A stretch of DNA of 64,000 bases from assembly GCA_026417795.1 (NCBI GenBank), contig JAOACP010000003.1, forward strand, positions 1 to 64,000, written 5' to 3'. The notes beneath the pieces are model-generated. The model was not told where the DNA came from. It was given only the letters and a program-made list of their open reading frames with translations, and ran no database searches. Source of the stretch: Thermanaerothrix sp. GTDB lineage: Bacteria; Synergistota; Synergistia; Synergistales; Synergistaceae. A program made the translations under genes and the position numbers. Below are positions 1 to 64,000 of the stretch, piece after piece (position 1 is the stretch's first letter; each line of letters begins with the position of its first letter).

Positions 1-721
1 CAAAGGCAGACACCCCAATGGTTCCGTTGCCCACCCTCTCATGCCGGTCCTTCCTAGAACCCTTAGGGTCCTTGGAGTCGTTAAGATGCCAACACCCAAC
101 GATGGATGTCCCCTGGTCCCCAAGGGCCCCCAAAGTCCGTCGGTATCCCCCGGGGGTTCTTATGTCATACCCAGCGGCAAAAAGATGACAGGTGTCAAGA
201 CACAGTCCAAGCCTCTTCACCCCGATGCGCACACAGATATCCACGCAGTCCTTCAGCACATACCCAACGGCGGTGCCCTGCCCTGCTGAGGGCTCCATAA
301 GAAGCCTCACGGAACTGGGGGCCCTCTCCAACACCGCCTCTATACCCCTCTCAAGGTTAGCCATCCCAGCCTCATATCCAGCGCCCCCGTGATGGCCGGG
401 ATGGAATACAAGGGACTCTATGCCAAGGGCATCGCAACGCTCCATCTCCATGGCAAGGGCTTCTACGCTCCTCTCCCACATGGTCAGATCGCTGGACGCC
501 AGGTTAATTAAGTACGAACCATGGGCCACCACGGGGATAAAACCAAACTCCCTCCAAGCCCTGTGGAACCTTTGACACTGGTCAAGAGATACGGGGGAGG
601 CAAACCACTGCAGCTGGCTTTTTGTGAAGATCTGAATGCACTCGCACCCCAAGGCCGCCCCCCTCTCAAAGGCCCTCCAAAGGCCGCCTTCAACCGACAC
701 GTGGGCCCCTAGAAAAGCCAT
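1..721 (-). CDS. nfo: Endonuclease IV (AP endonuclease), 3' end cut by window edge
   Basis: The minus-strand frame starts at ATG 719-721 and stays open to base 1, giving 240 codons of a family usually near 280 residues. The translation begins MAFLGAHVSVEGGLW. It carries family motifs with metal-binding His and Glu residues: VAHGSYLINLAS, LVFHPGHHGG, LLMEPSAGQG, LCLDTCHLFAAGYD and HLNDSKDPKGSRKDRHERVG. Endonuclease IV cleaves DNA 5' to abasic sites during base excision repair, using a three-metal centre. The start overlaps the end of the upstream Nudix gene by 13 bases, so the two are probably cotranscribed and translationally coupled. The C-terminal portion lies outside the window. Assignment is from visible motifs and is secure. 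Confidence 0.93.
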   Translation of the reverse strand, partial: MAFLGAHVSVEGGLWRAFERGAALGCECIQIFTKSQLQWFASPVSLDQCQRFHRAWREFGFIPVVAHGSYLINLASSDLTMWERSVEALAMEMERCDALGIESLVFHPGHHGGAGYEAGMANLERGIEAVLERAPSSVRLLMEPSAGQGTAVGYVLKDCVDICVRIGVKRLGLCLDTCHLFAAGYDIRTPGGYRRTLGALGDQGTSIVGCWHLNDSKDPKGSRKDRHERVGNGTIGVSAF

Positions 722-1248
722 CGGATCTCCTCCAAACTAAGGATAACGTTCAATAAAACCCTGGCGGTGAGGCCAAACACCCGACCCAATCGGGGCAATA
801 CAAGCTCCGGCCCTCCCATTGGGTCCAAGGAAAAATCTTCCACCCCCGGTAGAGGTATCACCCCTAGGTCGTCCACCTCGTGGGGAGAGGGTACGAAAAC
901 AGGCGCCCTCTCGGAGCCGGCAAACACCACCGGCACCACGTTGAACGAGCTGGTAAGAGCCCTCTGGGGAGCCATGAGCGCCACCGGGCGCCAACTCCCA
1001 GAGGGGGATACCTCCTCCACAGCCTCCCGGCTGGCAGTCTCAGCGGGCGTCCTGTCCTCAGGATCCCTGACTCCACCAGGGAAGGCCACCTGCCCCGGAT
1101 GCCGCCTAAGGGTCAACGGACGTCTGGTCAGCAAAGTACATCTCCCTTCGGGTGAAAGCCACAAAGGGACCCAGATAGCACCCCACAAACCTTCCGAACC
1201 ATAGGATTCCCATGAGGGGATCTCATCCTCATTTTTGATAGGTCGCAA
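709..1248 (-). CDS. Nudix hydrolase, CoA-diphosphatase-like
   Basis: This 179-residue protein contains GQVAFPGG followed about 15 residues later by REAVEEV. That is the extended Nudix signature of the NudL/YeaB CoA pyrophosphatase group, in which the Glu residues bind Mg2+. The preceding LTRRPLTLRRHPGQVAFPGG resembles the UPF0035 element of that subgroup. The expected reaction is hydrolysis of CoA, or a related nucleoside diphosphate derivative, to 4'-phosphopantetheine and 3',5'-ADP. Substrate cannot be fixed from sequence alone. The start is TTG at 1246-1248 with an AGGG about five bases upstream. It begins 27 bases after the pyk terminator and overlaps nfo at its 3' end. Confidence 0.82.
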   Translation of the reverse strand: MRPIKNEDEIPSWESYGSEGLWGAIWVPLWLSPEGRCTLLTRRPLTLRRHPGQVAFPGGVRDPEDRTPAETASREAVEEVSPSGSWRPVALMAPQRALTSSFNVVPVVFAGSERAPVFVPSPHEVDDLGVIPLPGVEDFSLDPMGGPELVLPRLGRVFGLTARVLLNVILSLEEIRWLF

Positions 1249-1275
1249 GGGAACCCTATAAAGAAAGGGATCTAA

Positions 1276-1303
1276 ATAAAAAAGGGGGGCCGAAGCCCCT
1301 TTA
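1276..1303 (-). terminator. Rho-independent terminator after pyk
   Basis: Read on the minus strand this is AAAGGGGC, a TTCG loop, then GCCCC(C)CTTT running into a T-rich tail. It is a stable UUCG-capped hairpin just past the pyk stop. The next gene on the same strand starts only about 30 bases later, so that gene needs read-through or a promoter inside this short gap. Confidence 0.85.
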
Positions 1304-1307
1304 TCGT

Positions 1308-3056
1308 TCAGCGAAGCTTAACCCTCCCCTGGTAGACCACCCCTCTGGTGCCATCTACGGTAACCAGCATCCCATCCTGAAGGAGTTTCATGGAATCCTT
1401 GGCGCTCACCACACAGGGGATACCCAGTTCCAACGCCACTATGGCGGCGTGGCTGGTTAGCCCCCCTTCCTCCGCTATTATCGCAGCGGCCTTCCTCATG
1501 GCAGGCACATAGTCCCTGTCGGTCTGCTCCACCACAAGCACATCCCCGGGACGCATCTTATCCAAGGCTTCCTTGGCATTCTTGCAGCGACACACAAACC
1601 CTGAGGCCTCCCTCTTTATCAGCGACAGTCCCTTAACCAATATCTGGCCTATGGTGTAAACCTGAACCATATTGGTGGTACCCGGTATCCCCACGGGGAC
1701 CCCGGCGGTTATGACCACCAGATCTCCCTCGCAGACAAAACCCTCTTCCAACGCGGCGGACATGGCGGCCTCCACCGCCTCCTCCGCATTGCTGGCCTCC
1801 TCCCTAATGACCGGGTATACCCCCCAAAGAAGGGCCAACTCACGCCAGGTGTTCTTCGATGGCGTGGCCGCCACTATGGGGCATTGGGGACGGTACTTGC
1901 TCACCATCCTGGCGGTACTGCCGCTTCTGGTAAGGGATATTATGGCCGCAGCCTTCATGTCCTCAGCTATCGTCATGGCGGCGTGGCTCACCGCATCGGC
2001 CACGTGGTTGGCCACCTGAACCTGCTGGTACCGCTGCCAAAGACGCATCTCACCCTCGGCACGGTTCACAATGCGGCTCATGGTCTCCACCGCCTGGATC
2101 GGGTACTTACCCTTTGCTGTCTCCCCCGAAAGCATCACGGCATCGGCTCCATCCAACACTGCATTGGCCACGTCGTTCGCCTCCGCCCTGGTGGGACGGG
2201 GGTTCCTTATCATGGAGTCCAGCATCTGAGTGGCCACGATGACCGGCTTGCCCTGCATGCGGCAGATATCAACTATCCTCTTCTGCGCCAGCGGCACATC
2301 CTCGGTGGGCATCTCCACTCCCAGGTCGCCACGAGCCACCATCATGCCGTCTACCACCTGGGCAATGTCCTCCAGGTTCTGGAAGGCCTGCCTGGTCTCT
2401 ATCTTGGCGATGATCTTCATGGTGCCCCCCAGCTCCTCGAGGACACGCCTCACCTGGATTATGTCATCCCGAGTCCTCACGAAGGAGACCGCTATGTAGT
2501 CCATCCCCTTCTCAACGCCCCACTTGATGTCCTCTATGTCCTTGGAAGTAAGGGTGGGAACCGAAAGCGCCGCCTCCGGGACGTTAACACCCTTTCGCTC
2601 CCCAAGCTCTCCCCCCACCAATACCTTGCAGGATATGCGGTCCTCGTAAACCCTCTCGACCCTTAGGTGTATGGTGCCATCATCGATGAATACGTCCATA
2701 CCCGGAGAGACCTCTGAGGTGAGGTTGGGGTAGCTTATGGACACTCCCCTCTCGTCTCCCTCTATCTCAGGGATCACCAGGTCAAAGTTCTTCCCCTGCT
2801 GCAACATCACCGGAGAATGGCCCTTCAAAAGACCAGTCCTTATCTCCGGGCCCTTGGTATCCAAAAGGGTGGCTATGGGACGTCTTATCTCCTGCTCAAC
2901 CTGCCTCACAAGCTTCAGGTTGAGCTCGTGGGTCTCATACTCCCCGTGGCTGAAATTAAAACGGGCAACGTTCATCCCCGCCTCCGCCATGGCCCTCAAA
3001 ACGTCGTAATCGCTGCACGCGGGCCCCAATGTGCAAACTATCTTTACCCTTCTCAA
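1308..3056 (-). CDS. pyk: Pyruvate kinase with C-terminal PEP-utilizer domain
   Basis: This 582-residue protein opens with MRRVKIVCTLGPA and MNVARFNFSHG. It has LDTKGPEIRTG, IIAKIETRQA, MVARGDLGVE, PVIVATQMLDSM and TRAEANDVANAVLDGADAVMLSGETA, all hallmarks of pyruvate kinase. It converts PEP and ADP to pyruvate and ATP. After about residue 475 there is an extra domain with GGLTSHAAIVALELGIPCVV, the mobile PEP-utilizer fold. The same extension occurs in Bacillus-type pyruvate kinases, where it does not perform phosphotransfer. The start is TTG at 3054-3056, nine bases after GGAGG; that SD overlaps the mtrB stop. A UUCG terminator follows. Confidence 0.97.
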   Translation of the reverse strand: MRRVKIVCTLGPACSDYDVLRAMAEAGMNVARFNFSHGEYETHELNLKLVRQVEQEIRRPIATLLDTKGPEIRTGLLKGHSPVMLQQGKNFDLVIPEIEGDERGVSISYPNLTSEVSPGMDVFIDDGTIHLRVERVYEDRISCKVLVGGELGERKGVNVPEAALSVPTLTSKDIEDIKWGVEKGMDYIAVSFVRTRDDIIQVRRVLEELGGTMKIIAKIETRQAFQNLEDIAQVVDGMMVARGDLGVEMPTEDVPLAQKRIVDICRMQGKPVIVATQMLDSMIRNPRPTRAEANDVANAVLDGADAVMLSGETAKGKYPIQAVETMSRIVNRAEGEMRLWQRYQQVQVANHVADAVSHAAMTIAEDMKAAAIISLTRSGSTARMVSKYRPQCPIVAATPSKNTWRELALLWGVYPVIREEASNAEEAVEAAMSAALEEGFVCEGDLVVITAGVPVGIPGTTNMVQVYTIGQILVKGLSLIKREASGFVCRCKNAKEALDKMRPGDVLVVEQTDRDYVPAMRKAAAIIAEEGGLTSHAAIVALELGIPCVVSAKDSMKLLQDGMLVTVDGTRGVVYQGRVKLR

Positions 3057-3062
3057 CTGGGT

Positions 3063-3299
3063 TCACCTCCCGCTGTCTATCTTACCGTGCTTGGTGTATA
3101 TCTCGCTGGCGCCCCTCACCTTTATGGCGGAGGTATGTTCAGTAAACTGAGCTATCCAGACCTCACCCTTGTCAAGCTTCTCCGTGTGGGAGAATTTGGT
3201 CTCCTGCCCTCTGGTCAATCCTATGACCGTAACCCCGTCCTCCAACGCCTTGACCACCACGTAATCGCTCATAACAGACATACGCTGGACACCATCCAC
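3063..3299 (-). CDS. mtrB: trp RNA-binding attenuation protein (TRAP)
   Basis: The core sequence ([47 protein letters not shown]) is nearly the same as Bacillus TRAP. TRAP is an 11-mer ring that binds tryptophan and wraps RNA with about eleven (G/U)AG repeats to control trp genes. The Lys residues in KLDKGE and the KVR of AIKVRG, which contact RNA in Bacillus, are kept, as is the Trp-pocket segment AQFTEHT. I chose GTG at 3297-3299 because GGAGG at 3311-3315 lies 11 bases upstream. ATG at 3279-3281 is an alternative that matches the Bacillus length better. The gene sits between dnaE and pyk; no trp gene is in the window. Confidence 0.92.
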
Positions 3300-3336
3300 T
3301 TCTCTCATCCCCTCCGCTTCGCCCCTCTCCAGGAAC

Positions 3337-6300
3337 CTAGAAGTCCAGGGCCACCTGCCCCCCGAACATCTCCTCAAGGCTCCTCCTCAAGGATTCATCC
3401 AACCTCACCTTTATGGAACGGGACCAGAGAGCCACAAGGTTGCCCCTATCCTCAACGTAAACCACAAGAGGACTGGTGCCGGAATGCCCCTTTAATTCTC
3501 TCGCAAGATCTCTAAAAAGGCCAGCCCTGGGCCCCAAAACCCTTATCTTAGCTATGGGAGACTTGGTCTTCAACCATTCTCCGGCTTCCATTATCTCATC
3601 CACCAAAACCGACAGTCTCCCGTCGTCCTTAACAGCCCCGGAGAAAACGTATATGCCACCGTTCCTAAGCATGGGCTTCACCTTCTGCCAAACCTTGGGG
3701 AAGCACACCACCTCAACCTTGTCCTCCCCATCCTCCATCTCAAGGATCCCCATGGGATCCCCACGCTTAGTATACCTTTCCCTCAATCCCACCAGCAAAC
3801 CGGCGGTCACCGGCACCACGTTGGAGGATTTCCAAGACGAAAGGTCCCCTATGCGGCAGACAAGGTACGGGGCAAGATCCCGCTCCACCTGCTCAAAGGG
3901 ATGCCCCGATATGTACAACCCCAACACCTCTCGCTCCCACTCCAGCCTCTGGTGGAGCTCCGCGTCTTCCACCGCCTCCATCGCAGGCTCCTCTTCCTCA
4001 ACGTCATCCTCGCAGAAGAGGCTCACCTGCTTAGTGGGATCACACCTGCGCTGGGCCATCTCCAAGAGGTTGCCGAGGTTCTCCAACAGCATCCTGCGAT
4101 TAGGGCAGAGGGCGTCAAAGGCCCCGGCCTTTATAAGGTTCTCCACCACCGCCCTGTTAACCGATCTTAGGTCAACCCGGCACAGAAAGTCCCAAAAGGA
4201 TTTGAACGGACCGTCAGACCTGGCTTTTATTATGGCCTCCACCGCAGAATCACCCACCTTGGCCACCGCTGAAAGCCCAAGCCTTATGACGTCCTTTACC
4301 GCCACGAAGTCGCTCTGGGACTCGTTTATGTCCGGCGGAAGGACTTGATAACCCAGGTTCCTAACGTCCCGTATGTACTTACCCAACACGTCCATACGGG
4401 CCCCCACTATGCTGGACAGGTAAGCCGCCAGGAACTCCGGGCCGTAATGGGCCTTAAGGTAGGCGGTCTGGTAGCTTATAAGGGCATATGCGGCACTGTG
4501 GGACTTGTTGAACCCGTACTCGGCGAACTTCTCTATGCTGTTGAAGATGTCCTCCGCCATCTTGGGGTCCACGCCCCTTTGTCTCGCCCCCTCCACGAAC
4601 TTGGACCTCTGCTTCTCCATCACGTCCGCCTTCTTCTTCCCCATGGCCCTTCTTAAGAGGTCCGCCTCGCCAAGGGTATAACCCGCTAACTCAGCGGCGC
4701 ACTGCATGACCTGCTCCTGGTACAAAATAACCCCGTAGGTCTCCTTCAACGCCTTCTCAAGGCTCGGATGAGGGTAGGTAACCGGAGATCTGCCGTGCTT
4801 TCTCTCTATATAGTCATCCACCATCCCGCTCCCCAAGGGGCCGGGCCTGTAGAGGGCCAAAACCGCTATCAGGTCCTCAAAACAGTCAGGCCTAAGGCGG
4901 CGCAAGAGATCCTGCATTCCCGAGGATTCAAGCTGAAACACCCCAAGGGTATCAGCCCGCTGGAGCATCCTAAACGTGGCTTCGTCATCCATCGGTATGG
5001 CACCCAAGTCCAGCTTGATACCCCGGTTAGACTCTATATTCTTGAGGGCGCCCTCTATTACCGAAAGGGTTTTAAGACCCAAAAAGTCCATCTTAACCAG
5101 CCCCAGGTGTTCCAACGGCTCCATTGAATACTGGGTAACCACCTGGTTCTCCCCTATCTTCTTGACCGGAACCATCTCAACCAAAGGCACGGGAGTTATC
5201 ACAACCCCAGCGGCATGCTGAGAACAGTGCCTTGCTATTCCCTCTATGTGCGAAGCGGTATCCACCAGGCGGCGCACCTTGGGATCCGAGCCGTGGACTT
5301 CCTTAAGCTCCGGCGACTTCTCCAGCGCCTCCTTCAGGGATTTGACCCCATCGGGGATCAGCTTGGCCACCCTGTCAACCTCCGGATACGACATGGCAAG
5401 GGCCCTTCCCACGTCCCTTACGGCAGCCTTGCTCTTCATCCTATCGAAGGTGATTATCTGGGAAACCCGGTCTACGCCGTACTTTTCAACTATGTAAGCA
5501 AGCACCTCATCCCTCCGCTTGTCCGACACATCGGTATCGATATCGGGCATGCTGATCCTCTCGGGATTGAGGAACCGCTCAAAAAGAAGGTTGTACTTCA
5601 GCGGATCAAGCTCCGTGATACCCAACGACCAAGCCACCAGAGAACCCGCCGCGGAACCCCTGCCGGGCCCTATGGGTATACCCCTAGCCTTGGCGGCGGT
5701 TATTATGTCCGCCACTATGCAGAAGTACCCGGGGAAACCCATCTGCTTTATTACACCAAGCTCATAGTGAAGGCGGTCCTCATACTCCTTGGGCACCGTA
5801 CCACCCATCCTGCGCTTAAGGCCCTCCTCCGCAAGCCTCTCCAGATGGCTGTCCAAGGTCTCTCCGGGCGGTATCGGGAACTCCGGCAGCATGTACTGCC
5901 CAAGGGTCAGTTTGACATCACACCGCTCCGCTATCAAAAGGGTGTTGTTAAGCGCCTCCGGCACTTCGGTCCCCAAAAGGGACCACATCTCCTCGGGACT
6001 CCTCAGGTAGAAATCGTCGGATCCGAACCTGTATCTATCCTTCGTCTCCACCGTGCTGTTGGTCTGGACGCAAAGAAGCACGTCATGCCAAGAGGCGTCG
6101 TCACGCCTTAAATAGTGAGCATCGTTGGTTGCCACAAGGGGCAGGGAACAGCTCTTGGCCAACCTTATTAGCTCCCGGTTGGCAAGGGCCTGTTCAGGAA
6201 GCTGGTTGTACATGACCTCTATGAAGAAGTTGCCTTCCCCAAATATGTCCCGATAAAGCATCGCCCTTGCCACGGCCCCATCGAAGTCCCCATCCATCAA

Positions 6301-6735
6301 AAGCTGAGGGATCTCCCCCGCAAGGCACGCAGAGGAGGCGATGAGCCCCTTGGAGTGTTCCGCAAGAACCCTGTGGTCTACCCTGGGTTTATAGTAAAAA
6401 CCATCGGTGTTAGCTATGGATACCAATTTCATGAGGTTCTTGTACCCCACCATATCTTGAGCCCAAAGCACCAGATGGTTGTTCCTTCCCTTGCCATCCC
6501 GGGAGTCCATGCCGTTGGGGTCTACGTATACCTCACAGCCCATTATGGGTTTGACTCCCTTGGCCTCGCACTTCTCGTAAAACTCCTCGCACCCATACAT
6601 CACCCCGTGGTCCGTAAGGGCCACCGCCCCCATGCCCATGGAGAGCACCGACTCCACAAGGTCTACGCACCGTATGGCCCCGTCGAGGAGGCTGTACTCG
6701 CTGTGCACGTGAAGATGTACGAACTGGCCGCTCAT
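3337..6735 (-). CDS. dnaE: DNA polymerase III alpha subunit
   Basis: This 1132-residue protein begins with a PHP domain ([26 protein letters not shown]). It continues into the family C polymerase core with [10 protein letters not shown] and the catalytic PDIDTD near residues 396-401. Later come [12 protein letters not shown], helix-hairpin-helix segments and an OB fold in the last 200 residues. It is the replicative polymerase catalytic subunit of the DnaE1 type. Its ATG overlaps the dnaX stop as ATGA, so clamp loader and polymerase subunits are translationally coupled. An SD (GGAGG) lies within the dnaX end. Downstream are mtrB and pyk. Confidence 0.97.
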
Positions 6736-8567
6736 TCAGCCTCTTCCTCCTGCTGATCGTCTTCCCCAGAAGCCTCTTTGGCCATCCTGACGTAGAGTAC
6801 CTCTCCGTCAAGCCACGAAAGGGCATCCCTTATACCGTCCACTTGGGAACCAACATCGGCCTTCCGCGTCTCAGAGGTCTCATCGGCGTATGCCTTGACT
6901 GGTAGATCCCCCTGCTGGAAGGATATCGTTTGCTCCCATGACATCTCATCTTCTTGGTCATCCAGCGTCTTAGGGGAATGGCGCAGGGCCCCATCCTCCA
7001 TGGACCCCTCGGGGTCAACCCCATCCAAAGGAACCCCTAGCACCTCCAAGAAGACCTTTGAAACCACCGTCTTTCCCCGAAAACCCTTTACGTAGCTGGA
7101 CACCAGAGGGTCATCGGGGATATCCAGATATCCAGCGCTGCCATCCGCATATATGCCGCAATGCATAAGCGCACAGCCAAGGGCCGGATCTTCGCCAAGT
7201 AGGCGTCTAAAAATGGAAAGCCTAAGATCCTGGGAAACACGGGACCCCTTAAGGCGCACATCTCCTTCCTCACCGTGGGTTACCCCCACAGGACGCGTAA
7301 CTTCGGAAGAGAGAGAAGAAGCCCCGGACTGCAACGACCTCGACGGCGGGCCCTCTTCGCTCAAGGGCTTGACTCCGAAACGGGTGACGCCCACACCTTC
7401 TCCTCCCACGGGCGACCGCCCCGTTGCATCATCAACACACAGTTTCAATTTAGCCGGTTCTCCTTGAGGGACACCCCCCAGGAGGGCTTCGTCCATGCCC
7501 CTCTGCAAAAGCCCCGCAAACACGTCGGCCCTCATTCCCTGCCTTGCCCTTGGCATCAAGTCCGCCAACATGGAGCAGGCGCTCCTCAAAACCCCCTGAT
7601 CCCACAACGGGGCCTCCCTACACAGGAATTCACCCTCCTGGGGCGACACGCCAAGGGCCCCCACCACCTGCGACCCCCAACGGTTCACAAGCATCATATC
7701 CCTGAAGATCAAGAAAAGGCCTTCAACAAACCTCTCCAGGTTACTGCCACTGCGCATCATGTCCATGAGGGTCAAAAACGCATCCTTAGGGCTCGTACGG
7801 ACCCTTTCAACCCATCCCTGAAGAGCCTCCCTGCCACAACCGCCAAGGATCCCGGATACCGCCTCTAAGGTTATTCTGCCGGCCCCCACTGACATGGCCT
7901 GTTCCATCATGGAGAGCGCGTCCCGCAGCGCCCCGTCGGCATTCCTGGCCAGTTCCCACAGGGCCTCCTCTTCCGCCTCTATCCCTTCCAGTGATGCCAC
8001 CTCAGCCAATCTATTCTTTATGTCCTCCGTAGAAATACGCTGGAAGGGGAAGTGGACACACCTGGACCTTATGGTAACCGGCACCTTTTGGGGCTCCGTG
8101 GTGGCCAACACGAAGTAAACCCTGCCTGGGGGCTCCTCCAGGGTCTTCAGCAGGGCATTAAAAGCCGCCTCCGTAAGCATATGAACCTCGTCTATTATGT
8201 AGACCTTGTTAGGAGCCTGAAAGGGAGCCAAAGCGACCTGATCCTTAAGTGCCCTGATCTCCTCAATCCCACGATTGGAAGCCCCGTCTATTTCCACCAC
8301 GTCAAGATGATCCCCCCGCTGGATGGCCTCGCAGCTGGGGCACTGGCCGCAGCTCTCCCCTCCATCGATGGGAGATGAACAGTTAAGCCGCTTGGCCAAA
8401 AGCCTAGCGGCGCTGGTCTTGCCACATCCCCTTGGGCCTGAGAAAAGGAATGCATGGGGAACCTTACTGCTCTCCAAAGCACCCACGAGGGCCTCCACCA
8501 CCCGCCTCTGGCCGGATATTTCAGAGAACCGCCCGGGCCGGTACTTCCTATAAAGAGAAAGGTACAT
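6732..8567 (-). CDS. dnaX: DNA polymerase III gamma/tau subunit (clamp loader ATPase)
   Basis: This 611-residue AAA+ protein starts MYLSLYRKYRPGRF. It has Walker A GPRGCGKT at residues 44-51, zinc cysteines at about 63, 73, 76 and 79, a DEVH Walker B and sensor-1 TTEPQKVPVTIRSRC. The long C-terminal part beyond about residue 370 is low-complexity then folded, as in tau. An open frame extends 14 codons further upstream, but ATG 8565-8567 has GGAGG seven bases ahead and matches family N-termini. I saw no A-run slippery site that would produce a separate gamma form. The stop overlaps dnaE by four bases. Confidence 0.95.
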   Translation of the reverse strand: MYLSLYRKYRPGRFSEISGQRRVVEALVGALESSKVPHAFLFSGPRGCGKTSAARLLAKRLNCSSPIDGGESCGQCPSCEAIQRGDHLDVVEIDGASNRGIEEIRALKDQVALAPFQAPNKVYIIDEVHMLTEAAFNALLKTLEEPPGRVYFVLATTEPQKVPVTIRSRCVHFPFQRISTEDIKNRLAEVASLEGIEAEEEALWELARNADGALRDALSMMEQAMSVGAGRITLEAVSGILGGCGREALQGWVERVRTSPKDAFLTLMDMMRSGSNLERFVEGLFLIFRDMMLVNRWGSQVVGALGVSPQEGEFLCREAPLWDQGVLRSACSMLADLMPRARQGMRADVFAGLLQRGMDEALLGGVPQGEPAKLKLCVDDATGRSPVGGEGVGVTRFGVKPLSEEGPPSRSLQSGASSLSSEVTRPVGVTHGEEGDVRLKGSRVSQDLRLSIFRRLLGEDPALGCALMHCGIYADGSAGYLDIPDDPLVSSYVKGFRGKTVVSKVFLEVLGVPLDGVDPEGSMEDGALRHSPKTLDDQEDEMSWEQTISFQQGDLPVKAYADETSETRKADVGSQVDGIRDALSWLDGEVLYVRMAKEASGEDDQQEEEAE

Positions 8568-8605
8568 TACCTCGCCTCCAGCAAACGCCTTAAGAACCGC
8601 AAAAA

Positions 8606-9763
8606 TCAATAACTCTTGCTGATAGGATGCATAGCCTTGGCATCCAGAAGAAATTTTACAAGAGCCGCCCGGAGTGAGTCGAGGTCCACCCCAGGCAGCT
8701 CATCCCTGGACAGTATCCTTTGTCCCCTAACAGACAAGACCCCATCCTTAGAGACCCCTATCTCTTGAGGCATGGTCTCGAAAAGCAACGCCCGGCCCAG
8801 CCTATTAGCCGCTTCCTTGAGTATTTGCGCTTTGGACTGGTTCGCCTCAATCCATGTCTTGTTGTCCACCGTAATGTTAAAACGGTCATCCTTCCTACCA
8901 AACCTCACGATGAGAAGTCCCAGCGGCTCCTTCCTGGACACCCTAAGACCCTTGGATGTCATCGCCTTCAGTATGTATGCTATGCGGTCCTCCAGTTCCG
9001 GATGATCCATGTATATACCAGGATCCACATAGGGCCTTCTGATCTGGTAGTCCCAAAGCTTTTCCAGGGCAGTAACCATCCCGGATGGATGGTAACCTCC
9101 CCCTGCTAAAAGATCCAACCCCTTAAGGTCCGCTTCCCTCTCCAGATCCTTGCTGTATGAATTCATTATGGCTATCTGCGCCAGGTTGGAAAACACCATG
9201 GCGGCAACCTGCCCCTTCGTGGCAAGCGCCACCCCAAGGGCAACCAAGGACAAACGCTGGTTCCTTGCCGCCTGTATCATCCCGTGACACCGGTCCACGT
9301 GGACCATTTCATGGGCCATCACCGCAGCAAGCTCAGAATCGGAACCAAGCAGCTTTACAAGCCCGGTGGTGACGTAACAGAAGCCGCCGGGCAACGCAAA
9401 GGCGTTCGGAGAAGGGTCCTCAATGACACTGAATCGGTACTGCAGATCCCTCTCAAGCCCCCCCTCAAGGCGGGACTTTATGGCCTCCAACCTTGATAGG
9501 ACCACTGGATCCGCCACCAGCCTAAAACGGGACTCCACCTCTTTTGCCAGCTCTTCGCCCAGCTTTACCTCCCTTCGAACATCCCCAGGACAAGCGTGGT
9601 CCGCCCCAAATGCCCGAGGAGGGACAACACCGAGCATGGGAAGTGGGAGGACGAGGAGTAGGAGGGCTAAGACAAGCAAAAGCAGATAAAACACAACCCC
9701 CCTGCTGGAGGGGGGCCTCCTATAAATCCCTGACAAACACCGCAAAAGGGACCTAGCCTCCAT
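8606..9763 (-). CDS. M48-family metallopeptidase, exported or membrane-anchored
   Basis: This protein of up to 385 residues has a hydrophobic segment at about residues 24-48 (a signal peptide or anchor). A zinc-protease domain follows with VMAHEMVHVDRCHGM (HExxH) and the third-ligand region YSKDLEREADLKGLDLL. PNAFALPGGFCYVTTGLV precedes the active site, as in Oma1/BepA-type peptidases that work on envelope proteins. No lipobox is evident. The annotated ATG overlaps flgN by 11 bases. Later TTG or GTG codons just before the hydrophobic stretch are possible starts, since the first 20 residues are basic and unusual. A role in envelope protein quality control is inferred from the family. Confidence 0.88.
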   Translation of the reverse strand: MEARSLLRCLSGIYRRPPSSRGVVFYLLLLVLALLLLVLPLPMLGVVPPRAFGADHACPGDVRREVKLGEELAKEVESRFRLVADPVVLSRLEAIKSRLEGGLERDLQYRFSVIEDPSPNAFALPGGFCYVTTGLVKLLGSDSELAAVMAHEMVHVDRCHGMIQAARNQRLSLVALGVALATKGQVAAMVFSNLAQIAIMNSYSKDLEREADLKGLDLLAGGGYHPSGMVTALEKLWDYQIRRPYVDPGIYMDHPELEDRIAYILKAMTSKGLRVSRKEPLGLLIVRFGRKDDRFNITVDNKTWIEANQSKAQILKEAANRLGRALLFETMPQEIGVSKDGVLSVRGQRILSRDELPGVDLDSLRAALVKFLLDAKAMHPISKSY

Positions 9764-10238
9764 ATCCTCGCAACACCTGTCTATTCGTCCTCATCTGCAT
9801 GAGCTTGGATCTTATTTCCTCCATGTGGGCCTCCAGCTCCCGCTGGACATCCCGCTCCCTGTCCAAGAGGGATCCCGCCATCCTCCTTATCTCGTTTACC
9901 TTAGAAACCAAGTCGTCGTACCCCTTGCGCCCCACCCTATCCGCTATGGCTGCCCAAAAGGCGGCACTTTCCCTGCCTCCATCCACCCCAAGGGAAGACG
10001 CAACATTCCTCCAGCAGTCCAAAAGGGCCTCCTGACGGGAGATGTAGGTCTGCTTCTCAGACAGAACCCCCATAAGGCCGTCCATGTCCCTCCTCGAAAC
10101 ACAGTCCGCCTCCTGGTCTACCAGTTTGCCCAAGGCCGCATAGATGGCCATCTCCTGATCTATGAGGCCTTCTATCTCCCCCTTCAATCGGTCCCCGAGA
10201 TCAGCCCGCAATGTTGACACCCCCAGCGGCACCGGCAT
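9753..10238 (-). CDS. flgN: FlgN-like flagellar export chaperone
   Basis: This is a predicted all-helical protein of 161 residues with heptad-like segments, for example LKGEIEGLIDQEMAIYAALGKL and LLDRERDVQRELEAHMEEIRSKL. It fits FlgN, the chaperone for hook-associated proteins FlgK and FlgL. Sequence identity in this family is low, so the call leans on length, helicity and position right after fliS. ATG 10236-10238 follows AGGTGG by six bases; an in-frame TTG at 10257-10259 is the alternative. The start lies inside the fliS 3' end. Confidence 0.72.
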   Translation of the reverse strand: MPVPLGVSTLRADLGDRLKGEIEGLIDQEMAIYAALGKLVDQEADCVSRRDMDGLMGVLSEKQTYISRQEALLDCWRNVASSLGVDGGRESAAFWAAIADRVGRKGYDDLVSKVNEIRRMAGSLLDRERDVQRELEAHMEEIRSKLMQMRTNRQVLRGYGG

Positions 10239-10695
10239 AGGATCCCACCTTATGATCAACCTTCTGGCGGGAGGCGGCGTCAGCGCCTTGGGCGGGCGGC
10301 GATTGTTCGGACCTCAGTTTATCGATGGCCTCAACCCAGGTTTTACGAAGCTCCTCCAACATGCCTAGAACCTCCCGAACCAGGGACGGGTCCTTCTTTA
10401 CGTTAGCCTCCACCAAACGATTGTAGAAGAAGTCGTAAAGCCCCATCAGGGAACGGGCCACTTCCCCTCCCTGCTCCACGTTAAGGGTAACCATGAGCTC
10501 CCTCACAACCGCCTGGGCCCTCTTAAGGTTATCGTTGGCCCCTTCGATATCGGACCTCTCCATGGCGTCAATCGCCCCGTGACAGGCCCTTATGCCTATA
10601 TCGTAGGTGAGCAGCAAAAGCTGCTCCCTGGTGGCGGTTTGTACCTGATTGGCCCTATACATATCCTGGGCCTTGCGGGCCAGGTTAGAATCCAT
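10201..10695 (-). CDS. fliS: Flagellar secretion chaperone FliS
   Basis: This 164-residue protein opens with ARKAQDMYRANQVQTATREQLLLLTYDIGIRAC, the typical FliS pattern (Y-N/A-x3-V-T-A then QLLLMLYDG). VARSLMGLYDFFYNRLVEANVKKD is the second conserved helix. FliS binds the flagellin C-terminus in the cytoplasm and stops early polymerization. The last 30 residues are a Gln/Ala/Gly-rich tail. It is followed by flgN with an overlap. A fliD gene lies some 19 kb away rather than next door. Confidence 0.92.
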   Translation of the reverse strand: MDSNLARKAQDMYRANQVQTATREQLLLLTYDIGIRACHGAIDAMERSDIEGANDNLKRAQAVVRELMVTLNVEQGGEVARSLMGLYDFFYNRLVEANVKKDPSLVREVLGMLEELRKTWVEAIDKLRSEQSPPAQGADAASRQKVDHKVGSYAGAAGGVNIAG

Positions 10696-10743
10696 GCGTC
10701 ATCACCCCTCCACAGGGTTTATCGACCCAAAGCGACCAAATCC

Positions 10744-11202
10744 TTAAGTCCCAAGGGCCTCCCAAGGCCTGCTAAGACTCAACAAGGTACTCCAGTCCCA
10801 TAAAATAGCCGCCACCTTCCTATACTCCTCCACACCAAACCCGAAGGGATCCGGCACTTCAACCCCCGGATGACCTACCAGATCTCCGAAGAGGCTTATC
10901 AAGCCGCACATATCCCCGCAGCCGGACCTTAGGAGCACCTCCACGTGGGACCTAGCCATGCAGACCACCACGGTATCCATGGTGAGAGCCTCCAGACGAA
11001 GGGGGGTTGACCGATGATCCGACAGGTCAACCCCAAACTCCCTTGCGGCATCCATCGCAAGCGGGCTGGCTCGAAGACCCCTAGTGGTGAAAAGGCCAGC
11101 GGACGAAACCTCAACAACGCCTCCCGCAACAACCCTCAAGAACGCCTCCGCCATGGGACTTCGACAGGTGTTACCGGTACATACGAAGAGAACCCTCCCC
11201 AT
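10744..11202 (-). CDS. Low-molecular-weight protein phosphatase (arginine-phosphatase-like)
   Basis: This 152-residue protein begins MGRVLFVCTGNTCRSPMAEA, containing the CX5R phosphatase loop. The Thr in CTGNTCRS is the residue that in Bacillus YwlE favours phospho-arginine; tyrosine phosphatases commonly have Ile/Leu there. VPDPFGFGVEEYRKV supplies the catalytic Asp as DP. The protein could act on phospho-Arg or phospho-Tyr. I saw no McsB-type kinase in the window. It lies two bases after the CBS gene and 48 bases before fliS. Confidence 0.85.
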   Translation of the reverse strand: MGRVLFVCTGNTCRSPMAEAFLRVVAGGVVEVSSAGLFTTRGLRASPLAMDAAREFGVDLSDHRSTPLRLEALTMDTVVVCMARSHVEVLLRSGCGDMCGLISLFGDLVGHPGVEVPDPFGFGVEEYRKVAAILWDWSTLLSLSRPWEALGT

Positions 11203-11204
11203 GG

Positions 11205-11651
11205 TCAGGAAGACGCCTCCTCCATGAGCTTGCTTATCAGGTCCGCCCGGTTGATCGACCCCACCAGAACTTGTTTATCCACCACCGGGGCACGTTTTAT
11301 GTTGTGCCTTATCATGGTCATGGCCACATAAAAATCGCTGTCATCCTCCTGAAAGGCTATCACCTTCCTGGCCATGTACTTGGAGACCTTCTCCTTCCCT
11401 ATGCGCCTTAAGCGCACCTGAAACTGTCCAAAGTCAGGTATCACCAAGGAGTCCTGAAGGTAATCCACATAACCGGGCAATGCGGCTCTAACTATGTCCT
11501 TCTCGCTTATGAAGCCCACCAAGCGATACTCATCATCCACCACCGGCACCCCCGAAAGGCCGTGGCTTGAGAGGACCTCCACCGCTTCAAAAACCGTGGA
11601 ATCCTCCCACAGGGCGGTAAGGTCCCTCTCCATAACGTCAGAAACCTTCAT
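11205..11651 (-). CDS. CBS-domain pair protein
   Basis: This 148-residue protein consists almost entirely of two CBS motifs. The first is MKVSDVMERDLTALWEDSTVFEAVEVLSSHGLSG with VPVVDDEYRLVGFISEKDI. The second runs from KVIAFQEDDSDFYVAMTMIRHN to RAPVVDKQVLVGSINRADLI. CBS pairs bind adenine nucleotides and act as energy sensors, but no effector domain is attached. GGGGGG seven bases before the ATG serves as SD. It lies between a PfkB kinase and the phosphatase in one tight run. Confidence 0.9.
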   Translation of the reverse strand: MKVSDVMERDLTALWEDSTVFEAVEVLSSHGLSGVPVVDDEYRLVGFISEKDIVRAALPGYVDYLQDSLVIPDFGQFQVRLRRIGKEKVSKYMARKVIAFQEDDSDFYVAMTMIRHNIKRAPVVDKQVLVGSINRADLISKLMEEASS

Positions 11652-11662
11652 GGCAAGCCCCC

Positions 11663-12595
11663 CTAACCCACACGGTTCAGCTTTATCTGATCCAGATGGG
11701 ATTCCACGGCACTCCTGGAGCTAACCCCCTTCTCCAGGTGCAGGGAGTCCTCCATGGCACAGGCCATGGCGAACCTTATGGAGTCCTCCTCGTCCATCCC
11801 TTCCTCAAAAGCCAAGATAAGCCCCGCCATCAACGCATCTCCGGCGCCAAAGAGGGACACTATGCCCCTTCGCGGAACCTCCGCCACAAAGACCCCCCTG
11901 GGGGTTGAGAACATGTCCCCGTACCCCCTGTAGGAGGTTATCACCCACGGGACCCCCTGGTCATGGAACCTGGAGGCCACGGTCCTCAGGTTGTCCAAGG
12001 AGGACAAAGGCACGTCCATCATCATGGAAACAAACCTATGGTCCACCTTGACAACCTTAGGTCCTCCATCCACCGCCGCAAGCAAAGCCCCTCCCGACGC
12101 ATCCACGAAGACATCCAACCCCCTCGCGGAGGCCATGTGAACCAACTCCCGGTATACGTCCTGGGGTACCCCAGGGGGTAGGGATCCTCCCAACATGACG
12201 GAGCTGCAGCGGCCAAGCATCCTTTCATAGGCCCTTATAAAACGCCCGAGGGCCTCCTCGGATACGTAGGGGCCGTTCTCGGCTATGCCGGTCTCCAGCT
12301 TCCCAATCTCGTCGACCACGTAGGTGTTAGTCCGCGTCTCACCCCTCACGTGGACGAAACTAGTGGCTATCCTAAGCTTTGACAGGGTATCCCTTATATA
12401 CTCCCCGTTGTAACCAGCCAGGAAACCCATGGCCACGGAATCAGAACCCATCTGCTTCAAAAGGATGGACACGTTTATACCCTTGCCGCCGGGAGATCTA
12501 TTTACGTTGGAAGCCCTAAACCAGCCACCGGGGCGAAACTCAGGGACAACGTACTCTTCGTCCACCGCCGGGTTTAACGTAACGGTGAGTATCAC
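11663..12595 (-). CDS. 1-phosphofructokinase-type PfkB sugar kinase
   Basis: From GTG 12593-12595 the protein starts MILTVTLNPAVDEEYVV, matching FruK/LacC N-termini. It carries NVNRSPGGKGINVSILL, the sugar-binding GGKG motif, and FGAGDALMAGLILA with the catalytic Asp of PfkB kinases. It phosphorylates fructose 1-phosphate or tagatose 6-phosphate; which one cannot be settled here. AGGGGGTGA lies eight bases ahead of this GTG. In-frame GTG and ATG codons three and two codons earlier overlap that SD and are less likely. No PTS gene is adjacent. It heads the run CBS-phosphatase-fliS-flgN. Confidence 0.85.
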   Translation of the reverse strand: MILTVTLNPAVDEEYVVPEFRPGGWFRASNVNRSPGGKGINVSILLKQMGSDSVAMGFLAGYNGEYIRDTLSKLRIATSFVHVRGETRTNTYVVDEIGKLETGIAENGPYVSEEALGRFIRAYERMLGRCSSVMLGGSLPPGVPQDVYRELVHMASARGLDVFVDASGGALLAAVDGGPKVVKVDHRFVSMMMDVPLSSLDNLRTVASRFHDQGVPWVITSYRGYGDMFSTPRGVFVAEVPRRGIVSLFGAGDALMAGLILAFEEGMDEEDSIRFAMACAMEDSLHLEKGVSSRSAVESHLDQIKLNRVG

Positions 12596-12655
12596 CGGCA
12601 TCACCCCCTGGGGATAAAAGATCCCGCTAAGTACGGACAGCAGATCGCGCCTGGA

Positions 12656-13840
12656 TCAAAGGAATATCTTAAGGTCCTCCACCGACGAAACTTTGGCCCT
12701 AGAAGCCTCCTTGCCCCCCTGAAGCACCATGGCGGTAGGCAGCTCCTTTACCCCCAGTTTCTCCATCATCCTAAGGCTCCTATAGCCATCGACCACGGTA
12801 AGGCTGATCCCATTGGACTCCGCCCATTCTTCCGCCCGGGCAACCAAACCCACCTGGCCCTCATCTATGCTGGAGTAGAACAGGGCGTTCACCCGCTCGG
12901 GCTCCAAAAGCACCTTCTGCAGGTGCAGCTGCTCCGTTATGTAGGAATAGGCGGACATGGCGGCAACCGCCCCATCCCCAGCGGCGGTCACCACCTGGCG
13001 GAGGAACGTGTCCCGAACGTCGCCGGCGGCAAATATGCCCTCCACAGAGGTCTCCATCTTGGGGCTGGTCTTTATCCAACCCCCGGGAGCTGTTTCCACC
13101 AGGGAAGAGGCAAAGCCGCTGTTGGGGGCAGTTCCTACGAATATGAAGACCCCCGCCACCGGCAGATGGCTAACCTCCTGGGTCTTAACGTTCTTCAACA
13201 CCAACCGCTCAACCATGTCCCCTCCCTCTATGGCCTCCACCACGGAGTTGAAGACCGGAACTATCTTGGGGTTGGCCATGGCCCTTTCCACAGGGACCTT
13301 GTCCGCCCGGAAGGAGTCCCTCCGGTGCACTATGTAAACCTTGCTGGCAAACTGAGTGAGGTAACATGCCTCTTCCACGGCGGTATTGCCGCCGCCTATC
13401 ACTGCCACCTCTTCTCCCTCGAAGAAGGCTCCGTCGCACACGGCGCAGTAACTGACCCCCCGCCCGGTATACTCCGCCTCACCGGGACACCCCAGGCGCT
13501 TGAAGTTGGCACCGGTGGCTATTATGACCGCCTCCGCCTCAACCTCTCCCTTATCGGTCACAACCACCTTGCGTCCGTTGCGGATCTCCAGGGAGGTAAC
13601 CGTAGCATCCCGAAACTCCGGAGAGAACTTCTCCGCGTGGCGCCGGAAGCTGTCCGCCAGCTCCTGACCGGAAGCGTGCTGTACGCCGGGCCAGTTTTCG
13701 ATCTCATCGGTTATGGTTATCTGCCCTCCCGGCATGCCACGCTCCAGGATCAGGACGTCAAGCCCTGCCCTCCTGCCGTATATGGCTGCGGTAAGTCCAG
13801 CAGGCCCAGCGCCAAGTATCACCAGTTCCCTCTTTTCCAT
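12656..13840 (-). CDS. trxB: Thioredoxin reductase with C-terminal thioredoxin-like extension
   Basis: This 394-residue flavoprotein has FAD motif ILGAGPAGLTAAIYG, redox centre GVSYCAVCDGAFF (CxxC), NADPH motif VIGGGNTAVEEA with HRRDSFRA, and FAD motif EGIFAAGDVRD. Thioredoxin reductases normally end near residue 310. Here about 85 more residues follow (ALFYSSIDEGQVGLV to SSVEDLKIFL) and look like a thioredoxin fold with LGVKELPTAMVL but without CxxC. ATG 13838-13840 has GGAGGTG 9-11 bases ahead. An upstream ATG would put that SD inside the coding region, so I rejected it. Confidence 0.93.
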   Translation of the reverse strand: MEKRELVILGAGPAGLTAAIYGRRAGLDVLILERGMPGGQITITDEIENWPGVQHASGQELADSFRRHAEKFSPEFRDATVTSLEIRNGRKVVVTDKGEVEAEAVIIATGANFKRLGCPGEAEYTGRGVSYCAVCDGAFFEGEEVAVIGGGNTAVEEACYLTQFASKVYIVHRRDSFRADKVPVERAMANPKIVPVFNSVVEAIEGGDMVERLVLKNVKTQEVSHLPVAGVFIFVGTAPNSGFASSLVETAPGGWIKTSPKMETSVEGIFAAGDVRDTFLRQVVTAAGDGAVAAMSAYSYITEQLHLQKVLLEPERVNALFYSSIDEGQVGLVARAEEWAESNGISLTVVDGYRSLRMMEKLGVKELPTAMVLQGGKEASRAKVSSVEDLKIFL

Positions 13841-13892
13841 CGGAAAGAACACCTCCATGCGGATGCCGATGTGCCAAACATATGTGCTTATT

Positions 13893-14765
13893 TTACCCCA
13901 ATCGCCCTACCACGTCCCCGTCGTACCCCAAGGAACGCCACCAGGCAAACCGGCCCACCCCGTACTGATCCTCAAAGCACCCCAGGTACTCAAATCCTTC
14001 CAAACTAAGCCTTCCCAGCTCCTCCACCTGGTGGGGCCCAGCGGTTTCCATCAACACGTACCCACCGGGTTTAAGGATTCTGCCACATTCGGAAAGCCAA
14101 TTTAAGGGAACCTCCAGGCCCCTTGGACCGCCATCAAGGGCAACGTGTGGTTCGAAACATCGGACAGAAACGTCCAAGGCGGCCAGGTGATCCGATGGTA
14201 TATAGGGCGGATTTGCCACCACCAGGTCAAAGGATTTAAAAGAAGAAGGCAGATCCAAGGGCCCCCCGCCATGAAGGGCGAACACTCTGCCAAGCAGCTG
14301 GTGCTCTCTAAGGTTGCGCCAGGCCCACTTGAGGGCGCCGGGGCTTAGATCCATGGCAACGCCTAGGCTGTCTTGAACCATCATGGCAATGGAGCAGGCT
14401 ATGCAGCCACTCCCGGTACCCCAATCAAGAAAGGTCCCTCCCCTTGGAAGAACCTCCGCCGCCTTAAGCGCCAACACCTCCGTCTCAGGCCGAGGAATAA
14501 GGCATCCCGGCCCCACAAGAAACCTCCAGCGCAAAAAGTCCATGGAGCCCAAAACGTAAGCCAACGGCTCCCCTTTAGCTCTTCTTCGAGCCATCTCCAA
14601 CGACGGAGATGGTTCGTAACGATCCTCCACGGACGTCAACACGGCCTCCCTGGAAACGTTGTGGGAGGCGGCCACTATCATGGCCGCCTCCCACATGGGA
14701 CGGCTTACGTGAGACGACGCCTCCAAAACCTCCGCCACCATCCGCCTTATTTCACAGAGCCTCAA
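13893..14765 (-). CDS. prmC: Peptide chain release factor N5-glutamine methyltransferase
   Basis: This protein of about 290 residues has an N-terminal helical domain, then RPETEVLALKA, FLDWGTGSGCIACSIA (SAM-binding motif I) and VVANPPYIPSDH (NPPY, the glutamine-methylating signature). It methylates the Gln of the GGQ loop in release factors. It directly follows prfA, the usual arrangement. I favour TTG 14763-14765 because GGAGAGGG lies about five bases upstream. TTG 14778-14780 extends the frame by five codons but has no SD. Confidence 0.94.
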   Translation of the reverse strand: MRLCEIRRMVAEVLEASSHVSRPMWEAAMIVAASHNVSREAVLTSVEDRYEPSPSLEMARRRAKGEPLAYVLGSMDFLRWRFLVGPGCLIPRPETEVLALKAAEVLPRGGTFLDWGTGSGCIACSIAMMVQDSLGVAMDLSPGALKWAWRNLREHQLLGRVFALHGGGPLDLPSSFKSFDLVVANPPYIPSDHLAALDVSVRCFEPHVALDGGPRGLEVPLNWLSECGRILKPGGYVLMETAGPHQVEELGRLSLEGFEYLGCFEDQYGVGRFAWWRSLGYDGDVVGRLG

Positions 14766-14796
14766 AACAACCCTCTCCAAGACGATAACATGAAAG

Positions 14797-15870
14797 CTAG
14801 AGGGCTAAGGTCTTCAGCTTCTCCGCTTGATCCGCCATACGCAAAGCCTCTATGAGCTCGTAAAGATCCCCATCAAGCACCTGGTCAAGCTTGTAAAGGG
14901 TGAACCCTATACGATGGTCCGTCAAACGGTTTTGGGGATAGTTGTAGGTCCTTATCCTTTCAGACCTGTCGCCGGTTCCAACCTGCCCCTTGCGTTCCGC
15001 CGCCATATGGGCCTGCTGGCGCTGAAGCTCCTGGTCGTAGAGCCTGGCCCGCAGCAGCTGCATGGCCTTGGCCCGATTCTTCAGCTGGGACCTCTCATCC
15101 TGACAGGTCACCACAAGACCGGTGGGGATATGGGTTATACGAACCGCCGAGTCGGTCATGTTCACGTACTGCCCACCCGCGCCGCTGGCCCGGTAGGTGT
15201 CTATCTTAAGATCCTCTGGCCTAATCTGAACGTCCACATCTTCCGCCTCCGGCAGAACCGCCACCGTGGCGGTGGAGGTGTGGATCCTGCCGCTCGCCTC
15301 CGTGGCAGGAATCCTCTGCACCCGGTGAACGCCACTCTCGAACTTGAGCTTGCTATAGGCCCCTTCACCCTTCACCAGGAACACCACTTCCTTGTATCCG
15401 CCTATGCCGGTTTCGTTCATCTCCATTATCTCGTAACGCCACCCCTGGCGTTCCGTGTAACGGGTGTACATGCGAAAGAGGTCCGCTGCGAAAAGCGCCG
15501 CCTCGTCGCCCCCCGCCCCGGCTCTGATCTCTATTATGACGTCCTTGTGGTCGTTAGGATCCCTGGGAAGCAGCAACACCTTAAGCTCCTGCTCCAGCTG
15601 CGGAAGCCGCTCGGAAAGCCGCTGGACCTCCTCCTTTGCAAGGGCCCTCATCTCCTCGTCCTCTTGGGACATCAGCTCCTTGGCTTCCTCCAACGCTTGA
15701 GACGCCTTCTGGTACTCCCTAAAGGCCTGAACCACCGGATAAAGCTCCGAGTGCCTCTTGCTCAAAGACTGCATCTCCTGCACGTTGTTGGAGACCTCAG
15801 GGTCCGCCATGCGGGCCTCTATATCCGCCAAGGCCGCCTCTATCTCCTTAAGCTTGCCTATAAAATCCAA
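14797..15870 (-). CDS. prfA: Peptide chain release factor 1
   Basis: This 357-residue class I release factor has the PAT codon-recognition tripeptide in [14 protein letters not shown], reading UAA and UAG. The catalytic GGQ is in [19 protein letters not shown] near residue 230. It lies in DUF1385-prfA-prmC order, with prmC modifying its product. It begins at TTG 15868-15870, behind AGGGGTGA and six bases past the DUF1385 stop. Confidence 0.97.
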
Positions 15871-15876
15871 AACAGC

Positions 15877-16851
15877 TCACCCCTGATCAACTTGGGTTTC
15901 ACCGCCCGCCGTGGAGGGCGAAAGGTGCACATCGGGCCCCAGGGCAACCCTGAGGGCATCCAAGGCCACCTCGATCTGGTCATCGGAGGGCTCCCGAGTG
16001 GTCAGAAACTGCAACCCCAGGGCAGGAAAGACCAACGCCCTGCCCACAACGCTTCCACGGGATGCCCATTTTATTATCTCATACGATATTCCCACCACCA
16101 GGGGCAACAGGATAACCCGGCTGGAAATCCTCCAAAGAAGCCCTCCCCGCCCCATCAACCCGAAAACCACCACGCTAACCAGGATGACCACCACCAAGAA
16201 GGACGTACCACAGCGGGGATGTATCCTGGAGAAGGACTTTATGGAATCTACATCCATAGGAGCTCCGGACTCATAGGCGTTTATGGTCTTGTGCTCCGCC
16301 CCATGATAAGCGAAGACCCTCCGCATATCCCCCCAAAGGCCAACCAATCCCAGGTAGGCCACAAAAACAGCTCCCCTGATGATGCCCTCAAGAAGCCTCA
16401 AAGAGACGCCTTTAACGTGAACTCGTCCACCAAGCGTCTCAGACAACCACAGGGGCAGCAAGAGAAATAGGCCCACCACCGCCGTCACGGCGATGAGGAT
16501 GGACAGAAGCGACTCCAGCTTAGAGGGCTCCTCCTGGGATGAAACGGAGGCCGAAATGCTAAGCCCTTTGTAGCCCTCCCTAACCATGTCAACCATGGAG
16601 CAGAAGCCCCTTAAGACCGGCCAGTTCCAAGGAGACCGGGCAGTCCAAGAGGATATACCCCACCGTTCCCTCCACAGGGAACCCTCCGGGGTCCTGATTG
16701 AAATACCCCAGGAGGAGTATCCACGCATTAGAACGCCCTCTATCACCGCCTGCCCACCCACCGGCAGGGGGACCTCAGGGGACTTCAAAACCCCCACGGT
16801 CAACCCCGCCATCCACTTAAGGAACGACCACAACACTACCGATCCCCGCAA
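15877..16851 (-). CDS. DUF1385 (YqhQ-like) membrane protein
   Basis: This 324-residue protein has the family markers GGQAVIEGVLMRG, FAYHGAEHKTINAYESG and HPRCGTSFLVVVI. Hydrophobic segments are near residues 115-140, 150-175, 215-240 and 245-265. Its biochemical role is not established, though the neighbourhood with rpmE, thyX, prfA and prmC recurs in several phyla. The TTG start at 16849-16851 has GGAGG seven bases ahead, inside the thyX 3' end, and the two frames overlap by 16 bases. Confidence 0.86.
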   Translation of the reverse strand: MRGSVVLWSFLKWMAGLTVGVLKSPEVPLPVGGQAVIEGVLMRGYSSWGISIRTPEGSLWRERWGISSWTARSPWNWPVLRGFCSMVDMVREGYKGLSISASVSSQEEPSKLESLLSILIAVTAVVGLFLLLPLWLSETLGGRVHVKGVSLRLLEGIIRGAVFVAYLGLVGLWGDMRRVFAYHGAEHKTINAYESGAPMDVDSIKSFSRIHPRCGTSFLVVVILVSVVVFGLMGRGGLLWRISSRVILLPLVVGISYEIIKWASRGSVVGRALVFPALGLQFLTTREPSDDQIEVALDALRVALGPDVHLSPSTAGGETQVDQG

Positions 16852-17534
16852 AGCAGTTCCTCCATTGAGGCGAAGGGCCTGTTACAGGACATCTCCTCGG
16901 AACACCTCCCGGCGGTAAGACATGAAGGTCCCGCCAGCTCAAACAGTTCCGGGGCCGCAGCCCTTACCAAACCCAACATCTTGACCGCAAGGAGCCTTAT
17001 CTCCCACTGGGCCCTCCTGCAAAGCCGGAGGGAAAAGAAGTGGTGAAGCTCCCGGGCATTCATGGTGAAGACCAAACGAGTAGAGAAGCCGTGGGGCAAC
17101 AGGAACCTGGCATCCTCCTTGGGAACCCCCATGGAACAAAGCTGCCGGTAGGCTTCAACGGCCACCTGAACCGTCCGCTGGAACAGATCCAAAGCCTCCT
17201 GCGACTCCATCACCGAGGGAGGCACCACACAGCTCCCGCCGGAGGAGTCCACGTAGCGCTGACTCTGCTGGGAAAAGCTAGCGATGCGATGCCTCACCAG
17301 CTGGTGGGATGCCACCCGGCTTAACCCGTCCACCGCAAATGTAAAGGAGGCGTGCTCGAAGGGAGACATGTGGCCGCTGCGGGTAAGTTTGCCTATTAGA
17401 TCCCTGGCCTTGGCCTGATCAAACCTGTCAAGGATCTCAACGGCGCCCACGGGGCTGTAACAGAGCCTGGCTGCGGCGGCCACAATCCTGACCGGATCCT
17501 CCGTATGGGATATCAGTTTAACCTCTAACGACAA
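16836..17534 (-). CDS. thyX: FAD-dependent thymidylate synthase
   Basis: This 232-residue protein has the ThyX signature RHRIASFSQQSQRYV (RHR-x7-S) and PFEHASFTFAVDGLSR with a conserved His. ThyX methylates dUMP to dTMP using methylenetetrahydrofolate, FAD and NADPH. It replaces ThyA and does not produce dihydrofolate, consistent with many anaerobes. The start is TTG 17532-17534 behind GGAGG at seven bases. It lies downstream of rpmE with a hairpin in between. Confidence 0.95.
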   Translation of the reverse strand: MSLEVKLISHTEDPVRIVAAAARLCYSPVGAVEILDRFDQAKARDLIGKLTRSGHMSPFEHASFTFAVDGLSRVASHQLVRHRIASFSQQSQRYVDSSGGSCVVPPSVMESQEALDLFQRTVQVAVEAYRQLCSMGVPKEDARFLLPHGFSTRLVFTMNARELHHFFSLRLCRRAQWEIRLLAVKMLGLVRAAAPELFELAGPSCLTAGRCSEEMSCNRPFASMEELLCGDR

Positions 17535-17589
17535 CTCGACACCTCCGGGTTTACCGGTTCATCCCAGGCGGGACGTACCCCATATGCTT

Positions 17590-17612
17590 CAGGGGGAGCC
17601 GGGCTCCCCCTG
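17590..17612. other. Perfect hairpin between rpmE and thyX
   Basis: Ten bases (CAGGGGGAGC) pair with GCTCCCCCTG around a three-base loop. No T-run follows on either strand, so it is not a standard terminator. It could protect the rpmE transcript 3' end or dampen thyX expression; that is inference. Confidence 0.5.
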
Positions 17613-17668
17613 ATACTTTCGCCTTAAGCGCCGCCGGTGATGACGTAAGGTACCGCAAGCCCCGAAGG

Positions 17669-17899
17669 CTACTCGGACACCTTCCTCTGGCCGTAATCAA
17701 CGCCGGCATACTTCTGGCGGAACTTCTCAAGACGGCCGGCCTCCACCACCCTTCCACCCTTCTTGCCGGTGTAGAATGGATGACAGGCGTTGCAGACCGC
17801 AACCTTTATGTCGCCGGTGGTGGAGCGGGTCTCAAAGGAGTTCCCGCAAGCGCAAGTTACCCTGCAAACCTCGTACTTGGGATGGATGTCCTTCTTCAT
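17669..17899 (-). CDS. rpmE: 50S ribosomal protein L31
   Basis: This 76-residue protein opens [26 protein letters not shown] and ends with [22 protein letters not shown]. Cysteines at about 16, 18, 37 and 40 (CAC and CNAC) make this the zinc-binding C+ form of L31. CGGAGGTG lies eight bases ahead of the ATG. It is probably the first gene of the run toward thyX, DUF1385, prfA and prmC. Confidence 0.97.
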
Positions 17900-18028
17900 A
17901 TATTCAGCACCTCCGAAAAGATTTCATATCCGCGCATACCGACTGAATTTACCACACTTCTGCCACCCGCGCAATCGCAATTTACAGCGTCGGGGCATGG
18001 CGGACGATTTTGAGCCACCGGATTAATA

Positions 18029-18057
18029 TTGAGCATTCCCAAAATGGGAAATATAAT
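18029..18057 (+). promoter_or_regulatory. Promoter with internal operator-like repeat, TAXI gene
   Basis: The -35 is TTGAGC (18029-18034) and the -10 is TATAAT (18052-18057), separated by exactly 17 bases. The spacer holds the inverted repeat TTCCC-AAAAT-GGGAA (18036-18050), where a regulator could block or reshape RNA polymerase binding. It is 90-100 bases upstream of the TAXI start. Confidence 0.82.
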
Positions 18058-18153
18058 GTCAGGTGTATGATTGCGAAGGAAGGGGGGGCGGGAAAAGGCC
18101 ACATTAGACCTAGAGAAGGCGTAGAAGCACACAAAAATTAAGGGGGAATGAGA

Positions 18154-19107
18154 ATGAAGAGGTTTTCGAAGCTTATGCTTGCGGCGTTATTGGTGGCAGC
18201 CATGGGCGGGGCCGCCCACGCTAAGACCTTCCTGTCCATAGCCACCGGCGGTACCTCCGGAACCTATTATCCGATAGGCGGGGCCATAGCCCAGGCGGTC
18301 AACAAGGGGGCCCCTGATCTTCAGGTCACCGCAGAGACTGGAAACGCCTCGGTGGCCAACCTCAACCTCATCGGAGCCCACGACATCGAGATAGCCTTTG
18401 CGCAGAACGACGCCACCTACTGGGCTTACAACGGCAAGATGATGTTCAAGACCCCCATCAAGAACGTACGGGTGATAGCGGCCCTCTATCCGGAGCACGT
18501 GCACCTCATAACCCTCAAGAATTCAAACGTCAAGGGCGTTCTGGACCTCAAGGGCAAGAGGGTTTCCGTGGGAGCTCCCGGCTCCGGCGTGGAGGCGGAC
18601 GTCCGGGCCATATTCCAGACCGTTGGCCTCAAGTACTCGGACATGAAGACCGACTTCCTTGATTTCGGCGCCACCACCCAGCGTTTCAAGGACAACCAGA
18701 TCGACGCCGGGTTCGTGGTGGCGGGTTACCCGGTGTCCTCCATAATGGACCTGGCCACCACCAAGGACATAACCCTGGTCAACTTCGACAACGCTACCAT
18801 GGCCAAGCTCACCAAGGAGTTCCCCTACTTCGTCAAGAGCACCATCCCCGCCAACACCTACAAAGGCGTGACCCAGGCGACCCAGACCCCGGCGGTCATG
18901 GCCCTTCTGGTGGTGGACGAGAAGGTACCCGAGGACGTGGTCTACAAGTTTACCAAGGCCCTCTGGGAGAACATCGACATAGTCCACAAGGCCCACGCCA
19001 AGGGCAAGGAGATAAACCTCAAGAGCGCCCTTGATGGCGTAACGGTACCCCTCCATCCCGGTGCGGCTAAGTACTACAAGGAGAAGGGCTTGAAGCTTCC
19101 CAAGTAG
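18154..19107 (+). CDS. TAXI-family TRAP transporter solute-binding protein
   Basis: This periplasmic binding protein (317 residues) has a signal peptide (MKRFSKLMLAALLVAAMGGAAHA). FLSIATGGTSGTYYPIGGAIAQAVN is the TAXI signature. Further matches are AYNGKMMF, NVRVIAALYPEHVHLI and GKRVSVGAPGSGVEADVR. It delivers organic acids, often glutamate-like or C4-C5 compounds, to a DctQM-type permease. None is encoded beside it, so the gene is an orphan with its own promoter and terminator. ATG 18154 lies seven bases after AGGGGG; ATG 18148 is too close to that SD. Ligand unknown. Confidence 0.93.
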   Translation: MKRFSKLMLAALLVAAMGGAAHAKTFLSIATGGTSGTYYPIGGAIAQAVNKGAPDLQVTAETGNASVANLNLIGAHDIEIAFAQNDATYWAYNGKMMFKTPIKNVRVIAALYPEHVHLITLKNSNVKGVLDLKGKRVSVGAPGSGVEADVRAIFQTVGLKYSDMKTDFLDFGATTQRFKDNQIDAGFVVAGYPVSSIMDLATTKDITLVNFDNATMAKLTKEFPYFVKSTIPANTYKGVTQATQTPAVMALLVVDEKVPEDVVYKFTKALWENIDIVHKAHAKGKEINLKSALDGVTVPLHPGAAKYYKEKGLKLPK

Positions 19108-19129
19108 GCATCAGCCTCTCTAAAGACGC

Positions 19130-19166
19130 AAAAAAACCGGGGCTCCGAAAGGAGCCCCGGTTTTTT
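19130..19166. terminator. Bidirectional terminator between TAXI gene and fhs
   Basis: A-run, CCGGGGCTCC, GAAA tetraloop, GGAGCCCCGG, T-run. The hairpin has ten G/C-rich base pairs and poly-T on both strands. It ends both the plus-strand TAXI gene and the minus-strand fhs gene. Confidence 0.95.
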
Positions 19167-19180
19167 ATCCCTTACCGTCC

Positions 19181-20848
19181 CTAGAAAAGCCCGGTTATCC
19201 TGCCATGATCGTCTATGTCTATCCTCTCCGCCGCAGGAACCTTTGGAAGTCCCGGCATGGTCATTATAGAACCGCATATGGCCACCACAAACCCAGCCCC
19301 TGCGGACAGGCGCACCTCCCGCACGTTTATCCTGAACCCCTTAGGACGACCCTTAAGTTCCGGCTGATCCGAAAGGGACATCTGGGTCTTTGCCATGCAC
19401 ACCGGAAGCCCACCGTATCCCATCTCCTCAAGCTCCGCCAAGGCCTTAGAGGCCGCAGGGCTGAAATCAACTCCATCGGCACCGTAAACCTTGGTGGCAA
19501 TGACGTTTATCTTCTCCTTGAGGGGAAGGTTCCAGTCGTAGAGCCTCTTGTAATTAGACCCTCCTTCAATGGCCTTGAGGACCAGATCCGCCAATTCCAG
19601 ACCTCCCTCACCCCCCTTGGCCCAAACCTCCGCAAGGGCTACGGGGGCTCCTTTGGCGGCAGCGGCGGAACGAACCATCTCTATCTCCGCGTCGGTGTCC
19701 GCCACAAAACGGTTAAGGGCCACAACCACCGGGACGCCAAACTGGGACATGTTGTCTATGTGGGCCTCCAGGTTTGCTATACCGGCCTTGAGGGCCTCCA
19801 GGTTCTCCTCCGAGAGCCTTTCCTTCGGGACTCCGCCGTGCAGCTTAAGGGCCCTTACGGTGGTAACTACCACCACCGCCTGGGGGTTGAAGCCACCATA
19901 GGGAGACACTATGTCCATGAACTTCTCCGCCCCAAGATCCGACGCAAAGCCGGCTTCCACGACCACGTAGTCCCGAAGCTTAAGGGCCATCTTAGTGGCC
20001 ACGATGGAGTTGGTACCATGGGCTATGTTAGCGAAAGGCCCACCGTGCACAAAAGCCGGAACGTGCTCTATGGTCTGAACCAGGTTGGGCTGGATGGCCT
20101 CCTTCAAGAGTGCCGCCATGGCACCGTGGGCCTTTAACTGGCCGGCGGTAACAGGCTTGCCGTCGTAGGTCCTGGCCACCACCACCCGGCTGAGCCTCTC
20201 CTTGAGGTCCGAGATGCTCTCCGCAAGACACAGTATGGCCATGACCTCCGAGGCCACGGTTATGTCGAAACCGGTCTCCCTGGGAACCCCGTCTGCCTTT
20301 CCGCCAAGGCCTATCACCACATGCCGCAAGGCCCTGTCGTTCATGTCCACCACCCGACGCCAGCTGACGGTCCTTGGATCTATGTTAAGCTGGTTTCCCT
20401 GCTGAAGGTGGTTGTCTATCATGGCGGCAAGCAGGTTGTGGGCCACGCCCACCGCATGGATGTCTCCGGTGAAGTGCAGGTTTATCTCCTCCATGGGAAG
20501 CACCTGGGAGTACCCTCCCCCCGCGGCCCCGCCCTTCACGCCAAAGCACGGCCCCAAGGAGGGCTCCCTAAGACAAAGCATGGCCTTCTTGCCCCGCTTA
20601 ACAAGCCCCTGGGTAAGCCCTATGGTAACCGTGGTCTTACCCTCCCCCGCCGCAGTGGGGGTAGTGGCGGTGACCAGTATAAGCTTCCCATCCTTCCTGT
20701 CCGAAAGGGTACGATAAAAGTTAAGATCCACCTTGGCCTTGTTCTTGCCATAGGGTATCAAAGCATCATCCGGTATTCCCAACTCGGCGGCTATCTCACC
20801 TATGGGCTTACACTTGGCAGACTGGGCTATCTCAATGTCCGAAAGCAC
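19181..20848 (-). CDS. fhs: Formate--tetrahydrofolate ligase
   Basis: This 555-residue enzyme makes 10-formyl-THF from formate, THF and ATP. It begins [20 protein letters not shown]. It contains ATP-loop [36 protein letters not shown], and the late motif [16 protein letters not shown]. The full length matches the family. GTG 20846-20848 is chosen because GGAGGG lies about nine bases upstream. An open frame continues 22 codons farther but crosses the promoter. It supports one-carbon metabolism, either purine and formyl-Met supply or formate handling. Confidence 0.97.
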
Positions 20849-20884
20849 CTCTGTATCCCTCCCTGGCTCTGATCTATGGCGTCT

Positions 20885-20890
20885 ATTATA
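20885..20890 (-). promoter_or_regulatory. Probable fhs promoter -10
   Basis: A perfect TATAAT on the minus strand lies 37 bases ahead of the fhs start. No good -35 hexamer lies 16-18 bases upstream. Confidence 0.5.
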
Positions 20891-20939
20891 CATAAACAAA
20901 ACGTCTAAAAACATACGACCTTACGGAAATTTGTGAGTC

Positions 20940-20948
20940 TGCTATAAT
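20940..20948 (+). promoter_or_regulatory. Extended -10 promoter for dgkA
   Basis: TGCTATAAT is a perfect extended -10 (TGnTATAAT). It is on the plus strand, about 100 bases before dgkA; the -35 is poor, as expected for this class. Confidence 0.6.
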
Positions 20949-21048
20949 CCCAAAGTCCCTCCGGCCTTGCTGGGATGCTAGGTCATTAAAGCCGCCAAGG
21001 ACACTGATAAAAATAAAACAAAAGTCCGGATCCAGGAGGAGATATCAA

Positions 21049-21408
21049 TTGGGCCAGTGGAAGAACACCAGCCTCTTGAGGAAGTTCATGTACTCTTGCA
21101 ACGGTCTTAAGGTAGCGTTCATCATGGAAAGGGCTGTGGCCTATGAGACCGCAGCGTCCCTCTTGGTGCTTGGCGTAGGGCTTTCCTTGAGGCGCCCTCC
21201 ATCGATCGTCATACCATCGTTCCTCTTATCCCTGCTGCCACTTTCTTTAGAGCTGGTCAACTCGGCGGTTGAGATAATGATAGACTGCCACATAGGCCAG
21301 ACCTACCGGGAGGACATCAAGCGAACAAAGGACATGCTTTCCGCCTCTGTGTTCGTAAGCCTGGTGGCTTGCTATGGCGGCGCCATCTGGCTGCTGTTTT
21401 GCAAATAG
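21049..21408 (+). CDS. dgkA: Diacylglycerol kinase family membrane protein
   Basis: This 119-residue protein has three hydrophobic segments (about 26-45, 52-68 and 95-117) and the signature LELVNSAVEIMIDCHIG followed by KRTKDMLSASVF. This matches DgkA, where E and N of ELxNSAIE bind ATP-Mg. It phosphorylates diacylglycerol or undecaprenol in the inner membrane. The start is TTG 21049-21051 with AGGAGG nine bases ahead. It stands alone between divergent fhs and the S55 gene. Confidence 0.9.
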   Translation: MGQWKNTSLLRKFMYSCNGLKVAFIMERAVAYETAASLLVLGVGLSLRRPPSIVIPSFLLSLLPLSLELVNSAVEIMIDCHIGQTYREDIKRTKDMLSASVFVSLVACYGGAIWLLFCK

Positions 21409-21452
21409 TGAGTCCCAGCGTTAACTCAAGACGGGAAGGACAAAGGGAGGCA

Positions 21453-23261
21453 TCAATCCTCCTCTTTGCCTTCCCCTTCCGCTGCCATCTTGAGGGGAAC
21501 TCGAAGCAATCCCTCCACGTAGTAGTTGGTCTTAAGCACCTTTAAGGACCCCTCCTTCACCCGCTGCTCCTTGATCTCGCTCAGCAGCTTGGTGGAATCC
21601 TCCCTTTCCCTATCCTTGCTTCTCCGGCATAGGACCTCCACCAGTATCTCGTTGTTGGCCTCCTCTGCGGACAGTTCCCGGAGCAATCCCTCAAGGCTTT
21701 CGATGCTGCGCCGACCCTCCTTGATGGACTCCTGCTCCATCTCAGCCACGCCTCCGCCCCGCACAAGCACCTCCACATCACCCCTGGCGTCCGCGGGGAT
21801 CTTAACGGAAAAGGTTCGTTTCTCCGCCTTGCCCCTCCAGGGACGAAGCCACACGTCCACCCCGATAATCTCTCCGGGACTGAAGGACCTGTCCTTTGGG
21901 ACCTCAACCTTTTCTATGTAAAGCACCTTTGGGGTCTGGGTCACCTTTACATCCAACCGGAAGGAAAGGGGCTCAAGGGGCATAAAGGGGTTTAAGGGCA
22001 GCATGGAGTGGATCAAGCTGAACTCCTGGAAGATCTTATCCGGCAGGTCTGAGTCGGAAAGGAAGAAGTTGGTCCTGCTCCATCCACCGGGGACGCCGGC
22101 TCCCTCAACGGTGACCGTAACCTCACCGGTACCCTGTCCGGTCCTGCCCCAAAGATCCTCCACACAACCCGCAACCGCCGGTGGGACCACCAGGGACGAA
22201 ACGAAGGGGTCCGCCACGGCCTTGAAACGCCTGACCGCCCTCGTGCCGCTATCCAGATCATGGAAACGGATCTCGTAATCATTGCCCTGGGGCATAACCC
22301 CGATCCTCCCGTATACCCCCTGGGGCCTGTCCTGAAGCACGGTGCCTATCACACCACCCAGGGTTCCCAGTTTAAAGGGGGTCTCAAGGCTTGGGATCAC
22401 CCTTACCACCGAAGCCTCGGTGGCAAAGAACTTGACGGCCCCCCTGCCCATAAACGGGTGCCCAAAGGCAAGGAACTTATCCCTGTCAACAGCGGTTACG
22501 GTTCCAATGGTCCCCACGGAGACATCCCCCACCACCAGGGCAACCCCAATGGAGGACCCGGGGGACAAGGAGGGCCTGCCGGATGCCGTAAGCCCCGTCC
22601 CAGCAGGAGCCGATACCCTGGAAGAGACCCTCTCCCCTATGAGCCTACCGTACCTGGGACTCACGCCTCCGATCAGAAGGGGACTGGAAAGCCCCTGATC
22701 CCGGCTTAGCGTCTCAGGCAACAGGTCGCGGCTTGCCACGTCCCGGGATTCCACATCGCCGGAAACTACCGAAACGGCCTGGCCAACCTCGCTGTGAGGC
22801 TTCTTACGGTCAATCTCCGCACCTTGCATGGGCGGTATCTTAAGCATCTCCTCCGCTGGGGTAACCAACGCCATGGAGTGATCTGCGAACTCCCAGCCAA
22901 AGCCAATGGCCCCAAGAAGCTTGCCGTTGACGTAAACCGGCGACCCGCTCATCCCTGCGGCAACACCACCAGCCTTGATGATCCTGTCCCCTATGGCTTT
23001 TATCAAGACCAGCCGATTTGGGGCGGATCTTTGGGCAACCACGCCCAAGATCTCCACCGGGAACTGCTCCACCTTGTCCCCATGGAAAACCGTAAAAGCC
23101 ACACCCCTCATGTGGGGCTTCAGGGATTTAACGGGGAAAACCCCCTCTTTGACCGAGAACTGATCTCCACATGAAACGCCGGGGAGGAGCATCAGGAAGC
23201 ACAGGGCTAGAAACAGTCCAATTCTGGCCCGCAAGGGAGAGGTACTTCCGGGGAGTCTCAC
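21453..23261 (-). CDS. SpoIVB-type (S55) serine peptidase-domain protein, exported
   Basis: This 602-residue protein has a signal segment near residues 12-30. It then has KSLKPHMRGVAFTVFHGDKVEQFPVEILG, LIKAIGDRIIKAGGVAAGMSGSPVYVNGKLLGAI and, later, FLAFGHPFMGRGAVKF. GMSGSPVY holds the expected catalytic Ser. In sporulators SpoIVB triggers sigma-K processing; this organism shows no sporulation genes here, so the role is unknown. The second half is beta-rich without a recognised domain. GTG 23259-23261 overlaps the prfB stop as GTGA and has GGAGGG about ten bases ahead, so I chose it over the TTG six codons upstream. Confidence 0.83.
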   Translation of the reverse strand: MRLPGSTSPLRARIGLFLALCFLMLLPGVSCGDQFSVKEGVFPVKSLKPHMRGVAFTVFHGDKVEQFPVEILGVVAQRSAPNRLVLIKAIGDRIIKAGGVAAGMSGSPVYVNGKLLGAIGFGWEFADHSMALVTPAEEMLKIPPMQGAEIDRKKPHSEVGQAVSVVSGDVESRDVASRDLLPETLSRDQGLSSPLLIGGVSPRYGRLIGERVSSRVSAPAGTGLTASGRPSLSPGSSIGVALVVGDVSVGTIGTVTAVDRDKFLAFGHPFMGRGAVKFFATEASVVRVIPSLETPFKLGTLGGVIGTVLQDRPQGVYGRIGVMPQGNDYEIRFHDLDSGTRAVRRFKAVADPFVSSLVVPPAVAGCVEDLWGRTGQGTGEVTVTVEGAGVPGGWSRTNFFLSDSDLPDKIFQEFSLIHSMLPLNPFMPLEPLSFRLDVKVTQTPKVLYIEKVEVPKDRSFSPGEIIGVDVWLRPWRGKAEKRTFSVKIPADARGDVEVLVRGGGVAEMEQESIKEGRRSIESLEGLLRELSAEEANNEILVEVLCRRSKDREREDSTKLLSEIKEQRVKEGSLKVLKTNYYVEGLLRVPLKMAAEGEGKEED

Positions 23262-24383
23262 TGTTCCGAATCCCTCCAAACCCGTCCAGTCTTGTAAAAC
23301 CTAAGGTACACCATGATGAGCTCGTCCAGCTGGCCATCCAGCACCGCCTGGACGTTGCCTATCTCACAACCGCTTCGGTGGTCCTTAACCAATTGGAAGG
23401 GCTGGAGCGTATAAGACCTTATCTGGCTCCCCCAAGAGATGGCGCGCTTTTCCCCCTGAAGGGCCTCGATCTGCTCCTGCCTTTCCCTAAGCTGCCTCTC
23501 AAAAAGCTTGGCTCTTAACATCTGCATGGCGGTGGCCCTGTTCATGTGCTGGGACCTTTCAATCTGGCAGCTAACCACTATGCCGGTTGGTATGTGGGTT
23601 ATCCTCACCGCGGAGTCCGTCATGTTAACGTACTGGCCCCCGGCACCGCTGGAACGGAAGGTGTCCATCTTAAGGTCCTCCGGCCTTATCTCTATCTCCA
23701 CGTCATCGGGCAACACCGGCATGACCTCCACGGAGGCAAAACTGGTATGCCGTCTCTTGGCAGCGTCAAAGGGGGAGATCCTGACCAGCCGATGAACGCC
23801 GCTCTCTCCCTTAAGATATCCATAGGCATACTCACCGCTAACCTGAATGGTGACGCTTTTTATACCAGCCTCCTGGTCCGGCAGCTCGTCCAGGAGCTTG
23901 ACCTTGAAATCGTTCCGCTCCGCCCATCTGACGTACATCCTATAGAGCATCTCCGCCCAGTCCTGGGAATCCAAACCGCCGGCACCGGCATGTATCGACA
24001 GTATGGCGTCCGATGGGTCGTACTCCTCGTCCAGCAGGGTCAGCACCTGGCTTCTCTCAAGCCTCTCCTCCAAGGCCTCCGCCCTTTGGTAGAACTCCAA
24101 GGAAAGCTCCTCGTCCTCTTCCTCCTGGAGCATCTCCGCCAGAACCTCAACGTCCTGAAACTCCCTCTCCAGGGCAGAAAAGGATTCCCTCCTCTGCTGA
24201 AGCTGGGCAAGCTCTCTGGCCAGCTCCTTGGAGTCCGGCCTTTCCCAGAACCCCTCCTCGGAGGCCTTGTTCAACAAATCCGCTATCTTGGCATCCATTC
24301 CCTCCAGGTCAAAGGCTATCACGCAGCTCGCGCATGCGCGAACGCAAGTTGCCCATGACCGTGCTGACCGGCAGAACGACCAT
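23258..24383 (-). CDS. prfB: Peptide chain release factor 2, programmed +1 frameshift
   Basis: The main frame encodes RF2: SPF anticodon-like motif (LVRISPFDAAKRRHTS) and GGQ ([17 protein letters not shown]). That frame lacks a proper start, but a 25-codon zero frame does have one. ATG 24381-24383 follows GGGAGGGG and reads to CTT TGA C at 24308-24314. A +1 shift there joins ...RELRDSL to DLEGMDAKIADLL, which aligns with E. coli RF2 (LRGYLDYD). TGA is codon 25, versus 26 in E. coli. RF2 thus autoregulates through read-through of its own stop. The product is 374 residues. The usual AGGGGG stimulator before CTT is absent; only GTGAT could pair with the 16S tail. Confidence 0.94.
24308..24314 (-). 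other. prfB +1 frameshift site (CTT TGA C)
   Basis: Slippery CTT followed by TGA and C is the universal RF2 recoding heptamer. It lies at codons 24-25 of the zero frame starting at 24383. Confidence 0.92.
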
Positions 24384-24423
24384 GTACACCCCTCCCAAGA
24401 ATTGTTATATTGAACAAGAAAGG

Positions 24424-24432
24424 ATTATATCA
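24424..24432 (-). promoter_or_regulatory. Extended -10 promoter for prfB
   Basis: On the minus strand TGATATAAT is a perfect TGnTATAAT extended -10, about 41 bases before the prfB ATG. No clear -35 is present. Confidence 0.65.
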
Positions 24433-24474
24433 CCATCGGGACAAGAGCCGCGGAGGAAGGAGATCGGGTTATAC

Positions 24475-25479
24475 ATGGATCAACGCCATGGGGTGGACAA
24501 CCGGGTAAGGGTGCTCTGGGTGCTGGCCCAAAACCCGGGGCAGCTGACCCCGAGCTCAGCGCTGGTAAGGGAGCTTAAAATCACAAGGCAGGGAATATCG
24601 AAGATAATAAGCACCCTAAAGGATGAGGGTATAAGGATTTCATCGGTGCCTCAAAGGGGGTACATCCTGGAGGGGGGCCCCGAAGGCGACGGTTTTTCTC
24701 CCTCCTGGGCAGAGATGCTTCTCATGGATTCTCCGCTGGGGCATCCCATATTTCATTACGCCTCCATCGGATCCACCCAGGCCCCGCTCAAGGAGATGGC
24801 GGCCCAAGGACGCCGGGAGGGGGCCGTTGTTGTGGCAGACGAGCAGACATCGGGAAGGGGAAGGCAAAGCCGGCGCTGGGAATCCCCCAAGGGGGGACTC
24901 TATGGGTCCGTTCTTCTGCGCCCCAAGCTGCTTCCACGAATGGTTCAGGCGGTAAACCTGGCCTGTGCCATGGCCATGGGGGATGCGCTTGAAGACCTTT
25001 GCCTCATAAGATGCGAGATCAAGTGGCCCAACGACATACTGGTACGGGGAAGGAAGATCTGCGGGATGCTTAGCGAAGGGGTCGTGGAGGTGGATCAGAT
25101 CCACCACGTGGTGTCCGGCTTTGGAGTTAACCTCAAGACAACTCCCATGCTGGAGGATCCCCTCACAGAAGCCACCTCGGTGGCCCAGGAGGGAGGCAGC
25201 GTTCCAAGCCGCCACGACCTTCTGGCCCATTTTTTAAAAAGGCTTGGATTTTACCTTGACATCCTGGGCATGGACCCTAAAAAATTCATGGAAATGTACG
25301 TTTCCAGATGTTGCACCATAGGCATGCGCATAAGGGGGACATGGAAAGAGGACGTCATCGAGGGGACCGCGGAGGGCTTGGACCAGGACGGTTCCTTGTT
25401 AATCCGGCTGGAGAGCGGCGAAGTATCAGCCTTCTCCGCCGGGGACGTCAAACACATAAGACCCGCGGAAGGGAGGTGA
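24475..25479 (+). CDS. birA: Biotin--[acetyl-CoA-carboxylase] ligase / repressor (BirA)
   Basis: This 334-residue protein has an N-terminal winged helix (LVRELKITRQGISKIISTLKDEGI). The ligase domain follows with STQAPLKEMA, TSGRGRQSRRWESPKGGLYGSV (biotinyl-AMP loop), CEIKWPNDILV and KICGMLSEG. It activates biotin with ATP, loads it on carrier proteins and probably represses biotin genes. The frame is open another 154 codons upstream, but that stretch is antisense to prfB. ATG 24475 has AAGGAG 12 bases ahead. The stop lies inside the SD of selD, so the two are cotranscribed. Confidence 0.94.
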   Translation: MDQRHGVDNRVRVLWVLAQNPGQLTPSSALVRELKITRQGISKIISTLKDEGIRISSVPQRGYILEGGPEGDGFSPSWAEMLLMDSPLGHPIFHYASIGSTQAPLKEMAAQGRREGAVVVADEQTSGRGRQSRRWESPKGGLYGSVLLRPKLLPRMVQAVNLACAMAMGDALEDLCLIRCEIKWPNDILVRGRKICGMLSEGVVEVDQIHHVVSGFGVNLKTTPMLEDPLTEATSVAQEGGSVPSRHDLLAHFLKRLGFYLDILGMDPKKFMEMYVSRCCTIGMRIRGTWKEDVIEGTAEGLDQDGSLLIRLESGEVSAFSAGDVKHIRPAEGR

Positions 25480-25484
25480 AGGTC

Positions 25485-26519
25485 ATGAGGCTTACGGAAC
25501 GGGCCAAGACCAGCGGGTGAGCCGCCAAGATAGGTCCAGCGGAGCTGGACCAACTGCTAAGGGGGCTCCCTTCCATTAAAGATCCAAGGCTTCTGTCCGG
25601 GTGGGACAACGGAGAGGACGCGGCCCTGTGGAGCTTAGGCGATGGGAGGCTTGCCATACTTACGCTGGACTTCATAACTCCCATAGTGGATGATCCCGTG
25701 CTTTTCGGGGAGATAGCAGCGGCAAACGCATTAAGCGACGTGTTCGCCATGGGGGGACTGCCAAAGGTGGCGCTTAACGTGGTGGCGTTTCCCACCTCCT
25801 GCGAACCCTTGGAGGTACTCAAGGGCATACTCATAGGGGGAGCCAATAAGGTCCAAGAGGCGGGAGCATGCCTTGCGGGAGGACACAGCGTTCAGGACAA
25901 CGAACCCAAGTACGGGCTATCGGTTTATGGCGAGGTTCGAGAGGACAGGCTCTGGAGGGTCACCGGAGCAAAACCCGGGGACGGGCTGGTGCTAACTAAG
26001 CCCTTGGGCAGCGGGATACTTACCACGGCGCTCAAAGCTGGAATGGCGGGGGAAGATGCGCTTGCAGAGGCAGTTAAGTGGATGGCCATGCTCAACGACC
26101 TTCCAAGGAAGCTCCCGGAGGATCTTATCGCCTCCATAAGAGCCGCAACGGACGTCACCGGGTTCGGCTTTATCGGGCACTGCCTGGACATGGTGAGCGC
26201 AGGAGATATGGACGCGGAGATAATGTCCTCAAGGATCCCTCCGATGAAGGGGGCCCTTGAGATGGCTTCCATGGGCATGGTTCCCGCCGGGGCTTACTCT
26301 AACAGGGAGCATTTTTCATCAAGGGTCCAGCTGGGAGAACAGGTTCCGCTTGAGGTTCAGGATCTTCTCTTTGACCCACAAACGTCCGGAGGCCTTCTTT
26401 TGGCAGTGGATCCAAGCATGGAGGACGAGTTGCTGAGAGCCCTTTGTGAAGTCGGATTTACCCAATCGGCTCTGGTTGGCAGGTTTAAGGAAGGGGCGGG
26501 GAACGCAAGGGTTGTTTAA
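25485..26519 (+). CDS. selD: Selenide, water dikinase with in-frame UGA selenocysteine
   Basis: Read with TGA at 25518-25520 as selenocysteine, the frame starts MRLTERAKTSGUAAKIGP, the SelD active-site motif (S/C/U)GC/UxxK with Sec12. Without this the N-terminus would be lost. The product is 344 residues with DFITPIVDDP, AANALSDVFAMGG, AGGHSVQDNEPKYG, DVTGFGFIGH and DPQTSGGLLLAV. It makes selenophosphate from selenide and ATP, the Se donor for Sec-tRNA. GGAGGTGA lies five bases ahead of the ATG and overlaps the birA stop. An hairpin of SECIS form follows the UGA. Being itself a selenoprotein implies feedback by selenium supply. Confidence 0.95.
25518..25551 (+). promoter_or_regulatory. Bacterial SECIS element of selD
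   Basis: Downstream of UGA, GGTCCAGC (25533-25540) pairs perfectly with GCTGGACC (25544-25551) around a GGA loop. The loop lies 20 bases after UGA and begins with GG, both within the ranges known for bacterial SECIS hairpins that bind SelB. Confidence 0.85.
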
Positions 26520-26527
26520 AGGCCTCG

Positions 26528-26550
26528 CAAATCCCCGCCCCGGGGTTTAT
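26528..26550. terminator. Possible short bidirectional terminator selD/malic enzyme
   Basis: AAATCCCC and GGGGTTTA can pair around GCCC, with weak T-runs. It overlaps the malic-enzyme stop. Weak support. Confidence 0.3.
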
Positions 26551-27791
26551 ATCCTGACCAGAGAGCTGCCGTGGAGCCTCTGCCAGGTGTCGTTGTACAC
26601 CTGCCCCGGGGGAACCGGGAGAGATGCCATACCCTCCTCCACGGCCTTTTGCGCCACCGCCTCCGCAACCCGGGGGGCAGACTCATCGCAAAAGGGATCC
26701 GCCAGGATGTTCTGGGGGGAGAGCTCGTGTTCCTCGGTGACCGACGCTAGGGCATCGGCGGCGGCCAACAGCATGGAGTCGGTTATGGTGTTGGCCCTGA
26801 CGTCCAAGGCACCCCTCATTATCCCGGGGAAGGCCTGGAGGTTGAGAAGGGGGTTAGGATGTTCGGCGGTGCCCGTGGCCACCACCGCGGCCCCCGCGGC
26901 CACCGCCTCTTCGTAAGGTATCTCAGGCTCCGGGAGCGCCAGGGCGAAAACTATGGCCCTTGAGGCCATGGATTTAACGTGGTCGCCGGTCACCAGGTTC
27001 CCCTTGGAAAGCCCTATCATCACGTCCGCCCCTCTCAAGGCCTCATCAATTCCTCCCGAAATGCCCTCGGGGTTTATCCTCAAGGACAGGTCCCTTTGAA
27101 CGTGGTCCATCTTGGGGTTGTCCTCCCCCAAAATCCCGGCGCTGTTAAGACACACTATGTTTCTGGCCCCCGCGGCCAACAAAAGCTCCGACGTGGCGAC
27201 TCCGGCGGCGCCGGCACCTATTACCGCTATCCGCACATCCGGCAAATTCTTCTGCACAACCTTAAGGGCGTTTTTGAGGGCCGCCAACACCAGGACAGCG
27301 GTACCATGCTGGTCATCGCACAAGACCGGTATATCCAGGACGGATCTCAATTTCCGCACCACCGTGAAAGTATTGGGGCTTGATATGTCCTCTATGTTCA
27401 CGCCTCCAAGGGTGGGGGCCATGAGTCTTACGTGGTGGATGATCTCCTCCGGGTCCGAGGTGTCAAGGCATACCGGTATGGCGTTTATGTCGCCGAAAAG
27501 CTTGAACAAGAGGCACTTACCCTCCATTACGGGAAGCGCCGCCTCCGGCCCTACGTTGCCTATGCCAAGGACCGCAGAACCATCGGTAACCACCGCGATA
27601 CGGTTGCCCCTGCCTGTATAGTCAAAGCTCAACGCCGGATCTTCGGTTATGGCCAAGGATGGATAAACGCTCCCAGGGACGTAGGCCAGCCCCAGGTCCT
27701 CCTCGTTTCTGACGTTTATGGTGGGGTATATCTTTATCTTCCCCCTCGCCTTCCTATGAAGCTCCAAAGCCCTAAGCCTGTCGATGGTCAT
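26547..27791 (-). CDS. NAD(P)-dependent malic enzyme
   Basis: This 414-residue enzyme has KIKIYPTINVRNEEDLGLAYVPG, YTGRGNRIAVVTDGSAVLGIGNVG, GGVNIEDISSP, PVLCDDQHGTAVLVLA and the Rossmann motif VIGAGAAGVATSELL. It decarboxylates malate to pyruvate using NAD or NADP. It is the short bacterial form without a phosphotransacetylase domain. ATG 27789-27791 has GGAGG nine bases ahead; the longer frame upstream overlaps the MBL gene and lacks an SD. It is convergent with selD, the stops being 27 bases apart. Confidence 0.93.
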   Translation of the reverse strand: MTIDRLRALELHRKARGKIKIYPTINVRNEEDLGLAYVPGSVYPSLAITEDPALSFDYTGRGNRIAVVTDGSAVLGIGNVGPEAALPVMEGKCLLFKLFGDINAIPVCLDTSDPEEIIHHVRLMAPTLGGVNIEDISSPNTFTVVRKLRSVLDIPVLCDDQHGTAVLVLAALKNALKVVQKNLPDVRIAVIGAGAAGVATSELLLAAGARNIVCLNSAGILGEDNPKMDHVQRDLSLRINPEGISGGIDEALRGADVMIGLSKGNLVTGDHVKSMASRAIVFALALPEPEIPYEEAVAAGAAVVATGTAEHPNPLLNLQAFPGIMRGALDVRANTITDSMLLAAADALASVTEEHELSPQNILADPFCDESAPRVAEAVAQKAVEEGMASLPVPPGQVYNDTWQRLHGSSLVRI

Positions 27792-27813
27792 CTTAAATCC
27801 CCTCCCCGGCAAG

Positions 27814-28740
27814 TCATGGACGGTTTTTACCCATTTCAACCCCTGATCCCAAAGGAAATCCCATCAGATCCTCCTTGATATGGTTCATGGAATGGCTCCC
27901 CTCCCTGGGGGACAGCCCATCCAACATCACAACCCGGCGGAGAGCCAAATCAACCACCATTCCATCATCGGCGCAGATAAGATTTGAATGGGGGAAGAGG
28001 TCGTTAAAGTACTCCTCCACCAGATGGGGCCCTCTCTTGATTATGCCCCTTCCCATATGGGTTAAAAACACCAAGGGCACCTTAGAAGCCCTAAGAATAT
28101 CCTCAACGTCCTCCAAGGAAAGGTGTTCAAGGTTTTGCCTGCGTCTTTCTAACGTCACGTTGAGGATTAGAATATCGCTTGCTTGCGCCACTTGATAGAT
28201 AACCGGCAGCATGGCGGTGTCGCTCACGATGCCCACGGTGGGGAGCCCTTCTCCTTTGAGGATAAAGCCAAACGTCATTACCCCGTGGTGCTTGAGTTTA
28301 AAAGGTCTCAGCGTGGCATGGCTCCCCAATGGATAGTCCGAAAGGTCCTCCAGTATGACCTTTTGCCGGACCTTTTTCGTAAGGTACCGGAAGACCACCG
28401 GCTCATCCCCAAGGGCATCGGCGGGGAGGAAAAGGCTGCCCCTGCAGCTGTATCCTCCCCCCACCATGGCTTCCACCACGGCGTTGGCGTCGCCGCAGTG
28501 ATCTAGATGCCGGTGGGTTATCAGCACCCCGTCCATTTCGGTGGGATCCAACTCCGGAACTGCCCTGCATATGTGATGGAGACACCCTGGACCCGGATCT
28601 ACAACCCCCTTGAAATCCCCATAGCGGAAGAAGATGCCGCCGCTGGACCGTATCTGGTGCATGGTGCAGAACCTGGCGCCTGAGGTGCCAAGAAACCTGA
28701 TGAAGTTGTCTGGATACATCTCAGAGATGGACGTTTTCAA
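27814..28740 (-). CDS. MBL-fold metallohydrolase
   Basis: This 308-residue protein has the beta-lactamase-fold zinc motif LITHRHLDHCGDANAV (HxHxDH), an upstream FKGVVDPGPG, SDTAML as the later Asp site and FLTHMGRG near the end. It resembles the RNase Z/PhnP-like side of the family; substrate is unknown. It lies 22 bases ahead of the malic enzyme in the same direction and may be cotranscribed. It diverges from the unknown plus-strand gene at 28844. Confidence 0.82.
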   Translation of the reverse strand: MKTSISEMYPDNFIRFLGTSGARFCTMHQIRSSGGIFFRYGDFKGVVDPGPGCLHHICRAVPELDPTEMDGVLITHRHLDHCGDANAVVEAMVGGGYSCRGSLFLPADALGDEPVVFRYLTKKVRQKVILEDLSDYPLGSHATLRPFKLKHHGVMTFGFILKGEGLPTVGIVSDTAMLPVIYQVAQASDILILNVTLERRRQNLEHLSLEDVEDILRASKVPLVFLTHMGRGIIKRGPHLVEEYFNDLFPHSNLICADDGMVVDLALRRVVMLDGLSPREGSHSMNHIKEDLMGFPLGSGVEMGKNRP

Positions 28741-28843
28741 CTTACCCCCTTCATAACCAGAGAGGAACGTGGTAAAAGTATATGCTCAAATCGATTGCTG
28801 TGCTATGCTCATAGGGATTAAAAGGGGTGGGAGGTGAAGAAAT

Positions 28844-29422
28844 ATGAAAAGGCTACACCCCGATGACCTTCCGGATAAGCCCATTACGGTGGGTCAAATA
28901 CTCAGCGCCATGGACAGTGGCTATCCTGGATACCTGGAGAAGCTCCTTCAGCAGGTCCAACAGTGGTTGACGTACCTATCGGAGCGTAGGTACCCGGTGG
29001 AGGCGGAGGATCTCTTCTGGGGCAACGGGGAATCCGACGGGGAGGCGCTGCTTCCCCAAATAGGATGGGTTCAGGCATTTGCGGATCTCATGCCCTCCGG
29101 TGGGGAGATCCTGGGCCACAAAGACGCGGTGGTGCTGGGTGTGGGTCCCATAATGTTTGAGGACTCACTGCGAATGGCCATAGACCATGGGGCTATATTC
29201 GGCAGGGGGCGGTGCTCCAGGATATGGCTAATCACAGACAACTGGATAACCGCGGAGGCCTGCGCCTTCGGGGGGCACATAAGCGCCCTCAGGGATCAGG
29301 GGATAGACATAAGGGCAATAATCATAACCCCCTGGGGATGGACGGAGGTTCCATGGTCCGTCAAACCCGGATGTCCCGGTAAGACCGCATGGATGGACGG
29401 CAAAAGCGACGGGGTGCAATAG
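28844..29422 (+). CDS. Unrecognised 192-residue protein
   Basis: I do not recognise this family. It begins MKRLHPDDLPDKPITVGQILSAMD, has a helical Gln-rich stretch (KLLQQVQQWLTYLSERRY) and then an alternating alpha/beta part. DAVVLGVGP, RIWLITDNWITAEACAFGGHISALRDQGIDIRAIIITP could form a Rossmann-like core. No signal peptide or membrane segment is seen. GGGAGGTGAAGAAAT gives a strong SD. It stands alone between the divergent MBL gene and fliD, with a hairpin after it. Cytosolic location is inferred. Confidence 0.75.
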   Translation: MKRLHPDDLPDKPITVGQILSAMDSGYPGYLEKLLQQVQQWLTYLSERRYPVEAEDLFWGNGESDGEALLPQIGWVQAFADLMPSGGEILGHKDAVVLGVGPIMFEDSLRMAIDHGAIFGRGRCSRIWLITDNWITAEACAFGGHISALRDQGIDIRAIIITPWGWTEVPWSVKPGCPGKTAWMDGKSDGVQ

Positions 29423-29434
29423 GAGATCTGTACA

Positions 29435-29459
29435 CGGGAGGGGGCGCCGCCCTCTCCCG
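29435..29459 (+). terminator. Hairpin terminator after unknown gene
   Basis: CGGGAGGGGGC and GCCCTCTCCCG pair with one G-T wobble around a short loop. The tail (CTTGTTAT) is only moderately T-rich. It is 13 bases after the stop. Confidence 0.6.
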
Positions 29460-29640
29460 GCTTGTTATGCACAATCATCGGATCAACCGGATGGGAAATG
29501 CTTTTATGACACGGGACCACAGGTAAAGTCTTACGGCAGTGAATCCGAAAAATACGCTGAACCGTTCAGAGGAAGCATAGTCTGTGGCGGCGTTCGACTT
29601 TTAATACAATAAAGCAAAACCAGGAAAGGAGGCTCCGATC

Positions 29641-32139
29641 GTGGGGGATCCTCTGTTTCAGTTCACCGGCGTATCCTCCCAGATAGACTGGGGGACCATG
29701 CTGGATAAGATAATGGAGAACGCAAGAAAGCCGGAGAAGATATGGCAGGAGGAGAAGGACAAGCTGGAGCTTAAGAAAGGGCTCTACGAGGAGCTTTCCG
29801 CCGGCATGAAGCAGCTTAGGAACAGCATCACCTCCCTCAAACTATCCTCCACTTACAACAAGAAGCAGGCGGAGCTCACCAGCCTTGACTCCGGCAAGGC
29901 CGCCAACGCGATCCTCACCGCCACGGCGGACACCTCCGCCGCGATAAACCAGTGGACCATAAAGGTCAACCAGGTGGCGAAGGCGGAGAGGAGGACCTCC
30001 GACAGATTCGACAGCGTAAGCAGCGCCCTTAACCTGTCCGGGACCTTCAGGATATACGTGGGCAAACAGTGGGCGGAGGTCACCGTGGCCAACTCCGACT
30101 CGTTGCGGGACATAAACCTGAAGATACAGAAGGCGGTGGACAGCACCGGAAGCAACCTGGCCATAACCAGCAAGATAGTGGACAACCGCATAGTCATAGA
30201 GAGCGCCTCCACGGGCCTTGGCAAATCGGGGCCTAAAGCCTCCGAGACCTTCAAAATGGGGAGCTCAAACACCTTTTATCTTCCCCGTGAGGTCAACGGC
30301 TGGTATCCAAGCTCCGTCACCATCCAGTCCGGATCCGTGACGTACGCGTCCGGAACGGACTTCACCTACAACGCCTCCACCGGCACCATAACGTGGCTTA
30401 GCGCAAACAAGCCCGCTGCGGGGTCTGACTTCAAGGTAACCTACTCCCAGGACACGGAAACCATAACAAGAGGAGCTGGGGCCACGGACAACATGGCGCT
30501 CCCATCCCCTCGGCCTTCGTCCATAGTTATAACCCAAGGTGCCAACACCTACGTGGAGGGCACGCACTTCACGTATAACTCCTCCACGGGTGAGATAACC
30601 TGGACATCTCCTTCACAGCCCGCCTCGGGTACGAACTATACGGTGAAGTATCTCTACTACTCCAACGATAACGTGTTCTACCTACAGGACGTGGCCGGCA
30701 CGGTGGTATCGGGTGACAAGCTCTCCGGAACCGGCCTTGGCCTTATGGGAACCTCGGGATACACGGCAGCCCAAAACGCCCTTTTTGAGGTGGACGGTCA
30801 GGCGGTGGAGCGGAACAGCAACACCGTGGAGGACCTGATAGCGGGCGTCAAGCTTAACCTTGTGGGGACAGGAACGGTGCGGTTGGACGTTACAGTGGAC
30901 GCCCAGGCCGCGGTTGAGGGGCTTAACAACTTCGTCACCGCCTACAACGACGTGATGGACTGGATAAACATAAGGCTGTCAGAGGAGAGCAAGAAGGAGA
31001 AGACCTCCGAAAGCACCAAGGACGACGACTTCTACAAGAAGTTCGGTCTCCTTCATGGGGACCCGCTGCTTTGGCAGATAAAGGACCAGATGAGGCAGCT
31101 CATATCCTTCCCGCTGACCAACCTTCCAAACACATACTCCTCCAGGGGTTACATTTCCACCACCACGCCTTTGAACATCAAGGGCGACATGGTGATCGAC
31201 ATAGGCGGCATGCGGGCAAGGATAACGGTGTCGGAGAGCGACTCACTGGAGAACATAAAGGCAAAGCTAACGGGGCTCGCCGATGAGACCGCTGGAACCA
31301 GCGGAAACCCCAAGGGTACGAGCATGCCCGTATCCGTTTCGGTGGAAAACGGCAAGCTGGTAATAAGGTCCACGTCGAACAGCACCGACGGACGGACCAC
31401 CAGATCGGACACCATAAGCAGGAACACCGCATCCAGCTGGGATCTCTTGCCCTACACCCCGAGCTTCTCACCTCCGGTGTCCGGCTCCCTGGTGGTGAAG
31501 CAGGGGTCTACGGTATACACCGAGGGCGTGGACTACATGGTGCAGACAGTGGAGAACTCCAACGGGGCCTTTGAAAGCCGCGTGGTGTGGCTCTCCGGCG
31601 GCAGACGTCCCACGGGGAACTACTCGGTTCAGTACACCTACGATCCTGGCAAGCTGTCCATAAGCACCACCGGCACTTTAAACACCATGGGCTTCTCTCA
31701 GGACGGCACCAGAAGCTCTATAACCTACGCCGGAATATCAACAGAGAAAGCAAATTACGGCAAGAGCGGTAAGCTGGAGTTCAACGTGGAGACCTTCATG
31801 ACCCGGATGAGGGACGACAACAACGGGGTGGCCAACCTCATGTCCTCCATGATGAACAAGCTGGACCAATTTCTGGGCAACATGGTGGACACCACCCAGG
31901 TGCCGGTGGGCACCGAGGTGGTGGTAAAAGGCCGGATAGCCGCCAGGGTAAGCTCCATAAAGGATCAACAGAAGGCCATAGACAAGCGGATATCGGACTT
32001 TGAAAACCGGCTTAAGATAATGCAGCAGTCCTACTACAACCAGTTTGTGGCCATGGAGAAGACCATCTCCAAGATGAACCAGCAGCTGTCGTGGCTTGCG
32101 GGCATCGTATCCCAGCTGTCGGGCGTCAAACAGCAGTAG
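29641..32139 (+). CDS. fliD: Flagellar hook-associated protein 2 (filament cap), enlarged
   Basis: This 832-residue FliD caps the filament and folds flagellin. The N-terminal FliD domain is at 1-120 (LYEELSAGMKQLRNSITSLKLSST). Two flagellin IN-like segments (about 137-185 and 512-570) each have SDSL..IN/IK. The C-terminal coiled-coil (about 740-832) ends MNQQLSWLAGIVSQLSGV. Typical FliD is 450-600 residues. The excess includes three related beta modules (about 224-272, 292-339 and 612-668) with the pattern G-x-x-Y-x-x-G-x-D/H-F-x-Y...G-x-I-x-W. GTG 29641 follows AAAGGAGG at eight or nine bases. It is single, away from fliS. Confidence 0.92.
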   Translation: MGDPLFQFTGVSSQIDWGTMLDKIMENARKPEKIWQEEKDKLELKKGLYEELSAGMKQLRNSITSLKLSSTYNKKQAELTSLDSGKAANAILTATADTSAAINQWTIKVNQVAKAERRTSDRFDSVSSALNLSGTFRIYVGKQWAEVTVANSDSLRDINLKIQKAVDSTGSNLAITSKIVDNRIVIESASTGLGKSGPKASETFKMGSSNTFYLPREVNGWYPSSVTIQSGSVTYASGTDFTYNASTGTITWLSANKPAAGSDFKVTYSQDTETITRGAGATDNMALPSPRPSSIVITQGANTYVEGTHFTYNSSTGEITWTSPSQPASGTNYTVKYLYYSNDNVFYLQDVAGTVVSGDKLSGTGLGLMGTSGYTAAQNALFEVDGQAVERNSNTVEDLIAGVKLNLVGTGTVRLDVTVDAQAAVEGLNNFVTAYNDVMDWINIRLSEESKKEKTSESTKDDDFYKKFGLLHGDPLLWQIKDQMRQLISFPLTNLPNTYSSRGYISTTTPLNIKGDMVIDIGGMRARITVSESDSLENIKAKLTGLADETAGTSGNPKGTSMPVSVSVENGKLVIRSTSNSTDGRTTRSDTISRNTASSWDLLPYTPSFSPPVSGSLVVKQGSTVYTEGVDYMVQTVENSNGAFESRVVWLSGGRRPTGNYSVQYTYDPGKLSISTTGTLNTMGFSQDGTRSSITYAGISTEKANYGKSGKLEFNVETFMTRMRDDNNGVANLMSSMMNKLDQFLGNMVDTTQVPVGTEVVVKGRIAARVSSIKDQQKAIDKRISDFENRLKIMQQSYYNQFVAMEKTISKMNQQLSWLAGIVSQLSGVKQQ

Positions 32140-32217
32140 AGCTGCGCTACCAGGCAAGAGCAGTGAAACGGGGAATATACCTTAGAGGCGCCTTAAGGGA
32201 ATTCAACTGAGCTCATC

Positions 32218-32259
32218 AAAAAGAGGAGGCCCCCTAAAAACAGGGGCCTCCTCTTTTTT
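32218..32259. terminator. Bidirectional terminator fliD / CDF gene
   Basis: AAAAAGAGGAGGCCCC and GGGGCCTCCTCTTTTTT form a perfect 12-bp G/C-rich stem with flanking A/T runs. It can stop both the fliD and the convergent CDF transcripts. Confidence 0.95.
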
Positions 32260-32337
32260 GCTCCACGATTGTTAAAGCCCCAGGCGACGGCCCAAATCCA
32301 TGCACCAGGCGAAGACGGTCCCATGCCGCAAGGGCGA

Positions 32338-33321
32338 TCAAACCGCTTTAACGTCCATGCCTCTGCACTCAAAGGGTCCCCCAACACAACAGGAGAACTC
32401 CATCTGTAGGGTGACGTGAGCTATGGGGAACTGCCCTTTTATCATGGAGGTTATGCTGGAGAGAATTTCATCGGTCTGTCCATTGGCGGAGTCCCTTAAG
32501 GTGACATGGGCTTCAAGGAAGATCTCCCTGCCATCGGTGGTCCACATGTGTATGTGGTGCATATCCAACACCTCCGGCAGATCCTCCACCTGGCGGACAA
32601 GCTCCTCAACGTCCACCCCTTCCGGGGTTCCCTGCATGAGGATGTGAACCGACTCCTTAAGCAGCGGAACGGACTCTCTTAGAACGTACAAGGACACCCC
32701 AAGGGTAAGAAGAGGGTCAAGCCAGTACCATCCAAACTTCATTACCAAAATGGCAGCTATTATGACCCCTACCGACGACAGTGCGTCCATCACAACGTGA
32801 AGATAGGCGGACCTCACGTTCAAGCTCTCCTTGGAGTCCCGGTGCAGAAGCCAGGCGGTGAGCAGATTGCCCACAAGGCCCACCACCGCCACGGAGAGCA
32901 TAACCCCTCCGGATATGACGTCGGGGTGCAAGAACTTTCGAATCGCCTCCACCAGGAGGAACACCCCGATGCCCATCAACGCCACGGTGTTTAGAAGGGA
33001 GGCCAGCACCTCCGCCCGCTTAAAGCCGAAGGAATGGGAAGGGGTCCTCTCCATCTTGGCTATCCTCATGGCCAGCCAGCTTACACCCAATGAAGACGCG
33101 TCGGAGAGATTGTGCACCGCGTCGGACAAAAGGGCCAGGCTGTTGGATACAAGGCCGCCAACCACTTCCGCCAGGGTGATAAGAAGGTTTAAAACAAGGG
33201 CCAGCGCAAGCCTACCCTCCGAGGCGCCAGCAGAAACGTGATGATGGTGGTGGTGATGGCCATGACCGTCATGATGATGATTAGAATTATGGTGCCCTTC
33301 GGCTCTGCAATCGCAAGACAA
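32338..33321 (-). CDS. Cation diffusion facilitator metal exporter, His-rich N-terminus
   Basis: This 327-residue protein starts with a His-rich tail (HHHDGHGHHHHHHHV). Six membrane segments follow, with metal site ALLSDAVHNLSDASS (HxxxD) in the second and SAYLHVVMDALSS in the fifth. A cytoplasmic domain (VEDLPEVLDMHHIHMWTTDG) follows. CDF proteins export Zn2+, Co2+ or Fe2+ against protons. The TTG start 33319-33321 has AGGGGG nine bases ahead. The His tail suggests metal capture, likely Zn or Co/Ni; exact ion unknown. It may share metal control with the adjacent permease pair, but that is inference. Confidence 0.93.
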   Translation of the reverse strand: MSCDCRAEGHHNSNHHHDGHGHHHHHHHVSAGASEGRLALALVLNLLITLAEVVGGLVSNSLALLSDAVHNLSDASSLGVSWLAMRIAKMERTPSHSFGFKRAEVLASLLNTVALMGIGVFLLVEAIRKFLHPDVISGGVMLSVAVVGLVGNLLTAWLLHRDSKESLNVRSAYLHVVMDALSSVGVIIAAILVMKFGWYWLDPLLTLGVSLYVLRESVPLLKESVHILMQGTPEGVDVEELVRQVEDLPEVLDMHHIHMWTTDGREIFLEAHVTLRDSANGQTDEILSSITSMIKGQFPIAHVTLQMEFSCCVGGPFECRGMDVKAV

Positions 33322-33411
33322 CTATTGATACCCCCTCAAAGGCTTGAATCTCGCCGCCATATGTGGCGATAATTTCACATTCTCGGCTCCAAGTCAAGGG
33401 GCTGTCTTTCC

Positions 33412-33948
33412 TCAGTTGTCATCCAAGGCATCCGGTGCTTTCCCACCCAGGGCTAACATGAAACTTATAAGGCGAGCCATGAGGACTATGCCCGCAACGC
33501 TCATGGCAAGTCTTACCAACGCGAACTTGTACCCTAGGTTTGCCATTTCGAACATCAGCAGTGGAACCTTTGTGGTAGACCAGGCGCCTAAAAACACCAA
33601 GACGTTAAAGAGGCTGGCCCCCTTGGCCATCATCACCTCCGCCACGGGGAACGCGGCGTACAAGGGGCCCGCCGCGGCGGATCCCAAAAGGAACGACACC
33701 AGGACGCCCCGCAAACCAGAACCGTGGCCGGTAAATCGGATCATGGTGGATCTGTCAACCCACACGTCAAGAAGCCCCAGCAGGACAAAGATAGGAGGTA
33801 TAACCGACAGCATCTCCAAGAGGTTCTGGGCGCTCAACCTCAAGGCACTTGCCCCAATGGAGGGCTTGTAAATCCATATGGCCGCCACCGCGAAAGCCAC
33901 CACGAGGAAGAAGCGGTATCTTGTAAGGGCCTTTCTCATCCCATTCAT
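33412..33948 (-). CDS. DUF318-type permease, second half
   Basis: This 178-residue membrane protein has FFLVVAFAVAAIWIY, SVIPPIFVLLGLLDVWV, GVLVSFLLGSAAAGPLYAAFPVAEVMMAKG and VLVFLGAWSTTKVPLLMFE. It matches half of a UPF0718/YraQ-like permease, a family linked to metal or arsenic-type transport without firm evidence. Its start overlaps the stop of the first-half gene as ATGA, so the two are translated together. SD and coding overlap suggest a 1:1 complex. Confidence 0.78.
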   Translation of the reverse strand: MNGMRKALTRYRFFLVVAFAVAAIWIYKPSIGASALRLSAQNLLEMLSVIPPIFVLLGLLDVWVDRSTMIRFTGHGSGLRGVLVSFLLGSAAAGPLYAAFPVAEVMMAKGASLFNVLVFLGAWSTTKVPLLMFEMANLGYKFALVRLAMSVAGIVLMARLISFMLALGGKAPDALDDN

Positions 33949-34424
33949 CCCATAACCCATCCCAAGACCCAAGCCACGATGGCGGAGAAAGCCAGGGCAA
34001 GGCCATTGCGCCACAAGGCCGCCCTTAGGCCGATTACCCTTGCCTCCATGGGGAACGTCACGACTCCCACCATCATGAGGGACGATACGAAGGCCCCAAT
34101 CTGGGCGTAGCCCGCCCCCGCCTTGAGAAGCGCCGCCGCCAAGGGGAAGGCCACGAAACCGGGCATCAGGGTTACGGATCCCACCGCCAGGGCCAAGGCC
34201 ACTCCCTCTACACCGCTGCTCTTGCCAAGCAAAGCTCCTATGGCCGATGGATCCAACATGGACATGCAGATGCCTATGAGGAGCAGGACCCCCAGCAGCT
34301 GCGGCAGTATACCCTCAAAGGACCTCAAGGCCTTGAGCAAAGCGGCTTTCGTCCTCTCCCGATCCTTGGCATAGGACGCGCACAGGGCCAATCCGGCGAT
34401 CCCGTAGAGAAACCACGAGAACAT
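33945..34424 (-). CDS. DUF318-type permease, first half
   Basis: This 159-residue protein has hydrophobic segments at about 1-18, 42-62, 76-105 and 120-155. SVTLMPGFVAFPLAAALLKAGAG resembles the YraQ repeat. With the next gene it makes up a full-length DUF318 permease split into two frames that overlap by four bases. The upstream region carries a dyad over a possible promoter. Substrate unknown. Confidence 0.78.
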   Translation of the reverse strand: MFSWFLYGIAGLALCASYAKDRERTKAALLKALRSFEGILPQLLGVLLLIGICMSMLDPSAIGALLGKSSGVEGVALALAVGSVTLMPGFVAFPLAAALLKAGAGYAQIGAFVSSLMMVGVVTFPMEARVIGLRAALWRNGLALAFSAIVAWVLGWVMG

Positions 34425-34440
34425 GGCCTCACCCTCCCAT

Positions 34441-34465
34441 GTGTAATATACGCCACATTTTACAC
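34441..34465 (-). promoter_or_regulatory. Dyad over putative permease promoter
   Basis: GTGTAA-N13-TTACAC lies 16 bases before the first permease gene. On the minus strand it spans TTGGCG ... TATATT, a possible promoter with a 15-base spacer. Short-spacer promoters overlapped by dyads are seen with metal-sensing regulators; here this is only a suggestion. Confidence 0.4.
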
Positions 34466-34774
34466 CGCCAAGGGGATCTACAATCCAGAGGACGCTATTT
34501 CCTTATGGCGACAATATAGGGAGGGCAAAAACCGTAAGGCCGTCAAACAACGAGGCATGATGGCCTAATCTTCGGATCTTACAGCACCCCCACCACCTCA
34601 CCGTACATGATAACACCATCTGTCCGGATATGTACGGTTTCATGTACGGTGGTAACTCGCGCTAGGGGGCATTTTCCTGAGAGGATATGCAGGGGCTAAA
34701 GGCGGATAAAGCCAGTTCTGGACTATGTTTTTGCGACTTTGGAAGACTTTGTGAAAAGCCCTAAGATCTGCTAT
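34466..34774. other. Gene-free stretch with three ATGTACGGT copies
   Basis: No convincing gene is present between the permease promoter and the tmRNA 3' end. CACCGTACATGA (34599-34610) is inverted as TCATGTACGGTG (34640-34651), with a third partial copy ATGTACGGT at 34629-34637. No clear tmRNA terminator is visible. Confidence 0.6.
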
Positions 34775-35126
34775 TGGTGGAGGCGGGGGGAATCGAACCC
34801 CCGTCCGACAATGGCCAGCCTAGGAGCGCTACGAGCGTAGTCCGCGTTTTAGGTTTAAAGGACCGGTCTCCCACGGACGGGATACCCCTCCTCGAGCCTC
34901 CCTAGAGTCTCGAAAACCGGCCGGGCGGCTACGCCGGTCTTCCAGCCGCCTGATTGACGCCCTTCCAGCGCACGGCGGCGAAGCGCCGGAGGACGTGGCT
35001 GCTAACTAAGCAGCCAGAGCATAGTTATCGTTGGCGTTTTTCTTTTTGGGACCTTATTTACGAGGCTGCCCCAACCTCGGCTCGCTCTCCTAAACCCTCC
35101 GCTTGCCGTCGAAACCTGTCGCCCCC
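34775..35126 (-). ncRNA. ssrA: tmRNA (ssrA)
   Basis: The 5' end GGGGGCGACAGG pairs with 3' CGCCTCC before ACCA to make the tRNA-like acceptor. The T-arm GGTTCGATTCC is near the 3' end. The tag frame at 35006-35035 reads ANDNYALAA then TAG. tmRNA releases stalled ribosomes and marks products for proteolysis. It is 352 nt on the minus strand just downstream of smpB, its partner. Confidence 0.96.
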
Positions 35127-35260
35127 TATTCTCTACATTTCGCTTCGCCAACTAAACGGGAAAACCCTGATTTCTCAATCCAAGGATACCGTACACCCAA
35201 CCCGCTTGTCCACATGACCTGCCAACCTAAAAGCCTTGGACTCAAACCAAAGGTATACGG

Positions 35261-35716
35261 CTACCTGGACCTCACTGCCCTTTCCATCTCCCGTTTCGCC
35301 TGCTTTTCCGCAAGGGCGTCCCTCTTATCGTGCAGCGCCTTGCCCTTCGCAAGCCCAAGCTCAACCTTGGCCCACCGGTTATTCTTGATGTATATCCTAA
35401 GGGGGATCAGCGTAAGCCCCTTCTCCCGCACCTTCTGGTGGAGCCTTAAAATCTCCACCTTGGAGGCCAAAAGCTTCCTCGGCCGCTCCGGATCCACATT
35501 GTAGTAGCTTCCCTTCTCGTAGGGAGATATGTGAACCCCTATAAGCCAAAGCTCCCCGTCCTTAACTGCCGCATAACCATCCTTCAGGTTCACCCGGCCC
35601 TCCCGGAGCGACTTTATCTCAGTACCGGTGAGAACTATGCCCACCTCCAGGGTGTCCAAGATGAAGTAGTCGAACCGGGCCTTCCGGTTCTGCGCCACGA
35701 TCCGATCCTTCTCCAT
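35261..35716 (-). CDS. smpB: SsrA-binding protein
   Basis: This 151-residue protein opens MEKDRIVAQNRKARFDYFILDTLEVGIVLTG and has GTEIKSLREGRVNLKDGYA, HISPYEKGSYYNVDPERPRKLL and a basic tail KRDALAEKQAKREMERAVRSR. SmpB binds tmRNA and takes it to stalled ribosomes. ATG 35714-35716 has GGGGG nine bases ahead; an open frame 18 codons longer starts with a Cys-rich stretch unlike SmpB. tmRNA starts 134 bases after the stop. Confidence 0.96.
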   Translation of the reverse strand: MEKDRIVAQNRKARFDYFILDTLEVGIVLTGTEIKSLREGRVNLKDGYAAVKDGELWLIGVHISPYEKGSYYNVDPERPRKLLASKVEILRLHQKVREKGLTLIPLRIYIKNNRWAKVELGLAKGKALHDKRDALAEKQAKREMERAVRSR

Positions 35717-35948
35717 CCCATAACACCCCCGTTCACAGCAAATCTTACAACAAAAGTCACTTATAGTCAATTGTCTGGCTTCCCGTTGCCCGCCTGACCG
35801 ATAAGCCTACGGATGACCTTATGATGGACCTAAGGGAAAGGGCAAGAGGACGGCCAATTACCAGGGAAGCCGATGGAGGATAACTAAAGGTAAAGGGCAA
35901 GCACACCCTCGAAGACAAAACCGCCCGCCTACCAACCTAAGGGAGCCA

Positions 35949-35979
35949 TAAAAAAACGGAGACCCCTTAGGGCCTCCGT
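35949..35979 (-). terminator. Terminator after tRNA-Pro
   Basis: On the minus strand ACGGAG..CCC pairs with GGG..CTCCGT and runs into TTTTTT. It starts nine bases past the tRNA CCA end. Confidence 0.85.
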
Positions 35980-35987
35980 ACATGACA

Positions 35988-36065
35988 TGGTCGGGGCGAG
36001 AAGATTCGAACTTCCGACCTCTTGGTCCCGAACCAAGCGCGCTAACCAGACTGCGCTACGCCCCG
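35988..36065 (-). tRNA. tRNA-Pro (anticodon CGG)
   Basis: CGGGGCG acceptor arms pair with CGCCCCG before ACCA. D-arm GTAGCGCAG..GGTTAGCGC, anticodon stem CTTGG/CCAAG with loop TTCGGGA (CGG), T-arm GTTCGAATC. CCA is encoded. It reads CCG. Confidence 0.96.
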
Positions 36066-36141
36066 AACGGGAAGGATTTTAACATCCCGAAGGCGCCCCG
36101 TCAAACCTAACCACCAGGGCGCCTTCGGACGTTCAAAAACC

Positions 36142-37296
36142 CTACTTGGGCTGTATCCTGGTGAAGAAGTGGGCCTTGCCGTCCTTCTCCACCTTCAGGA
36201 TGACCGCGGTCTTGTTGAGGGGGTTGTGATCCTTGGGATCCACGGAGAGCACGCCGTGGTGAAGCTTAAGGTTCTTGGTCTCCTCAAGGGCCTTGGCGAT
36301 GGCGGTGCCGTCCGCCTTGCCGGCCCTCTTTATGGCGTCCGCAAGCCAGTAGACGGAGTCGTAGGCCAAGACGCCGTTCACGAACTCCTTGCACTCGTCC
36401 TTGTACTTGGCCTTATAAGCCTTGAAGAAGGGCTGCATGCCAGGATCCTCCAGGGAGGTGTGGTTGACCCAGTAGGTCCCCACCAGGGCGGGCCCCGCTA
36501 TCTCATACATGAAGTCCGCGTAGCCGTCGCCGCCCATTATTATGAGGTCCTTCATGCCAAGCTCCCTGGCCTGCTTGATTATGAGGGCCATCTCCTTGCC
36601 CATGCCGGGAAGGAAGAGAACCTCCGCGCCGGAGTTGCGGATGTTGGTAAGCTGAGCCCTGAAGTCGGTGTCCTGGCCGCCCTTGTAAGCCTCATCGGCC
36701 ACGATCTTGCCGCCCAACTTCTCGAACTCCTTGATGCAGAACTCCCTGAGCCCCTGAGAATAGTCGGAGGCCACGTCGTAAAGCATGGCGGCCTTCTTCT
36801 TGCCCAACTTGACCGCCGCCAGGTTGGCAAGCACCTTGCCCTGATAGGGGTCGGTGAAGCAGATGCGGAAGGAATAAGGACGGACCTTGCCCTTCTCATC
36901 CACGGTGACAAGGGGGTTGGTGGAGACGGTGCCTATCTGGGGCACCTTGGAACGGTTGACTATGGGGGCGGTGGCGATGTTAGCCCCCGAGGCGTTGGCC
37001 CCTATGATGGCCACCACCTTGTCCTGGTCTATCATGCGGCGCACCGCGTTAACCGCGTCCTCGGTCCTGGTCCGCCAGTCGTAGGGAACCAAAACCAACT
37101 TCTGCCCCAACACGCCGCCCTTGGCGTTGATCTCCTCCACCGCCAGCTGGGCCGCCCTGAGCTCCGTCTGGCCGTAACCCGCGTAGTCCCCCGTAAGGGC
37201 GGTGAGATAACCCACCTTGATCTCCCCCGCAAGGGCACAACCCGCCGCCATGGCAAGAACCGCCACGGCCAAACCTAAAACCCAAAACTTCCTCAC
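36142..37296 (-). CDS. Branched-chain amino acid ABC transporter binding protein
   Basis: This 384-residue periplasmic protein has a signal peptide (RKFWVLGLAVAVLAMAAGCALAG). It then has IKVGYLTALTGDYAGYGQTELRAAQLAVEEIN, AIIGANASGANIATAPI and FRICFTDPYQGKVLA, as in LivJ/Leu-binding proteins. Ligand may be a branched-chain or other amino acid. No livHMGF is beside it. GTG 37294-37296 has GGAGG nine bases ahead; the ATG-like frame 17 codons upstream lacks an SD. A 16-bp palindrome sits in its promoter. Confidence 0.93.
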   Translation of the reverse strand: MRKFWVLGLAVAVLAMAAGCALAGEIKVGYLTALTGDYAGYGQTELRAAQLAVEEINAKGGVLGQKLVLVPYDWRTRTEDAVNAVRRMIDQDKVVAIIGANASGANIATAPIVNRSKVPQIGTVSTNPLVTVDEKGKVRPYSFRICFTDPYQGKVLANLAAVKLGKKKAAMLYDVASDYSQGLREFCIKEFEKLGGKIVADEAYKGGQDTDFRAQLTNIRNSGAEVLFLPGMGKEMALIIKQARELGMKDLIIMGGDGYADFMYEIAGPALVGTYWVNHTSLEDPGMQPFFKAYKAKYKDECKEFVNGVLAYDSVYWLADAIKRAGKADGTAIAKALEETKNLKLHHGVLSVDPKDHNPLNKTAVILKVEKDGKAHFFTRIQPK

Positions 37297-37337
37297 TCCA
37301 CAACACCTCCCGATTGAGGATGTGAAACCTGCTGAAA

Positions 37338-37370
37338 ATTCTACCACGAGGACAGCCGATGCGCATCGGC
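37338..37370 (-). promoter_or_regulatory. livJ-like promoter with 16-bp palindrome
   Basis: TGGTAGAAT on the minus strand (37338-37346) is an extended -10. GCCGATGCGCATCGGC (37355-37370) is a perfect palindrome covering where the -35 would be. It is likely a regulator site. Confidence 0.65.
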
Positions 37371-37468
37371 GGGAACAAACATTAAATAAAGCTTACGGAG
37401 AGTTGGGCTTAAAAGTGGAAATTTGCGGTTTATTTTTACTCCAAGGCCTCCTTGAGGAAACTTGCATG

Positions 37469-37477
37469 TGGTATCAT
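37469..37477 (+). promoter_or_regulatory. Extended -10 promoter for ferredoxin-aor operon
   Basis: TGGTATCAT matches TGnTATAAT with one change. It is 55 bases ahead of the ferredoxin start; no strong -35. Confidence 0.45.
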
Positions 37478-37532
37478 GTACACAAGAGTAGGCCCATCTG
37501 GGCCCTCAACACCCCACAGGGAGGGATGGAAG

Positions 37533-37916
37533 GTGAAGCTCCTAAAGTCCTACGCGGAAAAGTGCGTCCGGTGCGGCGCCTGCATGGCCGCCTGCTCCAA
37601 GGCCTATTTTAAGGAGGAGGATCCCGGTCTATCTAGGATTCGGGTCACCGACGTGGGCAGCATGCCCAACATAAACGTTTGCAACCAGTGCGGCGCCTGC
37701 ATAGAGGTGTGCCCCACCCAGGCCCTGGAGAGGGATAAGAACGGCGTGGTACAGCTTAAAAAAGACAAGTGCACCTCCTGCATGATGTGCGTAGGCTACT
37801 GCCCCACCGCCAGCATGCTCTTCAACGCCGCCAAACAGAGCCAGCCCTTCAAGTGCATAGCCTGCGGCCTTTGCGCCAAAGCCTGCCCCACCGGCGCATT
37901 GGAGATAATAGGCTGA
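37533..37916 (+). CDS. Four-cluster [4Fe-4S] ferredoxin-like protein, AOR partner
   Basis: This 127-residue protein has four CxxCxxCxxxC motifs: CVRCGACMAAC, CNQCGACIEVC, CTSCMMCVGYC and CIACGLCAKAC. It may hold four [4Fe-4S] clusters. It resembles HycB-type electron-transfer subunits and is adjacent to aldehyde:ferredoxin oxidoreductase, so it probably takes electrons from that enzyme. GTG 37533-37535 has GGAGGG seven to eight bases ahead; the longer open frame is not supported. Confidence 0.9.
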   Translation: MKLLKSYAEKCVRCGACMAACSKAYFKEEDPGLSRIRVTDVGSMPNINVCNQCGACIEVCPTQALERDKNGVVQLKKDKCTSCMMCVGYCPTASMLFNAAKQSQPFKCIACGLCAKACPTGALEIIG

Positions 37917-38030
37917 AATCCATCACCCCGTCTCAAGGGGCCTTATGAAAAACCCCCCAGGGGACCAACGGCAACTAGGGTAATTAAAATTTAAAAAGCA
38001 ATGCCCTCACGAAAGGAGCGGTAAAAGATT

Positions 38031-40226
38031 ATGGAGAAGATGAAGCTTCTCGCCCAGTGGACCTACACCCCCAAGCCCATCCACAGGGGATACACCAAGG
38101 AGGTCTGCTTCGTTGACCTGGGCAACCGGGACGGCAACTACTCCTTCAAGACCAAGTCCCTGTCCGATGAGTTCGTGGAGCGCTTCACCGGCGGCCGCGG
38201 CTTCGGGCTTGGGCTTCTCTGGGACGCGGTAAACGAGAACACCAAGTGGGACGACCCGGAGAACGAGATAATAATCTCCGGAGGCCCCCTTTGCGGTATA
38301 ACCCAGTACCCGGGAGCGGGCAAGTGCTACTCCGTCTTCCTCTCCCCCGCCACCAAACAGACCTACGCCAGCAACGCCGGCGGTTACTTCGGCCCCCTCA
38401 TCAAGTTCTCCGGGTTCGACTCCTTCGAGCTCAGGGGAATAGCGGACAGGAACGTGATAATATTCGTGGACGGTGACCTTGGAAAGGTGGAGATCTACGA
38501 GTCCCCCTTCGATGACAAGTCCAACTCCTACACCATAACCGACGAACTCCACGAATACTTCTCCGCCGAGGACGAGGACCGAGAAAACGGCAAGCGGGCC
38601 ATTTCGGTGGTATCCACCGGGCAGGCGGCGCACCACAGCTACATATGCGGCATGAACTTCAGCTTCTATGACCTGCGCCGCAAGGTTGCAAGGCTCAAGC
38701 AGGCAGGACGCGGAGGCGGCGGCACCGTGCTGCGCCACAAGGGAGTCCACGCCATAGTGGTGAAGAAGCGCAAGGTCACGGGAGTTGAGAACGACCCGGC
38801 GGACCTCGCAACCCTCCAGAAGGTGGGCATAAAGCTCCACAAGGAGATCCACGACTACGACGACGTGCAGTGCAAGATGCGCAAGGTGGGCACCGCACAC
38901 CTCAACGAGGTGATGAACGACTACCACCTGTTGCCGGTTAACAACTACAAGTTCGGCCAGCATCCGGACATAAACAACATCCACTCCGACGTCTACACAA
39001 GCCTATTCACCCAGGGGCTTCCGGACGGCTGCTGGTACGGCTGCTCCCTATCCTGCGCCAAGGCAGCGGACCACTTTGAGCTCAAGACCGGTCCCTGGAA
39101 GGGCCGCAAGGTCACCGTGGACGGCCCGGAGTACGAAACCGCCGCGTCCCTGGGCTCCGTCATAGGCATCTTCGATCCCAAGTGGACCATAGAGGCCAAC
39201 TTCTACGCGGACCACTACGGCTTCGACACCATATCCCTGGGCACGATAATCGCCTTCCTGGCGGAGTGCTACGAGCTTGGACTCATAAACGAGGAGCACA
39301 CCGGTGGGCTTAAGCTCAACTTCGGCAACAAAGACCACATGATGGAGCTCATCCACCGGATGGCGGAGGGCAAGGACGAGTTCGCCGTCGCCGCCAGCCG
39401 GGGCATCCGCTACCTTAAGGACTTCCTGAGCGAGAAGTACGGGGCGGACCGGAAGGTGATGGAGGACATCGGCATGGAAGGGCAGGGACTTGAAGTCTCC
39501 CAATACCGCTGCCAGGAGTCCATCGCCCAGTGGGGCGGCTACTTCCTCACCCTCAAGGGGCCCCAGCACGACGAGGCCTGGCTCATATTCATGGACATGG
39601 TTAACAAGCAGCTCCCCACCTTCGAAGACAAGGCGGAGGCCCTTTACTACTTCCCCAACTTCCGGCTGTGGTTCTCCCTGGTGGGGCTTTGCAAGCTGCC
39701 CTGGAACGACATCGAGCCCGCGGACAACCACATCAAGTACAAGGGCATCGAGGCCGCCAAGGTGCCGGAGCACGTGCAGAACTACGTGGACATCTTCAAC
39801 GCCGTCACCGGCAAGAACATAACCAAGGAGGACATCATCACCCAGTCCGAAAGGGTTTACAACTTCGAGAGAGTGTTCAACCTCAGGATGGGCAAGGGGA
39901 CCAGGGAGTGGCACAACATACCCGCCAGGGGTCTTGGACCGGTCTTCGAGGACGAGTACATGGCAAGGCCCGACTACTTCGACGACAAGCTGAGAGAAGC
40001 TGGGATAAACCCCGAAGGGCTCTCCGTTAAGGAGAAGATAGAGAAGCTCCAGGCCCACAGAAGGGGGCAGTGGGAGCAGTTGGTCGACGCGGTCTACAAG
40101 CGCAGGGGTTGGAACAGGAACGGCATCCCCACCCTCGAGACCGTAAAGCGCCTGGGTATAGACACCCCCGAGGTGGTGGAGGTCCTCAAGAAGCACCTCC
40201 GCCCGGAGGACGAGTGGGGTAACTGA
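38031..40226 (+). CDS. Aldehyde:ferredoxin oxidoreductase (tungsten)
   Basis: This 731-residue enzyme has the AOR N-terminal pterin domain (FTGGRGFGLGLLWDAV, IISGGPLCG, SNAGGYFGP). It has CWYGCSLSCAK with cluster cysteines, AASLGSVIGI, and a late Cys in GLCKLPWND that completes the [4Fe-4S] site. It oxidizes aldehydes to acids with ferredoxin, using tungstopterin. AOR family proteins are usually about 600-620 residues; the extra is mainly in the C-terminal 100. The stop and the moaD-like start share an A (TGATG). GGAG lies 12 bases ahead of the ATG. It could handle aldehydes from amino-acid degradation. Confidence 0.92.
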   Translation: MEKMKLLAQWTYTPKPIHRGYTKEVCFVDLGNRDGNYSFKTKSLSDEFVERFTGGRGFGLGLLWDAVNENTKWDDPENEIIISGGPLCGITQYPGAGKCYSVFLSPATKQTYASNAGGYFGPLIKFSGFDSFELRGIADRNVIIFVDGDLGKVEIYESPFDDKSNSYTITDELHEYFSAEDEDRENGKRAISVVSTGQAAHHSYICGMNFSFYDLRRKVARLKQAGRGGGGTVLRHKGVHAIVVKKRKVTGVENDPADLATLQKVGIKLHKEIHDYDDVQCKMRKVGTAHLNEVMNDYHLLPVNNYKFGQHPDINNIHSDVYTSLFTQGLPDGCWYGCSLSCAKAADHFELKTGPWKGRKVTVDGPEYETAASLGSVIGIFDPKWTIEANFYADHYGFDTISLGTIIAFLAECYELGLINEEHTGGLKLNFGNKDHMMELIHRMAEGKDEFAVAASRGIRYLKDFLSEKYGADRKVMEDIGMEGQGLEVSQYRCQESIAQWGGYFLTLKGPQHDEAWLIFMDMVNKQLPTFEDKAEALYYFPNFRLWFSLVGLCKLPWNDIEPADNHIKYKGIEAAKVPEHVQNYVDIFNAVTGKNITKEDIITQSERVYNFERVFNLRMGKGTREWHNIPARGLGPVFEDEYMARPDYFDDKLREAGINPEGLSVKEKIEKLQAHRRGQWEQLVDAVYKRRGWNRNGIPTLETVKRLGIDTPEVVEVLKKHLRPEDEWGN

Positions 40227-40432
40227 TGGACCGCTTCATCACCGTAAACGGAGACAAACACCCCTGGCGGGAGGGGATGACCGTCCAAGATCTCTTGGAC
40301 GAAAAACGTTACACCTTCCGCATGTTGTCCGTGTGGATCAACGAAAAACCGGTGGAAAGGGATCGCTTCGCCTCCACCACCATACCGGAGGGGGCTAAGG
40401 TCCAAGTGGTGCACATGATAAGCGGAGGTTAG
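40226..40432 (+). CDS. MoaD/ThiS-like sulfur carrier
   Basis: This 68-residue ubiquitin-fold protein ends HMISGG with the Gly-Gly thiocarboxylate tail. It begins MDRFITVNGDKHPWREGMTVQDLLDEK. It is read in one-base overlap with aor. MoaD-like proteins near AOR are thought to supply sulfur for the tungstopterin dithiolene; that is a family-level inference. It could be ThiS, but context favours MoaD. Confidence 0.85.
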   Translation: MDRFITVNGDKHPWREGMTVQDLLDEKRYTFRMLSVWINEKPVERDRFASTTIPEGAKVQVVHMISGG

Positions 40433-40450
40433 GAAGGGGCAAATACACAA

Positions 40451-40501
40451 ATCGCAGGCTCCGACGGAAGGAAGATTGCCGCCGGAGCCTGCGATATTTT
40501 T
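40451..40501 (+). terminator. Terminator after ferredoxin-aor-moaD
   Basis: ATCGCAGGCTCCG (40451-40463) pairs perfectly with CGGAGCCTGCGAT (40483-40495), then ATTTTT. It closes the operon. Confidence 0.9.
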
Positions 40502-40575
40502 GCTCTCTTGCGCCAAGGGCCACATATGGCCTGCCCCTTCATCCATCCAAGCAACCACAGTCCAAAAGCGCATCA

Positions 40576-40594
40576 AGCGGGTGTCTTACCCGCT
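40576..40594 (-). other. Hairpin 3' of degU-like gene
   Basis: AGCGGGT and ACCCGCT pair around five bases. No T-run follows on the minus strand. It may be a weak 3' end. Confidence 0.35.
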
Positions 40595-40620
40595 CACAGC
40601 AGGATAAAAATCTGGCGGGC

Positions 40621-41307
40621 TCAATCCACCCCGGTCCCTACCAGCAAAAGGTCATCCTTGGACAGCTGCGCCAGCCCCCTCTTCCAGGCGAAAACCGCCG
40701 CCTGGGTCCGGTCAACCAGGTCGAGTTTCTTCAAGATGTGGCTCACGTGGTTCTTAACGGTCTTCTCCGACAACACCATGCGTTTGGCTATCTCGGAGTT
40801 GTTAAGCCCCTGGGCTATCCAGTAGAGCACCTCCAGCTCACGGGGGGTAAGGCGGCCCAAAAGGTCCCTCTCCTCCTTGCGGCGGTTAAAAGTGCTGAGC
40901 AGCTTACCCGCCACCTTGGGGTCCACGTAGGAGTGACCCCTGTAAACGGACCTTATGGCTGAAAGGAGCTCCGTCATCCCAGATGCTTTAAGCACGTAAG
41001 CGTCTATGCCCACCGAAGAAAGGGCGGTTATGTGGTCGTCATCGTCAAAGGCGGTTATCGCCACAAAGCGCGGCAGGTAGTCCCCCCTTTTCTTAAGGTC
41101 CTTTACCACCTGGACCCCGTCCCTCCTGGGCATGTGGATGTCGAAGAGCAGTACATCAGGGTTAAGCTCCAACACCATCTCCACCGCGCTGTCCCCATCC
41201 TCCGCCTCACCTATAACCTCCATGTCCTTCTCCATCTCCAGAAGGCGCCTTAGACCATCTCTGAAGAGACGGTGGTCATCCGCCAATACGATCCTAATCC
41301 TTTTCAT
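40621..41307 (-). CDS. NarL/DegU-type response regulator
   Basis: This 228-residue protein starts MKRIRIVLADDHRLFRDGLRRLL (acidic DD), has LLFDIHMPRRDG with phosphoryl Asp, FVAITAFDDDDH and AYVLKASG (Lys). The C-terminal LuxR helix-turn-helix is LTPRELEVLYWIAQGLNNSEIAKRMVLSEKTVKNHVSHILKKLDLVDRTQA. It is paired with the DegS-like kinase whose stop overlaps its start; GGGAGG lies eight bases ahead. It probably regulates a secreted or motility response. Targets unknown. Confidence 0.93.
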   Translation of the reverse strand: MKRIRIVLADDHRLFRDGLRRLLEMEKDMEVIGEAEDGDSAVEMVLELNPDVLLFDIHMPRRDGVQVVKDLKKRGDYLPRFVAITAFDDDDHITALSSVGIDAYVLKASGMTELLSAIRSVYRGHSYVDPKVAGKLLSTFNRRKEERDLLGRLTPRELEVLYWIAQGLNNSEIAKRMVLSEKTVKNHVSHILKKLDLVDRTQAAVFAWKRGLAQLSKDDLLLVGTGVD

Positions 41308-42454
41308 CGCCCAACCTCCCAAGGGGTATGCTGAATATCACCGAGGCCCCCCGCCCCGGAGCGCTTTCTATGCGTATGGTGCCCCCTAAAAGGCGCACCC
41401 GCTCCTCCATGTTAATAAGCCCCAGGGACCCCCTGTGATAGGCCTCCACCCTGGCGCTCTGAGGATCAAAACCCTTACCGTCGTCGGACACCTTAAAGGT
41501 GGCCATGGAGTCGCCGAAGGAGCCCCGGATCTTAACGTTCCTGGCCCCTCCATGCCTTACAGCGTTGGTCACCGCCTCCTGAACAATCCTGTAGGCGTTG
41601 GCCCTGGCGGGCCCGGTCATGGCATCCCCATCCCCTCGGATCAACACCTCAACGTTGACCGAATACCTCTCGGAAACGGTCTGGGCCAGCCTCTCCAAAC
41701 CCTCTTTTATACCAAAGTCCAGCCCCGAAGGCTTAAGCCTCCAGAGGAACGTACGGAAATCCCTCACCGCGTCCCCCATCTGATCCCTTAAACAGCGGAT
41801 CTCGTCCCTGACCCCGTCCAAGTCCCCATTGGACAAAAGGGCCTCCAACCTGTCCAGTATGAGGAGCGCTCCAGAACAATATTGGGCGGGGCCATCGTGA
41901 ACCTCCCTGGCAAGCCGGAGGTTCTCCTGTTCCACAAGCCTTAGGGTCATGGCCGCCGCCTTGTAGTCCCGCTCGTCCTTGGCGGAACACAGGTCCTGGC
42001 TGTTGTTCTTGAGGACCTCCAGCGCCAGTTTAAGCTTCCCCATGGTCTCATCGGTTCTCAAAAGCATCCTCTCAAGGCGGGCCTTCTCCCTCTCCGCCTC
42101 ATCCCGCCTCTTCCTAAGGCCCCTCTCCCTCTCCTCGAAACTACCCTTTAGCTTCATGAAGTGGGATGCCTCATCGTAGGCCTCCGCCTGCATGGCCTCG
42201 TCCTTCTGTTCCGCCGCCCTCGCCAGCTTGAGGCGGGCCTTTTTATAGGCCTCGGTCAGGGAGTCCGACGCGGCTATCACATCCTCCAACTCCCTTCGGA
42301 TCTCCTCGATCTCCAGCTGCTTCTCCTTTATGCCCGTCCTTATCTCGTCCTTTATGTCCAGCACGGTATCTATGCTGGAGTCAAGTGATTTAGCCGCCCT
42401 ATCCAAGGCATCGTCTATCCGGTCGCTCCAAACTTCACCAACCAAAACCCACAT
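41294..42454 (-). CDS. DegS-like cytosolic histidine kinase
   Basis: This protein (about 386 residues) has no membrane segment. Its N-terminal half is a DegS-type coiled coil (IKEKQLEIEEIRRELEDVI, KLKGSFEERERGLRKRRDEAEREKARLERML). The H box is LAREVHDGPAQYCSGAL, the N box QEAVTNAVRHG, and the G box VSDDGKGFD then GSLGLINMEERV. It phosphorylates the adjacent DegU-like regulator. ATG 42452-42454 is directly behind AGGGGG and so poorly spaced; TTG 42443-42445 has nine-base spacing and may be the real start. Confidence 0.9.
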   Translation of the reverse strand: MWVLVGEVWSDRIDDALDRAAKSLDSSIDTVLDIKDEIRTGIKEKQLEIEEIRRELEDVIAASDSLTEAYKKARLKLARAAEQKDEAMQAEAYDEASHFMKLKGSFEERERGLRKRRDEAEREKARLERMLLRTDETMGKLKLALEVLKNNSQDLCSAKDERDYKAAAMTLRLVEQENLRLAREVHDGPAQYCSGALLILDRLEALLSNGDLDGVRDEIRCLRDQMGDAVRDFRTFLWRLKPSGLDFGIKEGLERLAQTVSERYSVNVEVLIRGDGDAMTGPARANAYRIVQEAVTNAVRHGGARNVKIRGSFGDSMATFKVSDDGKGFDPQSARVEAYHRGSLGLINMEERVRLLGGTIRIESAPGRGASVIFSIPLGRLGDEKD

Positions 42455-42485
42455 CCCCCTCTTGCGGCAAAAGGACCTCTGCCCC

Positions 42486-42493
42486 ATTATAAT
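42486..42493. promoter_or_regulatory. Overlapping divergent -10 elements degS/ttcA
   Basis: ATTATAAT contains TATAAT on both strands (plus 42488-42493, minus 42486-42491). It is between the diverging degS-like and ttcA genes. No firm -35 on either side. Confidence 0.45.
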
Positions 42494-42536
42494 TCGGATT
42501 GGACATCCATAAGCTGAACCGCCGGGGAGGATATAT

Positions 42537-43292
42537 ATGAACCAAGAAAACGAAGACCGAACCCCCTCCAGGGGCATAAGGCACCTGGTGGGGAAAGCGG
42601 TTCACCTCTTCTCGATGATAAAAGAGGGTGACAGAATACTGATAGGCCTCTCGGGAGGGAAGGACAGCCTGTTGCTTTCCCTGTGCTTGAAGGAGCTTCA
42701 AAGACGAAGCCCAGTGAGGTTTGAGCTTTACTCCTGCTTCATCGACCCAACCAATGGGGAGTGGGACATATCCCCATTAAGGGATTTCTCCCAGCTTGCA
42801 GGCATCCAGCTAACCGTGGTTAACCACGCCACTTTCAGCATAATAGACGCCAGAGCTGAAAGCAATCCTTGCAGCCTTTGCGCCAACCTCCGAAGGGGCA
42901 TACTCGCATCCCAGGCGCTGAAGATGGGATGCAACGTGGTGGCCCTAGGGCACCACCTGGACGACGCCATGGAGACCGCCCTCATGAACCTCCTGATGGC
43001 AGGGCGCTTTAAGGCCTTCGACCCTGTGATGACCATGTCCAGGACCGGGATAAGGGTCATAAGGCCCATGGTATTAGTACGAGAAAAAAGCATTGCGGCG
43101 GAAATGCGACGATTGGGGATCACACCCATGGCTCCCACCTGCCCATTTGGGGAAAGGGGCACCAAGAGGAGCGAGGTAAAGGAGCTCATAGCCCAGTTGG
43201 AGTCCCAAACGCCGGGATTTGGTGGCAATATGTTAAACGCCCTGTTGTCCATACCAAGCCCCTTCGGATGGGGCGAGCCCCAGAGGACCTAA
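42537..43292 (+). CDS. ttcA: TtcA-like tRNA thiolation protein
   Basis: This 251-residue protein has PP-loop SGGKDSLLLS, the cysteine pair CSLCANLRRG and a further Cys in APTCPFGERG, as in TtcA. Such proteins adenylate a tRNA base and deliver sulfur via a [4Fe-4S] cluster (s2C32 in E. coli). It starts at ATG 42537 behind GGAGG about seven bases away. It is 18 bases ahead of the PEP/pyruvate-binding gene, likely the same transcript. Confidence 0.85.
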   Translation: MNQENEDRTPSRGIRHLVGKAVHLFSMIKEGDRILIGLSGGKDSLLLSLCLKELQRRSPVRFELYSCFIDPTNGEWDISPLRDFSQLAGIQLTVVNHATFSIIDARAESNPCSLCANLRRGILASQALKMGCNVVALGHHLDDAMETALMNLLMAGRFKAFDPVMTMSRTGIRVIRPMVLVREKSIAAEMRRLGITPMAPTCPFGERGTKRSEVKELIAQLESQTPGFGGNMLNALLSIPSPFGWGEPQRT

Positions 43293-43310
43293 TAGAGAGG
43301 AGGGGCCAGC

Positions 43311-45068
43311 TTGCAGGATCAGGACGCCCTTGAGAGGTACTTCGCGTGGGATCCCAGAGAGGACCAGGACTTCCACCCCATGATAGTGGGGGAAGGTTCC
43401 ATCGGCGGCAAGGGGAGGTCCCTCCTTTACGCCGCCCGCCGCCTATGGTCAAGCGGCAACGACCTTTTAGCGTCCGTAAGGATACCCCCTTCACTGTTCA
43501 TAGGCACGGGAATATTCCAGGAAGTGGTTGACCAACTGGGTGGGCAGGACCGCATAAAAGAGCTGATAGGGGACGACGGCACCAGGGTGGAAAGGGCGTT
43601 TCTATCCGCCCAACTGCCACCGCAGGTCACATCATCCATAGGGGCTTTCCTTACCACGGTGGAGGATCCCGTGGTGGTAAGAAGCAGCAGCGTGCTGGAA
43701 GATTCCATAAAACACTCCTTTGCCGGCAAGTACAGGTCCACTTTTCTCATGAACAGGGGCACCATGGAAGAACGCATAAGAGCTGTTCAAGAGGAGATCC
43801 TCCGCATATACGCCCGTACGTTCTTCCCCACCGCCATAAGCTACAGGAAGAAGCACAACCTCGGAGACGACATGATGGGCATAATAGTCATGCGCATGTC
43901 CGGCCGCTGGAGGGGGCGCTATTACTACCCCACCACCGGAGGCGTTGGCTATTCAAGGAACGTACGCCGCTGGACCACAAGGATAAGGATGGAGGACGGC
44001 ATACTGCGCTTCGTCTTCGGCCTTGGCACCATGAGCACCAAAAGGGGCTATGCCAGGACCTTCTCCCTTACCAACCCGGCGCTGCGGCCAGAGGGGTCCA
44101 ACCCATACAAGATAATGAAGCATGCCCAGGAGCGCTTCCAGGCGATCGACGGGGACACCGGCGAGCTGGTAACGCTGGACGTGAAACAGATGTGGCGGGA
44201 ACTCCTAAAATGGCATCCCAACCTCGGCACCTTCGCCCAGCTATACACCGTGGACGGAGACACCGGATACTTCTCCTCGGTGGACTACTCAACGGAGATC
44301 CCTAACGCCTACTCCAAGGTCTGTTTTACCTTCGAGGACTTTCCAAGGAAGTGCCGGGTCTTCTTCGACCGAATGAGGGACATGCTGCCCCTGTTGGAAC
44401 AGAGCATGGGAGTGCCGGCGGACATAGAATACGCCTACGAGCCGGGGGAAGACCAGCTGGAGCTCCTGCAGTCCAGGCCCCTATGGATAGGCGGAAGCGC
44501 AGTAGGATCCGCCAAGATCCCGGACATAACGGGACGAAAGGTGATACTCATGGCGGACCGCATGGTCACCGACGGTATACTTGAGGATGTTAAGTATCTG
44601 GTCTACGTGGATTACCGGATATACGGCTCAGGGCCTGACTTCCACACCGTGGCCCGTGGAATAGGTTACGTAAACCAGTCCATGGGTGAAAACCGATACA
44701 TACTGGTTGCACCTGGGAGGGTGGGATCCAGCAACCCGGAGCTTGGAGTGCCGGTTCAATACAACGAGCTCACCCAATGCGCCTGCATAGTGGAGCTCGG
44801 CATACCCCGATCGGGACATATGCCGGAGCTTTCATACGGAACCCACTTCTTCTCGGACTTGGAGACGGATAACGTGATGTACATGCCGGTCTACGACGGG
44901 GAGAAGGACAACCTGTTCGACCAGGAGTGGTTTGACCAAGCGACCTACGCCGAAGGGCCCCACATGGCCATACGGATATATCAAGGCAGTTTCTCAGTCT
45001 ACTCGGACGGCACAGAGAACCGGGGGGTTGTGGTGGTTAATCGTGTAGATAACCCCTGCCACTGTTGA
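43311..45068 (+). CDS. Stand-alone PEP/pyruvate-binding (PPDK_N) domain protein
   Basis: This 585-residue protein has GGKGRSLLYAARRL and EDPVVVRSSSVLEDSIKHSFAGKYRSTF, motifs of the ATP-grasp PEP/pyruvate-binding domain. It has no TSHAA phosphohistidine domain and no PEP TIM barrel, so it cannot be a PEP synthase or PPDK alone. DIEYAYEPGEDQLELLQSRPLW closes the ATP-grasp part. The last 170 residues (from ILMADRMV) are unrecognised. TTG 43311 has GGAGG seven bases ahead. Operon with ttcA. Confidence 0.78.
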   Translation: MQDQDALERYFAWDPREDQDFHPMIVGEGSIGGKGRSLLYAARRLWSSGNDLLASVRIPPSLFIGTGIFQEVVDQLGGQDRIKELIGDDGTRVERAFLSAQLPPQVTSSIGAFLTTVEDPVVVRSSSVLEDSIKHSFAGKYRSTFLMNRGTMEERIRAVQEEILRIYARTFFPTAISYRKKHNLGDDMMGIIVMRMSGRWRGRYYYPTTGGVGYSRNVRRWTTRIRMEDGILRFVFGLGTMSTKRGYARTFSLTNPALRPEGSNPYKIMKHAQERFQAIDGDTGELVTLDVKQMWRELLKWHPNLGTFAQLYTVDGDTGYFSSVDYSTEIPNAYSKVCFTFEDFPRKCRVFFDRMRDMLPLLEQSMGVPADIEYAYEPGEDQLELLQSRPLWIGGSAVGSAKIPDITGRKVILMADRMVTDGILEDVKYLVYVDYRIYGSGPDFHTVARGIGYVNQSMGENRYILVAPGRVGSSNPELGVPVQYNELTQCACIVELGIPRSGHMPELSYGTHFFSDLETDNVMYMPVYDGEKDNLFDQEWFDQATYAEGPHMAIRIYQGSFSVYSDGTENRGVVVVNRVDNPCHC

Positions 45069-45101
45069 CCACATGCCAGGAGGCTACATACACAAATGAA
45101 T

Positions 45102-45138
45102 GTAGAAGGAGGCCACCTCGGCAGGGACCTCCTTCTAC
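45102..45138. terminator. Hairpin between PEP-binding gene and sufB
   Basis: GTAGAAGGAGG (45102-45112) pairs with CCTCCTTCTAC (45128-45138). T-runs are weak. It lies between convergent stops. Confidence 0.6.
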
Positions 45139-45178
45139 GTTAAGGCTCTTGAAACCAAACGGCAGCTCGCAACCCGGG

Positions 45179-46123
45179 CTACCGAAGAAGCCCCGCCACT
45201 ATGAAGTCCACCGCCTGATCCTCCGAAAGCCCCTTGGCCATGAGACCTGCTATCTTGTCGTCCGCTATTCGGCCTATGGCGGCCTCGTGGGTTATCTCCG
45301 CTTCGGAGTGGGAGGCCCTGACAACCGGGGATGCCTCCGCCACCGCCTCCCCCTGGACGATCTCGGTGCAATCCACATGCCCCCGAGCCCCCGGGGCAGC
45401 CCCCTCTATGGTGCCGTAGAAGGTCCCAACGCTCCTGTCCTTGAGGACCACCCGGGCCTTCACCAGGGCTGAGCTGTTGCGGCCCGACAGCTTTACCACG
45501 TCCTGGACGAGGCAACGGTCGTCATACTTGCCGTAGACCTTGGACGTTATCTCCACGGAACTTCCAACACCCCTGGCATCCACGTATATGTCTATGGATA
45601 GATCCCCCACCCGGCCTTCCACCAGGGTGAAATCCCCGCGGTAGAGGGCCTTGTCCTCCAGTACCACGTTGGTCTTGGGACGCACCACGATCTTGCCCTC
45701 CTGGCCGTGAACATGCACCTCGTTGTACGTCAGGGAAGCCCCCTCCTCCAGGTATATCTCCCCTTCCATCTGGTGGAGAAACTCCTCGGCGTTGGGAAAC
45801 ACGCAGTGGGCCAGGAAGATGGCAGAGGAGTTGCGCTTCATCCTTATGACCGTGTCTATGGTTTGACGGCCCTTCGTCCCCAGGTGTCCAAAACATATGT
45901 GAACGGGCTTTGTCAGCCTTACCCCCTCTTCAAGGGTTATAAAAGCCCTTATGCCGTCCTCCGTCTCCTGGGCCTCCAGGGAGACCCCAGGCAACACGTG
46001 GGAAGATAGGATTCGGTTGCCATGTACCACCACCGATACGGTATCAGGGTTGCCAAAGTGGCCGCCGGAGCTCCGCTCCGCTATCTCCACCAGCGCCTTG
46101 TACTCAGAGGCCACATCAAACAC
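45179..46123 (-). CDS. sufB: SufB/SufD-family Fe-S scaffold subunit
   Basis: This 314-residue protein has a SufBD core: GRQTIDTVIRMKRNSSAIF, EGEIYLEEGASLTYNEVHVHG, YGKYDDRCLVQDVVKLSGRNSSALVKARVVLKDRSVGTFYGTIEGAAPGARGHVDC and ASHSEAEITHEAAIGRIADDKIAGLMAKGLSEDQA. It is shorter than E. coli SufB (495). With sufC it forms the minimal SmsCB/SufBC-type Fe-S assembly system. No sufD, sufS or sufU here. GTG 46121-46123 overlaps the sufC stop by eight bases and has GGAGGTGA six bases ahead. Confidence 0.88.
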   Translation of the reverse strand: MFDVASEYKALVEIAERSSGGHFGNPDTVSVVVHGNRILSSHVLPGVSLEAQETEDGIRAFITLEEGVRLTKPVHICFGHLGTKGRQTIDTVIRMKRNSSAIFLAHCVFPNAEEFLHQMEGEIYLEEGASLTYNEVHVHGQEGKIVVRPKTNVVLEDKALYRGDFTLVEGRVGDLSIDIYVDARGVGSSVEITSKVYGKYDDRCLVQDVVKLSGRNSSALVKARVVLKDRSVGTFYGTIEGAAPGARGHVDCTEIVQGEAVAEASPVVRASHSEAEITHEAAIGRIADDKIAGLMAKGLSEDQAVDFIVAGLLR

Positions 46124-46871
46124 CGGAGCTCACCTCCCCCGCCAAATCCGGCGACGTATCCGCACAGGGTTCGCATTGGGACATGAAGTACCGCTTCACC
46201 GCCTCGGCGCTTCCCTCCAGGATAACGTGGCCCTTGCACACCAGATAGGACCTGCTGCACTGGGCCGCCACGTCCTCTCGATGGGTTATTATGAGGACCG
46301 AGCTGCCCTCCCGCACCATGCGGCGGAAGAGCTCCATTATGTCCACCAACGCCAGAAGATCGACCCCGGAATCGGGCTCGTCCAACATGGCCAATTTAGG
46401 CTTCATAAGATAGACCGAGGCCAGCTCTATCCTCTTCCTCTCGCCGCCGGAAAGGGCCTTGTCCACCTTTCGGCCAAGATAGGACTCCTCCAGCTGAACC
46501 AGCTTCAAGGCCTCTGCCAGCTCTTCGATCCCCGCCCCGGGCTTGGAAAGCCCAAGGTACTCCTTCACCGTGATCCCCTCATAACGGGCGGGGTGCTGCC
46601 AAGCCAGGGTTATGCCCGCCCTGGCGCGGTCCGTTATGGACCAGCTGGTTATGTCCTGCCCATCGAAGGTTATGGTACCCTTTGATGGGGAATACTGGGG
46701 CAGCCCCATTATGGAGTACGCAAGGGTGGACTTGCCCGCCCCGTTTCTGCCCAGCACGCCCACCACCTCGCCGGGATATACGCTTATATCCACTCCGCTC
46801 AATATCTGATTGCCCTCACGGCAAACGTGAAGGTCCTCCACCTGAAGCAGGGGTTTCTTGGACATCATCAT
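46116..46871 (-). CDS. sufC: SufC-type Fe-S assembly ATPase
   Basis: This 251-residue ABC ATPase has Walker A GRNGAGKSTLAYSI, signature LSGGERKRIELA, Walker B KLAMLDEPDSGVD and H-loop IITHRED. It matches SufC, which pairs with SufB. It does not transport. It starts MMMSKKPLLQVEDLHV with AGGAG ten bases ahead. It follows glsA by 54 bases. Confidence 0.94.
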   Translation of the reverse strand: MMMSKKPLLQVEDLHVCREGNQILSGVDISVYPGEVVGVLGRNGAGKSTLAYSIMGLPQYSPSKGTITFDGQDITSWSITDRARAGITLAWQHPARYEGITVKEYLGLSKPGAGIEELAEALKLVQLEESYLGRKVDKALSGGERKRIELASVYLMKPKLAMLDEPDSGVDLLALVDIMELFRRMVREGSSVLIITHREDVAAQCSRSYLVCKGHVILEGSAEAVKRYFMSQCEPCADTSPDLAGEVSSGV

Positions 46872-46925
46872 GGTCTCATGTCTCCTCAGTGCCAGGAAAG
46901 GATTTGCGGATACCCTAAGTAAAAG

Positions 46926-47891
46926 CTAAAGGACCCGAAGGGAAAGCTCCTTGGATATCCTCTCCAGCATCATTATCCCGCCAAGGGAGTTCCCCTTGGG
47001 GTCAAGGGCGGGGCCAAAGGTGCCTATGCCGTAGCGCATAGGCACCGAGGCCACGATGCCCCCTCCAACGCCGCTCTTCGCAGGCACCCCAACTCGAACC
47101 GCGAACTCTCCGGAACCATCGTAAAGTCCGCAGGTGGCCATAAGGGCCCTTATGATCCTGCAAACCTTTGGCGGCAGCACCCGCTCCCCGGAGAAGGGAT
47201 TGACACCGCCGGACGCAAGGGTAACCCCCATGACCGCCAGGTCCTTTGCGGTAACCCTAAGGCTGCACTGCCGGAAGTAGCTGTCCAATATGTCCTCTAT
47301 GTCCCCCTCAAGGGCGCCGACGCTCCGAAGGAAATAGGCCAACGCCCTGTTCCTGTCGCTGGTATCCCTTTCGGATACGTACACCGCTTCGTCAAGGTCC
47401 AGGTCCTTAACCCCTGTAAGCCGCCTTGCGAGATCCCTAACCGCGGCAAAGCGGGAGATGGAATCCGGATACGGGAGCAGCGAAAGGGTGACGATGGCGC
47501 CGGCGTTTATGAGGGGGTTTTGGGGCCTGTGAGGAGCCACCATCTCAAGCCTCATGATGGAGTTGAACGGGTCAGCGGTTGGGTCAACCCCCACCCTGGC
47601 GAACACCCTTTCCTCCCCCATCTCGGCTATGGCAAGCCCAAGGGACACCACCTTAGATATGGACTGCATGGAAAAGGGGCTGTCCCAGTCACCGGCCACC
47701 CACACCTCCCCCTGAACCGACGCCATGGCTATCCCCAAAAGCCCGGGGTCTTGCTTGCCAAGCTCAGGTATATAAGTAGCCACCTTCCCGCCGGAGGTCG
47801 AAGGGCGGACCTGGCCAACCACGGCCTCAAGGGCCTTGCTTATCAATTCCCCGTCTCCCTTTGGCCTGTCATGGAACGCCATCGTGTTCAT
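46926..47891 (-). CDS. glsA: Glutaminase A
   Basis: This protein (about 321 residues) has FSMQSISKV with the catalytic Ser-x-x-Lys, NPLINAGAIVT, NRALAYFLRS and GVPAKSGVGGGI. It hydrolyses glutamine to glutamate and ammonia. It suits amino-acid metabolism. ATG 47889-47891 shares one base with the pgi stop, behind GAGGTG; a GTG one codon upstream is also possible. Confidence 0.95.
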   Translation of the reverse strand: MNTMAFHDRPKGDGELISKALEAVVGQVRPSTSGGKVATYIPELGKQDPGLLGIAMASVQGEVWVAGDWDSPFSMQSISKVVSLGLAIAEMGEERVFARVGVDPTADPFNSIMRLEMVAPHRPQNPLINAGAIVTLSLLPYPDSISRFAAVRDLARRLTGVKDLDLDEAVYVSERDTSDRNRALAYFLRSVGALEGDIEDILDSYFRQCSLRVTAKDLAVMGVTLASGGVNPFSGERVLPPKVCRIIRALMATCGLYDGSGEFAVRVGVPAKSGVGGGIVASVPMRYGIGTFGPALDPKGNSLGGIMMLERISKELSLRVL

Positions 47892-49216
47892 CACAGCACC
47901 TCGGAGTTTATGACGTCGAAGGCTCTTCTGGCCCTATGGGCGTCTTCCTCAAAACCAGGACGCCCCATGAGTCCGTAGGTGTAACGCTTACCCTGTTCCA
48001 CCCCTGGCTGGTCAAAGGGATCTATGCCCATGGCCAAGCCGGTAAGGGCGGTGGTGAACTGGTAGAAGAAGATGAGCTCCCCAAGGGACCGCGGATCCAA
48101 ACGATCCATATGAATCCAAGCCACCGGACGCCCCGCGCCGGCAAGGGCGGAAGCGGTGGCCATGGCCTCGCTCCTAAGCATCTCTCCAAGCCCCTTGCCC
48201 GCCAGGTAATCCAGGGACTTAAGAGCCTCTGAGGAGGCGCCGGGGATCATGACGTCCTCCTGGAAGGCCACGTCGATGATGGTGAAGAACTTGTCATCGG
48301 GGCCTTCCATGTATAGCTGAACCTGGGAGTGCTGATCTATGGCCCCAAGGGCCCTTATGGGGGTGGTGCCACGCCCAGCCTTCCCCAAGCTCTCGCCCCA
48401 CAGCTGGGCGAACCACTCGGCAAACCTCTCAAGCCTGCTGGAATAGGGCATCATCACCGCCATGGGGCGCTGGGAAACCTCGTGGTACAGATGGCATGCC
48501 GCAAGCCTCATGGCGGGGTTGCGGTCGAAATCCACGCACGAGGTTAGGCTGTCCCTCATGGCCTTGGCTCCCTTAAGAAGCTCATCCACCGGAATCCCAA
48601 GGGCCGCGGCGGACAGAAGCCCCACGGGGCTTAGCACCGAGTAACGCCCTCCCACATCGGACCTAAGCGGAAGGCTCCTGCAAAGGGTCTCGTTAACGAA
48701 CTTCCTGAAGATCCCACCCTGCGGATCAGTTATCAAGAGCACCGAGTCGGAGGAACCCTTGAGCTTATCAAGGAACCACATGAACTGGGAGGTGGTCTCA
48801 GCGGTTGAGCCGGATTTGCTCACCCCCACCAGGGCAAAGCGGCGGCCCTCTATGTCCCTCCAAATCTCATCAAGTTTCATGGGGTCCGGATTATCCGCAA
48901 GGTAGAAGGAGGGCTTCACTGATTTCATCGCAATATCACCGATGAGAGCCTGATGCAGCATCAGGTTCCCCAGGGCGGAACCCCCTATGCCCACCTGGAT
49001 AAAGGCGTCAAACCCCTTGAGCCAACTGGCGGCCTCCATTACCTCGCCGGTATCCTGATCCGGAAGATCCATCCAGCCAAGCCAGGAGGGGTCTTTGCGG
49101 GCCACCAGGTCATGAAACGCAGAAACCACTCGGGCCCTCAGGGATGAAAGAACCTCCCCGGAAGGGAGGTCCTTTCCCCAAGCGGCCCCCAAGGCAAACT
49201 TAAGGGACGAATCCAT
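47891..49216 (-). CDS. pgi: Glucose-6-phosphate isomerase
   Basis: This 441-residue enzyme has FIQVGIGGSALGNLML, VGVSKSGSTAETTSQFMWF, SVLSPVGLLSAAALG, WGESLGKAGRG and QHSQVQLYMEGPDDK. It interconverts glucose 6-phosphate and fructose 6-phosphate. ATG 49214-49216 is the likely start; GGAG lies ten bases ahead. It sits just after folB, overlapped by glsA downstream. Confidence 0.95.
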   Translation of the reverse strand: MDSSLKFALGAAWGKDLPSGEVLSSLRARVVSAFHDLVARKDPSWLGWMDLPDQDTGEVMEAASWLKGFDAFIQVGIGGSALGNLMLHQALIGDIAMKSVKPSFYLADNPDPMKLDEIWRDIEGRRFALVGVSKSGSTAETTSQFMWFLDKLKGSSDSVLLITDPQGGIFRKFVNETLCRSLPLRSDVGGRYSVLSPVGLLSAAALGIPVDELLKGAKAMRDSLTSCVDFDRNPAMRLAACHLYHEVSQRPMAVMMPYSSRLERFAEWFAQLWGESLGKAGRGTTPIRALGAIDQHSQVQLYMEGPDDKFFTIIDVAFQEDVMIPGASSEALKSLDYLAGKGLGEMLRSEAMATASALAGAGRPVAWIHMDRLDPRSLGELIFFYQFTTALTGLAMGIDPFDQPGVEQGKRYTYGLMGRPGFEEDAHRARRAFDVINSEVL

Positions 49217-49220
49217 GGCC

Positions 49221-49598
49221 CTATTCTCCAAGGTCCTCTCGATCTACGGTTATCTCAACCTCAGCGGACTGAACATCGCCGGGGATGAACAGCTGCCGAC
49301 GCCTTATTATGACCGTCACCAGCTCCACCATACCGTAGGTCTTCATGAGCCTTCGGGCTATCTCCAAGGCCAAACCTTCCATTGCCTTGAATTTGGTGGT
49401 CATAACCACCTTCTGAACTATCTCATAAACCGATGCATCGGCCACCGGGGGCATCTTCTCACTGTTAAGATCCTTAGGCTCCACATCGTAGGACAAGCTA
49501 AGGTCTATTTCCAACACCTGCCCCAGCTCTCTTTCAACCTCCAAGGCACCATGAAACGCATGAAAATGTATGCCCTTGATCGTCATGGTGGTAAGCAT
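49221..49598 (-). CDS. folB: Dihydroneopterin aldolase
   Basis: This 125-residue protein starts MLTTMTIKGIHFHAFHGALEVERELGQ, the FolB signature with catalytic Glu, and has ASVYEIVQKVV and MEGLALEIARRLM. It cleaves dihydroneopterin in folate synthesis. ATG 49596-49598 has GGGAGG eight bases ahead. The stop is four bases ahead of the pgi start. Confidence 0.9.
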   Translation of the reverse strand: MLTTMTIKGIHFHAFHGALEVERELGQVLEIDLSLSYDVEPKDLNSEKMPPVADASVYEIVQKVVMTTKFKAMEGLALEIARRLMKTYGMVELVTVIIRRRQLFIPGDVQSAEVEITVDREDLGE

Positions 49599-49641
49599 GG
49601 CTCTCGCCTCCCGAGATATAAGCTGTGTTGCCACCGCTTAA

Positions 49642-49650
49642 ATCATACCA
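49642..49650 (-). promoter_or_regulatory. Extended -10 promoter for folB-pgi
   Basis: TGGTATGAT on the minus strand is an extended -10 (one mismatch), about 45 bases ahead of the folB start. Confidence 0.5.
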
Positions 49651-49715
49651 AATAAGGGCTGCAACATACAGCACGAGCCCGGTAAGACCCTCCATCCAGG
49701 ACGGTCTTAAACTTA

Positions 49716-49746
49716 AAGAAAAGACCCGCCCTGCTCCGGACGGGTC
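49716..49746 (-). terminator. Terminator after glutaredoxin-like gene
   Basis: On the minus strand GGACCCGTCC-like arm pairs with GGGCGGGTC, followed by TTTTCTTT. Confidence 0.8.
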
Positions 49747-49753
49747 CTTGTGA

Positions 49754-49996
49754 CTACAGAAGCCCTGCCTCCCGGAGGGCCTTGTCAATGGCCCCCTGGT
49801 CAAACCCCACGATGTACTTGTCTCCAACCTGTATCACCGGAACGCCCATCTGCTTGGTGGCCTTAACCATCTCCATCGCAGCCTCCCGGTTGGCGCTTAC
49901 GTCCACATCCTCAAAGGCCACGTTGATGGACTTGAGGTAATCCTTAGCCTTGACACACCACGGACAAGTCTTGGTGGAGAAAACCTTAACACCCAT
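49754..49996 (-). CDS. Glutaredoxin/NrdH-like redox protein
   Basis: This 80-residue protein starts MGVKVFSTKTCPWCVKAKDYLKS with CPWC. It has MGVPVIQVGDKYIVGFD (cis-Pro). It belongs to the small thioredoxin-fold proteins that accept electrons from TrxB or donate to reductases. The SD is strong (AGGAGAGGAGGAG). Its own promoter carries an operator-like palindrome over the start site. Confidence 0.93.
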   Translation of the reverse strand: MGVKVFSTKTCPWCVKAKDYLKSINVAFEDVDVSANREAAMEMVKATKQMGVPVIQVGDKYIVGFDQGAIDKALREAGLL

Positions 49997-50070
49997 AAGC
50001 GAACTCCTCCTCTCCTATCGATCCAGCGAACCTCGCCGCTATCTTACCACCTAGCAAGGGCCAGTTCCAC

Positions 50071-50115
50071 ATACCCCAACGGGGTATATTTTAACACCTT
50101 CCCAACCCCAGTCAA
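50071..50115 (-). promoter_or_regulatory. Promoter with CsoR/CstR-like operator
   Basis: On the minus strand the -35 is TTGACT (50110-50115) and the -10 TAAAAT (50088-50093), with a 16-base spacer. ATACCCC-AAC-GGGGTAT (50071-50087) immediately follows the -10. The palindrome resembles CsoR/CstR-family operators (ATACCC..GGGTAT). Confidence 0.7.
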
Positions 50116-50186
50116 CCTCAAAGTTATTGAGAAAAAAATAACTAATGCTTGAACCTTTAGATAACAATGCGCACCCCCGGAAATAC

Positions 50187-50195
50187 TGCTAAAAT
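50187..50195 (+). promoter_or_regulatory. Extended -10 promoter for nfnAB
   Basis: TGCTAAAAT is one mismatch from TGnTATAAT. It lies 63 bases before nfnA. Confidence 0.55.
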
Positions 50196-50258
50196 TAGCC
50201 CCGTAAGCGGCCAGCTAACCGGGGTTAACAACCCCAAAAACCGTAGGGAGGGTCGATA

Positions 50259-51101
50259 ATGTTCGCCATCGTATCCAAAAGGCGCATAGCCCCAAAGGAG
50301 TACGACGTTTGGGTTGAAGCGCCTATGGTGGCTCGGCACGCAAAGCCGGGCCAGTTCGTGGTGGTAAGACCCCACGAGAAGGGGGAGCGCATCCCCCTGA
50401 CGATCGCAGATTACGACGAGGACAAAGGGCTTATAAGGCTCATATTTCAGGTGGTGGGCAAGTCCACCGCCTTCATGGCGTCCCTGAACGAGGGCGATCG
50501 TCTGTCGGACGTGTCTGGCCCGCTGGGGACCCCGAGCGAGATTCATAACTTCGGCACCGTCATGATGGTCGGTGGCGGAGTCGGCATAGCCGCCCTGTTC
50601 CCCATACTGCGGGCGCTTAAAAAGACAGGGAACAGGACTGTAACCATACTGGGCGGCAGGACCTCAGACCTGGTCATAATGAAGGACGAGTGCGCCCAGT
50701 GGTCCGACAGGCTGATCGTAACCACCGACGACGGCTCCGAGGGCATGAAGGGGCTGGTGACCGACGCCATGAAGCTGGTGGCGGGGGAGGAAAAGATCGA
50801 CCAATGCTGGGCCATCGGCCCCTCCATAATGATGAAGTTCTGTTCCATCACCGCCAAAGATCTCAACATCCCCATATGGGTATCTCTTAACCCCCTTATG
50901 GTGGACGGCACTGGCATGTGCGGATGCTGCAGGGTCACCGTGGACGATAAGATCCGGTTCGCCTGCGTGGACGGCCCGGAGTTCGACGGCACCAAGGTGA
51001 ACTGGGACGAGTTCCTGAACAGGCTCAAGCAGTACAAGGACGAGGAGAAGATATCCATGGAGAGGTACGAGCAGGAGGTAGGTGACCTGTCATGGCTCTG
51101 A
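50259..51101 (+). CDS. nfnA: NfnA-like FAD/NAD- and [2Fe-2S]-binding subunit
   Basis: This 280-residue protein has FAD motif PGQFVVVRPHEKGERIPLTIADYD, VGGGVGIAALFPILRAL (NAD) and a C-terminal [2Fe-2S] motif DGTGMCGCCRVTVDDKIRFACVDGPEFDG. With the next gene it makes NADH-dependent reduced ferredoxin:NADP+ oxidoreductase, an electron-bifurcating enzyme. It can also be called sulfide dehydrogenase SudB. ATG 50259 has GGGAGGG eight bases ahead. Confidence 0.9.
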   Translation: MFAIVSKRRIAPKEYDVWVEAPMVARHAKPGQFVVVRPHEKGERIPLTIADYDEDKGLIRLIFQVVGKSTAFMASLNEGDRLSDVSGPLGTPSEIHNFGTVMMVGGGVGIAALFPILRALKKTGNRTVTILGGRTSDLVIMKDECAQWSDRLIVTTDDGSEGMKGLVTDAMKLVAGEEKIDQCWAIGPSIMMKFCSITAKDLNIPIWVSLNPLMVDGTGMCGCCRVTVDDKIRFACVDGPEFDGTKVNWDEFLNRLKQYKDEEKISMERYEQEVGDLSWL

Positions 51102-52504
51102 TGAAGCCCAAGACCAAGACCCCCATAAAGGAACAGGATCCGTTGGAGCGCTGCTCCAACTTCCAGGAGGTGTGCCTCGGGTACACCCTGGAGGAGGGCG
51201 TGGAGGAGGCCAACCGCTGCCTCCAGTGCAGAAACGCCCCTTGCATAAAGGGCTGCCCTGTGGCCATAGACATCCCTGGCTTCATAAAAGCGGTGGCTGA
51301 AAGGGACATGCCAAGGGCGGCGGAAATACTATGCAGCTACACCAACCTGCCCGCGGTATGCGGAAGGGTATGCCCCCAGGAGAACCAGTGCGAGGGTGTG
51401 TGCACCCTAGGCAAGGTTCCAGGGTTCGAGCCGGTGGCCATAGGCAAGCTGGAGCGGCTCGTGGCGGACTGGAAGTACCAAAACCAGCCATCATCCTCAA
51501 GGACCCACTCAGGCCCGTCAAAGGGACGAGTTGCGGTCATAGGCTCAGGCCCATCGGGGCTTACCGTGGCAGGAGACATGGCCAAGAGGGGGTACGATGT
51601 GGTCATCTTCGAGGCCCTGCACGCCGCCGGAGGGGTTCTGGTATACGGCATACCAGAGTTCAGGCTACCCAAGCGCATAGTTGAGATGGAGATAGGGGCC
51701 CTTAAGGACTTGGGGGTCCAGATAGTTACCAACGCGGTGGTGGGCAAGAGCGTTGAGATGAAAGAACTGCTCCAGCAGTTCGACGGGGTCTACATCGCCG
51801 TCGGAGCCGGCGCCCCTCATTTCCAGGGGATACCAGGCACCACCCTAAACGGCGTCTACTCCGCAAGCGAGTACCTTACCAGAATAAACCTGATGCACGC
51901 CTACGAATTTCCCGACTTCGACACCCCAACAAAGATGTCGAAGAAGGTGGTGGTGGTAGGGGGAGGCAACGTGGCCATGGACGCCGCCAGGTCCGCAAGG
52001 CGCCTTGGCGCCCAAGAGGTCCAGGTGGTGTACCGCAGGTCCCTTAAGGAGCTTCCCGCCAGGATCGAGGAGTACCACCATGCGGTGGAAGAGGGGATAA
52101 TCTTCAACTGGCTCACCAACCCGGTGGAGTACCTGGGGGATTCCGAGGGGCGGCTCGTGGGGGTCAAGTGCATCCGGATGGAGCTCGGAGAGCCGGACGC
52201 CTCGGGCCGCAGGCGCCCAGTGCCGGTACCGGGCAGCGAGTTCGTCATAGAAGCAGACACCGCCATAGAGGCCATAGGGCAGGGAGCAAACAAGGTCTTG
52301 CTCTCGTCCTTCCCGGAGCTGAAGCTTAACAAGTGGGGCTACATCGAAGCGGATCCCAAGACCGGCGCCACCTCGGTTCCGGGCGTATATGCGGGGGGCG
52401 ACATAGTAACCGGAGCCGCCACTGTCATCCTGGCCATGGGGGCCGGCAAGGAAGCCGCGGAGGCCATGGACAGATACATCTCCCAGAAGAAGGGCAATGC
52501 ATAA
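51092..52504 (+). CDS. nfnB: NfnB / glutamate-synthase-small-subunit-like oxidoreductase
   Basis: This 470-residue protein has cluster cysteines CLQCRNAPCIKGCP and CGRVCPQENQCEGVC. FAD site VIGSGPSGLTVAGDMA and NADPH site VVGGGNVAMDAARSA follow, then GVYAGGDIVTGAATVILAMGAGK. It is the large NfnAB subunit or GltA-like. Adjacent nfnA and ferredoxin-driven metabolism favour NfnB. It overlaps nfnA by ten bases and the small gene downstream by eight. Confidence 0.91.
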   Translation: MALMKPKTKTPIKEQDPLERCSNFQEVCLGYTLEEGVEEANRCLQCRNAPCIKGCPVAIDIPGFIKAVAERDMPRAAEILCSYTNLPAVCGRVCPQENQCEGVCTLGKVPGFEPVAIGKLERLVADWKYQNQPSSSRTHSGPSKGRVAVIGSGPSGLTVAGDMAKRGYDVVIFEALHAAGGVLVYGIPEFRLPKRIVEMEIGALKDLGVQIVTNAVVGKSVEMKELLQQFDGVYIAVGAGAPHFQGIPGTTLNGVYSASEYLTRINLMHAYEFPDFDTPTKMSKKVVVVGGGNVAMDAARSARRLGAQEVQVVYRRSLKELPARIEEYHHAVEEGIIFNWLTNPVEYLGDSEGRLVGVKCIRMELGEPDASGRRRPVPVPGSEFVIEADTAIEAIGQGANKVLLSSFPELKLNKWGYIEADPKTGATSVPGVYAGGDIVTGAATVILAMGAGKEAAEAMDRYISQKKGNA

Positions 52505-52706
52505 GGATCCGGCACGGCCAAAAGAGGAAGTCACCGCCCTGGCAAGGGCCCGGGACGACGAGGATTTTATCCGCTACGTCCACGGCGTCACCGATAGGAT
52601 GTGGCACCACGTGGCGGTAGAGGAAGGCCTGTCGGCTCAGGCTGTGGAAGAGAGGCTCTTCGCCTTCTACGAGGAAGACAAGCGCTTCTTCAAAGGTCAG
52701 GGGTAA
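52497..52706 (+). CDS. Small unrecognised protein (69 aa) after nfnB
   Basis: I do not recognise this. It is acidic/basic helical (ALARARDDEDFIRYVHGVTDRMWHHVAVEEGLSAQ) with no membrane segment. It overlaps nfnB by eight bases and is followed by a terminator, so it belongs to the nfnAB transcript. The SD is weak (AGAAGGG). Confidence 0.62.
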   Translation: MHKDPARPKEEVTALARARDDEDFIRYVHGVTDRMWHHVAVEEGLSAQAVEERLFAFYEEDKRFFKGQG

Positions 52707-52763
52707 CCAACACATTGGCATGCAGGTGCATCCCCTGGGCGAAAACAACGTTACCCAAATACT

Positions 52764-52801
52764 GAGCGGGAGGAGACGCAGCGCTTCCTCCCGCTCTTCT
52801 T
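52764..52801 (+). terminator. Terminator of nfnAB operon
   Basis: GAGCGGGAGGA (52764-52774) pairs with TCCTCCCGCTC (52786-52796), then TTCTT. A 58-base gap separates it from the last stop. Confidence 0.85.
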
Positions 52802-53068
52802 ACCATTCTTACCCTGTCGTTCCTCAACTTATACCCCTTTTACAACATCACATCCCTTGTGACGCTTCAACAGAACTCTCGACCCAAGTCTTACTATTTC
52901 ATCCCTCCTCCCCCAGTAAGGCATAAACTGCACCGGCTCATAAAATTAATTTATCCATACTCCAAAAACAATCTCGCTGATAGAATCTCTGCCACCTTGA
53001 GATTACACGGAAAGACAAGCGGTGAGATATACGTCCCGTTCACCCTAAAACAAAGTTCTCAAGGCAGA

Positions 53069-54568
53069 CTAGAAAACCACATGAGTACGCAGACGCAACA
53101 AGTGGTCATCCCCCTCGCGCTTGCCACTTCCGCCTCCAATCCCATAATCTATATTGTCATAGACAGCCTCAAACCTTACAGCAGGATTGAGCTCGTAAAT
53201 CACACCAAAGCTATAATTCTTAGTGTCCTCCAAGTCGGGAGTACTAGGATCATTAAAACTTGCTCTTACATACCTCTGGAATGTACTCCATCTGTCATTC
53301 CACCTCTGATCTGCCCTTACAAAAAACACCGTGGTATCTCCATCCCTAACATCGGGGCCCCGGTTAAACAAAACCTCTGCTCCATAGTTACTGTAAGCAC
53401 TGTCTACGCGGTCTTTCGTCATTACAAACGCATCATCGATCCTGGCATACTCAAGCCACAGGCTGGTAAACTTCAGTAGATCCTGCTTGGCATCCAAGAT
53501 GATCTTGTAGGCCACAGGGTTGTCGTTGTCTAACGTTGCATTACGCTGCTTCCAAAGTTTCTGCCCATAATAGGCCCCTTTCAGAGAAACTAACTGCGTT
53601 AGCTTAAATTCCGCATCAATACCATAGATATCCTGGAGACCACTCCTATCCAGCATTCCACCAAGGCCGCTTCCTCTTTGATCTTCGTTGAAGTCATAAC
53701 TGCGCCAAACCCCCATGAGTCCCAGTCTGAACTGCTCGTTGAAGTTGAAGTCCAGCCTGGCGCCGTACATGAAGTACTCATCAACAGAGGCGGTGTCGTC
53801 GTCCTGGTGAGCCACGAAGGAGTCGAAGTCCACCATCCCGAAGCTCCTCTGGAACCTGAAGCCCTTGAGATCCCAGTCACCCACGAAGGCATCGTTGTCC
53901 ACGTAGAGGCCCCGCTCATCCTCCCAGTCGATGTTCTGAAGACCCACGGTCATGGTGATGTCGTAGGGAAGCTTGGTGGTCACGTAGTAGTAGTCCCACT
54001 TGGTGCTGTCGTAACCCTGGCTGTCATGCTTCATTCCAAGCCGGGCGGTGAAGTTGGTGGTCTCATTGATCCGCTTCTTGATCCAGATGCGGTAACGGTT
54101 CAGGCTAAACTCGTTCTTGCCGTCGAAGCCGTACTTCGTGGAGTCCTCGTTGGCGAACTTGGCGTCAAAACGAAGCTCACCGGAGAGGCTCCAGCCGCCC
54201 AGGTCCTTCTCAAGAACCGCCACCCGGCTGTCGAGCTTGTCGACCTTAACGCCCAGGGCGTCCAGCTCGTCCTTGAACTCCACCACCAGCTTCTTCAGCA
54301 TCTCCACGTCCTGCTTGCTGGCCTTGTCAAGGTCAACCTTCGCAAGAGCCCGGGCCACGATGGAAGCCATCTCGTAGCGGGTGGCGGGCTGACCGCCCTT
54401 GAAGGAACCATCGGGGTAACCGGAGATCACGCCCTTGGAAGCCAGTTGGCTCACCGCGTCGTAAGCCCAGTGGTTCATGGGAACGTCCATGAAAGGATTC
54501 GCCGCGAAAGCCGGGGCCGCAAAGGCCACCAACAGAGCGGCAGCGAGAATCGCAAAGCTCTTCTTCAT
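53069..54568 (-). CDS. OmpM-like SLH-domain outer-membrane porin
   Basis: This 499-residue protein has signal peptide KKSFAILAAALLVAFAAPAFA. SLH domain FMDVPMNHWAYDAVSQLASKGVISGYPDGSFKGGQPATRYEMASIVARAL follows at 25-75. A coiled-coil (about 80-130) and a long beta-rich barrel end in VVF. It resembles OmpM/Omp-alpha proteins that tether the outer membrane to peptidoglycan. ATG 54566-54568 has AAGGGGG ten bases ahead. The C-terminal third is clearly lower in G+C. Confidence 0.9.
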   Translation of the reverse strand: MKKSFAILAAALLVAFAAPAFAANPFMDVPMNHWAYDAVSQLASKGVISGYPDGSFKGGQPATRYEMASIVARALAKVDLDKASKQDVEMLKKLVVEFKDELDALGVKVDKLDSRVAVLEKDLGGWSLSGELRFDAKFANEDSTKYGFDGKNEFSLNRYRIWIKKRINETTNFTARLGMKHDSQGYDSTKWDYYYVTTKLPYDITMTVGLQNIDWEDERGLYVDNDAFVGDWDLKGFRFQRSFGMVDFDSFVAHQDDDTASVDEYFMYGARLDFNFNEQFRLGLMGVWRSYDFNEDQRGSGLGGMLDRSGLQDIYGIDAEFKLTQLVSLKGAYYGQKLWKQRNATLDNDNPVAYKIILDAKQDLLKFTSLWLEYARIDDAFVMTKDRVDSAYSNYGAEVLFNRGPDVRDGDTTVFFVRADQRWNDRWSTFQRYVRASFNDPSTPDLEDTKNYSFGVIYELNPAVRFEAVYDNIDYGIGGGSGKREGDDHLLRLRTHVVF

Positions 54569-54596
54569 CTGATTTTTACCCCCTTGAGTCTGTATT

Positions 54597-54749
54597 TTAG
54601 ACCCGGGACCCAAGGACCAAACGGATAACCGAACGGCATACAACCGTAAGAACCCTCGTTCCCTTACGGACAACCGCCCTTAATACCCGCCGCATCCTTA
54701 AAATCCCGCGCCCCCGAAACTCCGCTCGCCCTTTTTGGCTTGGGGGCAT
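54597..54749 (-). CDS. 50-codon Arg-rich leader frame upstream of porin
   Basis: ATG 54747-54749 follows AAAGGAGGTGCC, the best SD in the region. The 50-residue frame is Arg-rich (RMRRVLRAVVRKGTRV, CRSVIRLVLGSRV) and stops 28 bases ahead of the porin ATG. It lies in a roughly 240-base leader that also has a CCGTAAG/CTTACGG hairpin. It could be a regulatory leader peptide or a small basic protein. I do not recognise it. Confidence 0.5.
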   Translation of the reverse strand: MPPSQKGRAEFRGRGILRMRRVLRAVVRKGTRVLTVVCRSVIRLVLGSRV

Positions 54750-54814
54750 GGCACCTCCTTTCCCGCCCTCAGGGGTCACAGCGAAATCACAGATTTGATT
54801 ATTTGATGACTAAC

Positions 54815-54843
54815 AATATATTTCCAAAACCACAACACATCAA
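54815..54843 (-). promoter_or_regulatory. Porin promoter
   Basis: On the minus strand TTGATG (54838-54843) and TATATT (54815-54820) are 17 bases apart. It predicts a long leader of about 240 bases. Confidence 0.7.
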
Positions 54844-55090
54844 CTACGGCATAATTTAATCACAAAAGCACCAACAAGACATCAAACCTTTCTCCCCCAA
54901 TGACTCACTGCCTCCAGGGAGATAGGATTTTCTCTCTAATTCATTTATTAATAACTACTTCACATACCTATAAATAATAAGATAGGACATCATTAACTGC
55001 GCCGACATAAAAGCACATGCGCATAAAAATTGATTCGGGAGACATCACTCACCAAATGTGACAATGATACTTAATAACACAAGGAAGTTA
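54844..55090. other. AT-rich gene-free stretch upstream of porin
   Basis: No gene is seen. It is clearly lower in G+C than its surroundings (by hand count 22 of 60 in 54961-55020). It is between the fusA2 terminator and the porin promoter. Confidence 0.6.
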
Positions 55091-55120
55091 AAAATTGGGG
55101 AGGGCAGCCCCCCCCCAATC
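55091..55120 (-). terminator. Terminator after EF-G paralogue
   Basis: On the minus strand ATTGGGG..GGGG pairs with CCC.TCCCCAAT, then TTTTAA. Confidence 0.85.
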
Positions 55121-55185
55121 CTCGCCGCAAACGACATCATTTTATCGCCACATCAACACCCAAACGCTCCAACGAAGACCAGCGC

Positions 55186-57276
55186 CTACTCCTCCTCTTC
55201 CTTCCTCTCCGCCGCCGCCGCTGCTATGACCTTCTTGGCTATGTCGGAAGGAACCTCCTCGTAATGGGAGAAGTCCATGGTGAACGTGCCCCTTCCGCTG
55301 GTCATGGAACGCAGGATTATGGCGTACCGGAACATCTCCGCAAGGGGGCACTGGGCCTTGACCACCTGAAGCTTACCGTTGCTGTCGATGCCCATTATCC
55401 TTCCCCTGCGGCCGTTGAAGTCCCCCATCACATCCCCAAGGCACTCCTCCGGAACCGTGACCTCCACGTTCATTATGGGCTCCAAAAGCACCGGAGAAGC
55501 GTCCATGAAGGCCTTCTTGAACGCCATGGAGGCGGCTATCTTAAAGGCCATTTCAGATGAGTCCACGTCGTGGTAGGATCCGTCGTACAGGGCACACACG
55601 AAGTCCACCGCGGGATACCCCGCCAAAACGCCCTTGGCGGCCGCCTCCCGCAGCCCCTTCTCCGCCGCAGGTATGAAGTTCTTGGGAACCACACCACCAA
55701 CTATGCGGTCCTGGAACACTATGCCGGATCCCCTCTCACCAGGGGTGAGCTCGAACCAAACATCCCCGTACTGCCCACGGCCTCCGGTCTGCTTCTTGTA
55801 CTTGCCCTGGGCCTTGGCGCTCTTCTTTATGGCCTCCCGATAGGGCACCTTGGGAGTCTTCGTGTCCAGCTCCACCTTGTAACGGTCCTTTATCTTGGAA
55901 AGGACGATGTCTATGTGCAAATCCCCCATGCCGGACAGCACGGAATCCCCGGTCTCGGGATTCTTGGTGAAGCTCAAGGTCCTGTCCTCGTCAAGCATCT
56001 TATGGATGGCGTTGCCAAGCTTATCCTCGTCCGCCCTGCTCTTGGGAGTCACCGCCACGCTGTAAACCGGCTTGGGGAAGCTTATGGGAGGGAACTTCAT
56101 GTCCTGGCCCTTAAGGCTCAAGGTATCCCCCACCTGGGCCTTCTCCAGCTTGGGTATGGCCACGATGTCTCCGGTCACAACCTCCTTGACGTCCTCCCCC
56201 TCCTTACCCCTCATAAGACGGAAGGCGCTGACCCGGTCCTCCTCTCCACGGTTGACGTTAAAGACCCCGTGATCGGCGGTGTTCTTACCAGAGAAAACCC
56301 TTATGAAGGACAGCTTGCCGACGTAGGGATCCACCATGACCTTGAAGCACAGGGCGTAAAACGGCCCATCCGGGTTGGGAGTCAGCAATGCCTCGGAACC
56401 ATCGGGCTTCAGCATCTTCCGCGGAGCCATCTCCACAGGAGAGGGCAGCACGTCCGCCACCATATCCAGGAACTGAACGACACCCACGTTAACCACGCTG
56501 GACCCCGGTATGACCGGGAACACCATGCGCTCCCTAACCGCCTTCCTCAACGCGGGTACCAGCTCCTCGTAGGAGATCTCATCCCCGTCCAGGTAGCGCA
56601 TCATTAGCTCATCGTCCGCCTCAACTATCCGCTCCACCAAGGAATCCCTCAACCCGGAAACCTTATCCTTCAGGTCCCCAGGAACGTCACCCACCTCAAA
56701 GGACTTGCTGCCATCCCCCTTGTAGGTGTACGCCTTGAGGGATAGGACGTCCACCACACCCTTAAAGGACGCCTCCTGCCCTATGGGAACAAAAAGGGGA
56801 GCTACCCGGTCCGAAAAGGACTCCCTGAGCTCCCCCACAACCTTATCGTAATCCGCGTGTTCCCGATCCATCTTGCTCACGTAGAAGACAACCGGTATGC
56901 CCTCCGCTTCAGCCCCTTCCCAACACCTCTGGGTCTGAACCTCCACCCCGTGAACCCCGCTGACCACGATTACCGCCGAGTCCACCACCTTCAGGGCGCA
57001 AATCTGTTCACCCTGGAAGTCCGAGAACCCTGGGGTGTCCAACACGTAAAGGGTCTTGCCCTTATACGGCACCGTGAGAAGAGACGTCCCTATGGATATC
57101 TGACGCTTGTGCTCCTCCGCGTCGAAGTCGGAGACCGTGTTCTTGTCCTCCACTTTCCCCATCCGGGTTATCAAGCCCGCGTCGAAGAGCACAGCCTCGG
57201 CCAGGGAGGTCTTCCCCGCACCACCATGGGATAAGAGCGCTACGGTCCGGATGTCCTCAGGTTTCCTTGTCCCCAT
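55186..57276 (-). CDS. Elongation factor G paralogue (EF-G-2 type)
   Basis: This 696-residue GTPase has P-loop HGGAGKTSL in place of HIDAGKTT, G3 LDTPGFSDF and G4 VSKMD instead of NKMD. It has EF-G domains II-V (TGGRGQYGDVWFELTP, EPIMNVEVTVPEECLGDVMGDFNGRRGRIMG). These mark EF-G-2/FusA2-type proteins that act beside canonical EF-G; their roles are little known. AGGAGG lies nine bases ahead of the ATG. Confidence 0.88.
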   Translation of the reverse strand: MGTRKPEDIRTVALLSHGGAGKTSLAEAVLFDAGLITRMGKVEDKNTVSDFDAEEHKRQISIGTSLLTVPYKGKTLYVLDTPGFSDFQGEQICALKVVDSAVIVVSGVHGVEVQTQRCWEGAEAEGIPVVFYVSKMDREHADYDKVVGELRESFSDRVAPLFVPIGQEASFKGVVDVLSLKAYTYKGDGSKSFEVGDVPGDLKDKVSGLRDSLVERIVEADDELMMRYLDGDEISYEELVPALRKAVRERMVFPVIPGSSVVNVGVVQFLDMVADVLPSPVEMAPRKMLKPDGSEALLTPNPDGPFYALCFKVMVDPYVGKLSFIRVFSGKNTADHGVFNVNRGEEDRVSAFRLMRGKEGEDVKEVVTGDIVAIPKLEKAQVGDTLSLKGQDMKFPPISFPKPVYSVAVTPKSRADEDKLGNAIHKMLDEDRTLSFTKNPETGDSVLSGMGDLHIDIVLSKIKDRYKVELDTKTPKVPYREAIKKSAKAQGKYKKQTGGRGQYGDVWFELTPGERGSGIVFQDRIVGGVVPKNFIPAAEKGLREAAAKGVLAGYPAVDFVCALYDGSYHDVDSSEMAFKIAASMAFKKAFMDASPVLLEPIMNVEVTVPEECLGDVMGDFNGRRGRIMGIDSNGKLQVVKAQCPLAEMFRYAIILRSMTSGRGTFTMDFSHYEEVPSDIAKKVIAAAAAERKEEEE

Positions 57277-57346
57277 CGCTTCTGCCTCCTAGAGGAACGG
57301 TTTTCACCCCAGACTCCGCCGGGGCACGGAACAGCACACATTCCCT

Positions 57347-57376
57347 ATCTTAAGGCAACGATTGAGGAACAGTCAA
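57347..57376 (-). promoter_or_regulatory. Promoter for EF-G paralogue
   Basis: TTGACT (57371-57376) and TAAGAT (57347-57352) on the minus strand, 18 bases apart, in the gap after gatB. Confidence 0.6.
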
Positions 57377-57395
57377 ACTTATCAGCCTTACATAC

Positions 57396-58847
57396 CTAAT
57401 CCATTCCAAGCCTATCCCTTATCAGCCGGGCCACCTCAGCGGGATCAGCCTGCCCCTTGGCCAGCCGCATGACCTGACCCTGCAAAAACCTCTCCTTGGC
57501 CCCCTTCTTGTCCTTGCCAGACAAGATCTCCTCCACAACATCGCCGTTTTCTGCGAAAACTCCCTCCACCAATTCCGCCAGGCGCTCTCCCGACAGCCTC
57601 GCCCCTATGCCGAGCCTTTGGATGGCCTCCTCAGGACCACAACGCTCCTCAAGCATGCACTTAAGTATGGACTTAACCGCCCCGGGAGAGAGCTCACCCT
57701 TGAGAACCTTAAGATCCAAGATCCAAAGGTCCTCGGGCAGCACGTTAAGCTCCCCTATGGACCCCGCCCCCAAGGTCTCCACCATGGGCAAAATCTCCAT
57801 CCTTATCCAATTGACGGCACTCCTGGGCCTGGTGCCCTTGGCAACCGCCGCCTCGAAGAAATCCGCCACATCCCTGCGCTCCAGCAAAACCGAAAGGTCG
57901 TCGCCGCTTATCTCATACTCCGCCGCGAAACGGACCTCCTTCTCCCAGGGAAGCTCCGGGAGCTGCCTTCTGATCCTTTCAAGATCCCTATCGGCCATCT
58001 CAAGGGGAGGAAGGTCAGGATCAGGGAAATAACGGTAGTCATGGGCCTCCTCCTTACCCCTGGTGCCAAGGGTTACACCCTCTCCGTCATCCCAGTGGCG
58101 GGTCTCTTGAATGACCCGCTCCCTCCGGTCCAGCAAATCCCCCTGGCGGCCTATCTCATACGTCAAGGCCCGCTCCAAAGCTCTTAGGGAGTTCAAGTTC
58201 TTTATCTCCACCTTGGTACCCAACGAACCATCCTCGCCACAAAGGGATACGTTGACATCCACCCTTAAGGACCCGTCCTCCATGTCCCCGTCGGACACCC
58301 CCAGGTACCGAACCAGCCGCCTCAGCCGCTCTACATACTCCCTGGCCTCCCCGGGGGAGCTAATGTCAGGCATGGACACTATCTCCATCAGGGGCACACC
58401 GGAACGGTTGTAATCCACCAGCGAGTAGCTGGAGCCCCCAAGCCTGCCGTCTTCGGCGAAGTGCACAAGCTTGCCCGCGTCCTCCTCCAGGTGAAGACGC
58501 TGGATCCGTACCGACTTCCCGTCGTGAAGCACAAGGGATCCGTCAATCCCTATGGGCAGGTCATACTGGCTTATCTGATACCCCTTGGGAAGATCCGGGT
58601 AGAAGTAATTCTTGCGATGAAAACGGATCCTTTTGTTAACCGAACAACCCAACGCCATGGCGGTGAGATACGCCGCCTCCACTGCCGCCCTGTTGGGAAA
58701 TGGCAGGGCTCCGGGAAGCCCAAGGCAAAGGGGACACACGTTCTTGTTGGGCACCGCCCCTATGTAATCCACCGGACAGGAGCAGAAGAGCTTGGTGGAG
58801 GTGGATATCTGAACGTGGACCTCCAGTCCTATCACAACCTGCCTCAT
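57396..58847 (-). CDS. gatB: Asp/Glu-tRNA amidotransferase subunit B
   Basis: This 483-residue protein starts [25 protein letters not shown]. It has zinc cysteines [41 protein letters not shown] and [13 protein letters not shown], then a YqeY-like tail. With GatA and GatC it amidates mischarged Glu-tRNA(Gln) or Asp-tRNA(Asn). ATG 58845-58847 has AGGGGG ten bases ahead and lies two bases after the gatA stop. Confidence 0.97.
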
Positions 58848-58849
58848 GC

Positions 58850-60319
58850 TCAAAGAACCCCCTTAGAACCCGCCACCGACGGGGCCCCAAAGGCCCTCTC
58901 CAACACCGCCCCCGCCATGACCAACCGCCTGTCCTCACCCCAAGGGGCCATCAGCTGCACCGAAAGGGGCAGTTTATCCTTTGAAATTCCGGCATACACC
59001 GACAACGCCGGCACCCCCGCCAGGTTGGCGGGCAGCGTAAAGGCGTCGGTGAGGTACATGCTAACCGGATCCCCCGCCATCTCGCCCTTCAGGAACGGAA
59101 GACAAGGCGACGACGGACATATGAGCAAGTCCACCCTCTCAAAAAGCCTTCTGAACTCCTCCCGTATGGCGGCCCTCACCCGCTGGGCCCGGCCGTAGTA
59201 CTCATCGTAATATCCGGAGCTTAACGCGTAGGTACCCACCATTATCCGGCGCTTCACCTCATCGCCAAAGCTTGAGCGAACCGCCCGGTACATGTCCTCA
59301 AGGCATTGCACCTCCGGGAGAGGCCCAAACCTAACCCCGTCAAACCGGGCCAGATTGGAGCTTGCCTCCGCCGGGGCTATCACATAGTAGCTGGCAAGGC
59401 CAGCCCCCATGGATATCGGAAGGCTCACATCCTCCAACTGGGCTCCCGCATCCTGACAGTATCTGGCCCCAAGCAAAACCGACTTGGTTATCTCATGACA
59501 CACCCTGTCCTCATCAAAGCCCCTCAGTATGCCCACCCTGAGCCCCTTAAGGCTGTCGTTGCGAAGCATGGAGAGGAAGCTGCCTCCCCCAAAGTCCCTG
59601 GACGTGGCGTCCATGGGGTCCTGCCTGCCTATAACCTCCATGCACAGGGCTATGTCCCCCATGTCCCGGGCCATGGGACCCACCTGATCCAAGGAAGACG
59701 CAAAGGCCACAAGCCCATACCGGCTTACCATCCCATAGGTTGGTTTAAGGCCGTGAATGCCGCAGAAGGCGGCGGGCTGCCTTATGGAACCGCCGGTATC
59801 GCTGCCCAGGGCAAGGGGGACGTAACCCGCCGCCACCGCGGCGGCGCTGCCCCCGGAGCTTCCCCCGGGCACCCTGGCGAGGTCCCAGGGATTAGAGGTG
59901 GGGAAGAACGCCGAGTTCTCGGTGGAACTCCCCATGGCAAACTCGTCCATGTTGGTCTTGCCCATTATCACCGCCCCGGCCCCGCGGAGCATCTCCACCA
60001 CCGAAGCGTCGTAAGGGGATATCCAGTTCTCCAACATCCTGGAACCGCAGGTGGTCCTCTTGCCCTTTACGCAAAGGTTGTCCTTGATGAGCACCGGCAC
60101 CCCCGCCAAAGCCCCCGGGTGCTCCCCCGACGCCACAACTCCATCCACCCGAGCAGCGTCCTCAAGGGCCTCCTCGGCGTAAACCTCAAGGCAGGCCCTT
60201 ATGCGACCATCCAGGGAGTCTATCCTCTCAAGACAGGATTCAACCACCTCCCTGGAGCTCATCTCCCCCCTGATTACACCCTCGGCGATACGCCAGGCGG
60301 GAAGCTCGTAAAGATCCAT
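58850..60319 (-). CDS. gatA: Asp/Glu-tRNA amidotransferase subunit A
   Basis: This 489-residue amidase has [12 protein letters not shown] (catalytic Lys), [15 protein letters not shown] and [16 protein letters not shown] (cis-Ser, Ser). It produces ammonia from Gln for GatB. Start ATG 60319 has GGAG ten bases ahead. It is in ligA-gatC-gatA-gatB order. Confidence 0.97.
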
Positions 60320-60326
60320 GCCGCAA

Positions 60327-64000
<3,674 letters not shown>

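Follow-up and report, generated by a model that had tools for sequence, protein, structure and literature searches.

Both the selenocysteine (Sec) and the cysteine forms of bacterial SelD have been surveyed, together with the bacterial SECIS element, or bSECIS (PMC4561486, PMC13188914). SelD has been described as a leading prokaryotic selenoprotein (PMC13188914), and the most widespread bacterial selenoproteins are reported to be FdhA and SelD (PMC1794560). With regard to the Synergistetes, 13 of 14 could use Sec and the phylum has been called selenoprotein-rich (PMC5029168). In the bSECIS model, a loop of 3-9 nt is carried by an upper stem of 4-16 bp, a G is found in the first two loop bases, the apical loop lies 16-37 nt from the UGA and the minimum free energy is at or below -7.5 kcal/mol (PMC13188914). 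Sec-containing SelD, the bSECIS and the richness of the Synergistetes in selenoproteins are therefore already published, and the gene described here, which lies in the 64-kb window (the whole stretch of 64,000 nucleotides that was analysed) from a Synergistota genome, is well supported as a real and ordinary case of the known arrangement.

The selD gene and its in-frame UGA

The features of the locus are collected in Table 1. The ATG of selD (25485-25487) stands directly behind a strong SD sequence, GGGAGGTG, and codon 12 is a TGA; both had been pointed out in the earlier note and both were found again. With the UGA taken as a residue, the frame stays open until the TAA at 26517-26519, and its product is a member of the NCBIfam family TIGR00476 (346.2 bits, cutoff 125). 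The best match among solved structures is E. coli SelD (3u0o), to which residues 2-334 are homologous (E 1e-66). On this alignment the N-terminal motif of a Cys or Sec followed by a Lys is present, Sec12 being opposite Cys17 and Lys15 opposite Lys20. Cys17 and Lys20 of the E. coli enzyme are the catalytic residues.

Table 1. Location of the features at and beyond the selD locus; positions are those of the window, except where a contig of the genome is given
Feature	Position	Strand	Basis
selD, selenide, water dikinase, 344 aa, predicted Sec at residue 12 (UGA)	25485..26519	+	TIGR00476, translation, 3u0o alignment
In-frame TGA, predicted Sec codon at the active site	25518..25520	+	translation; TGA shared with selD of about 110 Synergistota genomes
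Predicted bSECIS hairpin, 8-bp stem GGTCCAGC/GCTGGACC, loop GGA at 25541-25543	25533..25551	+	folding, relatives, bSECIS model (PMC13188914)
birA-like biotin-protein ligase gene	24400..25479 (search coordinates, provisional start codon)	+	TIGR00121, 175 bits
grdA and grdB of glycine reductase, in-frame UGA codons (L142/L143)	G000:C38:9143-10690 and just downstream

A mechanical ORF call returns for this gene only a 277-aa ORF from the GTG at 25686, in which the active site is lost. Such a call would fit a TGA that is either a real stop or a sequencing error, with a product starting downstream, for instance at that GTG, or with a pseudogene at this place. This is extremely improbable, as the 277-aa form has neither the catalytic Sec nor the Lys, the genome encodes tRNA-Sec, SelA and SelB, and conservation extends over the residues that precede and surround the UGA. 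The selD query was matched in 145 of 188 Synergistota genomes, and in about 110 of these the match is a SelD with a single TGA in its frame; the weaker matches probably represent related kinases. The in-frame UGA is kept across many other phyla as well. A stop or an error at this codon is strongly contradicted by this conservation. An intact selD, encoding a predicted Sec-containing SelD and carrying a bSECIS, is the reading that we favor, with a probability of about 97%.

SelA was matched in 139 of the 188 Synergistota genomes. A Cys-type SelD can be found in six sister genomes of the same family, and a SelA match is absent from five of these six assemblies. The sixth (G148) has its Cys-type SelD (L135, on G148:C297) and selA on one contig. 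Another genome (G072) has two Sec-SelD genes on different contigs (L138 and L139); in L139 a run of residues following VVDDPF is apparently missing.

The birA-like gene ends 5 bp before the ATG of selD, and the gene order suggests that birA and selD may be a conserved gene pair. A birA homologue is also near selD in L099-L101, L110-L113 and other relatives, and in several relatives it is placed upstream of selD, as here.

The hairpin and its conservation

All eight pairs of the hairpin GGTCCAGC-GGA-GCTGGACC are perfect. A perfect 8-bp hairpin with a GGA loop had been announced 20 bases after the TGA; the hairpin itself stands as described, but 20 nt is the distance after which the loop starts, the stem starting at 12 nt. 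The hairpin is no product of chance: in the 64-kb window, only 16 perfect 8-bp hairpins with loops of 3-8 nt can be found, and only that of selD starts 8-15 nt past any TGA of the plus strand. The bSECIS check that had been proposed places the hairpin inside every published constraint examined: a 3-nt loop on an 8-bp stem, a loop GGA with its G at positions 1-2 (GGA being present in 13 of 13 Glu-type sequences), 20 nt from the UGA to the apical loop, and a fold of -14.9 kcal/mol. Synonymous recodings of the same peptide have a mean of -4.4 kcal/mol, and of 20,000 such recodings, drawn with the codon usage of the window, 0.3% fold equally well, the native sequence being stronger than 99.7%. The larger 81-nt fold is only mildly unusual (z -1.5), so that the folding signal is local to the hairpin.

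The peptide encoded here, KIGPAELD, is highly conserved, and recodings of the Glu-type sequences already give about 5.6 of 8 pairs. The UGA could accordingly be read as Sec while the hairpin is a mere by-product of the peptide and no SECIS at all. We consider this very improbable, the native fold being in the top 0.3% and the pairing exceeding that of all recodings in relatives. The 12 distinct Glu-type sequences (motif PAEL) have 7.42 of 8 pairs, compared with a maximum of 6.6 in 1000 recodings, and the 71 Asp-type sequences, in their own register, have 6.55 of 8 pairs, compared with 4.72 in synonymous recodings (maximum 5.10 in 1000). For each type in its own register, the observed pairing was reached by none of the 1000 recoding sets. 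Furthermore, the six sister Cys-SelD genes encode nearly the same peptide, but the hairpin is weak or absent in five of them; L134, a Cys-SelD, has a stable hairpin, but in a different register. The conserved peptide leaves little room for covariation; in the Asp type, pair +13:+25 shows a compensatory exchange, G-C being replaced by A-U in five sequences.

A functional bSECIS is thus the preferred reading of the hairpin. The earlier note had suggested that related SelD sequences be compared for Cys or Sec, and both the UGA and the hairpin proved to be conserved across relatives; together with the decoding genes considered below, this supports its proposal of a putative Sec-SelD with an adjacent SECIS. 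Sec-SelD genes with a hairpin can also be found in Spirochaetota, Chloroflexota, Planctomycetota, Deltaproteobacteria, Campylobacterota and others. Among Actinobacterial SelD genes there are some in which this stretch is folded only weakly, so that a hairpin at that position is common, not universal.

A one-codon difference in register

The loop is located at +18 to +20 past the UGA in the Asp type (Pro-X-Asp-Leu) and at +21 to +23 in the Glu type (Pro-Ala-Glu-Leu), the two registers being 3 nt apart. The selD gene of the window belongs to the Pro-Ala-Glu-Leu lineage, with its hairpin one codon downstream of that of the commoner Pro-X-Asp-Leu form. We give even odds to the proposal that, in the Pro-Ala-Glu-Leu SelD of Synergistota, the change from Asp to Glu at residue 20 was accompanied by a slide of the SECIS by exactly one codon, with its function kept. 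If true, this slide would show that a SECIS within a coding region can move while still functional, which would be a modest point for those who model SECIS evolution. In the general literature consulted on SelD and Sec use, the register difference between the two types is the one point of those made here for which no description was seen. When the hairpin of the window is set beside L102-L109 and similar loci, the displacement by one codon can be seen, with both registers above their synonymous recodings.

Sec decoding in the genome and comparison with known systems

The genome assembly searched comprises 1.92 Mb and is 97.5% complete. As the earlier note had proposed, selA, selB and tRNA-Sec were looked for, and all are present: SelA with 523 bits (cutoff 268), SelB with 372 bits together with a neighbouring match (cutoff 242), and a tRNA-Sec with 81 bits and a UCA anticodon. 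The genes selA and selB adjoin each other on contig C18. The presence of tRNA-Sec, SelA, SelB and SelD in one genome, which is the Sec-decoding trait, confirms at the level of gene content the predicted decoding of UGA as Sec.

The expectation of other selenoproteins was also borne out. GrdA has one in-frame TGA inside a full family match, with the motif CFVU, and GrdB has an in-frame UGA in LTSTUGTCTRC, preceded by a full GRDB match. A GrdB hairpin of 7 bp has its GGC loop 18 nt past the UGA; for GrdA, a simple scan for a hairpin satisfying the bSECIS energy rule returned none. No formate dehydrogenase above cutoff was found in the genome as an additional selenoprotein, nor was a selenouridine synthase (TIGR03167), so that a use of selenophosphate for SeU is not indicated. 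When the 64-kb window was screened for other reading frames with an in-frame TGA, none made a convincing case for another selenoprotein; those with the highest scores were taken for neighbouring genes that share a frame or for antisense frames. The Rfam scan of the window returned tmRNA and tRNA-Pro only.

By analogy with the E. coli system, SelB with GTP and Sec-tRNA(Sec) would bind the loop of the selD hairpin and deliver Sec at UGA 12. The resulting SelD would, from known biology, convert selenide and ATP to selenophosphate, from which SelA would make Sec-tRNA(Sec); SelD would therefore need its own product for its own synthesis. It would also provide the glycine reductase proteins GrdA and GrdB with selenium. 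Since the genome is predicted to decode UGA as Sec, its selD, grdA and grdB may be cut short by automatic annotation. In other respects the Sec-SelD of the window changes little, as the phylum and SelD have already been reported (PMC5029168, PMC13188914).

Compared with Sec-containing bacterial SelD (TIGR00476; PMC4561486, PMC13188914), the predicted protein has the same fold family and Sec at the catalytic position, with the Lys three residues after Sec and the bSECIS directly downstream in both. E. coli SelD (3u0o) shares the catalytic Lys but has Cys where the window gene has Sec. The hairpin is without differences from the bSECIS consensus of the bSECISearch type (PMC13188914). From most Asp-type SelD genes examined, the window gene differs in the position of its hairpin, one codon downstream, and otherwise in nothing of substance.
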